Shown one piece after another: positions 1-64,000 of a DNA stretch of 64,000 bases. The DNA lies in the NCBI GenBank assembly GCA_002282015.1, contig NCIJ01000002.1, forward strand, positions 1 through 64,000, in the 5' to 3' direction. The position numbers and the translations under genes are program-made. The notes beneath the pieces are model-generated. The model saw only the letters and a program-made list of their open reading frames with translations, did no database searches and was not told the origin of the DNA. This DNA comes from Sulfuricurvum sp. 17-40-25 (lineage in GTDB: Bacteria; Campylobacterota; Campylobacteria; Campylobacterales; Sulfurimonadaceae). Within the stretch, counting starts at the first letter, position 1; every line of letters starts with the position of its first letter.

Positions 1-18
1 TTATTTTATGGAGACAAA

Positions 19-420
19 ATGCTAATCCAACTACAAGAAATACAACAAGTGGCCAATGAAGTAATGAATATGTTACATGAAGAAGAGATAGAAATTATCA
101 ATGAATTTCATGATGCTGTTGTGGCCAAAGATATAGAAAAAATCGATGAACTTTTTAAAGTCGTTTTATTTGATGTCGAGGACCACTTTAAAACCGAAGA
201 AGATATGATGCAACAAAATAATTATGGTTATTTCCAGGTCCATAAAAGTGATCATGACACTATGAGAGAAAAGTTGGCAAAGTTTCATAAGCGATGGGAA
301 ATACTCAAAGGACCAACAGAGCTGCAGGGTTTTTTAGAGAAAGATTTTAAGAAGTGGTTAATGCTGCACATTTCAAAATGGGACACTGAAATGGCTTTGC
401 ATCTTAGTGGTGGTAATTAA
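19..420 (+). CDS. Bacteriohemerythrin (133 aa)
   Basis: This is a single-domain four-helix hemerythrin that binds O2 at a non-haem di-iron centre in the cytoplasm. The expected iron ligands are visible: His20 and His31 in the first helix pair, HFKTEE (His57, Glu61), HKSDH (His76, His80) and HISKWD (His117, Asp122). The length is normal for the bacterial family. The start is supported by GGAGA eight bases upstream. A second hemerythrin lies at 2155-2562 on the other strand. Roles in O2 delivery, buffering or sensing are known for the family; which applies here is not visible. Confidence 0.93.
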   Translation: MLIQLQEIQQVANEVMNMLHEEEIEIINEFHDAVVAKDIEKIDELFKVVLFDVEDHFKTEEDMMQQNNYGYFQVHKSDHDTMREKLAKFHKRWEILKGPTELQGFLEKDFKKWLMLHISKWDTEMALHLSGGN

Positions 421-425
421 TCTCT

Positions 426-815
426 TTATTCCTCTTCTTGCGCGTATGGATCAAAATTTGCAATTTGTTCCAGCGCAAGATCAAAGTCAGAAGGGCTTAA
501 TTCAAAAGCATGAATCCCTAAATTAGCTATTAAATACAGTTTATCTGAATCCTGTTCTGTCACTAAAGCAAAAATAGTTTGATCAGGTTTTTTTTCTTTT
601 ATTTCTTTTAGAAGTATGATTCCCTCAAGTGGTTCGACACTTATATCACTAATAACCATATCATATTGATTACTATCAATATACTTTAGTGCTTCGTTAG
701 TACCTAAAACCTTATCCACTTTATGAAACATTTGATCGAATATTGGTGTGTTTGAGTCTAATAATGATTTATCTTCTACTATATAAAGTACATTCCATTT
801 TGCATTTGTTGACAT
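426..815 (-). CDS. Receiver-domain-like protein, degenerate (129 aa)
   Basis: This is a stand-alone CheY-like receiver fold. It keeps an acidic pair near the N-terminus (VEDK, residues 13-16) and a possible phospho-acceptor Asp in VISDIS (about residue 57). The conserved lysine of the KP motif near the end is missing: the matching stretch reads FELSP. It may therefore not signal by classical phosphorylation. AAAGGA precedes the start. It converges with the hemerythrin gene across six bases. No output domain is present, so any partner must be a separate protein. Confidence 0.75.
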   Translation of the reverse strand: MSTNAKWNVLYIVEDKSLLDSNTPIFDQMFHKVDKVLGTNEALKYIDSNQYDMVISDISVEPLEGIILLKEIKEKKPDQTIFALVTEQDSDKLYLIANLGIHAFELSPSDFDLALEQIANFDPYAQEEE

Positions 816-938
816 ATTTTTCCTTTTATTAACCAGTTTTGCATTAGTGTAACCTATTGACCATGCAGTGCATGTGCAGTATACATTAAACTCTTGTTAT
901 AATATAAATAACAGAGTTGTAAGTGGGAGAATATCAGA

Positions 939-1718
939 GTGTTTATTATCAGAGAGTTAAAACAAAATGAGCTTGCTTTTTTTTTAACATCTTTTGAGAA
1001 TGAGGGCTGGGATAATGAACTTACTCATATTGCGTGTCTTTACGAATCTTATCCCAATGATTTTTTTATAGCCTACAAGGATGAAGTTTTAGTCGGTTAT
1101 GTCTTAGCTGTAAAAGAGAGTGAGATATTTGGCACTATTAGTAATCTTCTCGTTTTAAAAGAATTCCGCTCACAAGGATTTGGTAAGGAACTTTTAAGCT
1201 TTGCACTAAAACATTTGGATGGATGTCAGATTGCCATAGACAGTATTCAAGGTAAAGAAAAAATTTATGCGGCTTTTGGTTTTAAGCCATATTATGAATC
1301 ATCTCTTTTTTCTTTCAACTCTTCAATAACAATACATACTAATTCGAATATTACTGTTAGCGATGTCAGTCTGCCTTCTTTTTTAGAGTGCAATAAAAAC
1401 TCTTTAAAAAATACATCTTATATCTCTTGCATATTTAACTCAAACAGCACACTATGTAAAGCAGTTTATAAAGATCAACTCATATCATCATACGCAATTC
1501 TTTTTCCCTATAAAAATGGATATAAAATCGTCTTGGCATCAAGTGATATAGACGAATCTCTTTCACTTTTGTCTAACCTGACTCAAGATTTAGAATACTC
1601 ACGTTCTATCTACATGGAAATCTCTCAAATCGAGCAATTGAACGCAGTTCTAGTAAACTTACTAAATATGGAAAAAATTTCTTCAACTATAAAAATGTAT
1701 AATAAAATTTTAAAATAG
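939..1718 (+). CDS. GNAT-family N-acetyltransferase (259 aa)
   Basis: The N-terminal 110 residues form a GNAT fold with the acetyl-CoA loop in the stretch FRSQGFGKELL (about residues 76-86). The C-terminal 140 residues are AT-rich coding sequence with no motif I recognise and could be a second, degenerate GNAT-like lobe. It begins with GTG after GGGAGA. A TATAAT box lies about 35 bp upstream at 898-903. The substrate is not predictable. It is followed after 45 bp by an acidic small protein on the same strand. Confidence 0.8.
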   Translation: MFIIRELKQNELAFFLTSFENEGWDNELTHIACLYESYPNDFFIAYKDEVLVGYVLAVKESEIFGTISNLLVLKEFRSQGFGKELLSFALKHLDGCQIAIDSIQGKEKIYAAFGFKPYYESSLFSFNSSITIHTNSNITVSDVSLPSFLECNKNSLKNTSYISCIFNSNSTLCKAVYKDQLISSYAILFPYKNGYKIVLASSDIDESLSLLSNLTQDLEYSRSIYMEISQIEQLNAVLVNLLNMEKISSTIKMYNKILK

Positions 1719-1763
1719 AATACTATTTGAAAGTATTTTTCCAAGCTATAACAAGGAGATTAA

Positions 1764-2141
1764 ATGAGTGAACAAGCAAGAATACTCTCAGAGATAAATA
1801 AGATCATTATGAACATTTTAAAAACAGGATCCGCATCCGTTGAAGAAGCTGATACAATTGACGAACTTGAAGCATTGTTACACCAGCAAAAGTGTTTTAA
1901 AGAGATAGAAAACAGTGCATATGCTAATCAAGGGGAAGAGATCGCAACACTGTTTTTTAATGAGCATTATGTGGAAGCCATTGATAAAATGTGTGAATGC
2001 GAGATTAGCCCAGACGATTTTTTCGCATTTGCAGATTATCATTATGATGATGATCATGAAGATGAAAATTTAGTAGAAATGTTTACAAATGTATTTATTG
2101 CAGGTGTCAATGAGGCCTATGAGTCGAAGTGTAAAAGTTGA
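1764..2141 (+). CDS. Hypothetical acidic protein (125 aa)
   Basis: I do not recognise this protein. It is acidic and helix-rich, with a His/Asp-rich stretch (DYHYDDDHED, about residues 91-100) that could bind a metal and three cysteines in the C-terminal two thirds besides one near the end. AAGGAGA seven bases upstream of the ATG gives a strong start. A perfect hairpin with a T-run closes the gene. It lies between a GNAT gene and a hemerythrin gene, but nothing shows a functional tie. Confidence 0.65.
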   Translation: MSEQARILSEINKIIMNILKTGSASVEEADTIDELEALLHQQKCFKEIENSAYANQGEEIATLFFNEHYVEAIDKMCECEISPDDFFAFADYHYDDDHEDENLVEMFTNVFIAGVNEAYESKCKS

Positions 2142-2174
2142 GTAAAGCTTTCTATTAAGCTTTACTCGTTTTTG
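2140..2174. terminator. Bidirectional intrinsic terminator
   Basis: An 11-bp perfect stem (GAGTAAAGCTT at 2140-2150 with its complement at 2157-2167) has a 6-nt loop and is followed by GTTTTTG. A T-run is also available on the opposite strand. It sits between two convergent genes and overlaps both of their ends. Confidence 0.8.
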
Positions 2175-2562
2175 CCTGTAGATACGTGGCCATTTCTGTG
2201 TCCATTGTCTGGATATGATGAATTCTCCACGGTGTTAAATTGCCTTTGCTATAAGCATAGATAGCTTTTGGGTCTTTCGTTCTTTCAAAATATTTTACTA
2301 AAGATTTTAGCTCTTCTACGTGTCTGTCATGCTCACTTTTATGCGTAAAATACTCCGGGTACTGACCTTCTTCCATCATCTTCTCTTCTTCTGAAAAGTG
2401 TATGATGGTGTGAGCGAGCAACTCATCTATTGTTTTAGCTATTACTTCTACATTACTATCACTAATAGCTGCATCTAGCTTATTGATTATGAGCATCTCT
2501 TCTAAATGTGTGTCGTTCATACTTGGTATTGATACCATTGGTAATTGTTCTTCTGTTGCCAA
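2155..2562 (-). CDS. Bacteriohemerythrin, second copy (135 aa)
   Basis: This is a di-iron O2-binding hemerythrin. It shows the HF-x2-EE motif (HFSEEE), the HKSEHDRH pair and the terminal HHIQTMD ligand motif. It is divergent from the copy at 19-420, so the two are not a recent duplication. The likely start is TTG at 2562 with AAGGAA about ten bases upstream; an ATG at residue 9 is an alternative. It is 42 bp downstream of the large AAA+ gene on the same strand, so the two may be co-transcribed. Confidence 0.92.
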   Translation of the reverse strand: MATEEQLPMVSIPSMNDTHLEEMLIINKLDAAISDSNVEVIAKTIDELLAHTIIHFSEEEKMMEEGQYPEYFTHKSEHDRHVEELKSLVKYFERTKDPKAIYAYSKGNLTPWRIHHIQTMDTEMATYLQAKTSKA

Positions 2563-2604
2563 AATCTTTGTTCCTTTTTTTATATGTTAACTATCTTTGT
2601 ACAC

Positions 2605-5226
2605 TTATCTAGCTAGAATCTCATCCAATTCATCTGCATAAATAATCTCTTTTTCAAACAGTAACTTTGATAAGTTTTCTATTGTATCCCAATGTTCATT
2701 GACTAAGTCAACCGTTCTTTTTTGACCCTCAATCATCCATCGTTCAAGGGCACTGTCGATTTTATCATGGTAATGTTTCGTCTCTTTACTGCTGTTAGAC
2801 TTTTCTCTTGCATCCGTCACACCATTGATGTTTATGTATCCAACTTCTTTGTCCATTCCATAATGTGCTATTGCCGCATAAGCATCACGTGTGGCTTGCT
2901 GTAGGTCATTGGATGCACCAGTATCCATTCCATCTTCACCAAAGCGTTTTATTTGAGCTGTTCGTCCTGCTAAAGAGACAGATATTTTGTCTTTAAAATC
3001 TTTGACCGTCATGTTGTCTTGAATATCATTATAATTGTGTGAAATGAAATGTTCGTTGTTATCTTTTGGCGTTAAGCTGACATGGTCTATGTAAATATGA
3101 GGCATTAAGATTTTTGAGATTACCGTGCGTCCGGCTTCATAGATTGCTGTTTCTTCAAACATCTCTTCGGGTGATAAGTACGACTGTCGCTCGCCGTATT
3201 TAATCCGATTAAGTTGATCGATCAAAATATCTTGAGTGATGGCTGGTAGTCCATGACGTAAACAGTAAAAGGATGCTTCTTTACCTAGAAGTTCCAGTTG
3301 CGCACCTGTAAATCCTGCTGTGTACATAAGCAGTTTATTCATATCAAATGAACCGCTGGTAGGTTTTTTTTCAATGATGCTGTCCAAAAAGTATTGTCTC
3401 GCATCTTTATCAAGATTATTGATCTCTATATGAATCTCGACCCTTCCTGGTCTGATGATAGCACTATCGATATTCTCTCTATAGTTGGTTGCAGCTATTA
3501 CAAAGATATCTTCACCTTTTCTAGCCGAAAAGCCATCCATTTCGGATAAGAGTTTGTTGATTGCGACTTCTTTGCCGTTTTCTTGGCCACGCTTTCCGAT
3601 AGTATCAATCTCATCGATAAAGATAATAGCCGGTGCGTATTCTTTGGCTTTGGCAAAAATCTGTTTTGTCTTATCAGGCTGTAAGAGTTCAAGCCCGGTC
3701 ACAGAGATAAAAGGCAATTCCGCTTCTTTGGCAAATGCTTTTGCCAACATCGTCTTTCCTGTACCAGGAGGTCCATATAAAAGCATACCCTTAGGCGGTT
3801 CTATATCAAAACTCTCTAAGCGTTTTGGTTCTTTAAAAAAGTTAATGACTTCTCTTAGTCTTTCTTTTGCTTTATGATGACCTGCAATATCATTAAAAGA
3901 GACTTTTGGTATATCAAAAACGAGTCCATCTTCACTAAAATCTTTGATTCTAATGACTTGCATGAATTTACAACTGTTGACTTTGTAGGTAATGACACCA
4001 TTTTTTTCGGTGATGCTGTCTTTGATATCAAGGGTTGTATTTTTTCTAAAAAGTTCTTTGACAAGGGTCTCATCTTCTATGAGCGGATTGATCCTCTCAT
4101 TTATAAATCTGACAGACTCTTTGGAAAGAGATACCTGTATTTGCTTGAAATTTTTAAGCAATTTATCGGAGTTCTGAATGTAGTCGGTAATTCGGTTAAA
4201 GAAAATCGTACTGACTTTCTCTTTAAGACGTCTCGCATCGAGTTCTGGTGCGAAGTTAAGCATCTGTAATTTCAAAAAGTTATCAAAATTGTTACCTACG
4301 ATAAACTCGATCTTATACTGTGCATAAAAATCGTCTTTATACGCTAAGAATACTTTTTGAGTGATTTTTTCAAATGCTTTATACTCGAGCTTGTTAAACA
4401 AAATAATGTTTGCTTTGGAAAAGCGGGAGACGAGTTCGGGTACGATGGCTTCTTGGACACCACCGCTTCTGCTATCTCTTTTCTTTTCACGCTTAATCGC
4501 TTCTAGAATCATCGATTCTGCTTGGATGTAGTCTTTTTTAACCAGATCTTTGAACCGATAGTCCAGATAGAGTTCTTTCCCCAAACTCGTCGTGATAATA
4601 AATAAGGTTTCAGTAAAATCTACCCAATACGTTGCATTCTCATCGCTGTAGATGATGTCTGGGTCTTCGTTACACGGTTCATCGGTAATCTTATCCCAAC
4701 CACAAGCATCACGCATTCTACCACCCTCGAAGATGGAAAGAAGATTGTTTTGTATGATATTGTCACATTTCTCAAAGGCATCAAGAACGATTACCGCTTT
4801 GGGGTTCCTATGGACGAATCCCGTTAGCTGACCGACACCAAATCCCTTCCAACCGGTAGGATATCCGTACAGTTCTCCACCGTTTTGCTGATGATATTGA
4901 GTCATATCAAATTTCATGATTTTATATTTTGGTAGATGTTGAGACATAAGCTCAGCGAGGAAGGTCTTACCCGTAGCAGGAGAGCCTAGAAAGAGGTAAG
5001 TGGACTTAGGCCCTTTTTCGTCTTTGATATTGTTTTTCATACTGTTGGCTACAGTATTGATCGCCTGTTCTTGTCCAAACAGTTCTTTTGAGAGCTCTTC
5101 TTTGAACTTTTTCGCAAACTGTATGCTGTTTTGAGCTTCATTCAAGGATGAATCGTCTGTATCCTCTTCAAAAGCTTTCTCGTGTTTTGAAATCTGTGCT
5201 TTGACTAATGCTTCTGTACTTGTCAT
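2605..5226 (-). CDS. Two-AAA+ chimera: ClpB-like module plus FtsH-like module with inactive M41 domain (873 aa)
   Basis: Residues about 40-380 form a Clp/HSP100-type AAA+ module (Walker A GSPATGKT at 81-88, Walker B-like AVIVLDAFE, and the GYPTGWKGFG pore-region stretch). Residues 440-680 form an FtsH-type AAA module (Walker A GPPGTGKT 485-492, Walker B IIFIDEID 534-541, IRPGR region 591-595). Residues 680-873 align with the FtsH M41 peptidase and keep GASNDL, but the zinc motif HEAGH reads YEAGR (696-700), losing both histidines. No transmembrane segment is seen, unlike FtsH. I infer an ATP-driven unfoldase or remodelling factor without its own proteolysis. The ClpS-like gene lies directly upstream on the same strand. 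Confidence 0.85.
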   Translation of the reverse strand: MTSTEALVKAQISKHEKAFEEDTDDSSLNEAQNSIQFAKKFKEELSKELFGQEQAINTVANSMKNNIKDEKGPKSTYLFLGSPATGKTFLAELMSQHLPKYKIMKFDMTQYHQQNGGELYGYPTGWKGFGVGQLTGFVHRNPKAVIVLDAFEKCDNIIQNNLLSIFEGGRMRDACGWDKITDEPCNEDPDIIYSDENATYWVDFTETLFIITTSLGKELYLDYRFKDLVKKDYIQAESMILEAIKREKKRDSRSGGVQEAIVPELVSRFSKANIILFNKLEYKAFEKITQKVFLAYKDDFYAQYKIEFIVGNNFDNFLKLQMLNFAPELDARRLKEKVSTIFFNRITDYIQNSDKLLKNFKQIQVSLSKESVRFINERINPLIEDETLVKELFRKNTTLDIKDSITEKNGVITYKVNSCKFMQVIRIKDFSEDGLVFDIPKVSFNDIAGHHKAKERLREVINFFKEPKRLESFDIEPPKGMLLYGPPGTGKTMLAKAFAKEAELPFISVTGLELLQPDKTKQIFAKAKEYAPAIIFIDEIDTIGKRGQENGKEVAINKLLSEMDGFSARKGEDIFVIAATNYRENIDSAIIRPGRVEIHIEINNLDKDARQYFLDSIIEKKPTSGSFDMNKLLMYTAGFTGAQLELLGKEASFYCLRHGLPAITQDILIDQLNRIKYGERQSYLSPEEMFEETAIYEAGRTVISKILMPHIYIDHVSLTPKDNNEHFISHNYNDIQDNMTVKDFKDKISVSLAGRTAQIKRFGEDGMDTGASNDLQQATRDAYAAIAHYGMDKEVGYININGVTDAREKSNSSKETKHYHDKIDSALERWMIEGQKRTVDLVNEHWDTIENLSKLLFEKEIIYADELDEILAR

Positions 5227-5343
5227 ATTTTTGCTCTTGATAGTTTAATTATTTTATCTGCTAAGGGTGAATTGTAACTTTTCTATCCTAATTATTGACT
5301 ATCAAATGTAACTACAAAAAAATATTTTATTAAAGAGAAAAGA

Positions 5344-5646
5344 TTAAACTTCCTCAATCAAGCACCACATCGAAAAACCCTCTTTTTTAGCTTGTTCTTC
5401 GACGATTTTTGCTTTGCTTTCTGCTATTTCGTGCATATACGCTCCGCAAAGACCTTCTCCATGGGTTAGAATGTCGTTTGTGATGATCTCTGCTTTTTCT
5501 CGGCTTTTATGAAATACACTCATAAGGATTCGGATACTAAATTCCCATGAAACATGTTTATCGTAAAAGATGTAAACGAGGTATGCCTTTGGTTTACCTA
5601 ATTGTGGAAAAAAATTGGTTCGATGCGTTCTAATTGTAATTGACAT
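5344..5646 (-). CDS. clpS: ClpS-family adaptor protein (100 aa)
   Basis: The sequence fits the ClpS core: a YIFYDKHVSWEF segment at the substrate-pocket loop, HGEGLCGAY, EIAESKAKIVEEQA and a C-terminal WCLIEE that matches the usual LxCTxE ending. ClpS delivers N-degron proteins to ClpA-type unfoldases. The pocket acidic pair normally seen as DD reads YD here, so substrate choice may differ. The longer frame starts at 5709, but ATG 5646 has AGGG at the right distance and fits family length. It lies 117 bp upstream of the AAA+ chimera on the same strand. Confidence 0.78.
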   Translation of the reverse strand: MSITIRTHRTNFFPQLGKPKAYLVYIFYDKHVSWEFSIRILMSVFHKSREKAEIITNDILTHGEGLCGAYMHEIAESKAKIVEEQAKKEGFSMWCLIEEV

Positions 5647-5830
5647 GTTAACCCTACATAATCTAAATATATTTAATAATTTAGAATTATAGTCAAAAAA
5701 AAGGTACATCCAACTTAATATATTGGGATATATTTATAAGATAATTATATTTTCTTAGTACTTGCAAAGTGTGACAGATTACTCTGCTAATGCTATTTAC
5801 TACTTAGAACATCAGATGTATAGTTTTAGC

Positions 5831-7273
5831 ATGATTCTTAACACTATTACCCTACAGACTCCTTACCTTTCATTGGATAGCGAATTTTATGATTTGGTCG
5901 ATCCTACACCGCTTGATGAACCTTACCTGATCAGTTTTAATCCTGACGCTGCAAAACTGATCGATCTTGACAGTAACAGTTGTGATGACCCTGATTTTAT
6001 TGGGATGCTAAACGGAACCTTTACCCCTGAAGGTTCCCGTCCATTTGCCATGTGTTATGCCGGACATCAGTTTGGTAATTACAATCACTGGCTTGGTGAT
6101 GGCAGAACCATCAATTTAGGAAGAGTTCAGGGCTGGAACTTACAGCTAAAAGGCAGTGGTGAAACTCTCTATTCACGTATGGCAGATGGCAGGGCAGCCC
6201 AACGTTCCTCTATACGAGAATACCTGATGAGCGAATCAATGCATCATTTGGGTATTCCAACCACCCGTGCTTTAGGCATCATCGGATCAAAGACTAAAAT
6301 TATTCGTAATCGCGTAGAGGAAGCCTCTATTGTCATGCGAATGTCTACTAGTTGGGTGCGTTTTGGTACCTTTGAGTACTTCTTTTACTCGGGTAAACAC
6401 AGTAAACTTGAGGCGCTCGCCGAATATGTTATTACAGAGTCCTATTCGCATTTACAAAATGACGATGATCGCTTTTTCAAGATGTTTTGTGAAGTGGTTG
6501 AGCGTACTGCAAGATTGATTGCACAATGGCAAGCAATCGGATTTAATCATGGCGTCATGAATACCGATAACATGTCCATTGAAGGCCTCACGATTGACTA
6601 TGGCCCTTTTGCCATGATGGATGATTTCAGATACGGTTATGTTTGCAATCACACAGACCGTGCTGGTCGTTATGCTTACGGAGAGCAGCCTAATGTTTCT
6701 TATTGGAATCTAACTATGTTGTCAAAGGCTCTTTCTCCTATCATTGACAAAGATCGTATGCAAAAAAAACTTGATGATTTTGGAGCATTTCTCTATCCGG
6801 ATGCCTATGTCGATGTCATGCGTGATAAACTGGGACTGGAGATGAAGCTGGATGGTGACGTCGATCTGATAACAGATCTCGTAGTAGCATTGCATGATAT
6901 CTATGTTGACCACACCCTTTTTTACCGAACACTCAGCCGCTATGATGGTATTAATAAATCCACCATGTATGATATTGTCATGGAGCCTGTGATACTGGAT
7001 AAATGGCTGACTCAATACGATGAACGCTTAGCACAAGAAACACGTACTCAATCTCAACGCCAAGAAGCGATGCTAAAGACCAATCCAAAGTATGTTTTAA
7101 AAAACTATATGCTTCAAGAAGCTATTGAAAAGGCTGATCGTGGTGATTATACGATGGTAGAAACGCTGTTGTTTATAGCAGCACATCCGTATGATGAACT
7201 ACCGGAGTTTGAGCGTTTCGCAGGAGATACGCCTGAAGAGCATAAAAATCTTGGACTTTCTTGCTCGTCATGA
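5831..7273 (+). CDS. selO: SelO-family protein adenylyltransferase (YdiU), 480 aa
   Basis: SelO is a pseudokinase-fold enzyme that AMPylates proteins, usually linked to redox stress. Visible motifs are AGHQFGNY, LKGSGETLYSRMADGRA, SIREYLMSE, HGVMNTDNM and DYGPF (the DFG equivalent). The C-terminus SCSS is the family's redox tail, with Cys instead of selenocysteine. The open frame runs back to TTG 5762; ATG 5831 gives the usual family length of about 480, so I prefer it, though no clear ribosome site is seen. The gene is complete, so the next frame is a separate gene. Confidence 0.9.
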   Translation: MILNTITLQTPYLSLDSEFYDLVDPTPLDEPYLISFNPDAAKLIDLDSNSCDDPDFIGMLNGTFTPEGSRPFAMCYAGHQFGNYNHWLGDGRTINLGRVQGWNLQLKGSGETLYSRMADGRAAQRSSIREYLMSESMHHLGIPTTRALGIIGSKTKIIRNRVEEASIVMRMSTSWVRFGTFEYFFYSGKHSKLEALAEYVITESYSHLQNDDDRFFKMFCEVVERTARLIAQWQAIGFNHGVMNTDNMSIEGLTIDYGPFAMMDDFRYGYVCNHTDRAGRYAYGEQPNVSYWNLTMLSKALSPIIDKDRMQKKLDDFGAFLYPDAYVDVMRDKLGLEMKLDGDVDLITDLVVALHDIYVDHTLFYRTLSRYDGINKSTMYDIVMEPVILDKWLTQYDERLAQETRTQSQRQEAMLKTNPKYVLKNYMLQEAIEKADRGDYTMVETLLFIAAHPYDELPEFERFAGDTPEEHKNLGLSCSS

Positions 7274-7290
7274 GAAAGTAGGGCGATATT

Positions 7291-7743
7291 ATGCTGTTAT
7301 CAGAAGACATTAGTGATATAGAACTAAAACAACGATGGAGACTGTATTGGATTCATTGTATTTTTGAGTTCAGCACTCTAAAGTTACAAAAGATGTCCTG
7401 GATTGAAGGTCCGCAAGCCAACTGGCCTGATGGTGAAGTGTGGGCTTCTTCTTTTGAAGAGTGTATGTCCGCTTATTTTGATACCTTAGCATTGGATGAT
7501 GCTTATGCTAAAGCAATAGCCGCAGGAAATGTTTCACAAGAAGAGGCAAATAGGGCAAATGCTTTTCATATGCTGGCTTTATTATATGATGAACCCAGTG
7601 AAAATCCAGATGATATTCTAAACGATGCCCAGTGGATAGAAGTGGTTACATCAGCAAAAGAATTTTGGGACTATTTAAAAGCGACAGTTACATCACAAAG
7701 AGAAATTGATTTGATAAAAAAGTTAGAGAAAGAATTTTATTAG
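7291..7743 (+). CDS. Hypothetical protein downstream of selO (150 aa)
   Basis: I do not recognise this protein. It is rich in Trp and acidic residues (WIEGPQANWPDGEVW, about residues 37-51) and ends in a lysine-rich helix. There is no signal peptide or membrane segment. It starts 17 bp after the selO stop with AGTAGGG upstream, so it probably shares the selO transcript. I considered whether it is the SelO C-terminus after a frameshift; the intact SCSS ending of SelO argues against that. Confidence 0.6.
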   Translation: MLLSEDISDIELKQRWRLYWIHCIFEFSTLKLQKMSWIEGPQANWPDGEVWASSFEECMSAYFDTLALDDAYAKAIAAGNVSQEEANRANAFHMLALLYDEPSENPDDILNDAQWIEVVTSAKEFWDYLKATVTSQREIDLIKKLEKEFY

Positions 7744-7777
7744 TATGATACCCGCAGCCAATAGGCCGCGAAGTGAA

Positions 7778-9028
7778 TCAGGCTGCTAGTTGACTCGTTT
7801 TGATTTTTTTAATATTTGCTAGCATCAGTACCGAAGTAATGAGGGCAATAAAGAAAAGAGCTACAAAAACGTACAGCGTAGAAGTGTAACTACCCGTAGA
7901 GTCTTTGACATAGGCAATGATAATAGGTCCAGCAAGCCCGGCTAATGCCCAAGCTGTTAGAATATACCCATGAATAGCACCAAGCTCTTTTGTACCAAAA
8001 ATATCCCCTATGTATGCAGGGATAGAGGAAAATGCTCCGCCGTAACACATCATGATATAATAAAGGACTACTTGAAAGAGTAGAATGCTTGTAACTGTTG
8101 TGAGTAGATAAAAAGCAATAATTTGTGTGATAAAGAAAATAATAAAGACAACAGGTCTTGTGAGATAATCAGAAATACTTGCCCAGATTATTCTACCGGC
8201 ACCATTGAAAATACCCATGAGCCCAACTGCTGAAGCTGCGGCCAGAGCAGAAATACCAATAACTTCTTGCAAGAGTGGAGAAGCCACAGAGATGATCGCA
8301 ATCCCACACGTCACATTAATAAAAAGCATAATCCACAAGCCATAAAAGCGACCCGTTTTGACCGCCTCATTACGTGTAATATTGACCAAGTCAACTTTGA
8401 TCTTCTTTTTACCAGAGGAGATAGCCTGACTAAAACGTTCTGGCATGTACCCTTGAGGTGGATTAGCAAGATACTGTGCTGCACTAAACATAACAACAAA
8501 GAAAAGAGCACCTAGGATATAAAAAGTTGATGATACACCGACTGAATCAATGAGTATTTTAATCGTAGGACCGAAGATAGCAGAGGAAAAACCAAAGCCC
8601 ATAATGGCAAGTCCTGTTGCCATACCACGTCTATCAGGGAACCATTTAACCAGCATAGATACCGGAGATATATACCCGATACCAAGACCTGTACCCCCTA
8701 AAACACCATACGTAAGATACAACAGTATCTTAGACTCAAGCGCAATAGCCAATCCAGAACCCATAGTTCCTAGCCCAAACAATACAGCCGCAAGAGTGGC
8801 AGCAACCCTAGGGCCCTTTTTTTCAACAAATTTCCCCATCAAAGCGGCCGATAGCCCAAGAAAGAAAATAGCAACAGAGAATGTGATCGTAACATCTGTG
8901 AGTGTCCAGTCCATTGTTGACTGAATAGGGTTTACGTACACACTCCATGCATACACTGATCCTATACACAAATGAATTGCCATAGCACTTATCACCACTA
9001 ACCAGCGATTTTTAATTTTTGTATTCAT
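7778..9028 (-). CDS. MFS transporter, oxalate/formate antiporter (OFA) type, 416 aa
   Basis: This is a twelve-helix major facilitator. The N-terminal segment IGSVYAWSVYVNPI and the loop GRVIWASISD-like GRIIWASISDYL after helix 7 are typical of the OFA/YhjX subgroup. Loop 2-3 reads GKFVEKKGPR. A longer cytoplasmic loop with basic residues (SGKKKIKVDL) lies between helices 6 and 7. Substrates in this group are small carboxylates, but none can be assigned. It is convergent with the selO pair and divergent from the rhodanese gene. Confidence 0.85.
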   Translation of the reverse strand: MNTKIKNRWLVVISAMAIHLCIGSVYAWSVYVNPIQSTMDWTLTDVTITFSVAIFFLGLSAALMGKFVEKKGPRVAATLAAVLFGLGTMGSGLAIALESKILLYLTYGVLGGTGLGIGYISPVSMLVKWFPDRRGMATGLAIMGFGFSSAIFGPTIKILIDSVGVSSTFYILGALFFVVMFSAAQYLANPPQGYMPERFSQAISSGKKKIKVDLVNITRNEAVKTGRFYGLWIMLFINVTCGIAIISVASPLLQEVIGISALAAASAVGLMGIFNGAGRIIWASISDYLTRPVVFIIFFITQIIAFYLLTTVTSILLFQVVLYYIMMCYGGAFSSIPAYIGDIFGTKELGAIHGYILTAWALAGLAGPIIIAYVKDSTGSYTSTLYVFVALFFIALITSVLMLANIKKIKTSQLAA

Positions 9029-9175
9029 TATTATCCTTTAATTGCGAGATTGTATCGAATATATTGTGAGATACGAATACTTTTTAAGCAAGAAATAAAA
9101 CTATAATAAAATCAAATAAATTTTTAAAAAGAATGATACGTTATCATGCTTCTTAATATAACAAAGGAAATGTCC

Positions 9176-9763
9176 ATGAAAAGAATAAAAAATATTATGC
9201 TAATTGTTTTATTACTACTTACATCTACAGCTTTACACGCCCAGTCAGATTCGCAGGATACAGAATATCTGGATTTATTTGAGTATCAAGATCCTACTTT
9301 TATAGTAGGAAGTGCAGAGAAAGGACTTGAGATACATCGAGTAATGAGACCTTGCGGAAAAAACCATGGCTTTCTTCAGCCTTTAATTCCGGCCCAAGGT
9401 GTGACACTAGTAGGGGAGAGAGAAATGTTGCCGGCGCTGAATGATAAAGATACTTTGATTGTCGATATGCGTTTGGAAAATGAGTTTTTTGTTGAGACAA
9501 TTCCTACGGCGATAAGTGTTCCTTATTTGGATGTCGAATCTCATATGGAAGAATTAGGATGTCAAAGAAAAGACACCCAATGGGAATGTATAAACGGAAA
9601 AAAGCTTTATGCATTTTGCAATGGTCCAGTTTGTACAAAATCGCCCATAGGCATACGAAAACTAATCTCGTTGGGTTATCCTGCTGAAAAAATATTCTAT
9701 TATAGAGGTGGTATGTTGGTTTGGTCTGCGATTGGTTTAACGATGGTTAAAGGGGATTTTTAA
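9176..9763 (+). CDS. Exported rhodanese-like protein (195 aa)
   Basis: An N-terminal signal peptide (KRIKNIMLIVLLLLTSTALHA) suggests a periplasmic location. A single rhodanese domain follows, with the catalytic loop CNGPVC (first Cys as the likely persulfide carrier) and the closing YRGGMLVW motif. The frame opens at 9146, but ATG 9176 has AAAGGA at proper spacing and begins the signal peptide. Sulfur transfer or thiosulfate/cyanide chemistry is known for the family; the true role is unknown. It could fit sulfur oxidation in this kind of organism. Confidence 0.85.
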   Translation: MKRIKNIMLIVLLLLTSTALHAQSDSQDTEYLDLFEYQDPTFIVGSAEKGLEIHRVMRPCGKNHGFLQPLIPAQGVTLVGEREMLPALNDKDTLIVDMRLENEFFVETIPTAISVPYLDVESHMEELGCQRKDTQWECINGKKLYAFCNGPVCTKSPIGIRKLISLGYPAEKIFYYRGGMLVWSAIGLTMVKGDF

Positions 9764-9779
9764 ACTTTTTAACAAAACC

Positions 9780-10007
9780 TTGATAATTGATATGCAATTT
9801 GATAATTATGAAAATGGTAAAATAATTGCCACTAAACATAATAAGCAAAAATATGCCAAAGTTTGTAGGCTATTTATGGGATCGTATTTTCGCATTGCCA
9901 TGTGTAATTTAAAATACAAAACGGTTAAGTACACGAAAACTCACTACCAAAACGCCATGAGTGTAGAAGGCGCATTCGCAAATTTTAGAATTAGAGAAGA
10001 GGATTAG
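9780..10007 (+). CDS. Hypothetical small basic protein (about 75 aa)
   Basis: This is a short basic frame of no known family. It starts at TTG 9780 or, four codons later, ATG 9792; neither has a clear ribosome site. Its stop TAG abuts the ATG of exodeoxyribonuclease III, and the frame lies 16 bp after the rhodanese gene, so it is placed like an operon member. The repeated Lys/Tyr pattern (KHNKQKYAKV, KYKTVKYTKTHY) suggests nucleic-acid contact, as a guess. Confidence 0.45.
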   Translation: MIIDMQFDNYENGKIIATKHNKQKYAKVCRLFMGSYFRIAMCNLKYKTVKYTKTHYQNAMSVEGAFANFRIREED

Positions 10008-10784
10008 ATGGCACAATCAATAGAGATAATATCGTGGAATGTGAATGGTATTCGAGCAGTAGCTGAAAAAGGAGCATTTGATTGGCTAGAAGAGCGCAAG
10101 CCAGATATTCTTTGCTTACAAGAGATCAAAGCTTTACCGGAACAAATGCCTGAGAACCTATTTTCAAACCGCTATCCTATAGTCACCATTAACAGTGCCG
10201 TCAAAAAAGGATACTCCGGAACCCTAATCGCAAGTGCCCTTGAGCCACTGCATTCTGATATCCGAGCGGATATTGATACCATGAGTGAAGGGCGTATTGT
10301 TGAAAATCACTATGGGGATATTGCTCTTTTCAACGTTTATTTTCCAAATGGGCAAAAGGATGAAGAACGCCTTGCCTACAAGCTAGAATTTTATGACCGT
10401 TTTTTAGATTACTGCCAAGAGCTCCGCAGTAAAGGTAAAAAAATCGTTATTTGTGGTGATGTCAACACGGCACACCGTCCAATAGATCTCAAAAATCCAA
10501 AATCGAACGAAAAGACATCAGGATTTTTACCAATAGAGAGAGAATGGATCGATAAACTCTTAGCGCACGGATACATTGACACTTTTAGACATATCCATGG
10601 AGATAAAGAAAATGAATACAGCTGGTGGTCGTACCGTTTCAGTGCACGATCTAAAAATGTTGGATGGAGAATCGATTACTTTTTTATCTCCGATGATCTG
10701 AGTGAATCACTGGAAGACGCATTCATATTGCAGGATGTTTTAGGATCGGATCATTGCCCTGTTGGTATTCGTCTGAAGATTTAA
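10008..10784 (+). CDS. xth: Exodeoxyribonuclease III / AP endonuclease (258 aa)
   Basis: This is a base-excision repair nuclease of the ExoIII/APE1 family. The catalytic motifs are in order: SWNVNGIRA, LCLQEIKA (metal Glu), VYFPNG, GDVNTAH (Asp/Asn), a WWSYR-x-SARSKNVGWRIDYFF segment, and the terminal GSDHCPV with the catalytic His. The length is normal. GAGG precedes the ATG, inside the end of the upstream small frame. The last gene before rnpB. Confidence 0.95.
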   Translation: MAQSIEIISWNVNGIRAVAEKGAFDWLEERKPDILCLQEIKALPEQMPENLFSNRYPIVTINSAVKKGYSGTLIASALEPLHSDIRADIDTMSEGRIVENHYGDIALFNVYFPNGQKDEERLAYKLEFYDRFLDYCQELRSKGKKIVICGDVNTAHRPIDLKNPKSNEKTSGFLPIEREWIDKLLAHGYIDTFRHIHGDKENEYSWWSYRFSARSKNVGWRIDYFFISDDLSESLEDAFILQDVLGSDHCPVGIRLKI

Positions 10785-10804
10785 TATATTAATTATATAT
10801 CCTA

Positions 10805-10810
10805 TATAAT
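10805..10810 (+). promoter_or_regulatory. -10 box of rnpB
   Basis: A perfect TATAAT ends six bases before the first base of the P1 helix of the RNase P RNA, the spacing expected for transcription starting at the mature 5' end. No good -35 is seen, as is usual in Campylobacterota. Confidence 0.6.
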
Positions 10811-10814
10811 GCGA

Positions 10815-11148
10815 CAGGTACACAGGTGATAGCTTGGGCATTGCGCTCAAGAGGAAAGTCCGGGCTGCTGTAGGACACGGTTCCATCTAACGGATGGCCA
10901 TGGTAACATGAGGGACAGTGCAACAGAGAGTAGACCGCCTTCTATTTTTATAGTAGGTGAGGGTGAAACGGTGGGGTAAGAGCCCACCAGTCTTGTAGGC
11001 AACTATAAGAGCTATGTAAACCCAACCGCGCAGCAAGAAACAGATGGTTAGCGTCCTACATCGCTATTGTTTCGCTAGAGGCTCACAGTGATGTGAGCAG
11101 TAGATTAATTATCACTAATCCAGAACCCGGCTTATTGTGTGCCTAACT
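10815..11148 (+). ncRNA. rnpB: RNase P RNA (class A)
   Basis: This is the catalytic RNA of tRNA 5' maturation. Conserved blocks appear in order: GAGGAAAGTCCGGGCT near the 5' end, CAGAGAGTAGACCGCC, GGTGAGGGTGAAACGGTGGG followed by TAAGAGCCCACC, and the 3' block with AGATTAATTATC and CCAGAACCCGGCTTA. The P1 helix closes perfectly: AGGTACACA (10816-10824) pairs with TGTGTGCCT (11136-11144). Ends are set from P1 and are approximate by a few bases. Confidence 0.96.
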
Positions 11149-11181
11149 CGTTAAACCGCCTATTTTTCTTATTAGACTTGA

Positions 11182-12516
11182 TTATTCTCTTAATACATGT
11201 CTAATACTGATATATTCTACAATAATATTTTTATCATTTACAATAGGATAGATATACGTATCTACAATGTAATCAGTCCCATCTTTTCTTTTATTGGTTA
11301 TTATCCCATGCCACATTTTTTTTGATTTTATTGTTGACCATAATTCTTTAAAAGTCTCAGAATTCATCACAGGATTTCTAAGAATACTATGTGGTTGTCC
11401 CACTAATTCTTTTTCACTGTAACCAGAGATATTAACAAACTTGGAGTTAATAAATGTAATTACTCCATCTATATCTGTTTTTGAGACTATACTACTGTCA
11501 TTTACTGCATGATAGTATTGGTTAAGTATTAAATTTGAGCGGATAAGGTTGTCACGACTGCTTTTAGCATTAGATAATGTTTCACTACTCGAAAGAATTA
11601 TTTTTTCATCTAAGCCATTTTTGACGATATTTCTACCACTTTCTTTGGCTTCATATAGCAGTAGATCAGCTTGTTTAATTAAACTATCGAAAGAATCTTC
11701 ATCTTTATGGACTACAACGCCAAAGCTTGAAGTGATTGCTAATTTTTTTGAACTATGTAAACTATTTTGTATATTGAGACGAATTTTTTCTGCAACTTCT
11801 GTTGCAGTGTTCAAATCGCTATTTGGCAGCATAATTAAAAATTCTTCACCACCAAAGCGAATAAACTTATCTGTACTACGAATAGTTTCTTTTATAGTAT
11901 TTGATAAAGAGATTATAACTTCATCTCCAATATCGTGCCCATACGTATCATTCACCATCTTGAAGTGATCAATATCAAGCATAATTAGTGAAAACTTTTC
12001 TCCATAAGCCACATACCTAGAGGATAGGTTAATATAATTATCTTCTGCACCGTATCTATTTAAAGCTCCAGTTAATGGATCTATGATATTAGTATTATTT
12101 GATTGGTATAGTTCATCCGTTAATGTAGTCATTTTTTTTGATTGAAGCATATGATAACGACATAACTGTTTTAACTGATTATGCCAATTTATATGACTAT
12201 AAATAGCTATGACATTATAATCTGATACTTTTGACGATAACACTTCATTATCAGCCAAATCTGAAATAATAACAATAGGTGTATCATCATTTTCTATATC
12301 AGAACTTAACATTTCTAAAAAATTTAATAAATCTTCTTCGTTAGAATGAGTGCTTATAGATAGAGTTATTATATCTACAGAGGTTTCTAAGAGATTTTCT
12401 AATCCATCTCTAAAATCTGTTGCATGTATTGGAACTATTTCTAGCTCATTACATATGGAATTTATTTTGTTATTTATTTCTGATGATTTACTAATATTCA
12501 ATAATTTATATTTCAT
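11182..12516 (-). CDS. Diguanylate cyclase: receiver-like, GGDEF, PAS (444 aa)
   Basis: Residues 1-120 look like a degenerate receiver fold, residues 140-305 a GGDEF domain with an intact RFGGEEF signature (220-226) and DPLTGALNR at its start, and residues 325-444 a PAS domain (FINSKFVNISGYSEKELVG). The order is unusual because the PAS sensor follows the cyclase. The intact signature predicts c-di-GMP synthesis. AAGG lies ten bases upstream of the start. It converges with rnpB and is followed upstream by a small unrelated gene. Confidence 0.88.
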   Translation of the reverse strand: MKYKLLNISKSSEINNKINSICNELEIVPIHATDFRDGLENLLETSVDIITLSISTHSNEEDLLNFLEMLSSDIENDDTPIVIISDLADNEVLSSKVSDYNVIAIYSHINWHNQLKQLCRYHMLQSKKMTTLTDELYQSNNTNIIDPLTGALNRYGAEDNYINLSSRYVAYGEKFSLIMLDIDHFKMVNDTYGHDIGDEVIISLSNTIKETIRSTDKFIRFGGEEFLIMLPNSDLNTATEVAEKIRLNIQNSLHSSKKLAITSSFGVVVHKDEDSFDSLIKQADLLLYEAKESGRNIVKNGLDEKIILSSSETLSNAKSSRDNLIRSNLILNQYYHAVNDSSIVSKTDIDGVITFINSKFVNISGYSEKELVGQPHSILRNPVMNSETFKELWSTIKSKKMWHGIITNKRKDGTDYIVDTYIYPIVNDKNIIVEYISIRHVLRE

Positions 12517-12582
12517 ATCGTGCCTTGTAAAAAGAATGCTGTAGTACTCATAGATATTGTATACCGAACTTTATATAACAGC

Positions 12583-12792
12583 CTATTTAATTGCTTTACG
12601 TCTCCATACAGTATAGGTTGAATAAGATGGATTTCCATCAACCATTTTGTCATAGGCATGTTTATAACTGCAGTTATGCTTTTCTTTATACATGTTAAGC
12701 ACCTCTACTACCATATCTTTATCTGCTTGTTTATACGTACCTCTCAATGACTTCACTAGGTTTATCATTTCCATATGCATACTCATGTCCAT
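12583..12792 (-). CDS. Hypothetical small protein (69 aa)
   Basis: I do not recognise this small protein. It is Met-rich at the N-terminus and basic at the C-terminus (VWRRKAIK), with a Lys/His-rich centre. AAGGA with a 5-base spacer precedes the ATG, which supports translation. It lies 66 bp upstream of the GGDEF-PAS gene on the same strand. A 230-bp AT-rich gap separates it from the divergent NifU-like gene. Confidence 0.55.
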   Translation of the reverse strand: MDMSMHMEMINLVKSLRGTYKQADKDMVVEVLNMYKEKHNCSYKHAYDKMVDGNPSYSTYTVWRRKAIK

Positions 12793-13023
12793 TAATATCC
12801 TTTTTTCTAGAAGTCTACATAAATGTTAATTAATACCTTTAAATATAATCCTAAAACGTGTTTTCTCTGGCTGAATCATGAAATTTTACATTTATAAATT
12901 GTTTAGCTTATTGATAAGGCATGTGAATATCACTAATGATGTAATGAAAAGAAACTGCTTTGTTTATACTGTATAATTTTATAAATAATTTAGAGATAAT
13001 TGAATCTAAAAAAGAAGGATATT

Positions 13024-13305
13024 ATGATGGAAAACAGTGAAGTAGCTTTTGATACTATGAGTATAGTCCAAAAAATAAATGCGATCGATAAAATTATAGA
13101 TGACAAAATTAGAGCATATTTACAAGCAGATGGTGGAGATTTGGATTTTATTGAGCTTAAAGAGACTAATGGATTGACTGATATTTATATTTCCTATGTC
13201 GGGGCTTGTGGTTCATGTGAGAGCTCAGGCGGTACACTGGCATCCATACAAAGAATTTTGAATGGACAGCTAGAAACAAACAACATAAGAGTTTATGTAA
13301 TCTAA
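13024..13305 (+). CDS. NifU C-terminal-domain Fe-S scaffold (93 aa)
   Basis: This is a single NifU-like domain that carries or transfers Fe-S clusters through a CxxC motif, visible as ACGSCESSGGT (about residues 61-71 from this start). LQADGGDLDFIEL is the usual opening of the domain. An earlier TTG start is open at 13000, but ATG 13024 follows AAGGA at good spacing. The truncated IspE-like gene follows 23 bp later on the same strand. Confidence 0.9.
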   Translation: MMENSEVAFDTMSIVQKINAIDKIIDDKIRAYLQADGGDLDFIELKETNGLTDIYISYVGACGSCESSGGTLASIQRILNGQLETNNIRVYVI

Positions 13306-13328
13306 TCAACAATAACAAGGTCTTACAG

Positions 13329-13856
13329 ATGGGTGGCTTCGAGGGTGGAGATGAAGGTGGATTTTGGGATATTGATATTCTACCCAGCTTAATACATCAA
13401 CAAAATGCATCTAAGCCAGTGGATAAAGCAAAATTCTATATAGAGAAAAGTGACATAGGATACAGTACCAAAGCCCATGTAAAAGCTAAGACTACTGGAC
13501 ATGATGGTTCTACTTATGTAGAAGATCTGTACGACACTATAAGTTTTGTACCGTGTAAATGTAACGCTTTTACTATTGAGGGATGTGATGATATTCCACT
13601 GGAATCCAATACTATCTACAAAGCTTTTAATGCACTCAATGATTTTACGAATGAGCCTGATATTTTAGACTTCTTTTTTGAACATAAGGTTATAGTGACT
13701 AAACGTATACCTGTTTTAGCTGGTTATGGAGGAGCATCATCCGATGCTGCGAGCTTTATACATTTGGTGAAAGAGGTCTGTAACCTCATTTTAACTAGGG
13801 ATGAACTTGATAGGATTGCAAGAATAGTAGGTCCAAAGGTCCCTTCTTTTATCTAG
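13329..13856 (+). pseudogene. Truncated IspE-like GHMP kinase (175 aa)
   Basis: From about residue 45 on the sequence follows the N-terminal half of Campylobacterota IspE (CDP-methylerythritol kinase): LYDTISFVP, ESNTIYKAFNAL, then the GHMP ATP-binding loop IPVLAGYGGASSDAA. It stops at VPSFI, the place where full IspE continues for another 90-120 residues, so the C-terminal GHMP lobe is missing. The first 40 residues (GGFEGGDEGGFW) are unlike IspE, and the lysine expected near AKVN is gone. I call it a decayed paralogue, though a repurposed half-protein cannot be excluded. AAGG lies ten bases upstream of the ATG. Confidence 0.65.
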
Positions 13857-13861
13857 GACTT

Positions 13862-14509
13862 TTATTCCCGTTCAAACATATCTAACACTTTTTTTAAGAG
13901 AGAAATTTTATCCTCTCCTTTATCGGGACAAAAGTCCAGACGAATGTTTAGTCCATATTTTTGACATGCATCTGCAAAGTACGCTGTTTCATCTTCCATA
14001 CCAGAACCTGCATTGTCACATACATAAAAAATTGGAAAACTATCCGTTGAGTTTAAAAAACGGGTTAGATCGTTTTCTTTGAGGGTGTCTGGCTGATTAC
14101 TATCTACTAGTTTAATACGAGGAGAATGGGCATAAACAGCATTTGCTTTGCATAAAATACCGTGTAAAATAGCCCCATATCCCCCTATAGAATTTCCGTA
14201 CAAATAAATATCATCTTCACATTCATACTCTTCGGAAATTTGTTGTATAAGCTTTTGCAGGAGATCTTTAACAAAAAAATCTCCCTTTTCACCTAACCAG
14301 CAAGAACTTCTGTTTACATCTCCAAAGTTGTCTAAGGGTGTCAAAATATTCCACATCTTATACTCAAAGTGCAATGCATCCGTTTTGTCTTCGCCATGTA
14401 AAATAACCACCAATGGTATGAAATTTGATATTACCGCCGCAGGGGTAAAGCGATAAAACAACTTTCGATTATTCTCATCTTCGATATATAAAAGATCAGC
14501 ATTGTCCAT
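13862..14509 (-). CDS. Alpha/beta-hydrolase-fold protein (215 aa)
   Basis: The nucleophile elbow GNSIGGYGA and an early strand VVILHGEDK identify an alpha/beta hydrolase, similar in pattern to the Asp2-like group. A late acid/His pair is not clear, so activity is uncertain. The longest frame begins at 14575 inside the upstream gene; ATG 14509 lies seven bases after that gene's stop with AGAG upstream, and I prefer it. It forms a tight pair with the 97-aa protein upstream. The substrate is unknown. Confidence 0.65.
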   Translation of the reverse strand: MDNADLLYIEDENNRKLFYRFTPAAVISNFIPLVVILHGEDKTDALHFEYKMWNILTPLDNFGDVNRSSCWLGEKGDFFVKDLLQKLIQQISEEYECEDDIYLYGNSIGGYGAILHGILCKANAVYAHSPRIKLVDSNQPDTLKENDLTRFLNSTDSFPIFYVCDNAGSGMEDETAYFADACQKYGLNIRLDFCPDKGEDKISLLKKVLDMFERE

Positions 14510-14516
14510 ACTTGAT

Positions 14517-14810
14517 TTACTCTGTTTCCAGTGGTATATATAATTGGTACATTTCCCACCAATGGGCAAGCTCACGGGCCTCTTGTGAATCTGTATTCTT
14601 TACTATCTTGGTAAAAGTATCACTGTCTAAGTCTTTAAGTACTTGTGATAGATCTGCAACACAATCTACAATACAATCATATTCCTCAGAACCATCAGAA
14701 TCTCTACACTCTAAAATACTTTCTGGAACTTCTTTACCTTGTGCTGTTAGTACATAAGCATAGAGCTTACAGGTTTTACGTAGTTGCATTTCTTTGTTAG
14801 CGTTACCCAT
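14517..14810 (-). CDS. Hypothetical protein paired with hydrolase (97 aa)
   Basis: I do not recognise this protein. It is a short, mostly helical, acidic protein with three cysteines in the first half (two in a CIVDC pattern, about residues 46-50). AAGGA lies eight bases upstream of the ATG. It ends seven bases before the preferred start of the hydrolase-fold gene, so the two are likely translated together. Confidence 0.6.
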   Translation of the reverse strand: MGNANKEMQLRKTCKLYAYVLTAQGKEVPESILECRDSDGSEEYDCIVDCVADLSQVLKDLDSDTFTKIVKNTDSQEARELAHWWEMYQLYIPLETE

Positions 14811-14901
14811 GGTCTAGTTTCCTTTTTAAAAATAATGTATGTTCTATTTTTTGTTACTATACTTTATTTAGTGTAAAATTGAAATACGATCTCGTGTGTA
14901 G

Positions 14902-16413
14902 CTATTTCTTCTTATGACCCCACAAGCTATGAGGCATGTGCCAAAAAGATTCATGTGGCTTTCCTTCATGAACATCTCTATAATATTGGGCATCGTGTTT
15001 ATGAATTTCATCACGAATTCGATTAACCGATTTCTTTTGTGCTTCGATCGGTTTTGGCAAGATACAGCACTCACCATCGGTTAACTCACCATTAAATCGG
15101 TCTTCATCAAATGTTTTACCTAAATATTGAACAATGTAGCGTAAATCCCGTTCTGCATTACCCAAACAGCTAGTAGCACCAGGGGAGGGGGTCATGTTGA
15201 ATATAATGCCATCTCCTGTATTGATTGAGGCTTCACCCAGTATCAGCATTTCAGCATTTTTATCAATGACCTGTGGTCGCACACCGCCAAATCCTGTTGC
15301 GTATTTAAGCTCTGAGAGTTTGAGTGATGGAACAATTTTTTGAGCATCATGCAAAAAGAGTCTTTTATTAATATATGGGACTTCAAATAGAAAATTACGA
15401 AAAATATAATTACGTATATCCGAGTCTTTTAATAGCTTCCACAGTGCGGATATGACTCTGCCATCCAATTTCAGTGTTTTCCAAAAATCAAGATACGTAC
15501 CGCTTTTATAACGCTCTAACTTTGGTAGGACTAGGGCAGTAGGTCCAAAACGTGTATTACCCTCTGCAAGTACGTCAGGATCTCCATGCAGTGCAGCAAA
15601 CGGCAATTTAGAATTTTGAATCATATATACTTTACCATTAAGCATTTTTTGGTTTGTTATGTAAAAACTTCCCGCCATTGGCAAACAGGCATAATTAAGC
15701 CCGTGTCCCATTTGATGAGCTAAAAATAAACTGTGCGCACCGGCATCCACTACGACAAAGTCGGCATCATAGGAGGAATCAGCAGTAGTCACTGTATATC
15801 CTCTAGTAGCACTTTTTTCTATTTTCAATACTTGAGAATTTAAAAAAAGTTCTACGGAAGTATTAGGTTCACGCATGGCATTTTCAATCAATGATTTTGA
15901 CATTTTTCCATAATCTACCGTTGTCCATTGATCTTTTGCGCCAATTCCAACGATATTTTCAGGGCGTTCATTTCCATTAGTGTCATAGACGACCCGTGGT
16001 TCTAGCTCTTTTAGTTTTTCTTTATCCCAGACTTCTAAATACGGGAAAAGTTGGGAAAACTCTTCATAGCGGTCCAATAAAAACTCAACCTCTTCATCCC
16101 CTACACCTAATGCCATTTTCTGATGAGAAAAGATGATTTCATTTTGATACCCATGTGCCAAACAGTATTTCTCAACCATTTTTGCAGTACGTTTTGTAAT
16201 AGCGGCTTTTGGAAGCGTATAGTTGGTTTCGATATCGCCTACGTGAATGGTTTGAGAGTTACTCGTACCCTTGGAGTTTAGAGTTGCAATTGCCTCATAT
16301 TTTTCGACTATGGCTATTTTTTCGATGTTTGTATAGCGTGCTAACTCATACGCCAGTGCCGCACCAGATATACCGGCTCCAATAATTAAGACATCATAAT
16401 GGTGCTTTGTCAT
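14902..16413 (-). CDS. mqo: Malate:quinone oxidoreductase, epsilonproteobacterial type (503 aa)
   Basis: This is an FAD-dependent membrane-associated enzyme that oxidises malate to oxaloacetate and reduces quinone, replacing NAD malate dehydrogenase in the TCA cycle. The dinucleotide motif GAGISGAALAYELA lies at the N-terminus (about residues 12-25). NIVGIGAKDQWTTVDYG, FGPTALVLP and NMTPSPGATSCLGNAERD fit the Mqo family found in Helicobacter. The start at 16413 follows AAGGA; the longer frame at 16431 has no such site. It is divergent from citrate synthase, the next step for its product. Confidence 0.87.
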   Translation of the reverse strand: MTKHHYDVLIIGAGISGAALAYELARYTNIEKIAIVEKYEAIATLNSKGTSNSQTIHVGDIETNYTLPKAAITKRTAKMVEKYCLAHGYQNEIIFSHQKMALGVGDEEVEFLLDRYEEFSQLFPYLEVWDKEKLKELEPRVVYDTNGNERPENIVGIGAKDQWTTVDYGKMSKSLIENAMREPNTSVELFLNSQVLKIEKSATRGYTVTTADSSYDADFVVVDAGAHSLFLAHQMGHGLNYACLPMAGSFYITNQKMLNGKVYMIQNSKLPFAALHGDPDVLAEGNTRFGPTALVLPKLERYKSGTYLDFWKTLKLDGRVISALWKLLKDSDIRNYIFRNFLFEVPYINKRLFLHDAQKIVPSLKLSELKYATGFGGVRPQVIDKNAEMLILGEASINTGDGIIFNMTPSPGATSCLGNAERDLRYIVQYLGKTFDEDRFNGELTDGECCILPKPIEAQKKSVNRIRDEIHKHDAQYYRDVHEGKPHESFWHMPHSLWGHKKK

Positions 16414-16583
16414 TTTTTTCCTTATAATCAATCAAAAGTATTGTAAACAGAAAAAGATAGATTTAATGTTAATAAACAAATATTTACGCTTTTAATTTGC
16501 TTATTTTAATCGATTGCTTAAGGTAGATAATAATAATATCTACTTATCTTATCATTATTTAATAAATACAGGAGATATAGATT

Positions 16584-17852
16584 ATGAACACTGTTACATT
16601 AACTGACAATCGTACCGGTAAAAGTTATGAACTTCCAATTTTAAGTCCAACTCTAGGGCCTGATGTCATTGATGTTAGAGCTTTATATAAAGAAACCGGT
16701 ATGTTTACCTATGATCCTGGATTTACCTCTACAGCTAGCTGCAGTTCGAGTATCACCTACATCGATGGTGACAAAGGTCAGTTACTGTATCGTGGATATG
16801 ACATTTCTGACTTGGCAAACAAAAAAACCTACATCGACGTATGTCACTTACTTCTTACTGGAAAACTTCCCTGTGAAAGAGAACGTGCCGCATTGGATAT
16901 GGAGCTTCGCAAACGTGCGTTCATACACGAGGGGCTAAAAGGGCTTATAAACTCTTTTCCGGATCGTGCACACCCTATGGCGATGATGTCATCAGCGGTT
17001 GCGGCACTTTCAACCTTTTATTTTGAACATCTGAATGTGCAGAGTGCCGAAGAGGCACAAGTAATGGCCAGACGAATTATTGCGAAGATACCAACACTGG
17101 CCGCTTTTACCTACAGACGCTCATTAGGAATTCCATATATTTATCCCGATATTGAGCGTTCATTCACGGAAAATTTTCTTTACATGATGCGCGCGTATCC
17201 GGGGGAAAACCTTGAAATACGAGATGTCGAAATACGTGCTTTGGATACGATATTTACCCTCCATGCAGACCATGAACAAAATGCTTCTACCTCTACGGTA
17301 CGTGGAGTCGCCTCTACAGGAGCACACCCTTATGCCGCAATGTCAGCAGGGATTGATGCATTATGGGGAAGAGCTCATGGTGGGGCTAATGAATCGGTTA
17401 TTGCACAATTAGAACTTATCGGGCATGTGGACAATGTAGATGCCTTTATCCAACGAGCTAAAGACCCTGAAGATGATTTCAAATTAATGGGATTCGGTCA
17501 TCGTGTGTACAAAAACTTTGATCCCCGTTCTCGAATATTAAAAAAGCTACTTGATGAACTCAAAGATGAGTTGGGCATTGATAGTAATCTCCTGACAATC
17601 GCCAGACGGGTTGAAGAGATTGCATTAACCGATGAGTATTTTATTCAGCGTAAACTTTATCCAAATATCGATTTTTATTCAGGACTTATATTAACGGCGT
17701 TAAAAATCCCGAAATCCATGTTTACTATTATTTTTGTTATAGGTCGAAGTGTTGGCTGGATTACCCAATGGATAGAGCTCAAAGATGATCCTGAAATGAA
17801 AATTGCGCGTCCTAGACAACGTTATACAGGAGATAGTAAAAAAACACTCTAA
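16584..17852 (+). CDS. gltA: Citrate synthase (422 aa)
   Basis: It condenses oxaloacetate and acetyl-CoA at TCA cycle entry. Signature segments are the GRAHGGANE loop with the catalytic His (about residue 263), FGHRVYKNFDPR (about 303-314) and the closing ARPRQRYTG. The N-terminus with ALYKETGMFTYDPGF fits the hexameric Gram-negative type that is inhibited by NADH. AGGAGA precedes the ATG. The divergent mqo gene and a shared 170-bp control region suggest joint regulation of malate to citrate conversion. Confidence 0.97.
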   Translation: MNTVTLTDNRTGKSYELPILSPTLGPDVIDVRALYKETGMFTYDPGFTSTASCSSSITYIDGDKGQLLYRGYDISDLANKKTYIDVCHLLLTGKLPCERERAALDMELRKRAFIHEGLKGLINSFPDRAHPMAMMSSAVAALSTFYFEHLNVQSAEEAQVMARRIIAKIPTLAAFTYRRSLGIPYIYPDIERSFTENFLYMMRAYPGENLEIRDVEIRALDTIFTLHADHEQNASTSTVRGVASTGAHPYAAMSAGIDALWGRAHGGANESVIAQLELIGHVDNVDAFIQRAKDPEDDFKLMGFGHRVYKNFDPRSRILKKLLDELKDELGIDSNLLTIARRVEEIALTDEYFIQRKLYPNIDFYSGLILTALKIPKSMFTIIFVIGRSVGWITQWIELKDDPEMKIARPRQRYTGDSKKTL

Positions 17853-17933
17853 TAATTAGACCTATAAAAACTCTCCATAGCTGTGTAATTGGATATAATA
17901 GTCTATATACAATAAATATTTGGGAGAGTTCTC

Positions 17934-18365
17934 ATGGAATGCGAATTTCCGACGATTAATGCAAATAATGAAGCGATTAAATCAATTTTATCCGAAGTAA
18001 AAACGATTGCAGTACTTGGTTTATCCCCTAATGCTACTAAAGACAGCTATCGTGTTGCACAATATTTACAAGCTGCAGGCTATAAAATAATCCCAGTTTA
18101 TCCAAAAGAGGATTTTATTTTAGGTGAAAAAGTGTTCCGTTCACTTGAAGAGATTCCTTTTGAAGTTGATATGGTTGATGTTTTTCGAAAACCTGATGCA
18201 CTTGATGCCATTGTTGATTCTTGTTTGGCACGTGGTGATGTTAAAGTGTTGTGGTCACAAATTGGAATTGTTAATAATAAAGCAGCTGCAATAGCTGAAA
18301 ATGCGGGTATGAAAGTTGTTCAAAGTCATTGTAGTATGGTAGAACACCGTCGTATATACGGATAA
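17934..18365 (+). CDS. CoA-binding domain protein (YccU-like, 143 aa)
   Basis: This is a small Rossmann-type CoA-binding protein. The hallmark AVLGLSPNATKDSYRVA near residues 27-43, IIPVYPKE and VVQSHCSMVEHRR near the end fit the family. Its exact role is unknown in any organism I can name with confidence. GGGAGAG precedes the ATG. It is the first gene of a tight run (9-11 bp gaps) with threonine dehydratase, a WD40 protein and a Ppx/GppA protein. Confidence 0.85.
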   Translation: MECEFPTINANNEAIKSILSEVKTIAVLGLSPNATKDSYRVAQYLQAAGYKIIPVYPKEDFILGEKVFRSLEEIPFEVDMVDVFRKPDALDAIVDSCLARGDVKVLWSQIGIVNNKAAAIAENAGMKVVQSHCSMVEHRRIYG

Positions 18366-18374
18366 AGGGAAACA

Positions 18375-19586
18375 TTGGTCGATTTAGAGACAATATATCA
18401 AGCTAGAGAACGGATTAAGGGGATCGTCGTAGAGACTCCTTTTTCTTTTGCCCCACGCTTAAGCGAAGAAACAGGGTGTGAGATTTATCTCAAAAAAGAA
18501 AACCTTCAAGTAACCGGTGCGTTTAAAATACGTGGTGCCTATAATAAGATTGCATCACTAGAACCGCAGCAGCGAGCAAAAGGCGTTATTGCAGCAAGCG
18601 CTGGTAATCATGCGCAAGGCGTTGCTATGGCCGCCAAAATATTCAAAATTAATGCGCTGATCGTCATGCCTGAATCAACTCCTTTGACCAAAATTAATGG
18701 TGTTCGCTATTATGGAGCTCAAGTCATTTTACATGGCAGTAATTATGATGAGGCGTATGCGTATGCATCCACCTATGGACAAGAGCATGGTATGGAATTT
18801 GTCCATCCTTTTGCCGATGACGCGGTGATTGCAGGGCAGGGTACTATTGCCCTTGAAATGCTAGAGTCGATGATAGCCTTGGATGCAATCATAATTCCTG
18901 TAGGTGGCGGTGGATTGATCTCTGGTATGGCCTCGGTCATTAAGCAACTAGCACCTAACATCGAAGTCATAGGAATAAGCGCACTTGGTGCACCTGCGAT
19001 GAAAGAGTCGTTTGAAGCAAAATGCCCAATCGACAGTACCACAGTACGTACTATCGCAGATGGAATCGCTGTACGTGACACTTCGCCGCTAACGCTTTCT
19101 CACATATTAGAGACAGTCGATACCATGGTAAGCGTGGATGATGAAGAAATTGCCAATGCTATTTTATTTTTACTTGAGCGTCAAAAGCTCGTAGTTGAAG
19201 GGGCTGGGGCCGCTGGAGTTGCCGCATTATTGCATGATAAGCTTCCTCATCTAAAAGGTAAAAAAGTCGGTGTTGTTTTGAGTGGTGGAAATATGGACGT
19301 TACTTTGTTGTCCATTATTATCGAAAAAGGTCTCATCAAATCGGGAAGAAAGATGAAGCTGACAGTCACACTTATCGACAAACCGGGAGCATTGATGCAA
19401 TTGACCCATATGTTACAAGAGTTAAATGCCAATATTGTCCATATCGAATACGATCGTACTTCTACTTCTTTGGCCTATGGTGATGCAAATGTAACGATTC
19501 ATCTAGAGACAAAAGGGGAGGATCATCAAAATGAGATACGTGAACTTCTCCATAAACATCGTTATCTAAACAGCGAAGAACACTAA
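18375..19586 (+). CDS. ilvA: Threonine dehydratase with ACT domain (403 aa)
   Basis: This PLP enzyme deaminates threonine to 2-oxobutanoate, the entry to isoleucine synthesis. The Schiff-base Lys lies in TGAFKIRGAY (about residue 53), the glycine-rich phosphate loop is VGGGGLISG, and SAGNHAQGVA is also intact. A single C-terminal ACT domain (about 330-403) matches the shorter form of the family. The start is TTG after AAAGGGA. The acetolactate synthase genes that use its product lie at 24.7-26.9 kb on the same strand. Confidence 0.92.
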   Translation: MVDLETIYQARERIKGIVVETPFSFAPRLSEETGCEIYLKKENLQVTGAFKIRGAYNKIASLEPQQRAKGVIAASAGNHAQGVAMAAKIFKINALIVMPESTPLTKINGVRYYGAQVILHGSNYDEAYAYASTYGQEHGMEFVHPFADDAVIAGQGTIALEMLESMIALDAIIIPVGGGGLISGMASVIKQLAPNIEVIGISALGAPAMKESFEAKCPIDSTTVRTIADGIAVRDTSPLTLSHILETVDTMVSVDDEEIANAILFLLERQKLVVEGAGAAGVAALLHDKLPHLKGKKVGVVLSGGNMDVTLLSIIIEKGLIKSGRKMKLTVTLIDKPGALMQLTHMLQELNANIVHIEYDRTSTSLAYGDANVTIHLETKGEDHQNEIRELLHKHRYLNSEEH

Positions 19587-19597
19587 GAGCAGTTTAC

Positions 19598-21730
19598 ATG
19601 GACGCATTAAAATTAGTTAATATTAAATCATCAATTGTTCGATTAAAGACACTGGCTAACGGACAATTGGCTGTTGTCGATGAACAAACAGCTATGCGCG
19701 TTATTGATACAAAGTATTTTCGTATATTGGATGGATTTAAAAGTAATGTTGTCCACGTTAATCTGTTAGAGCGGCAAACAGATATTTCTCCAGATGGATC
19801 TTACTGTATTTCTATCGTCCCTAGAAGTGATAAAGCAGCCGTTTTTGATGTCACCAATAAAAAGTTGCTTTATCGCGTCGGCCATCATCTAGGTGAGATT
19901 GAGTCAGTCGGAATTGATCCGCAAAGGCGCTACTGTGTTACAGGTGGACAAGATGGAAAAGTATTTGTTTGGGTTTTACAAACAGGTCTTTTAGTCTCTA
20001 GTATGCCTCATCATTCTGATTTTGTCTCATCCATTGCATTTAGTCAAAATGGTCAATGGATTGCAACCGGCAGCTATGATCGTACAATAAATATTATTAA
20101 TCTTTCCACAATGAAACAACATCTCAAGCTTTCAGGACATAACAGCGTTGTAGTGAGTATGCAATTTCTCTCAGGTTTACAATTACTAAGCGCTGAACGA
20201 GATGGATCTCTTGTAATTTGGGATCTTCATCATGGGAAAATTTTCAAACGTTTAGCAAAAGTAGGAGATGAAATAACCTCGGTATGTTTGAGTTCGGATA
20301 AACGATTCGCTTTTGTTGCAACTCGCCTTGGTTATGTAGCCTTGTATGATCTACACAGCTTCGCATTGGTTCGGCAACGCTATTTAAAAATTCAAGAAAC
20401 GATTACTTCCATTACTTTTTTAGGTGAAATTTTTTCTTTAGCCTTAGGTACAAAAGAAGGAAACATTCATTTTTATTCTCTTCTTGGTAATGATTCAGAG
20501 CATCATGAACTTATTAAAAACCAAAACTATCGAACTTTTTATGCGCTAGTAGATGATAACCCGATACTCATTTATTCAAAAGTCTATGAAGAAGTAGAGT
20601 CCCTTTGGAAAAAATATATTCAAACTGCTAAGCACCACTTGGAAGAGGGAGAAAAACTAAAAGCTAAAGATCTTTTACAGCCTTTTACTGGGATTGCCTC
20701 TAAAGGGCTCTTTATTCAACAACTTCTTAGCGATTATGAACATTATGATTTATTTTTGACACATACACAAGAAAAACGTTACTCCTTAGCCTATACATTG
20801 GTTAAGCAACATCCTTCATTTGTTGATTCTGATGCTTATCGTAAAATGGAGTTGTCCTGGAAAAAACATTTTCTAAAAGCCCAAGAGATCATTATGACGC
20901 AAAATGGAGAAGAACTAGCACGCCAAATTTTAGCCCCATTTCGTGGGATTAGTGAAAAAGCTCCTTTAATACAGGCAATGTCCAATGAACGTCGTATCTA
21001 TGAATATTTTAAAAAAGTGATCGCCACACGTAATTTTGTTAAATTTATCGAGCTTACAAAAATGCATCCATTTCTCAAAGAATTTTCCGAATACGATGAT
21101 ATGATGATTTACAGTGAGAAACTTTATATCAAAACGTATAAAGAGTTTAAAAACAATGATTATGTCAATGCAAAAAAAGGGTGTGAAGTTTTGATATTTT
21201 TTCCTGACTATAGCCAAGATGCACGGGATATGCTTGAAACTATAAAAATTAAAACTCTGTTTCTTGAAGCTCTTTTAGCAAATAATTTCATTAGTGCGTT
21301 TACTTATCTTAGCTCTTACCCCATCTTGTATGATATGCCAGAGGCAAAAAAATTAGAAAATCAATGGGATAAAGTCGTCGCTAAAGCACTCTCATGTGCC
21401 CTAAAAGGTGATGCGATTGAACTACGCAGTATCTTTGTAAATTATCTTTCTATTAATGCGAAATTTGCGGCTATTGGAAGCGTATTTTCACAATGTTATG
21501 CTATTCAGTTAGAACAAAAAATGGGATTGCATGTACCATCCATTGAATTGGAAAATGGAATTCGTAACTATCTTTTTATGTTTGGAATTGATGAAACCAT
21601 CGTCGAATTTTTTACTCTTTTTAAAGGGCATTATGCAACAAAAACAGATCTTAAAATGTTAAAACAGGGATCTTTAAATACGTGGACTCCAGCTATGATA
21701 CTCACCAATATAACCGTAAAAAAATCATGA
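19598..21730 (+). CDS. WD40-repeat protein with helical C-terminus (710 aa)
   Basis: Residues 1-310 form a WD40 propeller, with blades ending in GKVFVWV, RTINIIN and GSLVIWDL. Residues 320-710 are helical, with repeated units that share W(K)KY/H-x-A and LL-x-PF-x-GI stretches (KDLLQPFTGIASKG and RQILAPFRGISEKA), suggesting tandem degenerate repeats of about 90-100 residues. No catalytic motif is seen. It lies 11 bp after ilvA, and its stop overlaps the Ppx/GppA start in ATGA. The function is unknown; a scaffold is the usual role for such proteins. Confidence 0.8.
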   Translation: MDALKLVNIKSSIVRLKTLANGQLAVVDEQTAMRVIDTKYFRILDGFKSNVVHVNLLERQTDISPDGSYCISIVPRSDKAAVFDVTNKKLLYRVGHHLGEIESVGIDPQRRYCVTGGQDGKVFVWVLQTGLLVSSMPHHSDFVSSIAFSQNGQWIATGSYDRTINIINLSTMKQHLKLSGHNSVVVSMQFLSGLQLLSAERDGSLVIWDLHHGKIFKRLAKVGDEITSVCLSSDKRFAFVATRLGYVALYDLHSFALVRQRYLKIQETITSITFLGEIFSLALGTKEGNIHFYSLLGNDSEHHELIKNQNYRTFYALVDDNPILIYSKVYEEVESLWKKYIQTAKHHLEEGEKLKAKDLLQPFTGIASKGLFIQQLLSDYEHYDLFLTHTQEKRYSLAYTLVKQHPSFVDSDAYRKMELSWKKHFLKAQEIIMTQNGEELARQILAPFRGISEKAPLIQAMSNERRIYEYFKKVIATRNFVKFIELTKMHPFLKEFSEYDDMMIYSEKLYIKTYKEFKNNDYVNAKKGCEVLIFFPDYSQDARDMLETIKIKTLFLEALLANNFISAFTYLSSYPILYDMPEAKKLENQWDKVVAKALSCALKGDAIELRSIFVNYLSINAKFAAIGSVFSQCYAIQLEQKMGLHVPSIELENGIRNYLFMFGIDETIVEFFTLFKGHYATKTDLKMLKQGSLNTWTPAMILTNITVKKS

Positions 21731-22623
21731 TTGCTATTGATTTAGGTTCAAATACGATTCGTTTTATAGAGCACGATGGTGTAAGATGGGGAAAAAGTTA
21801 TGAAAAAATAGTACGAGCGGCAGAGTCTTTACACGCTACGAATATGATATGTGACAATGCAGTATCCCGTATTTGTTTAGCAATTGAAGAAGCACAAAGT
21901 AAACTTGATTTTTTAGAGCAAGATGTGGTGGCAGTTACAACGGCAGCATTGCGTATGGCAAGTAATGGAGTTGATGTCATTGCAGAAATATTTAAACGTA
22001 CGGGTGTCAAATTTACCATTATAGATGGTACAAGAGAAGCTGAGCTTACTCTTCTTGCAGTCAAAAATCGCCTACAGGAACTAAAGATCAACAGCGATCA
22101 GTTTTGCTTGGCGGATATTGGTGGTGGTTCTAGTGAACTCATATATTACAATCATTCAAAATTGGACAGTATAAGTTTGCCTATAGGGATTGTCACGATG
22201 AGTGAAGAAGCGATATCTACCAATAATCTCCAGCTATTACTAAGCAATTTTGAGGATAAGATACATGTATTTCACGATTCACTTGGTAAAGACGTACAAG
22301 ATTTTAGGCTTGTCCTTACTTCTGGTACACCTACTACCATTGCTGCTTATCGTATGGGGATGAATTACACGAACTATGATGCAAATCAAATAAATGGCTC
22401 CCGCTTAACATTAACAGACTGTCAGCAAACCTATCTAGAGTTGATGGATATGGATGAATCCACTCGTGCAATGTATGTTGGAGTAGGACGTGAGATTTTA
22501 ATTGCTACCGGAATTTTGATGGTTGAGTCTCTTTTTAAAAGTCTTAATACCGATGAGGCGATCATTGTAGATGATGGTCTTCGAGAAGGAGTCGCACTGG
22601 ATTATTGGGAATCGATACGTTAA
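21727..22623 (+). CDS. Ppx/GppA-family phosphatase (298 aa)
   Basis: This is a sugar-kinase/actin-fold enzyme acting on polyphosphate or pppGpp. AIDLGSNTIR at the N-terminus, DGTREAELT and the second phosphate loop ADIGGGSSEL are intact. The length fits the short Campylobacterota Ppx/GppA form without the HD domain. A GTG start at 21682 is open, but ATG 21727 begins the domain and overlaps the stop of the WD40 gene as ATGA, implying coupled translation. Confidence 0.9.
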   Translation: MIAIDLGSNTIRFIEHDGVRWGKSYEKIVRAAESLHATNMICDNAVSRICLAIEEAQSKLDFLEQDVVAVTTAALRMASNGVDVIAEIFKRTGVKFTIIDGTREAELTLLAVKNRLQELKINSDQFCLADIGGGSSELIYYNHSKLDSISLPIGIVTMSEEAISTNNLQLLLSNFEDKIHVFHDSLGKDVQDFRLVLTSGTPTTIAAYRMGMNYTNYDANQINGSRLTLTDCQQTYLELMDMDESTRAMYVGVGREILIATGILMVESLFKSLNTDEAIIVDDGLREGVALDYWESIR

Positions 22624-22690
22624 ATAATAGTAACCATTAAGTAGCTCTTGGTGTATAATTACCGCACTATTTTCTATTCAAGGTCCTTCG

Positions 22691-24124
22691 ATGAATTCTC
22701 TATCTTCTTTATCAAAAATCCAGTATGCCAATGTTATTTCACTGTGTGTTTTTACTATTGGATTGGGTGCTGAAATCTATCATTACGGTTTTGATATTAT
22801 GAGGCTTATCAACCTCGCGAACTTCGCTTTAGCGTGGTATATGTTTATCAATATTCGTAATGTACAAAAAACAATTCATAAAGTAACTACCGTACTAACC
22901 GATGCAGACGCTGGTACTTTTTCCAATCGTCTTGATTATAAAGAGGGTGGAGAGCTAGAGCAAATGCGCCTTAGCTTCAATAATTTTGCAATCCAGCTTT
23001 CGCATTATATGGAAGAGATATCCTCTTCCATAAAAGAAGCAAGTCAAAAAAAATCGTATCCACAAATAGACTCATCCGTATTTAAAGGTGATTTTAAAAC
23101 GAATATTGAGACAACCAATGAGGCAATAGCCAATATGGAAATGGACACTCAAAGTATTATGGCAACCGATATAAATGATGCTATTGGTAATATCGGTACG
23201 GGTGTGATTGGTGAGTTAGAGCTTTTACATGATGATCTTAATCGTTCCATTCATTATATTGATAAAATTGTAGATATTAGTAAACTAACAGAATCAAATG
23301 CACATGACAGTATCGATGTAATTGATGAAATTACACAAAAACTGCATTCACTGATTATGAGTGCAGATACATCAAGTCAGAGTATAACGGTACTTAATGA
23401 AAAAACACGAGAGATAAACTCTGTAGTCGATTTGATCAAAGAGATTGCGGAGCAAACCAACCTTTTAGCACTCAATGCAGCGATTGAAGCAGCTCGTGCC
23501 GGTGAACATGGTCGTGGATTCGCGGTTGTTGCAGATGAAGTTCGCAAACTTGCCGAGAGAACACAAAAGGCAACCAGTGAGATTGCAATTTCTATTCAAA
23601 CCCTTCAACAGGATGCTTCAGATTTACAAGAGAGTTCAGAGTCAACCAATGAAATTGCCCAAAAATCACTCACTAGTATAGAAATGTTTACACGGACCTT
23701 CGATGATTTCAGCCGTGGTGCGAAAGAAGCATCTTCGTATGCAAACTCTATTGAAAGTATGGTTCATGTGTTACTTGCCAAGATTGATCATACTATTTAT
23801 AAATCGAATGCCTATACGTCAATTATTCGACGTCAAAAAAGACTTGAGCCTATGAATCATACCCAGTGTCATTTAGGAAAATGGTATGAAGGAACGGCAA
23901 AAGAGAAGTTTTCAAAAACGAGTGGATACTCAAAAGTACATGCCCCACATGCTGAGATACATCGTCTTGTTAATATCAACCTTGCCTATATCCATCCAAC
24001 AGACAGAGTCATTGCAAATCACAAAGAGATTATTGACAACTTTACTAAAATAGAAGAAAATAGCCTCGCAATGTATGGTTATTTAGAGGATATGATTAAA
24101 GAATCCCAAGTGAAGCTTTACTAA
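22691..24124 (+). CDS. Methyl-accepting chemotaxis protein with C-terminal CZB domain (477 aa)
   Basis: Two membrane segments lie close together (about residues 9-27 and 33-53), with almost no periplasmic sensor, then a HAMP-like segment and the signalling domain with the hairpin tip [18 protein letters not shown] (about 255-272). The end carries a zinc-binding CZB domain ([12 protein letters not shown], then HAPHAEIH). CZB domains are known to sense zinc or hypochlorite-driven oxidation. A TATAAT box lies about 30 bp upstream. It likely reports an internal redox state to the flagellar motor. Confidence 0.92.
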
Positions 24125-24143
24125 TCTCTCTTAGGAGAGATTA
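24122..24143. terminator. Stop-to-stop hairpin
   Basis: A perfect 9-bp stem (TAATCTCTC with its complement, loop TTAG) contains the stop codons of both convergent genes. No T-run follows on either strand, so termination efficiency is doubtful. Confidence 0.45.
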
Positions 24144-24548
24144 ATTAAATGTTTTACCTTCATAGTGATCATACACCCATTCGGAAACTGCTTGTTTTTG
24201 AGCTTCCGTAAGTTTGCCTTTTAATGAAGGCATGATTCCAAACTTTTCTATTGCCATTGGTTCACACATACTATACTGAACGCTTGGATTATCAATATAA
24301 TCTTTTACAAATGCAATAACTACACGACGTTTAACATCCTCATCGTCATCCATTGTGAAGATATTGTTTTTAAGTTTATTGGATACCTCAATCATAGGCG
24401 GTGCTTTGAGTGTATTTATTGATTTTATTACTTCTGCTTTTGTCATCATTTCTGCATGACATTTCATACAATTATTTTTATACACTTTATATCCATCGGC
24501 TCCCATTAGGGTGATGGTAGTTAGAGCGATTAATGTGATTGATTTCAT
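24141..24548 (-). CDS. Exported c-type cytochrome-like protein (135 aa)
   Basis: A signal peptide (KSITLIALTTITLMGADG) leads into a single haem-binding CMKCH motif (about residues 27-31). A possible distal ligand is a Met in KFGIMPSLKGKLTE, near a closing AVSEWVYDHY helix typical of cytochrome c class I. It is likely a periplasmic electron carrier. It stands alone between the chemoreceptor and the ilvB promoter region. Confidence 0.83.
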   Translation of the reverse strand: MKSITLIALTTITLMGADGYKVYKNNCMKCHAEMMTKAEVIKSINTLKAPPMIEVSNKLKNNIFTMDDDEDVKRRVVIAFVKDYIDNPSVQYSMCEPMAIEKFGIMPSLKGKLTEAQKQAVSEWVYDHYEGKTFN

Positions 24549-24671
24549 AGGTGTCCTTTTATTTACTTTATTTTAGCCATATTTATTGAGTTTATTATTG
24601 ATGAAAATCAATTTTTTATCAAGATAATAAGCGTCTTTTATTTATTAACGTATTTTATAGCTTCTTTGCCT

Positions 24672-24677
24672 TATAAT
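24672..24677 (+). promoter_or_regulatory. -10 box upstream of ilvB
   Basis: A TATAAT in a TTGCCTTATAATGGG context lies 51 bp before the ilvB ATG, inside a 180-bp AT-rich gap. No convincing -35 or attenuator hairpin with a leader peptide was seen. Confidence 0.5.
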
Positions 24678-24727
24678 GGGCAAATTTTTTAGAGCACTAT
24701 TAACTATTTTTACATAAAGGAGACGAC

Positions 24728-26422
24728 ATGCAAATCAGCGGTGCGCAGATGGTTATCGAAGCACTTATCGCCGAAGAGGTCGAAGTAGTATTCGGTTACC
24801 CAGGCGGTGCAATCATGAACGTCTATGATGAGATTTACAAACAAAGTGGCTTCCAGCATATTATGGCACGCCATGAACAAGCAGCTGTTCATGCTGCGGA
24901 GGGCTATTCAAAGGCGTCAGGTAAAGTAGGTGTTGCCATGATTACCTCAGGTCCTGGTTTTACCAATGCTATTACTGGTATTGCCGATGCTTTTATGGAC
25001 TCGATTCCTCTTGTTATTATTAGTGGACAAGTCCCGATGTCTTTAATCGGTACGGATGCATTTCAAGAGATTGATGCAGTTGGGATAAGCCGACCATGTA
25101 CAAAACATAACTATTTGGTTACTGATGCAACGGATCTTCCACGTGTATTAAAGGAAGCATTTTATTTAGCAAGAACCGGACGTCCAGGACCTGTGCATGT
25201 TGATATTCCTAAAGATGTCACAGCTCAAATTGCCAATTTTGATTATTCCAAAGAAGTTGAACTTGAAACGTATAAGCCAACAGTAAAAGGAAATGTTCGT
25301 CAGATTAAAAAAGCGATTGAAGCAATTGCTTCTGCAAAGCGCCCATTGTTGTATCTTGGTGGTGGTATTATCAACGCAAATGCAGCTGAATTGGTCAGAG
25401 AGTTTTCTAAAATGACACAAATACCTGCGGTAGAGACCTTTATGGCTCGTGGAACACTACATCATGAAGATCCACTATTGATCTCTATGTTGGGTATGCA
25501 TGGATCGTATGCTGCAAATATGGCAATGAGTGAAACAGATCTTGTTATAGGTTTGGGTGCGCGTTTTGATGACCGTGTCACCGGTAAACTTTCGGAGTTT
25601 GCAAAACATGCACAAATTATTCATGTTGACATTGATCCTGCCAGTATTTCCAAACTGGTTAATGCACACTTTCCGATCGTTGGAGATGTTAAAAATGTAT
25701 TAGAAACAATGATACCGCTTGCGAAAGAACAAGTTGATCCAACGCGTTATGACGCATGGCATAAAACTATTGCTAACTTTAATAAATTACATCCGCTTGC
25801 ATATACCGAAGAGGGTGATCGTATTAAACCGCAATGGGTTGTTGAACGTATCGGACAACTTTTAGGTGATGATGCGAATATTTCAACAGACGTTGGACAG
25901 CATCAAATGTGGGCAGCACAGTTCTATCCATTTAGTCGTCCGCGCCAATGGATCAGTTCTGGTGGATTAGGGACTATGGGCTTTGGGTTTCCAGCGGCAA
26001 TGGGTGTTAAACGTGCAGATCCTAAGCGCGTAAGTATCAATATAACCGGTGATGGTTCGATTTTGATGAACATTCAAGAGCTGATGACGGCTGTAGAATA
26101 TGACCTTCCTGTTATTAACGTTATTTTGAATAATAATTTTTTAGGAATGGTTCGTCAATGGCAAACTATGTTTTACGATAAAAGGCATTCATCAACGGAT
26201 CTTTCTATTCAGCCGGATTTTGTCAAATTGTCAGAGAGTTTTGGTGGTATCGGTTATCGTGTAAGTACCAAAGCAGAGTTTGATGCAGCACTTAAAGATG
26301 CTGTAGAAAAAAATGTGGTTGCTATCATCGATGTAGCGGTTAACCGCTTAGAAAACGTTCTACCTATGGTGCCAGCAGGTGGTTCACTCTTTAATATGAT
26401 GTTAGAATACAAGGAGAAATAA
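24728..26422 (+). CDS. ilvB: Acetolactate synthase large subunit (564 aa)
   Basis: This ThDP enzyme makes acetolactate or acetohydroxybutyrate in branched-chain amino acid synthesis. It shows the catalytic Glu in ARHEQAAVHAAEGYS, the FAD-region segments, and the ThDP/Mg motif GDGSILMNIQEL followed by NVILNNN. AAGGAGA precedes the ATG. The stop overlaps the ilvN start by one base, so the two subunits are translated together. Confidence 0.97.
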   Translation: MQISGAQMVIEALIAEEVEVVFGYPGGAIMNVYDEIYKQSGFQHIMARHEQAAVHAAEGYSKASGKVGVAMITSGPGFTNAITGIADAFMDSIPLVIISGQVPMSLIGTDAFQEIDAVGISRPCTKHNYLVTDATDLPRVLKEAFYLARTGRPGPVHVDIPKDVTAQIANFDYSKEVELETYKPTVKGNVRQIKKAIEAIASAKRPLLYLGGGIINANAAELVREFSKMTQIPAVETFMARGTLHHEDPLLISMLGMHGSYAANMAMSETDLVIGLGARFDDRVTGKLSEFAKHAQIIHVDIDPASISKLVNAHFPIVGDVKNVLETMIPLAKEQVDPTRYDAWHKTIANFNKLHPLAYTEEGDRIKPQWVVERIGQLLGDDANISTDVGQHQMWAAQFYPFSRPRQWISSGGLGTMGFGFPAAMGVKRADPKRVSINITGDGSILMNIQELMTAVEYDLPVINVILNNNFLGMVRQWQTMFYDKRHSSTDLSIQPDFVKLSESFGGIGYRVSTKAEFDAALKDAVEKNVVAIIDVAVNRLENVLPMVPAGGSLFNMMLEYKEK

Positions 26423-26892
26423 TGGAAGAAGCTCGACGCGTTATTTCGGTTATCGTTTTAGATGAAGCAAGTGTACTTTCTCGTATTGCCGGGTTATTTT
26501 CAGGACGTGGTTATAACATTGATTCCTTGACAGTAGCTCCAATACCTGATTCAAAGTATTCGAGAATTACGATTGTAACTGCTGGATCAGTACGGGTGAT
26601 TGAACAGATCATTAAACAGCTGCATAAATTGATACCGGTCTTAAAAGTTTATGAACATGCCGATTTGGTTGAAAAAGAGATGGCAATGGTCAAAATTCCA
26701 TTGAGTGAATCAATCAGTGATGTGGAAGCTCTAGCACATGCGTATAATGGAAAAATCGTTAATGTAAGCAGTGATACGCTTATTGTCATGGTAGCAGATG
26801 AACCGCATCGTGTAGCGCATTTTTTGGATGCTGTTAAGCATTTTCATCCAAAAGAGATCGTACGCAGTGGTTCTGTAGCTATGGAACGTTAA
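26422..26892 (+). CDS. ilvN: Acetolactate synthase regulatory subunit (156 aa)
   Basis: An N-terminal ACT domain ([32 protein letters not shown]) senses valine, and a C-terminal ACT-like half follows. The length is normal. It pairs with IlvB and lies two bases upstream of lpxD. Confidence 0.96.
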
Positions 26893-26894
26893 CT

Positions 26895-27842
26895 ATGACA
26901 ATTGCCGATATTGCAAAATTACTGCAATTGGAATGTACCTCTTTATGTGAACGCAATATCACAGGGATTAATACATTAAAGGATGCGAAAGAGGGTGAAA
27001 TCTCTTTTCTGTCTGATTCTAAATATGAAAAAGACCTCTCTATTACAAGTGCTTCTGTTGTTATTCTTCCTGCGGCTAAGGCGCATTTATTACCGGATGG
27101 TGTTGTAGCCCTTATTAGCGAAGAAACATACCTGATGGTCGCTAAACTCTCAGAGTCTTTTGCAAAGCCTATTCAAAGTAGCGATATTCAACCTATCATT
27201 GGTACTGGCTCTATTGTTTATCCAACTGCTCATATTGAGAATGGTGCGAAGATTGGATCAGGATGTACGATCATGAGCGGTGTTTATATAGGAACGGATG
27301 CAGTTATCGGAGATAATGTAATTCTTTATCCAAATGTATCCGTATATCGTGACTGCGTTATTGGCAATAATGTCATGATACATGCAGGAACCGTTATAGG
27401 CAGTGATGGATTTGGATATGCACACACAAAAATGGGTGAGCATATAAAACTGTATCAAAATGGAAATGTTATTATTGAAGATGATGTTGAGATAGGGGCT
27501 AATACAACGATTGATTGTGCTGTATTTGGTTCGACAACTATCAAAAAAGGGTCTAAAATTGATAATTTGATCCAGATTGGGCATAACTGTGTTGTTGGTG
27601 AGCATTGTATTATGGTGTCGCAATCAGGACTTGCAGGTTCAACAACACTAGGTCGGAATGTTGTTATGGGTGGTCAGAGTGCTACGGCTGGTCATCTAAG
27701 TATTGCTCCATTTACGACTCTTGCAGCTCGTGCAGGTGTTACAAAAAGTATCATAAAGGGGGGCGTTTATAGCGGCTTTCCCCTAATGGAACATAAATTA
27801 TGGCTGAAGCTTCAAGCTAAATTGGGTAAAATATTACAATAA
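26895..27842 (+). CDS. lpxD: UDP-3-O-acylglucosamine N-acyltransferase (315 aa)
   Basis: This is the third step of lipid A synthesis: N-acylation of UDP-3-O-acyl-glucosamine. The N-terminal uridine-binding domain (residues 1-100) is followed by a left-handed beta-helix of hexapeptide repeats (about 105-285). The catalytic His lies in the IQIGHNC segment, and GSDGFGYA is also present. It is in an operon with ilvBN and a lysozyme-like gene. Confidence 0.95.
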
Positions 27843-27858
27843 TTAGCAAAGGATAGGC

Positions 27859-28407
27859 ATGAAGAGATTAGGCATATTAGTGATGTTTTGTGCACAGCTT
27901 ATGTGTGCTGATTCTGATATGTCTATACGTATGCCTGATGTTGTATTGGATGCAATACGCCATTGTGAGTGTTTAAAAGAAGCGGATGGCACATGTAATC
28001 CAAATGTTATTCGTATAAATGCGGATGAAGATACTCAAAGAGCAAAAGCGGCAGGCTTTGCGGTTAACGGTCATATTATTCGATGTAATTCTTCAGAAGA
28101 GTGCAGCGTACAAGCACAAGCTCTTATTAACGGTGGTATTACCAATCTTGACTTGGGACCGTATCAAATTAACTATAAATATCATCCAAATCCGATGTTG
28201 CATGAATATTTTGTGGATGCTACAGAGCGTGAGCATGCCAATCGGATTATTACAGGATTGGTGAAAAGTTTTGGATATTCATGGGAAACACTGGGTCGTT
28301 ACCACCATTTTTGTGCGACCGATCGGACTCGTAACGAAACGTATTATCGTAAGATGTATGCATATATCTATGGAAATAATTCTCAAACACAATCTTCCGC
28401 ACAGTAA
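27859..28407 (+). CDS. Exported lysozyme-like/transglycosylase-like protein (182 aa)
   Basis: A short signal peptide (MKRLGILVMFCAQLMCA) is followed by a domain with features of a goose-type or TrbN-like transglycosylase: NLDLGPYQINYKYHP, GYSWETLGRYHH and a closing YYRKMYAYI. A catalytic Glu is not obvious; CECLKEADG near residue 40 is the best candidate. Several Cys suggest disulfides in the periplasm. It follows lpxD by 16 bp, in line with an envelope role. Confidence 0.62.
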   Translation: MKRLGILVMFCAQLMCADSDMSIRMPDVVLDAIRHCECLKEADGTCNPNVIRINADEDTQRAKAAGFAVNGHIIRCNSSEECSVQAQALINGGITNLDLGPYQINYKYHPNPMLHEYFVDATEREHANRIITGLVKSFGYSWETLGRYHHFCATDRTRNETYYRKMYAYIYGNNSQTQSSAQ

Positions 28408-28432
28408 GGCAACTCTTTTTAAGGTTGCTTTA
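28407..28432 (+). terminator. Probable terminator after the ilvB-lpxD operon
   Basis: A stem of GGCAAC with GTTGCT (about 28408-28429, one G-T pair) encloses a T-rich loop and is followed by TTTATT. It is a weak but well-placed terminator. Confidence 0.45.
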
Positions 28433-28479
28433 TTCAAAATCAGCTAAACTCTTAATATATCAATTAATTAGGAGAATTT

Positions 28480-28701
28480 ATGAACTCATCTGTAGCAATC
28501 ATCAAGGAAATACCACTAGATGGAACAAAAAAAGGCTTAATTGCTGTTAGTAAAGTTGATGCACCTTATGGTGAAGGTAGTGACAGCGTAGCTAGTATTG
28601 GTATTTCGTTAAGCGGAGATGCTAAAAGCCCGGAATGGAAAGTTCATATTCCACTTGGTAATATTGATGATGTGATAGCGGCGTTGCAATTGATTAAATA
28701 A
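28480..28701 (+). CDS. Hypothetical small protein (73 aa)
   Basis: This is a small protein that may have a PC4/YdbC-like single-strand DNA-binding fold, judging only from length and the strand-rich layout ending in WKVHIPLGNIDDVIAALQLI. I am not sure of this. TTAGGAG precedes the ATG and a conserved-looking opening suggests a real gene. It stands alone between the ilvB operon and the convergent aminotransferase. Confidence 0.55.
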   Translation: MNSSVAIIKEIPLDGTKKGLIAVSKVDAPYGEGSDSVASIGISLSGDAKSPEWKVHIPLGNIDDVIAALQLIK

Positions 28702-28716
28702 TCAATTGCTTCTTTT

Positions 28717-29886
28717 TTATTTTTTTTGTGTAGCTACGTAAGTAGCTATACGTTTAATTCCCTTACGAATACTTTCGATATCAGTGGCAAAACTAAATCT
28801 AAAATACCCTTCCGCTCCAAAGCCCAATCCAGGGACAACGGCTACTCCCTGATCTTCTAACAATCCTTTACAAAATTGCATAGAGTTATTACTGATAGCC
28901 TTAATATTTACAAAAAGATAAAATGCTCCAGCAGGAGAGAGGACTGAAAGCCCTTCTATTGCATTAAATAACGTTACAGCTTCATCTCTGCGTGTTTTGA
29001 ATGCTTGACGCATTGATTCGATATCTGTGTCTGCATCTCCATTTAAGCCTGCAATAGCGGCTTTTTGAGTAATGCTATTAATATTTGATGTACTTTGGCT
29101 TTGCAGTTTTTTGGTTGCTTGAATAATTTCTGTATTCGCAGCTGCCATATAGCCAAAACGCCACCCTGTCATTGCTACTGATTTACTGAGTCCATTAATA
29201 GTAACCGTACGGTTAAACATATCATCGCTGACAGAAGCTGCGGATACAAACTCGCCGTCATAGATTAATTTTTCATACATTTCATCGCTGGCAACAATGA
29301 CATTTGTTCCTTCAAGCACCTTTCCTAGGGCCGTCAGTTCTTCACGTGAGTATACGGCACCTGTTGGGTTAGAAGGTGAAGTCAAGATTAGCATTTTAGT
29401 TTTTGGTGTAAGGGCATTTTTTAATTGTGCAGGTGTTATTTTAAATCCGCTATCGTCATCGGTCATGATTTCAACAACAGTTCCTCCGCAATATTTGATT
29501 AACTCAGGGTAGGTGACCCAATACGGTGCAGGTATAATAACTTCGTTGCCTTCTTGAATCGTTGATGCAAAAAGATTGTAAAGAGAATGCTTTGCCCCGT
29601 TATTAGCAATAATTTGGTTTGCTTTGTATACCAGACCATTATCGCGTTGCAGTTTGTGTGCAATAGCAGCTTTTAGTTCTGGGATACCGTCAACGGCTGT
29701 ATATTTTGTAAAGCCCTCGTTGATAGCACGAATTGCTGCATCTTTTATTACTTGAGGGGTGTCAAAATCAGGTTCTCCGGCTGAAAAGCTAATGACGTCT
29801 TTACCTTGAGCTTTAAGTTCTTGTGCCAATGTAGAAATAGCGATGGTAATCGATTCTGAGAGAGTATTGACGCGATCGGTAAGCAT
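28717..29886 (-). CDS. aspC: Aspartate aminotransferase, class I (389 aa)
   Basis: This PLP enzyme moves amino groups between aspartate and 2-oxoglutarate. The Schiff-base Lys lies in TINGLSKSVAMTGWRFGY (about residue 232). FSAGEPDFDTP, the SPSNPTGAVY loop and FRFSFA with the substrate-binding Arg are intact. The layout fits the Ib subgroup, which may also accept prephenate in some bacteria. Confidence 0.92.
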   Translation of the reverse strand: MLTDRVNTLSESITIAISTLAQELKAQGKDVISFSAGEPDFDTPQVIKDAAIRAINEGFTKYTAVDGIPELKAAIAHKLQRDNGLVYKANQIIANNGAKHSLYNLFASTIQEGNEVIIPAPYWVTYPELIKYCGGTVVEIMTDDDSGFKITPAQLKNALTPKTKMLILTSPSNPTGAVYSREELTALGKVLEGTNVIVASDEMYEKLIYDGEFVSAASVSDDMFNRTVTINGLSKSVAMTGWRFGYMAAANTEIIQATKKLQSQSTSNINSITQKAAIAGLNGDADTDIESMRQAFKTRRDEAVTLFNAIEGLSVLSPAGAFYLFVNIKAISNNSMQFCKGLLEDQGVAVVPGLGFGAEGYFRFSFATDIESIRKGIKRIATYVATQKK

Positions 29887-29952
29887 ATGCAGCCCTTTAG
29901 AATTTTTTTGAAATTATAACAAAACAACTCTCCATTTTTTCTTTCTTTTTCT

Positions 29953-30894
29953 TTAGGTAAAAATGATTTGATTTTTACCCGATTCTTTACTCTTTATCAG
30001 CCCAATTTCTGTTCTTTTGATAAGAGAGTCAATATCATCATTGACTATATGCATGGTTGCTCCTATGCTAACGGTGACTTCAATGGTTTTTCCATTGTAA
30101 ATAAGGTGCGAATGTTCTACTTTGTGACGTATCTTTTCGGCAATACCATATGCTTTATCACTTTCACATCGATTGACCAACACAGCGAATTGGTCATTTG
30201 CATATCGATATACATTGTCTCCTGCTCTCACCATCGCCTTTATGGTTTGTGCTAAAAAATAGAGGACTTTATCTCCTGCAATATGACCGAACTCTTCATT
30301 AATTTCTTTGAAGGTGTCGGCATTAATCATCAAAGAAAGAAGTGGAAGCTCACGATCATTTCCATTTGGTAGAAGATCGCCTAAGTCTTCCATATATTTT
30401 CTGTGGTTTAATAAGTGAGTTAGCGGATCTATAGTAACAGCTATCATGGCATCATCAAGGCGTTCATGAAGTTGTGAAATGGTCTCTTCAGATTTTTTAA
30501 GTTCAGAAGCCATGTCTGTTCCAAGTTGTGTGAGTCCGTCTGCCATACGTATACAGTTATCATGCGTATTATCACGTGGAATTGTTCTACTATAGGAGTC
30601 TAACAATTCGCATTGCATGGCGGCGACATTGGCTATATTTCCATGAGATTGGGCAAAGCTATCAATAGCTACCTTGGCAAGTTCAATATATTTAATAATT
30701 GAATCAAGCTTTTCATCCATACTAGAGTCATTTTTAAGTGCATTTTTAAGTGTATTATCCGTTATGGAATCAAATATTTTATTAAATTGTTTTTGATAAT
30801 GGACGGGATATGGAGGAATATGCATCGTGTTTAGTACTGAGATTGCTTCGTCATGTATGGCAATGATTTTGTCATAAATTGAGGTATTTGTCAT
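29953..30894 (-). CDS. Degenerate GGDEF-domain protein (313 aa)
   Basis: The N-terminal 145 residues are helical without a known sensor. Residues 155-313 form a GGDEF fold (DPLTHLLNHRKYMED at its start), but the active-site signature reads ANDQF (232-236), so cyclase activity is unlikely. It may bind GTP or c-di-GMP as an effector. It lies in the same orientation as aspC, with 66 bp between them. Confidence 0.85.
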   Translation of the reverse strand: MTNTSIYDKIIAIHDEAISVLNTMHIPPYPVHYQKQFNKIFDSITDNTLKNALKNDSSMDEKLDSIIKYIELAKVAIDSFAQSHGNIANVAAMQCELLDSYSRTIPRDNTHDNCIRMADGLTQLGTDMASELKKSEETISQLHERLDDAMIAVTIDPLTHLLNHRKYMEDLGDLLPNGNDRELPLLSLMINADTFKEINEEFGHIAGDKVLYFLAQTIKAMVRAGDNVYRYANDQFAVLVNRCESDKAYGIAEKIRHKVEHSHLIYNGKTIEVTVSIGATMHIVNDDIDSLIKRTEIGLIKSKESGKNQIIFT

Positions 30895-31002
30895 GCTATT
30901 TACCTTTAATACAAAAGTGTTTATGACACTTTATTTATATGAGTAGATATTTATCCATAATATAAATAATAAATAGCTGAAAATAACAATATATATTAGT
31001 TA

Positions 31003-31551
31003 TTATTTTTGGCCTATAAATGAAGCCACTTTTACCTTTTCTCCATACATATTCTTCTTGTCGTATTCTTCATAAAAAAGTATTTTTAGGGTAGAAAACT
31101 TTGTTGGAAGTTCATTTGATTGTAAAAGAAAATCAGGATTGCTAGGATTATGATATCCGGGCTCATGGGCTGTAATAAATGTTTCAAATATGAGAATACC
31201 GCCATTTTTTAGTCCTTCTATCATGGAGGGGAATAGCTTTCGCTCTAAGTAGTTAATGTTAATAATCAAATCGTATGTGTTTGGGGTAATGACATAGTTT
31301 GTTAAATCAGATTCTATTGGATGTATTTTATTGGTATAATTGATTTTTGAGAGAGCATAGTCAGATATATCTACAGCATCTATTTCAAATCCTAGTTCCG
31401 CCAGATAGTGGGTATTACGTCCTGATCCGCAAGCAATATCCAGGGCTCTATGTCCTTGTGATGGCTTTACATTTTTGATGAGAATCTCCGAAGGACTCGT
31501 TGGCATTGGAACATTTTGATGTTTGGTATTCCATCGTGTTTTATCGTCCAT
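31003..31551 (-). CDS. SAM-dependent methyltransferase, TehB-like (182 aa)
   Basis: This is a class I methyltransferase with motif I ALDIACGSGRNTHYLA (about residues 38-53) and acidic motif II FEIDAVDIS. The short N-terminus DDKTRWNTKH and the length fit the small tellurite-resistance/TehB-like group. The substrate is unknown. It is divergent from the DUF420 membrane gene. Confidence 0.8.
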   Translation of the reverse strand: MDDKTRWNTKHQNVPMPTSPSEILIKNVKPSQGHRALDIACGSGRNTHYLAELGFEIDAVDISDYALSKINYTNKIHPIESDLTNYVITPNTYDLIININYLERKLFPSMIEGLKNGGILIFETFITAHEPGYHNPSNPDFLLQSNELPTKFSTLKILFYEEYDKKNMYGEKVKVASFIGQK

Positions 31552-31603
31552 CTAGTACTCCTGTTCTATAATATGTGCAAATTTTACCACATAAGAGGAA
31601 TAT

Positions 31604-32071
31604 ATGTTTTTAGAACCTGGATTTTTGGGGACTCGTGCTCTCTTTTTTATGGATATGGTGACGTTATACTTTGCGATACTTCCTTTTTTATTAGGGCTAT
31701 CAATACGTCAAGCAGTCGTTGGAAATATCACACTTCATTTCCGTTCTCAAATGGTTATTTTATTGTTAACAATAATTATGGTGGTTATATTTGAACTTGG
31801 GGTTCGCATTAGTGGTGGATTTATTGAATATATAAAGTTTTCCTCCATCTCTTATGACTTTTTTCTTATTTACTTAGCAGTTCATATTTTTGTTGCATTG
31901 ATGTCCGTTGGTGGATGGATCTATCTAATCATCACATCCTATAAAACATACACTAAATTTGGCAGAGACGGTATGAAACAGCATCGTCGTATGGGAAAAT
32001 GGATTTTTGCTTCTCTGACCTTAACGTCGCTTATGGGGTGTAGTATTTATCTTTTCTTATTTGTAGGGTGA
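31604..32071 (+). CDS. DUF420-like membrane protein (155 aa)
   Basis: Four predicted membrane segments (about 15-37, 47-68, 85-112, 130-152), with several conserved His (HFRSQ, HIFVALMS, KQHRRMGKW), fit the DUF420 family of heme-copper-oxidase-associated membrane proteins. The His positions hint at a haem or copper site. The function is unproven. Confidence 0.65.
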   Translation: MFLEPGFLGTRALFFMDMVTLYFAILPFLLGLSIRQAVVGNITLHFRSQMVILLLTIIMVVIFELGVRISGGFIEYIKFSSISYDFFLIYLAVHIFVALMSVGGWIYLIITSYKTYTKFGRDGMKQHRRMGKWIFASLTLTSLMGCSIYLFLFVG

Positions 32072-32107
32072 TGGTTCCTTGAACTGTAAATCAGTCAAAT
32101 AATATTT

Positions 32108-32818
32108 TTATCGAGTAGTGTCAAATTCATCTGCTAATGATTTGGCTTTTGCCGCCATCTCTGTGTCTCCTGCATCATTGTAAATGACGGATGCTCTTAA
32201 GAGGTAATCAGGTGTATGTCTATCATAGATATTCAGCATACCAATTGCTTCATTATACTCATTTTTACCTGCATAACATTCAGCGATCTCTATTGCATGA
32301 GCTTGTTGTGCGTGAGTGTGCATGCTGAAATAAAATCCCTTTTTCTCTATTTTTTTTCGGGTCTCTTTTGCACGTAAATATTCATCTTTTGCTTCAATAC
32401 AATTTCCATTGATGAGCAGTGTTTCGATTTGTTTAATTTGTGATGCATAAAAGTCATGTCCTTCTCTCGTCTTTTTACGATTTAATTCTGCATAGATCAA
32501 GAGAGCAATAACAATCACTAAGCTGCCAATCGCAACAAAACGGGGTAGATTGGAAGGAGGTTTTTTAGCTGCATGATGTATTGACTCTAGTGGGGCACTA
32601 TGAGGGACTTCTGCGGATATTACGTAAATATTTGTTGCTTTGTCAACATGGGGTTCAAAATTTACATTTAATCCAGCTTTTGGAGGGATCATAGACCTGC
32701 AATCTACTATCGATAAAGTATAGTTTTTTCCATTTTCACCGCTTACTAGTCCTATTTCAGTTTCACTGTCATAATTGATTATTTTTCCATGCATGGATAT
32801 TACACTCCGATTATTCAT
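32108..32818 (-). CDS. Membrane protein with cold-shock-like N-domain and helical repeats (236 aa)
   Basis: Residues 9-65 resemble a cold-shock OB fold (GKIINYDSETEIGLVSGENG, then VNFEPHV). One membrane segment lies at about 91-109 (FVAIGSLVIVIALLIYAEL). Residues 115-236 are helical and TPR-like (AIEIAECYAGKNEYNEAIGML). No partner is evident. Which side of the membrane each part faces cannot be decided here. Confidence 0.6.
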   Translation of the reverse strand: MNNRSVISMHGKIINYDSETEIGLVSGENGKNYTLSIVDCRSMIPPKAGLNVNFEPHVDKATNIYVISAEVPHSAPLESIHHAAKKPPSNLPRFVAIGSLVIVIALLIYAELNRKKTREGHDFYASQIKQIETLLINGNCIEAKDEYLRAKETRKKIEKKGFYFSMHTHAQQAHAIEIAECYAGKNEYNEAIGMLNIYDRHTPDYLLRASVIYNDAGDTEMAAKAKSLADEFDTTR

Positions 32819-32880
32819 AACTGCATTATAACTGCTAATTTGACAATTTATTCTATAATGCGCATCTTACTAGGAGATGA

Positions 32881-33123
32881 ATGCAAATGACACATTTAAA
32901 AGAAAAGTTAACCGATTTTGGATGCAGTAGTGAATTTATAGATATTGCTATGAAATACGTGCAGTTTTATAAAGCTGATATGGATACTGAAACATTTATT
33001 GAGTTTGTGGAAGAAGAACATGCAAAAGTTGAAGAAGCCGAAGCGATAAAAGAGAGAGCAGGGCAGGTTATTGATCCTTCGACTCTTTTAGCAGAGTTTA
33101 TTGATGATGAAGAGTTGGAGTAA
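32881..33123 (+). CDS. Hypothetical acidic protein, native neighbour of ybgC (80 aa)
   Basis: I do not recognise this protein. It is short, helical and acidic (FVEEEHAKVEEAEA). AGGAG lies just upstream, and both ATG 32881 and 32887 are possible starts. TATAAT at 32854-32859 may drive it. Its stop lies four bases before the original TTG start of ybgC, so before the island arrived these two genes formed a close operon. Confidence 0.6.
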   Translation: MQMTHLKEKLTDFGCSSEFIDIAMKYVQFYKADMDTETFIEFVEEEHAKVEEAEAIKERAGQVIDPSTLLAEFIDDEELE

Positions 33124-33151
33124 CAGGTTGAAAATACGAGTCTATTACGAA
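33124..33151. repeat. Left attachment site (attL) of the island
   Basis: An 18-bp core ATACGAGTCTATTACGAA (33134-33151) is repeated exactly at 60001-60018. Extending to 28 bp (with 59991-60018) gives only two mismatches. It lies at codons 3-8 of the old ybgC start. It marks the left edge of the integrated element. Confidence 0.88.
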
Positions 33152-33178
33152 AATACCGTATATACTTTAATTTTCTAA
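33128..33178 (+). pseudogene. 5' stub of ybgC left by integration (16 codons)
   Basis: TTG followed by KIRVYYENT reproduces the first residues of YbgC (IRVYYEDT), then departs into element sequence and stops. GGAG lies eight bases upstream. This is the displaced native start of the gene now found at 59995-60366. Confidence 0.8.
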
Positions 33179-33254
33179 CAATACACAAAACAAGGAGTTT
33201 CTTCACGCACAAAACTCTCTGATTTACACAAAATTCTTAAATCAAGTCATACTT

Positions 33255-33272
33255 TTGTCACACTTGTCACAC
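33255..33272 (+). repeat. Tandem TTGTCACAC pair near attL
   Basis: Two abutting copies of TTGTCACAC (33255-33263, 33264-33272) lie about 105 bp inside the left end. The same 9-mer occurs twice near the right end. These may be arm-type integrase or accessory-factor sites. Confidence 0.55.
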
Positions 33273-33307
33273 CTCAATTCTTTTAACTCTGTTAATCATA
33301 AATATGT

Positions 33308-33326
33308 TATAATATCCGTATATAAT
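33308..33326 (+). promoter_or_regulatory. Promoter of the toxin-antitoxin pair
   Basis: TATAAT occurs at 33308-33313 and again at 33321-33326, each followed by CCGTA or TCCGTA. The repeated ATCCGTA lies between promoter and ribosome site (CAGGAG) and could be where the antitoxin binds to repress its own operon. Confidence 0.45.
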
Positions 33327-33343
33327 CCGTACAGGAGTCAACA

Positions 33344-33646
33344 ATGCAAGCAATTTCTTTTTACAATGGGATGTTAGACAATACTAAAGACGCAAGGTTT
33401 GAAGCGAAGCTAAATTCTAAGCTCAAAGATTTCATCCAACTAGCCGCTGGCTTACAGGGATGTGATCTCACCGCATTTATACTTTCCGCAGCAGCAGAAA
33501 AAGCAAGAGCAGTAGTAGCCGAAGCTGAGATGATTGCCTTGAACGAGAAAGATCATAACGCATTTATGGAAATTTTGATGAATCCTCCAAAAGCCACTTT
33601 ACAATTGAAAGAATTGATGGCTATGGAGAGTTTGAATGAGCGTTAA
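33344..33646 (+). CDS. DUF1778-family antitoxin, TacA-like (100 aa)
   Basis: This is a ribbon-helix-helix antitoxin that pairs with a GNAT toxin and represses the operon. The family's FEAKLNSKLKDFIQLAAGLQG segment (about 19-39) is the DNA-binding part, and the C-terminal tail (LNEKDHNAFMEILMNPP) is the toxin-neutralising region. AGGAG precedes the ATG. Its 3' end overlaps the toxin gene by 11 bp, the normal arrangement. Confidence 0.85.
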   Translation: MQAISFYNGMLDNTKDARFEAKLNSKLKDFIQLAAGLQGCDLTAFILSAAAEKARAVVAEAEMIALNEKDHNAFMEILMNPPKATLQLKELMAMESLNER

Positions 33647-34163
33647 TACAATTGTATTAGAACGCTTTGATATTACGAAAAGCTACAACGGCATCAAAAA
33701 ATTCGATTGTGGCCACGATATGATCAATCGATTTGCAATAAATTCTTTAAAACAAAATGTCAAAAATAATATGTGTCAAGCATATGTATTGCTTGATACG
33801 TCATTGAATGACAAGTTTATAGGTTACTACAATATTATGGCTTTTTCTATAGCCAAAGAAGTATTTAGCGCTGCTCCAAGTGGTTCAACAAAGCAGATAC
33901 CGGTTTTGAGATTAGTCATGCTTGGTGTGGATGCTGCTTATGCAGGAGAGGGATTAGGAAGCAAGCTTTTAAAGCATAGTCTTGAATTGACACACAGACT
34001 TGCAGCACAAACAGGGATCGCGGGTCTTTATTTGGATGCCGAGGATGGTAAACATGATTTTTACCGGAATAGGGGATTTGTGGGGATTCAAGAAGCTGAT
34101 TCAGTAACAAATATTCTTCCTATGTTTATCAGCGTTGGCACGATTGAAGAAGCAAAAAAATAG
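33636..34163 (+). CDS. GNAT toxin, TacT-like (175 aa)
   Basis: In TacT-type toxins this fold acetylates the amino group of charged tRNA and blocks translation. The acetyl-CoA loop is visible as GEGLGSKLLKHSL (about 109-121). The family's early CGHDMINRF and late DAEDGKHDFYRNRGF with catalytic Tyr are present. It overlaps the antitoxin gene. At the island's left edge it likely stabilises the element by killing cells that lose it. Confidence 0.88.
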   Translation: MSVNTIVLERFDITKSYNGIKKFDCGHDMINRFAINSLKQNVKNNMCQAYVLLDTSLNDKFIGYYNIMAFSIAKEVFSAAPSGSTKQIPVLRLVMLGVDAAYAGEGLGSKLLKHSLELTHRLAAQTGIAGLYLDAEDGKHDFYRNRGFVGIQEADSVTNILPMFISVGTIEEAKK

Positions 34164-34538
34164 AGTTAGAGCTCAATTATTCTGGATGATACTTTTATAT
34201 TATAAAATATAAAAAGTTTAGATACAAATGTATTTCTGCTTTGTGATAGTTTTGCGGTTTGGCACTTTGGTAAGGTGAATGTCTTTTTTATTTTCATGCG
34301 TATTAAAAGCATTGAAAATTTCTAACGCGCTATTGCTTGTTGCCCCGTCACGTTCTTCGCTTCGCTCAGACTTTCGCGAAGTGGCTCTTAAAAATACATT
34401 TATCTCAGTAGATCAAAAAAATTTCTATATCTGTTTTCGGCTCTATTCGGTAATACTCGGGTTATTTATTGTATAATCTTTTAAAAAATATAGCAGTGCG
34501 TATATTTTAATGTTATTAATTGTTTTAAGGAATGAACT
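34164..34538. other. Intergenic region upstream of the BREX operon
   Basis: This 375-bp AT-rich stretch holds no convincing gene. A GC-richer patch near 34348-34382 contains CTTCGC and GCGAAG arms that can pair. The BREX promoter lies near its right end. A 65-codon frame at 34279 has no ribosome site and I do not accept it. Confidence 0.5.
34472..34477 (+). promoter_or_regulatory. Likely -10 box of the BREX operon
   Basis: TATAAT in a TTATTGTATAATC context lies 61 bp before the HTH gene. AAGGA is the ribosome site further down. No -35 is clear. Confidence 0.5.
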
Positions 34539-34727
34539 ATGGAAGATCGCTGGTTGACAGTGGACGACATATGCAAATATCTCAACGTATCGAATGACAC
34601 TGTATACAAGTGGATTGAACAAAAAAATATGCCTGCTCAAAAAGTAGGACGACGATGGATGTTCAAAAAAGATGAAGTTGATGAGTGGATCAAAGCCGGT
34701 GGGGCAGCGGATGAAACGTCTAAATAA
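34539..34727 (+). CDS. Excisionase-type HTH protein leading the BREX operon (62 aa)
   Basis: This is a compact MerR/excisionase-like winged helix (HTH_17): LTVDDICKYLNVSNDTVYKWI as the HTH, then the wing MPAQKVGRRWMFKKDEVDEW. It is the first gene of the BREX transcript, with brxA starting 17 bp later. Possible jobs are control of the BREX promoter or element excision. BREX regulators best known to me are the larger WYL-type BrxR, so this is a different solution. Confidence 0.82.
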   Translation: MEDRWLTVDDICKYLNVSNDTVYKWIEQKNMPAQKVGRRWMFKKDEVDEWIKAGGAADETSK

Positions 34728-34744
34728 TCAAATAGGTGAATGGA

Positions 34745-35371
34745 TTGACTGAAGAATATCTCTTATCCTATACGGCAGCTCCTTTACTACCTAGAGTAAT
34801 GCAGCAACTTGCGCAATTGTATACTGAAAGTGCTGATTGGAAAACAGTTGAACAGCGTGCCGTTCAAGAAAATATATTTCAAAAACCAACCGTTGCATCA
34901 CAAAAAAGAGTGTATTCAGAACTTTTGAAACGATTCAATCATTTGACATCGGAGCAGATTAAATATATAGCTACAGCTCCAATGGATGATGTACGTGTCA
35001 TTGCATTGCTTGGAGCACTAAAAGCGTATCGTTTGATTCGAGAATTCATTGCCGAAGTTGTTTATGAGAAATTTTATCTTTTCGATTACATTATTCAAAA
35101 CAGTGATTATGTCTCATTTATTTCAAGCAAAGAGGCTCATTCGAGCAAACTTGCAACGATCTCGGAGTCAACCCATAAAAAGCTTCGTCAGGTAATGTTC
35201 AATATGCTCCATGAGGGAGGATTACTTCATGATACAAAATCACTTATGATCCAAAAGCCTTTACTGAGTGATCAAGTAATTCAATTAATTGTTGCTGATG
35301 ATCCGAGACTGCTTGGGCTTTTTTTAATGTCAAAAGATGAAATCAATCATTACATAGGTAATCGCGAATGA
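34745..35371 (+). CDS. brxA: BREX protein BrxA (DUF1819), 208 aa
   Basis: This is a small BREX core protein with a DNA-binding fold related to NusB. Its helical pattern (LSYTAAPLLPRVMQQLAQLY, then RVYSELLKRFNHLTSEQ) and its place directly before brxB identify it. A GTG start at 34736 is open; I prefer TTG 34745 because AGGTGA sits five bases before it. The gene overlaps brxB by four bases (ATGA). It is required for phage defence in characterised type 1 systems. Confidence 0.9.
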   Translation: MTEEYLLSYTAAPLLPRVMQQLAQLYTESADWKTVEQRAVQENIFQKPTVASQKRVYSELLKRFNHLTSEQIKYIATAPMDDVRVIALLGALKAYRLIREFIAEVVYEKFYLFDYIIQNSDYVSFISSKEAHSSKLATISESTHKKLRQVMFNMLHEGGLLHDTKSLMIQKPLLSDQVIQLIVADDPRLLGLFLMSKDEINHYIGNRE

Positions 35372-35976
35372 AATTAGAAAATGTAACTCAAAAATTTGAA
35401 AAGCTCTATTCGCAGGTATCTATGACGAAGTTCCTTGAAAAGAAAGGGCTCTCGGGCGAAATTCCTTTTTTTATTTGTGCTTACAATCCTGTACAAGAAA
35501 CTGAGGTTACAAAAGAGATTCAAAGATTGCATAGCCGTTTGAAACAAGAGGGTATCAATGCATTGAACGTAAATCTTTATGATTTGATGATCCGTTTACT
35601 GGAAAAGCGTAATCTACTTCAAAAAGTGATGCAGACAGAAGTGACAATGGATAAGTCGAAACTGTTTAATTCTCTCCAAAATGTTTTGGATCCCGAACGT
35701 CATCTCATTCCTGAAATTGAACTAATGATTCAAGAAGACGCGGATCAGAACGGTCTCCCCTCTCAAATGGTTATGATCAGTGGTGTAGGAGCAGTTTTTC
35801 CTTATATCCGTTCTCATACGATTCTTAATAACCTACAAAATGCAATCAAAGATCGTCCGATGCTCCTCTTTTTCCCTGGGATCTACGATGGTCACCAACT
35901 CAATCTCTTTGGAAAGATGAAAGATGATAATTATTACCGTGCCTTTAATATTGAACACTACAACAGCGAGGAGTAA
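35368..35976 (+). CDS. brxB: BREX protein BrxB (DUF1788), 202 aa
   Basis: This is a core type 1 BREX protein of unknown biochemistry. The family's PFFICAYNPVQE near residue 31 and the late LLFFPGIYDGHQLNLFG segment are present. The length is normal. It is coupled to brxA by an ATGA overlap and followed three bases later by brxC. Confidence 0.92.
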   Translation: MKLENVTQKFEKLYSQVSMTKFLEKKGLSGEIPFFICAYNPVQETEVTKEIQRLHSRLKQEGINALNVNLYDLMIRLLEKRNLLQKVMQTEVTMDKSKLFNSLQNVLDPERHLIPEIELMIQEDADQNGLPSQMVMISGVGAVFPYIRSHTILNNLQNAIKDRPMLLFFPGIYDGHQLNLFGKMKDDNYYRAFNIEHYNSEE

Positions 35977-35979
35977 ACA

Positions 35980-38900
35980 GTGATTGGAAATCTTTTTAAA
36001 CGGGACATCCACCGTAATATCGAGGGTGTCGTAAAGGCAGACAATCTCAGTGATGAAGCTGTATTCCAAGAGGTTGATGAATATGTCATTACGCAAGAGC
36101 TGAACAAAAAATTTGATGAGTTTTTTAGTGTTTACAGTGACTCTATCGGCAAACCTACGGAGAGTATCGGTGTTTGGATATCCGGTTTCTTTGGATCGGG
36201 GAAATCGCATTTGCTCAAAATTCTCTCTTATATTCTTTCGAACAGACGATTAGAATCAGAATTAATCGGTGAACTGTTTCTCTCCAAAATTGAAGCGAGT
36301 GATTTTGAGCTGATTGGCAACATCAAAAAAGCGCTTTCGATCAAAACTGATACCATATTGTTTAATATTGACCAGAAAACCGATATTGGCACCAAATCGC
36401 AAGATGATGCAATCTTGAGCGTATTTATGAAAGTTTTCAATGAAATGCGTGGCTATTATCCGAAGCAAGGTTACATCGCTGATTTCGAAAAGAAACTCGA
36501 TCGTGATGGTTTGTACGCAGGGTTCAAAGAGAAATTTTCTACCATTAGCGGCAACAGCTGGGAGATTGGGCGTGAGCAGTTCGAGTGGGAGGTAGATAAC
36601 ATCGCCAAAGCACTCAGCGAAATTCGCTCCATCTCTTACGAGAGCGCTCAGTTGCAGCTCTCCAAGCTTGATAGTAATTACACCCTAAGTGTTGAAAGCT
36701 TTGTGGATGAAGTGAACGCGTTTATCAAATTACAAGAGCCAAACTACCGGCTGATATTCATGGTGGACGAAGTAGGGCAGTATATTGGTGACAACACACG
36801 TCTTATGCTCAATCTTCAAACCATCGTCGAGACACTGGCGACGAAGTGCAAAGGTCAAGCATGGGTGATTGTCACGAGTCAAAGTGCGGTTAAAGATCTT
36901 GTCGATACCAACAAACTTGCTGAAACCGATTTCTCTAAAATTCTTGGCCGGTTTAAGGTCAAAATGAACCTTACCTCTCAAAATGCCAATGAAGTGATTC
37001 AAAAAAGACTTTTAGCGAAAAAAGAGGAATATCAGGGTGAACTCACAACTCTCTATTCAAAACATCACAACTCACTCGCCTCCATTATCTATTTTTCTGA
37101 GCGTGGGCGTCAATACAAGAACTATAAAGACAGCGAAGATTTTGTTCTGACCTATCCATTTATTCCTTATCAGCTTGATTTGTTTCAAGCATGTATTGTT
37201 GGTCTTTCTAAAAACGAAGTTTTTCAAGGAAAACATCAGTCCGTTGGTGAGCGTAGTATGCTCGATGTCATTCAAAACGTTGCTCAAAACATCAGCGATA
37301 AAAATGTTGGGTCGATTGCGTCGTTTGATTATTTCTATGATGGGATCGCGAATATTATCCGCCCTGAGTCGGAACGTTTGATGACGACCGCAAAAAATCA
37401 ACTTGACCCTTTTTCTCTAAAGGTTTTAAAGATCCTTTTCATGGTGAAATACGTGCAGGAGTTCAACCCTACACTTGATCACATCACGACGCTCCTGGTC
37501 GATGAACTCGAAGTGAACGTCACCAACCTCAAAGAGAATGTCAAAAAGTCACTCTCGAGACTGATCAACGAAACATTTATTCAAAAAGTGGGCGAAAACT
37601 ACGAGTTTTTGACTGACAAAGAAAAAGAGATTGAAAACGAGATTAAAGGGGTTTCGATCGATGATCGTGATTTGAATAAAGAGCTTTCTGATTGGATTTA
37701 TGACAATATCATTGTTGTAAGTAAATTTCGCTATCAGCCCAATAAGCAAGATTATCTCTTTACCCGAAAAATGGATGGTGTACGCGTAAAAGGGAAAGAT
37801 GAAGAGCTCTCACTCAATATCCTTACACCTTTGGGCGATGAATACGACGAAGAGAAGCTGATCCATAAATCGTTTGCTGATAATGATCTGATTCTCGTAC
37901 TAAAAGGGAATTTCGATTTTGAGCGCGAAATGCGTTTATACCTGCAAACTAAAAAATTCATCCCTCAAAAACAGGGGGGAAATATTTCGTCCACGGAACG
38001 ACAAATCCTCATCCAAAAGGCTGAAGACAATAATATCCGTAAACGAAATCTTACGGACGCACTGAAGAACCTTTTTGAAGATTCTGTGATGTATTTCAAC
38101 GGCGGGAAGATCGACGTTAATGCAACCGATCCGAAGGTAATGATTGAAAATGCCTTCAATCAAATCATTACGACCGTTTATCCCTATCTCTCGATGCTCC
38201 GTCTGGAATACAAAGAGTCGGATATCAAACCGATTTTGACCAACACCGATGATCTGCTTACTGGTTCAGGGGATGCCTTAAATGCGGCAGAATCTGAAAT
38301 GCTTAACCGTATCCGACGTCTTAGTGGTGATTATCAAAACGTCTCAGTCAATAAACTGCTTGAAATTTTCAGTATCAAACCGTATGGTTGGCATCAAAGT
38401 GCTATTTTGTGTCTCATCGCATCACTTTTTGCTAAAAAGATGATCGATATCACTGAACATACGACCTATCTCGATCGTAATGAAGTCTACAATACTCTGA
38501 TGAATAACCGCCGTTTTGCTACTGCGATTATCAAGCCGACTGTTGATGGCGGTGAAGAACTTGATGGCGCTAAAAAGATTTTAGGCGAGTTATTTCCATC
38601 ACAATCGTTTGCATCCACATCTGTCCGAGATATTTGGCAGGATGCGATGGGTGAGATGCGCCAGATCATTCAGGAACTTAACGGTTACAAAGCTCTTGGT
38701 TATCCATTTGCAATGAGTTTCGACACACCTATAGAAGTATTGAAAAAACTGGATGTTCCGATGGAACAGTTTCTCCAAAACATTTGTGATTTAGAGAGTG
38801 AGCTATTGGATATGAAAGAGGATCATCTCGATCGTATTTTGGAATTTATGAGAGGTGAGAAGCGAAAGATTTACGATCGTATTAATGAGTTTGTCAAAGT

Positions 38901-39456
38901 CAACCAAACCAACCTCTATCATCTCCAAACCCAAAAAACGAACGATTTAATAGGATTATTACAAGATAGCAAGCCTTTTGCCGGGAACAAGATTCAATTA
39001 GCAAACGCATCTCTAAAAGAGATCCAAGACGAGCTCGAAGCTTCGTTGCAAACGCTCCGAGCCAATGCTGTCTCTAAAATTGACTCGATCATCACTAATC
39101 TTCAAAATGAGAAAGAGTTTAGTGAAGTCAAAGTAGAGGATAGAAATAAAGTCATCCGTCCATTACAGCTCATTCAGCAGACGCTTGGCATTTCTTCAGA
39201 CATTTCGTTTATCAACGAGCGAACCTCTGCCGAATCACTTGCAAAACTCTTTACAGAGGGGTTGGATCGCATCGAAGAACTTCGTGCGGATACGGGAACG
39301 GTCGCTATGCCGACTATCAAGCGTGTCAATATCTCTAAACTTCGCCCTGAGAATATTTCAAAGCTTGAAACCGAATTGGATGTAGTTAACTATCTTGATG
39401 CTCTAAAAACAAAATTGTTGAGTGAAATAAAAGAGGGGAACCAAATTATCGTATGA
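35980..39456 (+). CDS. brxC: BREX ATPase BrxC/PglY (1158 aa)
   Basis: This is a large P-loop ATPase (DUF499/PglY-type) of the BREX complex. Walker A GFFGSGKS lies at residues 69-76, with a likely Walker B in RLIFMVDEVGQY (about 258-269). Coiled-coil-like helices fill the C-terminal third. It starts at GTG after GAGGAG. Codon use is G+C-richer than the cassette genes further on (30 of 60 in row 37441). It looks full length. Confidence 0.94.
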   Translation: MIGNLFKRDIHRNIEGVVKADNLSDEAVFQEVDEYVITQELNKKFDEFFSVYSDSIGKPTESIGVWISGFFGSGKSHLLKILSYILSNRRLESELIGELFLSKIEASDFELIGNIKKALSIKTDTILFNIDQKTDIGTKSQDDAILSVFMKVFNEMRGYYPKQGYIADFEKKLDRDGLYAGFKEKFSTISGNSWEIGREQFEWEVDNIAKALSEIRSISYESAQLQLSKLDSNYTLSVESFVDEVNAFIKLQEPNYRLIFMVDEVGQYIGDNTRLMLNLQTIVETLATKCKGQAWVIVTSQSAVKDLVDTNKLAETDFSKILGRFKVKMNLTSQNANEVIQKRLLAKKEEYQGELTTLYSKHHNSLASIIYFSERGRQYKNYKDSEDFVLTYPFIPYQLDLFQACIVGLSKNEVFQGKHQSVGERSMLDVIQNVAQNISDKNVGSIASFDYFYDGIANIIRPESERLMTTAKNQLDPFSLKVLKILFMVKYVQEFNPTLDHITTLLVDELEVNVTNLKENVKKSLSRLINETFIQKVGENYEFLTDKEKEIENEIKGVSIDDRDLNKELSDWIYDNIIVVSKFRYQPNKQDYLFTRKMDGVRVKGKDEELSLNILTPLGDEYDEEKLIHKSFADNDLILVLKGNFDFEREMRLYLQTKKFIPQKQGGNISSTERQILIQKAEDNNIRKRNLTDALKNLFEDSVMYFNGGKIDVNATDPKVMIENAFNQIITTVYPYLSMLRLEYKESDIKPILTNTDDLLTGSGDALNAAESEMLNRIRRLSGDYQNVSVNKLLEIFSIKPYGWHQSAILCLIASLFAKKMIDITEHTTYLDRNEVYNTLMNNRRFATAIIKPTVDGGEELDGAKKILGELFPSQSFASTSVRDIWQDAMGEMRQIIQELNGYKALGYPFAMSFDTPIEVLKKLDVPMEQFLQNICDLESELLDMKEDHLDRILEFMRGEKRKIYDRINEFVKVNQTNLYHLQTQKTNDLIGLLQDSKPFAGNKIQLANASLKEIQDELEASLQTLRANAVSKIDSIITNLQNEKEFSEVKVEDRNKVIRPLQLIQQTLGISSDISFINERTSAESLAKLFTEGLDRIEELRADTGTVAMPTIKRVNISKLRPENISKLETELDVVNYLDALKTKLLSEIKEGNQIIV

Positions 39457-39487
39457 GAAGTCAAAAGCAGATGGATAGTATGATTTG

Positions 39488-39538
39488 TACGAGAGAAAAC
39501 CCTCGGCTACACCTCAAGGATGTAGACTTACGAGAGAA
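39488..39538. repeat. 10-bp direct repeat at the brxC/Abi junction
   Basis: TACGAGAGAA occurs at 39488-39497 and 39529-39538. Between them CTACA and TGTAG form a short inverted pair. The stretch lies in the 109-bp gap between brxC and the Abi-like gene and may be a scar of gene insertion. Confidence 0.4.
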
Positions 39539-39565
39539 TTACCTAAAAATTATAGGTGTATGTGG

Positions 39566-40150
39566 ATGAAAAAGAGCTTAATAGATCATTTTATTAGTCA
39601 TGAACGCTTTAGTGCGTACAAAGATTTGGATGAGTACAGAGAAAATCTCACATTTTCAAAGCAATCGTATATTCCGCTCTCCATTCTCGAAGTTTCACTT
39701 AGAAATGCTATCGATCAGCACTTAAGCATTAAAGTTGGGGCAGAGTGGTATCTTGATAATTCATTTTTGACAAAAGACAGCAAAGAAAAAGTCGATCAGG
39801 CAATTGCCCTCTTGTCAAAACGACGTGAACCAACCACGAAGCAAAAAATCATTGCCGAACTCTCATTGGGCTTTTGGGTCAATCTCTTTAAGAAGCCCTA
39901 CGATAAAAAACTCCGGATCAATGATCTTGTCAAAATATTTCCGAATCTTCCTCCACGGAATATATTGTTCATGAATAGAGAATTGCTTTATAAAAAGCTC
40001 GACCATATCAGAAATTTTCGAAACAGAGTCTTTCATTACGAAAAAGTGGTCAATAAAAATCACTATACTGCCGTTTTTGATGATATCGATACCATATTAG
40101 GCTATTTTGATGACGAAATAAATGAGTTTACGAAAAAGGCAAATCAATGA
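39566..40150 (+). CDS. Abi-like HEPN protein inserted in BREX (194 aa)
   Basis: It belongs to the Abi (AbiD/F-type, Abi_2-like) group. Near the C-terminus FRNRVFHYE holds the HEPN RNase signature R-x4-H (Arg152 to His157). The early YIPLSILEVSLRNAIDQHL helix is typical. The frame is open from TTG 39485, but ATG 39566 after AGGTG begins the family homology. Its end overlaps the pglX start by four bases, so it is translated with BREX. It is likely an abortive-infection RNase. Confidence 0.82.
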   Translation: MKKSLIDHFISHERFSAYKDLDEYRENLTFSKQSYIPLSILEVSLRNAIDQHLSIKVGAEWYLDNSFLTKDSKEKVDQAIALLSKRREPTTKQKIIAELSLGFWVNLFKKPYDKKLRINDLVKIFPNLPPRNILFMNRELLYKKLDHIRNFRNRVFHYEKVVNKNHYTAVFDDIDTILGYFDDEINEFTKKANQ

Positions 40151-43100
40151 ATAAATCAGCACTTAAACGTTTTGCGACACAAGCACGCCTGGATCTCATG
40201 GCGATGGTCAATACCAAGCTTGGGTATCTTCTCAGTCTCGATGAATCATCACTGCCGATCGAATATCGAGATCATGCATCCAATATCCAAAAGATCAAAG
40301 AACGATGTTCTAAAAATGGAAAAATCGATAATGAGATCAAAGACGACTTCGTCGAAGAGGTCGCCTATACGTGGTTCAACCGTTTGATCGCATTACGCTT
40401 TATGGATGCAAATGAGATTACTGATTTTGCCGTTATTTCAACTACTGAAGAGCAAATCCTCCCTCCGATCTATACCAAGGCAAAAGAGGGGACTATTGAT
40501 AAAGATCTACGATTGGATCGAGATAAATTTTTCAGGCTCATCGATGGCAAAATCTTCGCGTCCAATCCTGATAATGAAGCGTATAAAATGCTCTTTATTG
40601 CAGTGTGTAACTACTATTCATCCATTATGCCGTTTATGTTTGAATCGATCAGTGACTATACCGAACTGCTGCTGCCTGATGATATGCTGAGCCTCAACTC
40701 GATCCGTGCTGTTGTCGTTAATGCCATACCTGTTGAAGATTGTCAAGACATTGAAATAATTGGATGGTTGTATCAGTATTACATTGCTGAAAAAAAAGAT
40801 CAAGCAATGGCCAAGAAAGGCAAATATAAATCATCTGAAATACCTGCCGTTACACAATTGTTTACCCCCGATTGGATTGTAAAATATATGGTTGAAAATA
40901 CACTCGGTAAGCTCTGGATACTTAATAATCCTTCTTCACCTTTAAAATCACAGATGAAGTATTACATAGAGAATCCAGAAGAATCGTCTGGATTTATCAA
41001 AATCAGTTCTCCTGAGGAGATTACTCTTCTGGATTCATGTATGGGGAGTGGTCACATTCTTACCTATGCGTTTGATCTTCTAACTAAGATTTATGAGGAA
41101 GCAGGCTACAGCAATAGTGATATCCCATCTCTCATACTCGAAAAAAATCTTTATGGATGTGATATAGATAAGCGTGCGGCGACATTAGCGAAGTTTGCAT
41201 TAACGATGAAGGCCCGCATTTATTACCGACGCTTCTTCCGAAAGTTAGTAAAACTAAATGCTATCGAGCTAGAAGATTTCGGAAGTGAAGAGTTTAAAGG
41301 TATTAAGATTTTTGGATCCTTGTTGTCATTTAAAGCTGAATCAGAACAGTTTAATGAAGGAATTTTTGGCGAAAATACTGACGAATATAACCTACAGAAA
41401 TCTATTTTAAGTGGTCAATATCATTGTGTAATCACAAATCCTCCTTATATGGGTAACACAAGGATGACAAAAGAATTAAGTGAATATGTAAAAACTTATT
41501 ATGAGCATAGTAAAGAAGATTTGTTTGCTTGCTTTTTGGAAAGATGTTTAACTTTTACATCTGATAAGGGGTATCACAGCGCAATCAACCAGCATTCATG
41601 GATGTTTTTATCTTCATTTGAAGAACTTCGTAAAGTTATAATAGAAAAAAATCATATTGCATCGCTCTTGCATCTCGGCTTAGGCGTATTTAAAGAATTG
41701 AATAGCAAAGTTGTACAAAGTACTGCATTTACTATACAAAAAATATCTTCAAGTAGTAAAGGTATTTACATCGATCTAACTACATTAAACGGGCTGGAAG
41801 AAAAAGAAAAGGATCTATTCAATAGATCAAATTGGTATCATGCAGACCAAAAAAACTACCTCATGATACCTTTTACCCCGATTGCATATTGGGTAAAAAA
41901 GGAAAATATTTCTGTATTCAAAAATAAGAAAATTATAGATTATGGAACATTATTTCAAGGAATGATTACTGGAAATAATGAGAAGTTTGTAAGATTTTGG
42001 AGTGAAATAAATGTTAATGATATCTCATTTAACTGTAAAAATGTAGAAGATTTTGATAATTCTAATAATATTTGGGTGCCATACAATAAAGGTGGTGAAA
42101 GTGTTAAGTGGTATGGTAACCAAGATTATATTGTAAATTTTAAGAATAAAGGTACGGATTTTACTCGCGGAAAAGCTCAATTTTCAAAATTCTTTTTTCA
42201 GTCAAATATTTCTTGGTCTTATATTAGTTTGTCCCTGGTTTCCAGATACTTCCCGAGAGGTTTTGTTTGGGATGTTCATGGATCAAGTGTGTTTTTGGAA
42301 GATTCTTCTTTAATAAACTATTTCATGTCATTATTGAATTCACGCGTTGGAAACTACTTTTTAAAAATTTACAATCCGACCCTAAGTTTTCAGGTTGAAA
42401 ATATAGCTGCAGTGCCAGTAGTGCTTAGTGAAAATCATAATTATATAAATAAAAAATCTATTGAAAATATCGAGATCGCTAAAAATTACTATGATATTCA
42501 TGAGACTTCATGGAACTTCACAAAAAATGCACTAATTCATCATAAATCTAATGGAAAAATAGAAACTTCTTATAGCACTTTTTGTAGCTATTGGCATGAA
42601 AGCTTTAACACGTTACATCGTAACGAGGAAGAACTCAATAGTCTCTTTATCAATATTTATAATTTACAAGAAGAACTTAATTCAAACATAGAACTTAAGG
42701 ATATAACACTTCTCAAGCAAGAATCCATCATTATCGACAATGAATTGACCTTGAATGCTGATGAAATCATTAAGCAATTTATTTCTTACGGTGTAGGGGT
42801 AATGTTTGGACGCTATTCTCTCGATCAAGAGGGATTAGTAATCGCTAATATGGGTCAAGAAATCCCGAATAATAATACTTTTACGATCGACGATGACAAC
42901 ATCATCCCTGTCCTCGAAGACGATTATTTTACCGACGATATCGCCTCACGCTTTATCGAGTTTGTCAAAGTCGCATTCGGTGAAGAACACCATACTGAAA
43001 ATATCCAATTTATCGAAGATGTACTGGGAACTACTATCCGTAAATATTTCGTCAAAGGTTTCTACGACGATCACATCAAACGCTACAAAAAACGCCCGAT

Positions 43101-43467
43101 CTACTGGATGATCAGCTCTCCTAAAAAGAGCTTCAATGCCCTGATCTATATGCACCGTTATCAGGATGATATTTTTGCTCGTGTACAGAATAATTATCTA
43201 CGCGAATACATCACAAAGCTCGAAGCAGCGATGCATACCGCTACTACGATCGCCAATGATGAGAGCAACAGCGCTACGGATCGTCGCAAGGCTACAAAAG
43301 ATATCGAAACGATCACGAAAAAGATCGATGAGCTCATCAAATTCGACCGTGATAAACTCACTCCATTCGCCCAAAGCCGTACCCCGATCGATTTGGATGA
43401 TGGGGTAAAGGTTAATTATTCGAAGTTTGAGGAGATCTTGTATCCGATACCGGGGTTGTCGGAATAA
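40147..43467 (+). CDS. pglX: BREX adenine-N6 methyltransferase PglX (1106 aa)
   Basis: PglX marks host DNA and is central to BREX self/non-self choice. SAM motif I is LDSCMGSGHIL (about 296-306) and the catalytic motif is NPPY (431-434). The N- and C-terminal thirds have mid G+C (28 of 60 bases in row 43081), but the middle is very AT-rich (12 of 60 in row 42001), matching the region expected to recognise target DNA. The gene is a mosaic, probably by exchange of specificity. It looks complete. Confidence 0.94.
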   Translation: MNKSALKRFATQARLDLMAMVNTKLGYLLSLDESSLPIEYRDHASNIQKIKERCSKNGKIDNEIKDDFVEEVAYTWFNRLIALRFMDANEITDFAVISTTEEQILPPIYTKAKEGTIDKDLRLDRDKFFRLIDGKIFASNPDNEAYKMLFIAVCNYYSSIMPFMFESISDYTELLLPDDMLSLNSIRAVVVNAIPVEDCQDIEIIGWLYQYYIAEKKDQAMAKKGKYKSSEIPAVTQLFTPDWIVKYMVENTLGKLWILNNPSSPLKSQMKYYIENPEESSGFIKISSPEEITLLDSCMGSGHILTYAFDLLTKIYEEAGYSNSDIPSLILEKNLYGCDIDKRAATLAKFALTMKARIYYRRFFRKLVKLNAIELEDFGSEEFKGIKIFGSLLSFKAESEQFNEGIFGENTDEYNLQKSILSGQYHCVITNPPYMGNTRMTKELSEYVKTYYEHSKEDLFACFLERCLTFTSDKGYHSAINQHSWMFLSSFEELRKVIIEKNHIASLLHLGLGVFKELNSKVVQSTAFTIQKISSSSKGIYIDLTTLNGLEEKEKDLFNRSNWYHADQKNYLMIPFTPIAYWVKKENISVFKNKKIIDYGTLFQGMITGNNEKFVRFWSEINVNDISFNCKNVEDFDNSNNIWVPYNKGGESVKWYGNQDYIVNFKNKGTDFTRGKAQFSKFFFQSNISWSYISLSLVSRYFPRGFVWDVHGSSVFLEDSSLINYFMSLLNSRVGNYFLKIYNPTLSFQVENIAAVPVVLSENHNYINKKSIENIEIAKNYYDIHETSWNFTKNALIHHKSNGKIETSYSTFCSYWHESFNTLHRNEEELNSLFINIYNLQEELNSNIELKDITLLKQESIIIDNELTLNADEIIKQFISYGVGVMFGRYSLDQEGLVIANMGQEIPNNNTFTIDDDNIIPVLEDDYFTDDIASRFIEFVKVAFGEEHHTENIQFIEDVLGTTIRKYFVKGFYDDHIKRYKKRPIYWMISSPKKSFNALIYMHRYQDDIFARVQNNYLREYITKLEAAMHTATTIANDESNSATDRRKATKDIETITKKIDELIKFDRDKLTPFAQSRTPIDLDDGVKVNYSKFEEILYPIPGLSE

Positions 43468-43483
43468 ATGAAAGGATTGAATT

Positions 43484-43819
43484 ATGGGATTACATAAAGA
43501 ACATATGTCTTATGTAGAACAGCATTTAAAGGGTGAAGAGGCAGTACCTGCTGTAAATGGTGGCTTTATAACTATTATTAAAGACGGTGAAGATACATTT
43601 ATTGCCAATGTCCCTACCTTTAACATGATGGCTGAAAATCATTCAGATAGCACTGTAGAAAATGATGAAGAGTTTGAAGATGAAGATGGTCAGTATATTA
43701 TCTATATATGGTCGTCAATGTATGGTGTATCATGGGAATTAACAGTGAAAGCAAAAAATACTAGTGAACAACTAAGCCTTGAAAAAAGACTTGACACCAA
43801 ATATGACGAAGTGTATTAG
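43484..43819 (+). CDS. Small acidic protein of unknown family in the BREX-embedded cassette (111 aa)
   Basis: I do not recognise this protein. It is acidic (NDEEFEDEDG, about 66-75), with two strand-rich blocks around it (GGFITIIKDGEDTFIANV; YIIYIWSSMYGVSWELTV). AAAGGA lies nine bases before the ATG. It is 16 bp after pglX and eight bases before the HEPN gene. It could be an inhibitor of the HEPN protein or a part of the sensor; this is a guess from position and charge. Confidence 0.65.
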   Translation: MGLHKEHMSYVEQHLKGEEAVPAVNGGFITIIKDGEDTFIANVPTFNMMAENHSDSTVENDEEFEDEDGQYIIYIWSSMYGVSWELTVKAKNTSEQLSLEKRLDTKYDEVY

Positions 43820-43827
43820 GTATAAAA

Positions 43828-44355
43828 ATGGCAACAAATTTTTATCGTAAATACCATGAGAATATAAGTGTGTTATCTGGAGTTCCAAGAGATCCGTATA
43901 TTTTAAAGCTATTATATGCAAATGTTATTACACTCATGGAAACGTATTTAGCATCATCTTTGAGTTATATTATTAAAGAGAAATGTTTGATTCAAAGATT
44001 AGCTACAAGTGAACTGTTTAAAAAAAATAAAGTCTCTCTTGAGGTTGCACTATCCAACAACATGGAAATCTATGTATTGAAATTGTTAAACCATGTACTA
44101 TTTCATAATATTCCAGATGTCAATAAACTTTTTAAAGATATTTTAGAGATTCAAGTAAATATTACTCCATTGATAAGAGAAGCCATAACTTTTAGACATC
44201 ATATTGTTCATCGAAATGGATTTGATTATGATGGAAATGAGATTGGAATAACTGAAACTAAATTTGATTCATTGATCGTAGCAATGAATACATTTATATC
44301 AAAAACGGATAATGATATTCTTGCAAAATATGCAGATCTTGAAATGCAATGTTGA
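43828..44355 (+). CDS. HEPN-domain protein of the BREX-embedded cassette (175 aa)
   Basis: This helical protein ends its core with FRHHIVHRNG, which holds the HEPN RNase signature R-x4-H (Arg123 to His128). HEPN proteins of this kind usually act as RNA-cleaving toxins in defence. The frame overlaps the following NTPase gene by seven bases, so the two are tightly coupled. It has little resemblance to the Abi-type HEPN protein at 39566-40150. AT-rich coding sequence sets it apart from brxC, pglZ and brxL. Confidence 0.75.
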   Translation: MATNFYRKYHENISVLSGVPRDPYILKLLYANVITLMETYLASSLSYIIKEKCLIQRLATSELFKKNKVSLEVALSNNMEIYVLKLLNHVLFHNIPDVNKLFKDILEIQVNITPLIREAITFRHHIVHRNGFDYDGNEIGITETKFDSLIVAMNTFISKTDNDILAKYADLEMQC

Positions 44356-47300
44356 ATTCTATTATCTACGAAAAAATATTTATTCGAAGCGCTACAAGAG
44401 CAGGTCAAAGATATATGCCTTTTTTATCTGCTGATATGCCAAACATACAGCTCAAATACAGTCGATATATAGATGCATTGTTACTTAACGAGCGTTACGT
44501 TGATTCGCTCAAATTAGTGAATAAGAAATTAGCCGAATATTGTTACGATACTCACTGCTTTAAGCCTAAAAAAGTTGCTAAATCCATCGATCCATTTATT
44601 TCAAACATTTACGAAGGTATAGAAAATATATCAATTGATCTCAATGATTTGACTCGAATAAACGATTACAAAAATTTTGTAAATAGAGTTAAAAATCTGA
44701 TTGAAAACAAACGATTTCACTATCAGCATTTACGCTACAAAGATGGAATTGAGTCAAAAGATAAAGAACACTATGGATATCTAGAGAATAAATATCATGA
44801 TTTGTTTGACACTATTGAATCAATAGAAAATCAACTGGATTATTTAAAACATCAATTTCTTGAAAAACCATATTTTTTAGTTTTAGGTGAAGCTGGAATT
44901 GGCAAAACACATTTTTTGCTTGATACAACTAAAGTATTAATCGAGCATCAAACACATGCCTTGATTTTCTTAGGCGAGATCTTTAAAAATGATGACTCAA
45001 TCCTTGAAACTATTAAAAAAGAATTATGTATCTCTTTGTCTGATACAGATTTTCTGTGTGAATTAAATGAAATCGCGATTAGATCCAATACAAGATTTTT
45101 GATAGAAATCGATGCAATCAATGAAATTGATATAAATGCAGAAAAAATTAAAGATAAGCTTGATGTTTTTATATCTGAAATCAAAAAATTTCAGCATATA
45201 GCTGTCGTATTGAGTTGTCGAACTCCATATCAACATCAACTTATTCCTAATTTATATGATTTCTTTGTATTTGTATTACCCGGGTTACCACAGGATGAAG
45301 CGTTAAGGCAATTCGCTTTAGCCTTTGATATTCAACCTATCGAATTACCATATATAATGCATGAAATGTCCAATCCACTGTTTTTAAAGACAATGTTTGA
45401 AACGATTACATTGGAAAAAAATCGAGATAGTTCTCTTCAAGTGTCGAAGCTTTTAGCAAAAGGTAATGAAAGTATAAAAGAGCTTTTTGAAAAATACATT
45501 ATTGAGCACAGTATTCATATTTTTAAAGCAAAAAAACATAGGCTACTTTTATGGAACGATGTCATAAAGCCAATGTGCAAGCTTAATTATGATGGATTGC
45601 TAAAAGACAAACAATACGAATTGACAGAAGCTTCTGTCATAGCAATTGTAGATGAGAACATTGCTACTGATATTTTAACAAAAGCAGATATACCTGATTC
45701 GAAAAGCTTGGTTGACTTATTAGTAAATATAGGTATTTTACGGCGAGATATAGACTATAAATCTAAACAAGAGATCCTGAAGGTAACGTATCAAAAATTA
45801 TATGATTATTTGATGGCACGATATATATTTGAAGTGATGCCAAATACGAAATCTAATGTCAAGGAAGAGATTTCTAAGGCATATGAGCATTTGATTGAGG
45901 AATTTAAGTATTTTTCTTTCATTGAAGCATTGATTGTTGAATTTCCAACACGGAATGGACAAGCCGAAGTTTTTGATTTTTTAAGTAGAGACTTTTTAAA
46001 AAAATACGGCAGTAATTTGATGAGAAGTTTCATAGATGGTTTGATATGGAGGGATTATAGGTCATTTAGTGATAGAACACGAGATTTCATTAACCTTGCG
46101 CTAAGAATAGACTTCGATACTACGCTTGAATGTTTATTTGTTTTAGCAACAAAACCTTCACACCCATTTGCAGAAAAAACCTTTGCTTTTTTACAAAGAC
46201 CCACTATGAAAGAGAGAGATCTTACATTAGGTATGTTTTTAAAACATAGGCTATCGGATGATAATCCAATTGGATTACACTTGCAATGGCTATACGAGCA
46301 CGACAAATCAAAAATAGATATCAGATATGCAGAAAATTTGTTTATATACCTTCAATGGTTTCTAACTCTTCCAATTCAGGACACGAGAGATCAGGTTACT
46401 AACATTCTTGTTGATTTGGGTACAGTTCATTTAGAGGCATTGTTTAGTCATATTTCAAAAAATCACATGCAAATTGATGATGATTATGTCAATGAGCGTC
46501 TTGTTGGAGCGTTATATGGTGCTATGATGCGGTTACGATCCGATGAAACAAAGTATGATCTGTTTGAGCAAATATCTTCATGGCTTTATGATCAGTATTT
46601 TGTAAACTTCACCACATATCATATTGTGATTTTGGATTACATCAAATCTATCATAGAGCTGACATTAACAGTACGACCAGATTTCTCAATTGATAAAGAA
46701 CGTGTTTTTAAATTTTACATTCATCAGAAAAATGATTTTTGGAGTCTCCCTAGTTACTCAAAAAGTAAAGATTTTTTAAAATCTCATTCATTGTATATGG
46801 AACCGATGAGAATGGATTTTACCAATTACACAATTGGTCATTTGTTCCCAGGAAGATCTAATTATGGACATACTAAAAATTACAACGCTGCTGTATTGGC
46901 AATCAACAACCGGGTTCACGAATTAGGGTGGAATTCGACGGACTTTGCATCATTGGATAAAGAGTTTAGCAATTATTATGGGCGGATAGGAACTAATCGT
47001 ATAGAGCGATACGGAAAAAAATACAGTTGGATTTCCTATTATGAATATGCAGGTTATTTAGTTTCTACTGGTCAAATCAATCCAAGGGATTTTCGGAAGG
47101 AAGGTAGTGAAAGTGAATTTGAGCGTTTTTGGGCTCAAGGAGTCGATCCAACTTTCCCATCAATTGACAAATTTGTGAGAAATGAACGTTTTTTGGATAT
47201 TCTAAGTGATGAAAATATAGAAAAAAACATAGTAAATGATGAGTGGATAGTCATTTATGGATTCGCGCGTGATAAATCCAATAAGTGGGTTGAATATAGT

Positions 47301-47855
47301 ATAGGAACAAGCTTCTCATCAATGTCAGATTCCTTTCAGTATGCTCGAGAATATAAGACATTTTTTGGTGAACTTTTCTGGTCAGAAACTTTATTTAAAA
47401 ATTCTCAATTTGATATTTGTTGTAATTATGGCTCAGCTGATTATGAATCAGAATACTCAACTAAGTTTGATTTGATGATAGTAACAAAAGAAATTGCAAA
47501 CGAGCTTAGTATAAAGATTGATTTTGCTGAAAATTTATTTGTAGATAGCGATGGTAATCAAGCATTGAAACTTTTCAAGTTCAAAAATGATGAAGAAGTT
47601 CAAGAATTTACACTTATGAAACGTTCATTGATTGAAGAATATCAAAGTAAACATGGATTTACTTTATTTATGACATTCGAAAAGGATAATCGTCAAAATG
47701 AGCGTGAATGTTTCAAGAAAAAATATAACTTCCCTGTTCGTGAAAATGTGATTCAAAATTTATTTGAATTTATGAGCAAAATATTCCAGATGGTTCGCAA
47801 TAGAATGCCTAAGTGGAAAGATACTAAAATCAGATTAGCAATACAGAATGGATAA
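44349..47855 (+). CDS. STAND-type (NACHT-like) NTPase of the BREX-embedded cassette (1168 aa)
   Basis: An N-terminal region with AGQRYMPFLSADMP (about 17-30), a stretch I recall from bacterial NACHT-type ATPases, leads into a P-loop domain: Walker A GEAGIGKT (180-187), Walker B FLIEIDAINEID, and a sensor-like VVLSCRTPYQ. Residues about 480-860 are helical and repeat-like, and the last 300 are strand-rich. No nuclease motif is seen, so the HEPN protein upstream is the likely effector. Rows 45001 and 46561 hold 17 and 19 G+C per 60. It lies directly before pglZ. Confidence 0.78.
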   Translation: MLNSIIYEKIFIRSATRAGQRYMPFLSADMPNIQLKYSRYIDALLLNERYVDSLKLVNKKLAEYCYDTHCFKPKKVAKSIDPFISNIYEGIENISIDLNDLTRINDYKNFVNRVKNLIENKRFHYQHLRYKDGIESKDKEHYGYLENKYHDLFDTIESIENQLDYLKHQFLEKPYFLVLGEAGIGKTHFLLDTTKVLIEHQTHALIFLGEIFKNDDSILETIKKELCISLSDTDFLCELNEIAIRSNTRFLIEIDAINEIDINAEKIKDKLDVFISEIKKFQHIAVVLSCRTPYQHQLIPNLYDFFVFVLPGLPQDEALRQFALAFDIQPIELPYIMHEMSNPLFLKTMFETITLEKNRDSSLQVSKLLAKGNESIKELFEKYIIEHSIHIFKAKKHRLLLWNDVIKPMCKLNYDGLLKDKQYELTEASVIAIVDENIATDILTKADIPDSKSLVDLLVNIGILRRDIDYKSKQEILKVTYQKLYDYLMARYIFEVMPNTKSNVKEEISKAYEHLIEEFKYFSFIEALIVEFPTRNGQAEVFDFLSRDFLKKYGSNLMRSFIDGLIWRDYRSFSDRTRDFINLALRIDFDTTLECLFVLATKPSHPFAEKTFAFLQRPTMKERDLTLGMFLKHRLSDDNPIGLHLQWLYEHDKSKIDIRYAENLFIYLQWFLTLPIQDTRDQVTNILVDLGTVHLEALFSHISKNHMQIDDDYVNERLVGALYGAMMRLRSDETKYDLFEQISSWLYDQYFVNFTTYHIVILDYIKSIIELTLTVRPDFSIDKERVFKFYIHQKNDFWSLPSYSKSKDFLKSHSLYMEPMRMDFTNYTIGHLFPGRSNYGHTKNYNAAVLAINNRVHELGWNSTDFASLDKEFSNYYGRIGTNRIERYGKKYSWISYYEYAGYLVSTGQINPRDFRKEGSESEFERFWAQGVDPTFPSIDKFVRNERFLDILSDENIEKNIVNDEWIVIYGFARDKSNKWVEYSIGTSFSSMSDSFQYAREYKTFFGELFWSETLFKNSQFDICCNYGSADYESEYSTKFDLMIVTKEIANELSIKIDFAENLFVDSDGNQALKLFKFKNDEEVQEFTLMKRSLIEEYQSKHGFTLFMTFEKDNRQNERECFKKKYNFPVRENVIQNLFEFMSKIFQMVRNRMPKWKDTKIRLAIQNG

Positions 47856-47858
47856 AAA

Positions 47859-50324
47859 ATGAGCAAAATTGAACAAACATTAAACGCACTTTTTGAGTCC
47901 AAACGAGTTCTCTTTTGGTATGACAATGGTGGAGAATCCAAAGCTGAATTCGAATCACTATCGCTTCCTGACGTTCAAAAAGAAGAGCTAAACAACAATG
48001 AATTCACTCTAAAGTACAAAATAATCAAAGAGCTTCCTGACAGTAAGTTTTTGGTCTATGCACCCTATGCTCAACCGAAAGATGAAGTAAACTGGCTCTT
48101 GGATCTCCAAATCTCCGGTCATCTCTTCAGTGCGGATCGCAGTAGCCTGATTGCTAGTGAGCTCGGGCTTAGAGCAGAGCATAAATCATTTGTCGATGAA
48201 TATAAAGAGAAGTTTTTTAATTCCGAAAAACGTAAAAATGCTTTTGCACAGATCATAGAACCTTCCGATACCATTGAATCTCTCGGGTTAAAAATGATGA
48301 GTGTCGCGATCAATTGTGATGTCACCGTTCAGGAGATTATCCTCAAAACACTGGAAAATGAAAAGAACTATGACACCCTTCAAAAGCTTGGACTCGAAAA
48401 GCTGTTTTGGAAAATGGTGGAAAAAACGTTTGGTATGACACTCAATCAACCGACCATTCAGGATTTTACGTATAAGCTCCTGCAAAATCATTTTTATCGT
48501 TTTGTCGATTCCGCTCGTGCTCCGTTGAACCGTGAAGCTTTTTTGTTTGTGAAATTTTGGATGGATAGTAAAAAATATGGTGAGATTTACCGACAAAAAG
48601 CGATAGAAACACAAGACGCACTCAATATCGCACATGAACTGAGTACGGTGCATATCGAAAAATTATTGCCCTGTGATACGTATGAATTGTGTGATCAATC
48701 GGTGGTCAGTTATCTGCTCTCTTCATTGCTGCAACAAAACATCCATGCTGAAAAGGTACATGAAATCATCGAAAGCCGGGATCATACTTTTTGGTATAGC
48801 GGGTATAAAAACATCTATCAGGCGATTTTATATGCTTCAGATTTGCTTGATTCTATCGCTAAAAACGGTTTTGTGATGGACAGCTTCGATGATGGCGTCC
48901 AACGATATGTCAAGCAGTGGCAGCAGATCGATTTTTACTATCGAAAGTTCATTCTTCATCTCAACCGTGCTGAACATGTACAGGTGCTCAAACCTATTGC
49001 CTCTAAAATCGAAGACGTTTATCTCAATGGATATTTACGGGCGATCAATGATAAATTTGTTTCGTTCGTTCCGCAGTATACTTCAAGTAAATTAGCCAGA
49101 CAGAGAAGCTTTTTTGAGACTCATATCCGCCCATACATCGAAAAGGATGAAAATATTTTTGTCATCATCAGTGATGCTATGCGCTATGAATGTGGCGCTG
49201 AACTTAGCAATCGCCTCTCGGCCATCAACCGTTATTCTACAAAATGCGATGCGATGATCTGTTCTCTGCCATCTTTTACCAAGCTGGGTATGGCTTCACT
49301 GCTTCCACATGAGGAGTTGGAGATTCGAGATAAAACTGATGATGTATTTGTGGACGGAAAGCCAAGCGGAGGTACTGCATTGCGCACCAAAATCCTTCAG
49401 CAGGTACATCCGCGTTCCATTGCCATCAGTGACGAAGCGTTTTTACAGTTGGATCGCGATTCTGGTCGGGCTTTTGTCAAAGATTACAATGTCATCTATG
49501 TCTATCATGATGAGATCGATTCGACGGGAGATAAGATATCGAGTGAAGAGAAGGTATTTGAAGCGGTAGAGAGCAGTTTTGATACGATTACACGTATCAT
49601 CAAACAAATTGCCGGCTTCAACCGCACTAATATTCTGATCACCGCAGACCATGGGTTCTTGTACCAGAATAATCCTACGGAAGAGAGTGAATTTTGTAAA
49701 TACGATGATCTGATTAAACCGATGAAGCTAAACCGCCGTTTTATTATTGGACAGGAGCTTTCCGGTAATAACTGTACGCAAAAGTTCTCTTCCGAAGAAC
49801 TAGGAATCAAGGGTGAAAATGATGTCTTGCTTGCGAATTCTATCAACAAAATTGTTATGCCTGGAGGTGGAAATCGGTTCGTACATGGGAGTGCTTCATT
49901 GCAAGAATTGGTTATCCCGCTGATCAGCATCCGTAAAAAACGCAGCGATGATGTCAATACGGTTAATGTCGATGTGATGCCGCTTCCGCGCATTACGACC
50001 AACAGCGTGAACGTTTCGTTTTATCAAGAAGAGCCGATCAGTGATAAGGTACTTCCTATCACACTTAAACTGGCTTTCTATGCGCCTAATGGAGAGCTGA
50101 TCAGTACAACCCACACGGTGACGTTTGATTCGACCGAACAGGATAGTCGCAACCGTGAGAAACGGCTCAAATTCGAGTTCAAACAAAGCGCAAGTACGTA
50201 CAGTAATGAGACCGTAACGCTGCTCATGAAAAAGGTATTTTTAAACAGCAGTGAAGAGCCGGTGTACAAAGAAGCCCAAACGCTGTTGAAACTCTCTTTT
50301 TTCAATGATTTTGATGAGTTGTAG
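47859..50324 (+). CDS. pglZ: BREX phosphatase-fold protein PglZ (821 aa)
   Basis: This BREX hallmark protein has an alkaline-phosphatase-superfamily core: the metal Asp lies in FVIISDAMRYECGAEL (about 431-446), and a second metal site in NILITADHGFLYQ (about 590-602). The N-terminal half is helical, and the end is beta-rich. The start lies three bases after the NTPase stop with only a weak GGAT ribosome site, which suggests dependence on upstream translation. Base composition returns to that of brxC here. Confidence 0.94.
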   Translation: MSKIEQTLNALFESKRVLFWYDNGGESKAEFESLSLPDVQKEELNNNEFTLKYKIIKELPDSKFLVYAPYAQPKDEVNWLLDLQISGHLFSADRSSLIASELGLRAEHKSFVDEYKEKFFNSEKRKNAFAQIIEPSDTIESLGLKMMSVAINCDVTVQEIILKTLENEKNYDTLQKLGLEKLFWKMVEKTFGMTLNQPTIQDFTYKLLQNHFYRFVDSARAPLNREAFLFVKFWMDSKKYGEIYRQKAIETQDALNIAHELSTVHIEKLLPCDTYELCDQSVVSYLLSSLLQQNIHAEKVHEIIESRDHTFWYSGYKNIYQAILYASDLLDSIAKNGFVMDSFDDGVQRYVKQWQQIDFYYRKFILHLNRAEHVQVLKPIASKIEDVYLNGYLRAINDKFVSFVPQYTSSKLARQRSFFETHIRPYIEKDENIFVIISDAMRYECGAELSNRLSAINRYSTKCDAMICSLPSFTKLGMASLLPHEELEIRDKTDDVFVDGKPSGGTALRTKILQQVHPRSIAISDEAFLQLDRDSGRAFVKDYNVIYVYHDEIDSTGDKISSEEKVFEAVESSFDTITRIIKQIAGFNRTNILITADHGFLYQNNPTEESEFCKYDDLIKPMKLNRRFIIGQELSGNNCTQKFSSEELGIKGENDVLLANSINKIVMPGGGNRFVHGSASLQELVIPLISIRKKRSDDVNTVNVDVMPLPRITTNSVNVSFYQEEPISDKVLPITLKLAFYAPNGELISTTHTVTFDSTEQDSRNREKRLKFEFKQSASTYSNETVTLLMKKVFLNSSEEPVYKEAQTLLKLSFFNDFDEL

Positions 50325-50332
50325 GAGATAAC

Positions 50333-52357
50333 ATGGATATTAATCAAAAACTTAATCAATACTACGGCGGGAAAGTCGTTAGAAAAGACCTTACCAAGAA
50401 GTTAAAGGGGGGCGCTAGCGTTCCCGTCTATGTTCTCGAATATCTGTTGGGGATGTATTGTGCCACCGACAATGAAGAGACGATCCGCGAAGGTGTTGAA
50501 AAAGTCAAAGAGATTCTGACCCAAAACTACGTTCGCCCGGATGAAGCCGAGATGATTAAGTCCCGAATTAAAGAGCGTGGCCGCTACAAAATCATCGATA
50601 AAATCTCCGCAAAACTCAACGAAAAAGAGGATCGCTATGAAGCCGATTTCTCCAATCTCGGGATCAAGCGTGTCATAATCCCCGGTGAAACGATCAAAGA
50701 GTACCAAAAGCTTCTCGCCGGCGGGATCTGGTGTATCGTTACCATCAGCTATTTTTATGATGAAAACAACAAGGGCGAATCTCCCTATATCCTCGATTCA
50801 CTCAAACCGATCCAAATGCCAGGGATGGACATGGGCGAATTTTTAGGAGCTCGCAAAGAATTTGAAAAAGAGGAGTGGATGGATATCCTCATCCGCTCAA
50901 CGGGGATGGAACCTGCCAATCTCGACATGAGTGCCAAATGGCATCTAATGGCTCGACTCATTCCGTTTGTCGAAAATAATTTCAATATGTGTGAACTTGG
51001 ACCGCGCGGAACCGGTAAATCGTATGTTTACAAAGAAATTTCACCAAATTCGATCCTCGTCAGCGGAGGCCAAACGACAGTTGCAAACCTTTTCTACAAT
51101 ATGGCTAGCCGAACGATTGGACTGGTGGGTATGTGGGATATTGTCGCGTTTGATGAAGTAGCCGGTATCCGATTTAAAGATAAAGACGGCGTTCAGATCA
51201 TGAAAGACTATATGGAGTCAGGTAGCTTTGCTCGGGGCAAAGAGATGAAAGAGGCGAGGGCGTCAATGATATTCGTCGGAAATATCGACGGCAGTATCGC
51301 CAACATAGTCAAAACGTCTCATCTTCTTAGCCCATTTCCTACCGAAATGATCGATACGGCATTCTTCGACCGTTTCCATCATTATCTTCCCGGCTGGGAG
51401 GTGCCTAAGATGCGCCCTGAGTTCTTTACCGACCAATATGGCTTTATCACCGACTATATGGCCGAGTGGATGCGTGAACTTCAAAAATCCAACTTCTCTG
51501 ATGCGATTGACCAACACTTCCGTTTCGGTAAAGATCTTAACCAACGTGATGTCAAAGCGGTTCGAAAAACAACCAGCGGACTTTTGAAGCTGATGTTCCC
51601 AGATGGAAGTTATACCAAAGAGGATGTCGAACAAGCATTGATCTACGCTCTTGTTGGTCGCCGCCGGATCAAAGAACAGCTCAAAAAAATCGGTGGTATG
51701 GAGTTTTACGATGTCCACTTCAGCTACATCGATCTCGAAAACGGTGAAGAAAAATACGTTACAGTTCCCGAGAGCGGCGGTGGCGGACTTATTCCCGAAG
51801 GCGAACTCTCTCCGGGTGCACTCTATGCTGTAGCAACGAACGGTGCCAACGGTCACAAAGGACTTATCCGCCTCGATTTACAGGTAATGGGCGGAAATGG
51901 GAAGATGACCGATACGGGATTCGGAAACGGCGCGATTAAAGACGAACTCAAAGAAGCCCGAAACTATCTTCAAGCGAACCTCTCGCGTGTTTCACTATCA
52001 GCCAAGTTTAGCGATCACGATTATCACGTCAAAGCAAACGATTTAAATGGCATAGGAGGCGCGCAAGGGCTCACTTTGGCAATCTGGCTATCAATGGTCT
52101 CAGGAACGCTCTCGAAGCCTTTATTGCCTCAATTAGCGATATTAGGTTCAATGGGAATCGGAGGAGGTGTTATCGGCACCGATAACCTTGCAGATGCATT
52201 GCAGATTGCTGCTGATGCTGGAGCAAAAAGAGTTTTGATCCCGGTCGGAGATATGGCTCATTATGGAACTGTGCCTGCTGATTTGATGGCTAAGTTACAG
52301 CCAATCATTTATATGGATCCTGTTGATGCTGCGATGAAGGCTATGGGAGTGAATTGA
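50333..52357 (+). CDS. brxL: BREX AAA+/Lon-like protein BrxL (674 aa)
   Basis: This is the last gene of the type 1 BREX operon. It shows an AAA+ core with Walker A GPRGTGKS (about 224-231), and a C-terminal Lon-protease-like fold ending in AGAKRVLIPVGDM. At the Lon Ser/Lys positions I read GGAQGL (Ser replaced by Gln) and IGTDNL (Lys replaced), so proteolysis is unlikely. Characterised BrxL assembles on DNA. The gene is G+C-rich for this genome (32 of 60 in row 51841). Confidence 0.93.
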   Translation: MDINQKLNQYYGGKVVRKDLTKKLKGGASVPVYVLEYLLGMYCATDNEETIREGVEKVKEILTQNYVRPDEAEMIKSRIKERGRYKIIDKISAKLNEKEDRYEADFSNLGIKRVIIPGETIKEYQKLLAGGIWCIVTISYFYDENNKGESPYILDSLKPIQMPGMDMGEFLGARKEFEKEEWMDILIRSTGMEPANLDMSAKWHLMARLIPFVENNFNMCELGPRGTGKSYVYKEISPNSILVSGGQTTVANLFYNMASRTIGLVGMWDIVAFDEVAGIRFKDKDGVQIMKDYMESGSFARGKEMKEARASMIFVGNIDGSIANIVKTSHLLSPFPTEMIDTAFFDRFHHYLPGWEVPKMRPEFFTDQYGFITDYMAEWMRELQKSNFSDAIDQHFRFGKDLNQRDVKAVRKTTSGLLKLMFPDGSYTKEDVEQALIYALVGRRRIKEQLKKIGGMEFYDVHFSYIDLENGEEKYVTVPESGGGGLIPEGELSPGALYAVATNGANGHKGLIRLDLQVMGGNGKMTDTGFGNGAIKDELKEARNYLQANLSRVSLSAKFSDHDYHVKANDLNGIGGAQGLTLAIWLSMVSGTLSKPLLPQLAILGSMGIGGGVIGTDNLADALQIAADAGAKRVLIPVGDMAHYGTVPADLMAKLQPIIYMDPVDAAMKAMGVN

Positions 52358-52810
52358 TGCAATATTTTCTCCTTCTGGTGCGCTAATTGGAAAAAGAGAT
52401 AAGTCACATATGGCTGAGTTTTCTTATAAGGCAGTTTTTGTGTTTGAATTCCAATAGTGAGCTGTACGATTTTAAAGTAAAAGCAAAGAATATGAACTTA
52501 AAGAGCGGTATATACCTAGTAAATGGATGTTCATTGTAAATATCCTTTTATGCAATTTTCATCTGATTTCCTAAAAAATAATACTTATTATGTTAGTGTA
52601 TGAGAAATTCATAAATAGTTATATTTCAGCGTAAAATTTATGACAACTTCTTACATTTTCATACTTTTTCATAATATCATCACATAGCCATGTTTTGAAT
52701 ATTTTCATAACTTTTGGTTATCATAACATTTCTCCTATAGTTCCCTTTTTATGTTTTTATTTCATCAATTTGGATTCATAATATGCCATCTTATTTATGT
52801 GAGGCTAACC
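52358..52810. other. Gene-free gap after BREX
   Basis: This 453-bp AT-rich stretch has stops in all frames and no hairpin with a T-run that I can accept. A 28-codon open run ending at 52539 may be a gene remnant. I see nothing else. Confidence 0.4.
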
Positions 52811-53170
52811 ATGTTTTGGAATATATTTGTTCGTCCAAAGTTCCGCACTTCCAATAAAATTGATGTTTGTGTCACTGCATTTGAAGCGGATGATGATGAG
52901 TTTATTAGTGGACTCTTTTATAAACGCCATCTTGGTTTAGATATCATTACTACATCGCAGCATGTTACACGTGAATTGGCCTACAAACAAATCTATGACA
53001 TGGGAGATGCCATCGGAAGCCATTTTGAATTTCATGAACCATCGATGATGTGCCATGAGTGTAAGATCAATCCTGTTGGATCTATGAGCAGTGAACATCT
53101 GTGTGATTTCTGTCATATGGAAAAAGAATACAAGCATAACTTTCAACATGCAGATAAAAGCCGTTCATAG
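52811..53170 (+). CDS. Hypothetical protein with CxxC-x14-CxxC zinc ribbon (119 aa)
   Basis: I do not recognise the family. The C-terminal part holds MCHECKIN and LCDFCHMEKEY, two CxxC pairs that fit a small zinc ribbon. The frame is open from 52751, but ATG 52811 has GAGG at proper spacing. It overlaps the start of a 55-aa membrane protein by one base. These could be island maintenance or defence genes. Confidence 0.6.
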   Translation: MFWNIFVRPKFRTSNKIDVCVTAFEADDDEFISGLFYKRHLGLDIITTSQHVTRELAYKQIYDMGDAIGSHFEFHEPSMMCHECKINPVGSMSSEHLCDFCHMEKEYKHNFQHADKSRS

Positions 53171-53337
53171 TGATATATGGATTTGCGCTGCTGATGGTGC
53201 TGATTGCATCTGCCGCGTTTGTTGAGCATGAGTATGGTATTGGATTGGGAAGTCTGATGCTCACGATGGCGGGGATCTTTATTTACTATAACTATGGCCA
53301 CTCTCAAGTTCGAGAGTGGGTGGATAGATGGTTTTAG
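53170..53337 (+). CDS. Small two-helix membrane protein (55 aa)
   Basis: This short frame starts at GTG 53170, on the last base of the preceding stop codon, and reads through two hydrophobic segments (FALLMVLIASAAFV, residues 5-18; GSLMLTMAGIFIYYNYG, residues 27-43), ending in the charged HSQVREWVDRWF. The one-base overlap suggests coupled translation. It converges with the next gene by four bases. Pairs of soluble sensor and small membrane protein occur in defence islands, but no function is shown here. Confidence 0.5.
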   Translation: MIYGFALLMVLIASAAFVEHEYGIGLGSLMLTMAGIFIYYNYGHSQVREWVDRWF

Positions 53338-53852
53338 GCACTATTTCCAATAGCTTCTAAATTTTTCATCCTGTCCCAGCTTCTCTTAATGGTCGCAATA
53401 GACACTTTGATACCATACTTGTCTTCAATGATGCCGGATATATCACCAAAACTGAATCCTTTGTTTTTGAGATATACCACCGTTCCCCATTTACTCATCA
53501 AATCTTGTGTTTTTGGGGATGGTCTTTCATGTTTTGCCTGATAGATTTTCGCTTCATACGTGGTGAGTTCTCCAATCTCTTCAAGTGATAATCTGTCGTA
53601 ATTTTTATTGGCGATCTTTTTTTGTTCATCTTGATATTGAACAATCGCAAATATTAATGCAACATAGGAGATCTCATGAATTGGATAAGGTAAATGTAAA
53701 TTCTTGAGCCGGTAGAGCATTTTTTGGTGTTTCTCCATCACGCTGATTCGTTCAGGTTTTTCAAATTTTGCGAATTGTTTAAATATTTGATCTTGATTCG
53801 CTTTTGGAAGGTTGAGAAGACCTTCGACATCTTTGCTAAGGTTTTGCGACAT
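53334..53852 (-). CDS. HTH-containing hypothetical protein (172 aa)
   Basis: This is a basic helical protein. The C-terminal KGFSFGDISGIIEDKYGIKVSIATIKRSW region (split here at about residues 130-160) looks like a helix-turn-helix. The remainder has no recognisable domain. AAGGAG precedes the start codon. Proteins of this kind sit in plasmids and islands as DNA-binding or partition factors; I cannot say more. Confidence 0.55.
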   Translation of the reverse strand: MSQNLSKDVEGLLNLPKANQDQIFKQFAKFEKPERISVMEKHQKMLYRLKNLHLPYPIHEISYVALIFAIVQYQDEQKKIANKNYDRLSLEEIGELTTYEAKIYQAKHERPSPKTQDLMSKWGTVVYLKNKGFSFGDISGIIEDKYGIKVSIATIKRSWDRMKNLEAIGNSA

Positions 53853-54012
53853 TTGTTAACTCCTTTTTTTGTTTCTTATTCTTATTCATAATTTTTGGTG
53901 TAATGAAAAAATGAGAGAGTGAATGATCGTTTTTTTATTATGCTGATCAGAAAGATTTTCAAAAAATGCAAAATTATGAATAGGTATGTACACCAAATAA
54001 AAGGAGCATTAC

Positions 54013-54405
54013 ATGCCAAACGACGTAACAAAATCAGAGACGGATACAGACTTTATCAGCCTATCCCAATTTCATAATTTATATCTTGTATTGAAATATG
54101 ATCACAAGGGCGATGAAGCAAAATTTCTTCACTCGGTCAAGATTGAACTTAATGGGGAAACCATCTTGTACAACTATCAGCAGCTTGAACTTTTTAAAGA
54201 AGAGCTGTTGGCATTCAATAAGGGTGATAAAAATAATCGTCTGTTAGAAGTGGAAAAAGTGGATGGTGCATATGTACTGAAATATGTAACCGACAAAACA
54301 AATGAAGAGACGCTCTTTGGTCAGACAGAATCAAGAGCAATCGTAAAAGTGATTAATAGAGTTCTCGGGAATGGATATTCGTTTCGGTATCTTTTTAGCT
54401 ATTGA
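54013..54405 (+). CDS. Hypothetical protein (130 aa)
   Basis: I do not recognise this protein. It is soluble, with alternating strands and helices and no Cys. AAAGGAGCATTAC precedes the ATG. It stands alone, with a possible terminator hairpin 170 bp further on. Confidence 0.55.
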   Translation: MPNDVTKSETDTDFISLSQFHNLYLVLKYDHKGDEAKFLHSVKIELNGETILYNYQQLELFKEELLAFNKGDKNNRLLEVEKVDGAYVLKYVTDKTNEETLFGQTESRAIVKVINRVLGNGYSFRYLFSY

Positions 54406-54826
54406 TTTGTAAAAATAGTGCTAAAAAACCAGAAATAATTTTATTTTTTGGCTCATTGACGTTTCATGAAGTATTTCATTGAGATTTCATGAGACGTTTT
54501 ATCAAAACGTTTCACCTCCTCTCGCTTTTCCTGCCCTGCGGCCTTTTACTTCATCTCGTCACAAAAATAGAAACGGGGGCGTTTTTGAAAAAACGCTTCT
54601 TTTTCGAGTAACTTTGAATGATGCAAAATCTCATGCTACGATTTTACTTTAAAACACACAACACAGAACCGATGGAGCTTAGATGACATAAAACGTCATC
54701 GACCACCGCTACCAATAGAAGCCGAGATTTCAGCGTTAGCTCGAAAAAATTAACTGCGTATTGACTTAACCCTTTGCTGGGGCAGCAGCTTATTCTGCCC
54801 ACCACTTTTTAACAATAGGAGAACCG
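54406..54826. other. Gap with several dyad symmetries before the second recombinase
   Basis: No gene is seen. Three TTTCAT boxes lie at 54462, 54474 and 54485 (11-12 bp steps). An exact inverted pair ACGTTTT/AAAACGT follows at 54494-54510. GCGTTTTT/AAAAACGC at 54579-54596 with a T-run may be a terminator. GATGAC/GTCATC lies at 54682-54700, and GGGCAG/CTGCCC at 54780-54800. The density suggests a recombination, replication or RNA-control site. Confidence 0.5.
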
Positions 54827-55747
54827 ATGCGGGGATCACCGTATCATGTCGTCACACATGAACTCATTCCCGTCATCTTTCAAGCCGGTGCTAAAAAGAC
54901 TGAACGGATCGATATAAAACATCCCAATTATGGCAAAGTATCTTCTTTCAAAACCATGGATGCCTATAAGCAGACATGGATTCAATTTATGTTTTTTCTC
55001 AAAGAACAATTTCGCATCAGTGATCCCGAAAAAATTGACGAAGAACACATCCGTGATTTCATGGTTTATAAAACACTTGAATACCCTTCCAAACTTTATT
55101 TGGCTCGTATCTCAGCGGCCCTTGGTAAGTTGGAGACTGCATTGCGCTACTACACTCGAAACAAATATGGGGAAGAGAAGAGTTTTGATTTTTCAATTCG
55201 CCAAACGGTACTCGATGGAGCTCGAAATCTCAATCTGGTTGCTGATAACTATCATGATCGCGCGTATGAAAAGCCTAATATTCTCGCATCGTCCTTAGCA
55301 GAACCTCTCCATCGGCTATCGGCAGAAATCCAATGGGTGAGTGGGGGCAGAATCGAGGCGGTTTCACTTATTCGCACCGAACAACTGCGTGGCTACTGCA
55401 TCGATCCTATCACCGGTGTCACTATGGGGAAGATATGGTCAAAAGAGAAGGGGGGCCGTGAAGGTATGCTGATGGTACTGCCATCAACGTATGAGTGGCT
55501 AAAAGAACATATTGAAGAACATGGACGATTCAAAATCGATCGCCAAAAATACACCACCGACATTCGTCGTACATGTCATAATCTTGGCATAAAAGGAGAA
55601 GGAAGTCATGGATTTAGATATGCCTTTGCACAGCGACGGATGAAAGAGTACATGAGAGCAGGGCATACCTATGAGCAAAGCCTCCAGGCGGTTAGCTTGG
55701 AGCTTAAACATACACGCGCAAATATAACGAATCACTACTTGGGGTAA
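54827..55747 (+). CDS. Tyrosine recombinase, second copy (306 aa)
   Basis: This is a tyrosine site-specific recombinase with the catalytic set Arg175 (SGGRIEAVSL), Lys208 (SKEKGG), His261/Arg264 (HGFRYAF), His295 (ELKHTR) and Tyr304 (NHYLG). The N-terminal 120 residues are a SAM-like DNA-binding domain. The Tyr lies only three residues from the end, a short tail. AGGAG precedes the ATG. It is unlike the integrase at 58793-59998 and may act on a different site, perhaps in the preceding dyad-rich gap. Confidence 0.88.
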   Translation: MRGSPYHVVTHELIPVIFQAGAKKTERIDIKHPNYGKVSSFKTMDAYKQTWIQFMFFLKEQFRISDPEKIDEEHIRDFMVYKTLEYPSKLYLARISAALGKLETALRYYTRNKYGEEKSFDFSIRQTVLDGARNLNLVADNYHDRAYEKPNILASSLAEPLHRLSAEIQWVSGGRIEAVSLIRTEQLRGYCIDPITGVTMGKIWSKEKGGREGMLMVLPSTYEWLKEHIEEHGRFKIDRQKYTTDIRRTCHNLGIKGEGSHGFRYAFAQRRMKEYMRAGHTYEQSLQAVSLELKHTRANITNHYLG

Positions 55748-55799
55748 GTGCTGTCAAGTGGCTTTTGTGTGTACTATTCTTGGAAAAAGTCTTTTTGGT

Positions 55800-56531
55800 T
55801 TATTTTATAGTACTTAATTGCTTTTTATTAAGATAATTGATCATCTCTTGAATGATAAGTAGAATTTCTGGAATATTGAGCAAAATAACATAGCATTCTA
55901 AATCGGTTAGTGATGTTTCAATCCAGTGTATTGAGGCTTCTTGATCAGATTGCGCTATCCCTCTAAGAATTTTTTCTTTAAATAGTGATAACTCATATTC
56001 TTCTACCATTGTTTTTAACTTTTGCTTAGCATCAGTAACGGTAATTTCTTGATTGATAGCATATTTATCAAAAGTGGAAAGTGTTTTTCCAAGTAGATAC
56101 AAGAAAGTATTTTTTTCCATATCACCTTTTAGTAAGATCTGCCAAAATGATTGTTCTGCATTGAAATTGACAAATTTCGTTTTTATTCTTGACATAACAT
56201 CATATTTAGTAACAACTTGTTCCAATTCATCTAGATTGTTATTGGCATTTGCGGTAAGAATTGCATGGGCAAGTGTTTCTCTAAGGCTAGGAGAAGCAAG
56301 ATTATTGAGAGCATCATACATTTCATCTATAAACATGCTTCCGTGGCCACTTAAAATCCAAATAGGATTAGCGGCACAATTTATCAAAAGATTTTGTATA
56401 TATTCCAGTGAAACTTTTCGACTACCTTTTTCATAAGCGTATATGCTAGCAGCAGGTGTCAAAGTGCGGAGTGATATCTCATCAACAGAAAGCTGTAGAG
56501 AAAGTCTTACCTCTTTTATCCTTTTTTCCAT
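55800..56531 (-). CDS. XRE-type phage repressor-like protein (243 aa)
   Basis: An N-terminal HTH of the Cro/CI (XRE) family lies at residues 1-65 (RLSLQLSVDEISLRTLTPAASIYAYEKGSRK). The rest is helical, with no LexA-like protease motif. It is divergent from the RepA/integrase gene block, and the gap between them holds a perfect inverted repeat next to promoters. It likely keeps the island's replication and integration genes silent. Confidence 0.8.
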   Translation of the reverse strand: MEKRIKEVRLSLQLSVDEISLRTLTPAASIYAYEKGSRKVSLEYIQNLLINCAANPIWILSGHGSMFIDEMYDALNNLASPSLRETLAHAILTANANNNLDELEQVVTKYDVMSRIKTKFVNFNAEQSFWQILLKGDMEKNTFLYLLGKTLSTFDKYAINQEITVTDAKQKLKTMVEEYELSLFKEKILRGIAQSDQEASIHWIETSLTDLECYVILLNIPEILLIIQEMINYLNKKQLSTIK

Positions 56532-56547
56532 AAAAAACCCTTTCTAT

Positions 56548-56577
56548 TTGACAAAATGATAATTTATTTGATAGAAT
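56548..56577 (+). promoter_or_regulatory. Rightward sigma70 promoter of the integration/replication block
   Basis: TTGACA at 56548-56553 and TAGAAT at 56572-56577 are spaced by 18 bp. It would drive the genes from 56644 to ybgC. Confidence 0.6.
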
Positions 56578-56591
56578 TATACAAATGTATA
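56578..56591. promoter_or_regulatory. Putative repressor operator
   Basis: The inverted repeat TATACA-AA-TGTATA lies immediately after the rightward -10 box and overlaps a leftward TATAAT (56581-56576, minus strand). A further half site TATACAT is near 56609. The layout matches a CI-type operator for the adjacent XRE gene. Confidence 0.6.
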
Positions 56592-56643
56592 AATATTACT
56601 ACTTTATTATACATTATAGCACATAACAAGGAAAATAAAACTT

Positions 56644-57243
56644 ATGGAGGGGATTGAGTTACAAATTACCAACGGGTTAGTGAAAAACATCGATGTTGTT
56701 TTCGTTTCAATAGAAAAAGATGTTAAGCGCATCATAACAAAGAATAAATGGTACTTTGAGGACTTTGACGATGTTTATAGGTTGGCGTCTAAAATGACCG
56801 CCCAAACTCTTATGAAAAAGCATTTGTCATCTGTCAAAAGATTTTACGAATGCAACAACAATATGGCTGTTCAATGGCTCATTCGTAGAATCGTCTCAAA
56901 CATGCGTAATATTGGCTTTGATCGACGATACAAAAAAAACAACACGGTGAAGTTAGATGAATTATATGAACTGCTCATGCCGAGAACTCTCGACATAGAA
57001 ACATTAATCATTTTCGAAGATTTGCATAAATTGAACAAATCAATTCTTCTTCAAGGGTTACAGAAAGTATGGGAGGATGCAAAAGAGGACCTCGATTTTG
57101 ACGAAACGGATTTTAAAGAGCTTTGTGAAAAGTTTGGATGTACGATAGGTGAAGTAATGGGAGAAAATACCATACTTTTAAAAGTTGAACAAACCGTTGG
57201 TGGCCGCCAACAGCTCGTTCTTTTATTTGACCCAAATGTCTAA
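56644..57243 (+). CDS. Hypothetical protein, first gene of integration block (199 aa)
   Basis: I do not recognise the family. The centre (VQWLIRRIVSNMRNIGFDRR, about 79-98) looks faintly like sigma-factor region 2, which I treat as weak. There are no cysteine pairs or P-loop. AAGGA lies upstream of the ATG. It ends 10 bp before the RepA-like gene. Confidence 0.55.
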   Translation: MEGIELQITNGLVKNIDVVFVSIEKDVKRIITKNKWYFEDFDDVYRLASKMTAQTLMKKHLSSVKRFYECNNNMAVQWLIRRIVSNMRNIGFDRRYKKNNTVKLDELYELLMPRTLDIETLIIFEDLHKLNKSILLQGLQKVWEDAKEDLDFDETDFKELCEKFGCTIGEVMGENTILLKVEQTVGGRQQLVLLFDPNV

Positions 57244-57253
57244 AAGGATCAGA

Positions 57254-58396
57254 ATGGAAATTATAGCGCAAATAAAAAATGAAATTGCAAAAAAACGATC
57301 TTTTGCGCGTGAATTACAGGAGCTTAAAATGCTTCACTCAGACCGATTTGCAACGGAAACTCAGAAATCAACCATCGCGCAAGAAATCAAAAAATTTCAG
57401 CAAGAGCTTGGAATGAAGGATGATTTCCAGTATACAGCGAATGAGATTACTGTAGCGAGACCCACTGAGATGTTGGTACCTCTAATGATTCCAAGGGCAG
57501 GAATTGCAACTATTATTGGTGGCTACGGAGCTGGAAAAACTGCGTTGGCTCGGCACCTGTATAAACACCTTTTATCGACTCGGCATGACACGTATGTTAA
57601 ATATGTAGATGCAGATAATCCGGTGAATAAATTGCAGGAATTTGGTGTTCATCAGTTGATCGAAACCTACGGGGAACGTTTCGAATATTATGGCAAGCGG
57701 GAAAATATGGATGATTTGGCAGATGGATTAGAGAACGTTTTGCGAAAATCGATAGAACAACAGAAGGCTTTTCCTGAACGATCATACATCGTTTTTGAGG
57801 ATAATCTCAAAAATTTAATGCGAAAAAATCGCCAAGGATTTGCGGATCTAAACCATTTATATCGTTACGAGAAAGTCTTCCAATCATTTGGTGGAACTTC
57901 AATTATCTTGCATCATACCAACAAGCAGGGAATATTTGCAGACTCCAAAGACATCGTAAATTTTGCAGATTTGGCGTATTACGTGAGCTTCAAACAATCC
58001 ACGAATTCGATTGTACTTGAACCAGATAAACAAAGCCGTTATCAGATCGAGGCAAAAGCTTTTTATGTTGATCCGTTAAACCGTGAAATCACCCATGAAG
58101 TCGATTATCGAATGGCAAATATTTCTGGAGAAGAGATTCGAATCGTTGAGCATGTAAAAGAGTTGCTCTTGGAGTGTGGTGAGTTTAATCAAAATGAGCT
58201 TGAAAAAGAAACTCGTGGCTTTCGAAACAGCATAGGTATGGGAGATAAACGGTTTCGAGCAATACTCAAAAAGTATGATGGCGAGACCTGGAAAATTGTT
58301 CGAGGGATGAATAATGCAATGGTATTTGAACCGATCGAGGTGCCAAACATGCCAAACGTGCCAAACCAAAAAAACATAGTTAGTAAGGATATATAA
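57254..58396 (+). CDS. RepA-like P-loop ATPase (380 aa)
   Basis: This is a RecA/AAA_25-type ATPase with Walker A GGYGAGKT (89-96), a likely Walker B in SYIVFEDNLKNL, and the IILHHTNKQG motif that follows strand 4 in RepA/DnaB-like proteins. Family members load on plasmid origins as helicases. The frame is open from 57185, but ATG 57254 after AAGGAT is better. It suggests that the excised circle may replicate. Confidence 0.75.
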   Translation: MEIIAQIKNEIAKKRSFARELQELKMLHSDRFATETQKSTIAQEIKKFQQELGMKDDFQYTANEITVARPTEMLVPLMIPRAGIATIIGGYGAGKTALARHLYKHLLSTRHDTYVKYVDADNPVNKLQEFGVHQLIETYGERFEYYGKRENMDDLADGLENVLRKSIEQQKAFPERSYIVFEDNLKNLMRKNRQGFADLNHLYRYEKVFQSFGGTSIILHHTNKQGIFADSKDIVNFADLAYYVSFKQSTNSIVLEPDKQSRYQIEAKAFYVDPLNREITHEVDYRMANISGEEIRIVEHVKELLLECGEFNQNELEKETRGFRNSIGMGDKRFRAILKKYDGETWKIVRGMNNAMVFEPIEVPNMPNVPNQKNIVSKDI

Positions 58397-58397
58397 A

Positions 58398-58796
58398 ATG
58401 TTCGTTGAAGAAAAATTAGATCTTGTGTTAATTAAAATAGAAGAACAACAACAGCTTCTTGAACTTTTTATTCCCGATTTAAGAAAAAAGAAAAATGTCG
58501 CATCTTTTCTTGGTATTACAGTGCAATGTCTTGAAAATTGGATCAAAGATAGTGATTCACCGATGGAAGAGGGGGTTCATTATCGGTTTGATAGTCGTGG
58601 AGCACTTGAATTAATTTCATCTGCAATAATTTTATTGAAAAGAACAGGCAAGTATAAAAATCGTCGGAAACAAATTCACGATGAAGATATTAGTCAAACT
58701 ATTATTCCAGCAAATAATCTAGCCACACATAAGATTTTGCAAAAAATAGGTAAAATTTCTTCGCGTGTTGAAACTCCGAAAGGAGATGTTCTTTGA
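58398..58796 (+). CDS. Excisionase-like DNA-binding protein (132 aa)
   Basis: This is a small protein with an HTH-like segment VASFLGITVQCLENWI (about 35-50), reminiscent of excisionase or MerR-like folds, after a helical N-terminus. AAGGATATATAAA precedes the ATG. Its stop overlaps the integrase start TTG by two bases. Position and fold suggest a directionality factor for the integrase, but this is an inference. Confidence 0.6.
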   Translation: MFVEEKLDLVLIKIEEQQQLLELFIPDLRKKKNVASFLGITVQCLENWIKDSDSPMEEGVHYRFDSRGALELISSAIILLKRTGKYKNRRKQIHDEDISQTIIPANNLATHKILQKIGKISSRVETPKGDVL

Positions 58797-59998
58797 AAAG
58801 TTATAAATGTCAATTTGGAAATTTAGTTTTCATCATTCGCGATGTGAAGGGTGTTTGGAAGCTTGATTTTGCGTGGGATGGGAAGCGTCAACGGCCATCA
58901 ATGGAGATGAAGGCTACATCTGAGAATCTCGAAACAATCAAAAGTGAGATTTTACCAGATTTGTATCTGGAGCTTACAGGGCGTAAAGTTGACCCAATTG
59001 CACTTAAAATTCAAGCACCAAAGTCACCTATTTTTGCTGATTTTGCAGAGCGAAGTCTCGCCTTGCAAAAACATGATGTCGAAGGTCATGTATTACAAGC
59101 AAAACAACAAATTCTTGAACGCGATATTTTGCCATATTTTGGCTCTAGAAAAATTAATACCATTGAACCTAGTGAAATCAAAGAATGGCAAAATACACTT
59201 GCGGAACGGCTATCGATTAGCTCGATTAAAAAATATCGTAGTGTATTGAACCATATATTCGATGATGCATGGCGCGAAGGAAAAGTGCTAGAAAATCCTG
59301 TATTGAAAGTTAAGTTGCCAAAAAAATCGAATGCAAAAGTATTTCGTACAAAAATGCTTCCATTTTCTGAACATGAAATTCACCTTATTCTAAAAAATGC
59401 AAAAGGGCAATTTCGCTGGTTCCTACAGTTTTCAATCTTTTCGGGAATTAGACCTGGTGAAGCAGTTGCACTTGATTGGTCGGACATTTGTTTTGAAGCA
59501 AAAACGATTGATATTTCAAAAACAACGAAGAGAAGCGGAAACGGTGGATATATTATCGGCAAGCCCAAGACAGAAGCATCGATTAGAATGATCGATATGC
59601 TTCCTCAAGTTGAAGAAGCTTTGCGTGCGCAGTTTTTGGAAACCGGATTGAAAAATCAAAGGGTTTTTTTGAATCGATGGGGTGAACCATGGAATACACC
59701 GGATTTTTTGAATCTAAGATTCAAATTGCTTTTAAAGAACATAGGTACTGCGCGGCGCAATATTTATAATACACGGCATACTTTTGCGTCTCAAATGCTC
59801 GCAAAGAAAATTGATATCGGGTGGATTTCAAAAACAATGGGTCATGAAAATATCCAAATCACATTGCAAACGTATGCTAAATACGTACCTAAAGATAGTG
59901 ATGATAGAGACATGTTTCTAAAAGGATTTGTCACACTTTTTGTCACACCAAAAGAAAATGACGGCTCAAATGCCGATACACAGGGGATAGCAGGATGA
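58793..59998 (+). CDS. int: Tyrosine integrase of the island (401 aa)
   Basis: This is a phage-type integrase: arm-binding N-terminus, SAM-like core-binding domain (about 80-175) and catalytic domain with Arg220 (SGIRPGEA), Lys259 (KPKTEAS), Arg328 (NTRHTFAS), His351 (GHENIQ) and nucleophile Tyr361. The start is TTG after a strong AAAGGAG. It abuts attR. Its last codons contain two TTGTCACAC motifs, and its stop TGA overlaps the ATG of ybgC, so integration fuses ybgC translation to int. Confidence 0.94.
   Translation: MKSYKCQFGNLVFIIRDVKGVWKLDFAWDGKRQRPSMEMKATSENLETIKSEILPDLYLELTGRKVDPIALKIQAPKSPIFADFAERSLALQKHDVEGHVLQAKQQILERDILPYFGSRKINTIEPSEIKEWQNTLAERLSISSIKKYRSVLNHIFDDAWREGKVLENPVLKVKLPKKSNAKVFRTKMLPFSEHEIHLILKNAKGQFRWFLQFSIFSGIRPGEAVALDWSDICFEAKTIDISKTTKRSGNGGYIIGKPKTEASIRMIDMLPQVEEALRAQFLETGLKNQRVFLNRWGEPWNTPDFLNLRFKLLLKNIGTARRNIYNTRHTFASQMLAKKIDIGWISKTMGHENIQITLQTYAKYVPKDSDDRDMFLKGFVTLFVTPKENDGSNADTQGIAG
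59928..59948 (+). repeat. TTGTCACAC pair near attR
   Basis: Copies lie at 59928-59936 and 59940-59948, inside the end of int and about 55 bp from the core. The same orientation is used as in the pair near attL. Confidence 0.55.
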
Positions 59999-60018
59999 AT
60001 ATACGAGTCTATTACGAA
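59991..60018. repeat. Right attachment site (attR)
   Basis: This is the second copy of the 18-bp core (60001-60018), with the ybgC start codon from the element just before it. In 28 bp it differs from attL at two places; one of them changes the native TTG start to ATG. Confidence 0.88.
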
Positions 60019-60366
60019 GACACAGACGTAGGTGGAGTAGTCTATCATTCCAACTACCTTAATTTTTGTGAGCGGGCGCGTAGTCAGCTGTTTTTTGATG
60101 CGGGACGTTCCCCTATATTGGAGAATGGGCATTTTGTTGCAAAGCATGTAGATGCTAATTATATTAAAAGCGCAAAGTTTGGAGATGTGGTTGATGTAAA
60201 AACAACACTGGTTACCCTCAAGAATGCTTCTTTTAGCTTATTACAGCAGATCTATAGAGGTGAAGAAAAGCTTTTTGAGATGACAATAGTACTCGTCTAT
60301 CTAGACTTTGAGGGCACTATGTCAAAAATACCAAGCTCAGAAAAAGAGTTTTTATCCTCGATATAA
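59995..60366 (+). CDS. ybgC: YbgC-family acyl-CoA thioesterase (123 aa)
   Basis: This is a hot-dog-fold thioesterase. IRVYYEDTDVGGVVYHSNYL at the N-terminus contains the catalytic Asp of the family, and CERARSQLFFDAG follows. The length is normal. The island has inserted at codons 3-8 and rebuilt the 5' end: AGGGG and ATG come from the element and the ATG overlaps the int stop. The displaced old start is at 33128. Expression may now follow the island's promoter. Confidence 0.94.
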   Translation: MNIRVYYEDTDVGGVVYHSNYLNFCERARSQLFFDAGRSPILENGHFVAKHVDANYIKSAKFGDVVDVKTTLVTLKNASFSLLQQIYRGEEKLFEMTIVLVYLDFEGTMSKIPSSEKEFLSSI

Positions 60367-60392
60367 CAGAGGTCTGAATCTTGGCTATATTT

Positions 60393-60902
60393 TTATGCTT
60401 GTTTAAATTGTTCTATAAATTCTTTTAGATCATCGAACAGGGACTGTAAATCTTCCTCATGTTCCACTTCATCAGCCAAAATCTGAGATACTAAGTCGTA
60501 GGTAACAATGTCTTTGTTTCGCACTATGTCTAAAACATTGGAGTAGGTACTAATAGCACACTGTTCTCCGGCAATAGCTTGGTCCAAGATAGCACGAACG
60601 TCAGGATTGGTAGGAGCTTCATAGCTGCAGTTAGAGTGTGTAAGCCACTGCGATGGGTGTAAGATAGGAGTTCCTCCAAGTTGAAGAATCCGTCCGCTGA
60701 TCATAGTCGCATGCCGAAGTTCATCTGCAGCATGTAAATTTAATTCAGAGATTACAGAGTCTTTCATGAGTCCCTTGATCACTTTTGCTTCAATAAAATA
60801 TTGGTAATAGGCCAACCATTCATCGCAATAGGCACGATTGAGTAAATCGACAACGGTGCTCGCTTCTATGTCTTTGAGTATTGAGATGCCACGTTTTGCC
60901 AT
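60393..60902 (-). CDS. Ferritin-like/Dps-like protein (169 aa)
   Basis: This four-helix di-iron protein has DEWLAYYQY, LHAADELRHA, GEQCAISTY and LADEVEHEED supplying the usual Glu/His ligands. It resembles the DPS-like/bacterioferritin group. It stores iron or removes peroxide. GGA precedes the start. It lies downstream of the Crp/Fnr gene on the same strand with a 68-bp gap. Confidence 0.85.
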   Translation of the reverse strand: MAKRGISILKDIEASTVVDLLNRAYCDEWLAYYQYFIEAKVIKGLMKDSVISELNLHAADELRHATMISGRILQLGGTPILHPSQWLTHSNCSYEAPTNPDVRAILDQAIAGEQCAISTYSNVLDIVRNKDIVTYDLVSQILADEVEHEEDLQSLFDDLKEFIEQFKQA

Positions 60903-60970
60903 AATTAATTCCTCTTGATAGTCTTACGAATACTCTAACATTGATCTTCTTAAAGTAACCGTAAATATTT

Positions 60971-61600
60971 TTACCGATATTTTTGCAAATTTTTCATATC
61001 AATTATTTCAAAAATATGTCTTGGTTTGAACAGTATCAAGTTTTCTTTTTTGAGTTTTGTCATAATTCGTGAGAGAGTTTCAGGTGCTATACCTGCGATT
61101 TTGGCGATTTCTATCCCTTTTAAAGTAGAAAAAATATCGGGGCGATCCATCATGAGGCGGACAATTTTACTGTATGAATCGGGGGCACTTAGTTGATCAT
61201 TGAGCCGTTGCAGTGAAGCAATCTTTTTAGACATAGAAGTGATGATGGCGATACTCAATCCAGGGTCTTCTTGAAGAAGTTGTAAAAATGGATCACGGTG
61301 TAATTTTAAAATACGACAAGGCGAGAGTGCCTCTGCGGTTGCTGGAAAAGGGATTTTTTGAAGTGTTCCTGATTCCGCAAACATAGCTGGTCCCCGAAAG
61401 CGATGGACTTCAAAGGTCCCGGAATCATTGGACTTATTCAATGAAACATCCCCTTCTAAAAGAAAATGAAAATAGTCGCTGTGATCACCTTGATAAAAGA
61501 TGATCTCACCTAGGGTGTAGTTTCGCCATAATGAGATACTTTCTAGCTTCTGTAACTGTATCGCTGTTAGATGCGAAAATATTTCAATGGACTCGAGCAT
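60971..61600 (-). CDS. Crp/Fnr-family regulator (209 aa)
   Basis: The N-terminal cNMP-binding-like beta-roll (GEIIFYQGDHSDYFHFLLEGDV region, about 33-54, in which the phosphate loop is not well kept) is followed by the dimer helix and a winged HTH (IAGIAPETLSRIMTKLKKEN, about 168-187). No cysteine cluster for an Fe-S centre is present, so it is not a classical Fnr. It is four bases after the periplasmic protein gene. Confidence 0.88.
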   Translation of the reverse strand: MLESIEIFSHLTAIQLQKLESISLWRNYTLGEIIFYQGDHSDYFHFLLEGDVSLNKSNDSGTFEVHRFRGPAMFAESGTLQKIPFPATAEALSPCRILKLHRDPFLQLLQEDPGLSIAIITSMSKKIASLQRLNDQLSAPDSYSKIVRLMMDRPDIFSTLKGIEIAKIAGIAPETLSRIMTKLKKENLILFKPRHIFEIIDMKNLQKYR

Positions 61601-61603
61601 TAT

Positions 61604-62620
61604 CTACCGTTTGCTACTGTAAGGTTCAAATCCTGATTCTTTTGGACGTATTAGCTCTACAGGATAGATGATCTGATGATCGATCAGTGGCATGGAATAG
61701 GAGCGTGCATGCCTATATAGATGGGCGATAAGATAATCTGTACCTACACTGGTCGTATAGTTGATCCAATCAAACGTGAGATCGTTATTCATAAGGGCAT
61801 TGGCTTCATAGATGGAAGGTACTTGTTCGATAATAGAGTTGGCAATAATCATATTTTTACGGTCAGGAAATTGTGTGAGTAGGAGTAGCTCAGGATCGTA
61901 GTTGATTTGGGTTGATAGAATGTTTTTTTCGTGTACACCGGTAAAAGTCATGTGGGATAACAGCATGGATGTTTTAACGATGGGGAGATGTGTGACGATG
62001 CTTTTTTTACTAAAAGCTGCTGGTCTGGCCAAATGTTTTACAATATTAGAGCCTTTGATGTCTACGGAATAACTTGAGAAATTATTGATTTTTTTGTTAG
62101 ACTCAGAGGCTACGGACTGTGTCATTTTATTTAAAACGGAACCGACAAGAGAATCACCGTAAAATATGGCCAAAGAATCTGCCATGTAGGGAATTAATGC
62201 TTTTACTTGTGCTTCATAATCAATGGAACCAAAAATAATATTGTTCCCTGCAGGACCGACATCACGTTTATGTACGGTTGGAATAAATACCGCAATGGTA
62301 GTGGGAACATTAATAAGATTTTGAGCCCCGTCCAGAGTTAATGGGGCTAATATAGCCATATTCCCTTGATTTATAATCTTTTCAATGGTTATTGATATTG
62401 TTTCATATGATTCATTTGGCATATCATATTTTAAGAGTTCAAAAGAGTCTCCAGATGCCAATAGGGTTGCTAATGCTACGTCATAACTTGATTGGCTGTA
62501 TTTACCGATCACATTGGGAGAAGAGAGGAATGCTATTTTCATTTTAGGTGAGAAGCTGCTTTGCTCAACGCCAAAGAGGCTAAGGATAAAAAACGTAGTG
62601 AGTAGAATAAAAAATTTCAT
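61604..62620 (-). CDS. Periplasmic binding-fold protein (338 aa)
   Basis: A signal peptide (KFFILLTTFFILSLFGVEQ) is followed by a two-lobe periplasmic-binding fold, judged from KMKIAFLSSPNVIGKYSQ and a late domain with DLTFDWINYTTSVGTDYL. The exact family is unclear; it has some likeness to LpoA-type or amino-acid-binding receptors. It overlaps the UDG gene by four bases and lies four bases before the Crp gene, so the three are one operon. Confidence 0.65.
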   Translation of the reverse strand: MKFFILLTTFFILSLFGVEQSSFSPKMKIAFLSSPNVIGKYSQSSYDVALATLLASGDSFELLKYDMPNESYETISITIEKIINQGNMAILAPLTLDGAQNLINVPTTIAVFIPTVHKRDVGPAGNNIIFGSIDYEAQVKALIPYMADSLAIFYGDSLVGSVLNKMTQSVASESNKKINNFSSYSVDIKGSNIVKHLARPAAFSKKSIVTHLPIVKTSMLLSHMTFTGVHEKNILSTQINYDPELLLLTQFPDRKNMIIANSIIEQVPSIYEANALMNNDLTFDWINYTTSVGTDYLIAHLYRHARSYSMPLIDHQIIYPVELIRPKESGFEPYSSKR

Positions 62621-63279
62621 TTGAGGGCACCTTTAATGGTTTGTAAGTCACGCATGGCTTCTTTTTTATAGGATGGATTTCGAAGTAAGAAAGTTGGATG
62701 GTACAGAGGAATTAACAATGCATTTCCATAGGGGATCAACTGTCCGCGTAGAAGGTCAAAATCTTCAGCACCATTGCTTAATATACTATACGCATCATGT
62801 CCAAGTGCTACGATGATGCGAGGAGCAATCATCTCTATTTGTCGTGAAAGATAGGGATAGCAGCTATTGCACTCACTGGTCGATGGGGTCTGAAAACCGA
62901 ATGGTTTGCACTTGACGGCATGGGTTATATAGACCTCATCTGTAGAGAGATCAAGGACTTTTTCGATCATATCTCGCAACATGGTACCTGAACGTCCTGT
63001 GTAATACGCATTTGATTCATCTTCAGCAGCCGAAACAAATGCATCTACAAATATGAGGGTAGCATCGGTACTGCCATAGCCGGTCATACTCTGACGTCTT
63101 GATTTGGAAAGGTCACATAAATGGCACTGAGTGATGGTTTGATTAAGTTGGGAAAGAGAAGAGGGTAGTATGGTAGCTACGCTTGGAACATTGGGGTTAA
63201 TAGGGTCAACGTATTTATACCCCAAAGATTTTAATCGATATAAATTTTCTAACAAGGCTAAATTTTGATATGAATCCAC
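62617..63279 (-). CDS. Family-4-like uracil-DNA glycosylase (220 aa)
   Basis: This is a Fe-S uracil-DNA glycosylase by pattern: Cys pair CHLC, KCKPFG, and a CNSCYPYL pair give the four cluster ligands, and YHPTFLLRNP is the usual motif 2. Motif 1, normally GExPG before AEED, reads DAFVS, so the water-activating site is altered. Activity may be lost or shifted. It overlaps the periplasmic protein gene by ATGA. Confidence 0.78.
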   Translation of the reverse strand: MDSYQNLALLENLYRLKSLGYKYVDPINPNVPSVATILPSSLSQLNQTITQCHLCDLSKSRRQSMTGYGSTDATLIFVDAFVSAAEDESNAYYTGRSGTMLRDMIEKVLDLSTDEVYITHAVKCKPFGFQTPSTSECNSCYPYLSRQIEMIAPRIIVALGHDAYSILSNGAEDFDLLRGQLIPYGNALLIPLYHPTFLLRNPSYKKEAMRDLQTIKGALK

Positions 63280-63457
63280 GATAATACTTTAATGTTTAGA
63301 TGTAAACAGTATAGTCAAAGTGAACTAAAAAATCTTATTGGCTAAGGTTTGAAAGCGCTGTTCGACACTTTCCACAATATGACAATATGCAGTATAAGCG
63401 AGTAATAGCATTGTAAGTCTCCACTAATAGGATATTAATACTGAAATTAAGCAAATA

Positions 63458-64000
63458 TCATACCAATTGATCTTGATGGACTCCGTATTGTTTTAGCAAT
63501 AGTGCGGCAGTGACACTATCCCCGTCTTCTAGTTTCAAAACTGCCGCATATATTCTCCCAAGTAGGCCGCTATTACTGATAAGTGCATCTTTGATATCGT
63601 TAGAAGGATTGAGTCCTTGCAGGGTGTTTTCCAAGGGTATGTGCATGAGTTTTTCTAACAAGGACAATAAAGCCACCAGTCGTGCTTCTTCAACTAATTT
63701 TGGTGTTGGATTTGAAGAGGTTAAATGCAGTAACTTTAGCATGGTTGCAACACGTTCATGTGCGTATACAGAGTAGGTGTTAGCAGCGTCTGTAGACATA
63801 ATCCCAGATTTGGAATAAATGATAAGCAGCAACCACTGTGTGAGGTTGTTTTTACCCATACGTTCTATCATCTCTTTGATGGATGTAGCTGAATACAGAT
63901 ATTCGGGGTGCGTTGAGGTCAAAAACTGTATAAGTTGTAGAGAAAGAGAGCTTTCGCGTTGAAATAAGTCATAAATCTCATCTATAGAAGCATCGGTTTG
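63458..64000 (-). CDS. HDOD-domain protein, partial (YuxH-like)
   Basis: The frame is open to the right edge of the window, so the N-terminal part is missing here. The visible 181 residues form an HDOD domain (SLSLQLIQFL, then ATSIKEMIERMGKNNLTQWLLL), the kind seen after an EAL domain in YuxH-type proteins. The window cuts it, so whether an EAL part exists is not visible. A 178-bp gap separates it from the UDG gene. Confidence 0.75.
   Translation of the reverse strand, partial: QTDASIDEIYDLFQRESSLSLQLIQFLTSTHPEYLYSATSIKEMIERMGKNNLTQWLLLIIYSKSGIMSTDAANTYSVYAHERVATMLKLLHLTSSNPTPKLVEEARLVALLSLLEKLMHIPLENTLQGLNPSNDIKDALISNSGLLGRIYAAVLKLEDGDSVTAALLLKQYGVHQDQLV

Follow-up and report, generated by a model that had tools for sequence, protein, structure and literature searches.

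What might a protein do that carries a Clp-type AAA module, an FtsH-type AAA module and an M41-like tail whose zinc-binding motif has been replaced? The question was raised by a complete open reading frame with an ATG start (2605..5226, reverse strand) in the window, by which we mean the whole 64,000-nucleotide stretch of Sulfuricurvum DNA analyzed here. The encoded fusion of 873 aa was searched against Pfam, which returned the three parts in the order that an earlier note on this DNA had described: AAA_2 at residues 73-270 (81 bits), AAA at 481-603 (143 bits) and Peptidase_M41 (PF01434) at 691-870. The last match, at 89 bits against a cut-off of 29.9, together with FtsH folds recovered by both Foldseek and VIA, places the tail within the M41 profile family. 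Among NCBIfam models, ClpA (TIGR02639, 103 bits over 36-176) was nearest for the first AAA module and FtsH (TIGR01241, 313 bits over 440-867, equivalog cut-off 600) for the rest of the protein. A further NCBIfam match, to IteA, was rejected as grounds for an antiphage assignment because it reached 99 bits against a cut-off of 510 and reflects general AAA similarity only. The closest named relatives, from a search of named genome contigs, are Sulfuricurvum MAGs, and orthologues in two other Sulfuricurvum genomes are 93% and 92% identical to the window protein.

The first module (AAA1, residues 39-345; 4192..5112, reverse strand) was assigned as a Clp-D2-type ring module using Pfam, NCBIfam and a VIA match of the ClpB C-terminal domain (D2, 4fd2) to residues 34-409 (Z 23.5). 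It contains an intact Walker A (GSPATGKT, 81-88), an aromatic pore loop (GWKG, 125-128), an Arg-finger-like R268 and a sensor-2-like DARRLK. Its Walker B reads D149-A150, with Ala in place of the catalytic Glu, and the pair of functional Walker motifs expected of an Hsp100/Clp-type AAA module is thus incomplete. The FtsH-type module (AAA2, residues 439-685; 3172..3912, reverse strand), assigned from Pfam and motif alignment, has Walker A (485-492), Walker B (D538-E539) and RPGR (592-595) all intact; its pore loop 1 (GLELLQPDKTK) is shortened relative to FtsH and VCP and lacks the FVG of FtsH. The remainder (residues 686-873; 2608..3171, reverse strand) is the M41 pseudo-peptidase domain, assigned from PF01434 and from FtsH structures matched by sequence and fold. 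Motif alignment placed YEAGR at the position of the zinc-binding HExxH (residues 696-700; 3127..3141, reverse strand) and GASNDL at residues 770-775 (2902..2919, reverse strand), with D774 at the position expected for the third zinc ligand. Both this loss and this retention had been claimed in the earlier note, as had the lack of a membrane segment, and all were borne out; the highest 19-residue Kyte-Doolittle mean in the fusion is 0.89, leaving no counterpart to the N-terminal anchor of FtsH. An AF2 model (56-row alignment, pLDDT 79.5, pTM 0.59) supports the predicted domain folds, since FtsH was recovered over its C-terminal half, and the plant Ycf2-FtsHi motor also ranked near the top of the matches. 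Note that the earlier note did not include the loss of the AAA1 Walker-B Glu, the lack of FVG in AAA2, the ClpS paralogue upstream of the fusion or the hemerythrin downstream.

Relatives were collected by profile searches of Campylobacterota genomes and of named genome contigs. In the phylum survey, scores above about 265 bits marked true relatives, with the ClpA/ClpB background confined to scores below about 125 bits. The three-part layout is common to Sulfuricurvum, Sulfurimonas, Sulfurovum, Nitratiruptor-like and other Campylobacterota, and is found in a few Desulfobacterales and other MAGs (L113-L115). Motifs were tabulated for 76 sequences, from which three fragments were dropped; the other 73 were scored as clade A (n=22, Sulfuricurvum/Sulfurimonas, including the window), clade B (n=14, Sulfurovum), class C (n=4) and class D (n=33). 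In a tree built from the C-terminal half, with FtsH as the root, the family falls outside FtsH on long branches, and A and B form one clade (34 rows, 99% SH-aLRT), the other 36 rows being classes C and D. The sequence of events within C/D is not secure, since the deeper nodes that join the two classes reach 82-86% support and are points where some long branches converge.

None of the 36 members of clades A and B has HExxH or the AAA1 Walker-B DE (0/36 each), while AAA1 Walker A, the third-ligand Asp, and AAA2 Walker A, DE and RxxR are each present in 36/36. HExxH is kept by all four members of class C, with nearly all ATP motifs intact, and by all 33 of class D, but in the latter AAA1 Walker A is lost throughout (0/33) and AAA2 DE and RxxR remain in only 9/33 and 3/33. 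The family separated from FtsH first and then degenerated in two opposite directions, keeping the motor and losing the blade in A and B, and keeping the blade and losing the motors in D. A single loss of HExxH is the simplest history, because A and B form one clade against the HExxH-keeping C and D. Dead motifs read YEAGR, YQAGR, YEASR, YESGR and one YEAGH in clade A, and REAAH, KEAAH, REASH, REAAQ and RESAQ, with R or K first, in clade B; none of those scored shows a return to HExxH. A sequencing error at 3125-3140 could be excluded, as could a frameshift, since the first His is missing in 22/22 clade-A homologues from independent genomes. Orthologues with an intact HExxH, which would have counted against the earlier note, are absent from the window's own clade and present in C and D, which are more distant at about 25-43% identity. 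The class D proteins (L008, L011, L014 and other loci), in which HExxH is intact and the ATP sites of both AAA rings have degenerated, are apparently M41 proteases without a motor.

Pore loops were compared across the same classes. In A and B the AAA1 aromatic loop takes the form GWKG or GWSG, and in C it mostly contains Tyr; most D members have it deleted, and the remainder either have no such loop or another sequence in its place. In AAA2 the FVG loop is missing across the whole family, by a deletion of several residues relative to FtsH and VCP. Because FVG is what binds substrate in FtsH (PMC9020784), its family-wide absence makes classic threading through the AAA2 ring unlikely, and a simple threading mechanism like that of FtsH does not follow from the sequence. 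Loss of the Walker-B Glu suggests that the AAA1 ring itself is probably unable to hydrolyze ATP, and this loss combined with that of FVG suggests a division in which ring 1 would grip and ring 2 would hydrolyze ATP.

Directly upstream of the fusion, on the same strand, lies a divergent ClpS paralogue (ClpS2; 5344..5646, reverse strand; PF02617), the start of which was placed at MSITIRT by homology to the MAVTIRT starts of orthologues. This position is shared by the window and two sister genomes, and in one orthologous locus the two genes overlap by 11 nt. ClpS2 scores 58 bits against PF02617, about half the 115 bits of the same genome's canonical ClpS. In residues that we take to form the N-degron pocket, from general knowledge of the pocket roles, NDD has become YDK, the Met gate Trp and His Leu; the EIAESK stretch is retained. 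Of 41 Sulfuricurvum genomes, only the 3 with the fusion, and all of these, encode a second ClpS. More widely, one is present in 14/18 clade-A genomes versus 0/19 in B, C and D, where the count of 14 includes two Sulfuricurvum MAGs from the 41-genome survey and many genomes are draft. The other four clade-A genomes, most of them draft, have a single ClpS. In a few clade-A genomes the extra copy outscores the window's ClpS2. ClpS usually docks onto the ClpA N-domain; as clade A has no recognizable domain of this kind, ClpS2 may serve ClpA instead. A ClpS-docking Clp_N domain was also sought in the N-terminal extension of class C and rejected, there being none among the best 25 Pfam rows and only 0.5% probability over 30 columns by hhalign against own-genus ClpA N-domains.

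Directly downstream, again on the same strand and after a gap of about 42-45 nt, is a bacteriohemerythrin (2155..2562, reverse strand), which falls in the same cluster as a PF01814 match. A second bacteriohemerythrin of the conserved locus (19..420, forward strand) was identified by cluster and profile match. At least one such gene lies within two genes of the fusion in 20/21 clade-A loci versus 0/28 others (0/14 in B and 0/14 in C/D). Genomes encode only 3-6 hemerythrins by NF033749, and two of the three in the window genome are at the fusion locus. Two subfamilies recur at clade-A loci, characterized by MLIQ...VANxxMNMLHE and MITQEQLPMVAIPSMNDTH. Other clade-A neighbors include a stand-alone receiver (REC) domain (426..815, reverse strand; PF00072; 12/21 loci), a group III truncated hemoglobin (2ig3, E 1e-17), an LRV repeat protein, a NikA-like RHH protein and, in 7/21 loci, a protein named by eye as SelO/YdiU-like (5762..7273, forward strand), whose membership in the system is putative. 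An acidic 125-aa protein (1764-2141, forward strand) is encoded in 5/21 clade-A loci and matches no Pfam family above the cut-off. The clade-B neighborhood differs, with trigger factor in 7/14 loci. A convergent gene for a protein of 101-103 aa without a Pfam match (cluster c2; L103:10603-10911, reverse strand, and others) is likewise near the fusion in 7/14 clade-B loci. Since clade B has neither ClpS2 nor the hemerythrin linkage, such partners are not required by the fold.

We consider it reasonably probable that the fusion is a soluble AAA+ protein remodeller, probably hexameric, which derives from a Clp-FtsH-M41 fusion protease and has given up proteolysis; the pattern of losses, together with the position of the gene next to hemerythrins and a modified ClpS, suggests a protease turned chaperone. 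The FtsH-type ring would be the motor, the Clp-type ring would stay ATP-bound and hold or grip substrate by its GWKG loop, and the dead M41 ring would form a structural base, such that clients are unfolded or remodelled and then released, not cut. ClpS2 would act as an adaptor with an altered ligand pocket, and the hemerythrins would connect the system to O2, NO or iron status. In its full form, as a hemerythrin-linked non-proteolytic system of microaerobic sulfur-oxidizing Campylobacterota, with a Clp ring that grips, an FtsH ring that powers, its own re-specified ClpS, coupling to O2, NO or iron, and a sister clade that went the other way, keeping the protease and losing the motors, the proposal is put forward tentatively. 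Of its two halves, the link to O2, NO or iron is the less secure and is drawn entirely from gene context.

The earlier note's "unfoldase or scaffold" is a reasonable description of the role judged from the sequence, and the second term deserves separate treatment. The fusion could be a scaffold or nucleotide switch in which AAA2 hydrolysis changes the conformation and thereby holds or releases hemerythrins or ClpS2, for example as a metalloprotein assembly chaperone. Such a role would fit the dead AAA1 Walker B, the missing AAA2 pore loop and the tight linkage to diiron hemerythrins. We nonetheless regard it as unlikely, because linkage by itself is no proof of interaction and because A and B retain the aromatic loop of AAA1, which most of D has lost; this is what one would expect were substrate gripping still important in the former two clades.

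It is more doubtful that the fusion is a regulatory or structural subunit that assembles with the active, membrane-bound FtsH of the genome or with a different M41 protein. Potential partners exist, the same genome encoding a canonical FtsH with an intact HESGH (L001) as well as a degenerate FtsH-like protein (L003), and plant FtsHi in the FtsH12 complex offers a precedent (PMC8197885). However, the fusion has no membrane segment, carries an extra AAA ring in front and belongs to a long-branched family outside FtsH. A second family member with which to pair was not found in 31/33 A/B genomes, so pairing with an HExxH-keeping relative would not be a general rule.

That the M41 domain is still an active peptidase, using an unusual metal site built from Tyr, Arg or Lys, the retained Glu and D774, is highly improbable. 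E697 and D774 are kept in the window and the third-ligand Asp in all scored members of A and B, but L005 and L006 carry Gln in place of the catalytic Glu (YQAGR), and the first residue in clade B is R or K. Zincins that function without both His are not known to us.

Selection on the dead domain was estimated using YN00 for those near pairs in A and B that could be computed, giving dN/dS of 0.024-0.07 for M41 and 0.03-0.04 overall. A gene decaying after loss of HExxH, with no new function, can practically be dismissed. In A and B, M41 does evolve more quickly than the AAA domains; even so, its dN/dS is low (about 0.02-0.07), reading frames are uninterrupted, 36 members share the same fixed losses and the neighborhood is conserved. 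Mean pairwise identity is 72% for M41 versus 84% for AAA2 in clade A and 58% versus 83% in clade B; in class D, M41 is the highest at 58%, with AAA2 at 56% and AAA1 at 38%. The order of domain conservation is thus reversed between the clades. By sequence, the M41 domain in A and B retains its fold signature and experiences purifying selection, but the HExxH zinc site cannot form. Its conservation across the clade supports a selected non-proteolytic role, in line with the earlier argument from a kept fold and lost zinc His to a specific role. The picture it gave was incomplete, as the loss is clade-specific, AAA1 is probably hydrolysis-dead and AAA2 lacks FVG.

A bacterial, soluble, double-ring pseudo-FtsH whose close relatives keep the protease would be a natural experiment in which unfolding and cutting are separated. 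With reciprocal losses in the two sister clades (36/36 versus 33/33), the division of labor can be tested directly, and the hemerythrins and ClpS2 are concrete candidate partners. A search of open-licence PMC text returned nothing on Sulfuricurvum with FtsH/AAA or on Sulfurimonas with hemerythrin/AAA.

Several known systems are related to the fusion in part. AAA1 resembles ClpA by sequence and ClpB D2 by structure match; unlike in those proteins, it has no Walker-B Glu and precedes an FtsH module, and the whole is not a full ClpA/ClpB. ClpS2 is a PF02617 homologue like the canonical adaptor, differing in its lower score and changed N-degron pocket. With FtsH the fusion shares the order and fold of AAA2 and M41, and differs in falling far below the equivalog cut-off and in having no transmembrane segment, FVG loop or HExxH. 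The third FtsH-like protein of the genome is of membrane type, with 554 aa and a degenerate M41 motif YQAGK (L003:1333-2997; G000:C1, about 126000-127700); its relatives in L039 and L120 read YQAAK, and these proteins apparently represent a second, independent pseudo-FtsH lineage in Campylobacterota. Plant FtsHi proteins, which retain AAA+ but not HEXXH, act in a protein-import motor complex, and such pseudo-proteases have been described as restricted to plant chloroplasts (PMC8197885). Chloroplast FtsHi (FtsHi1, 2, 4 and 5; Ycf2-FtsHi motor, PDB 8xku/8xqw, of which 8xku_E aligns with fusion residues 433-873) is like the fusion in keeping the FtsH AAA ATP site, losing HEXXH and being retained because the gene matters. 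FtsHi is membrane-bound, with one AAA ring, and belongs to the plant plastid, whereas the window fusion is predicted to be soluble, is bacterial and has an extra Clp-type ring. Neither an active M41 peptidase nor an FtsH by its motifs, the fusion would work most like an FtsHi pseudo-protease.
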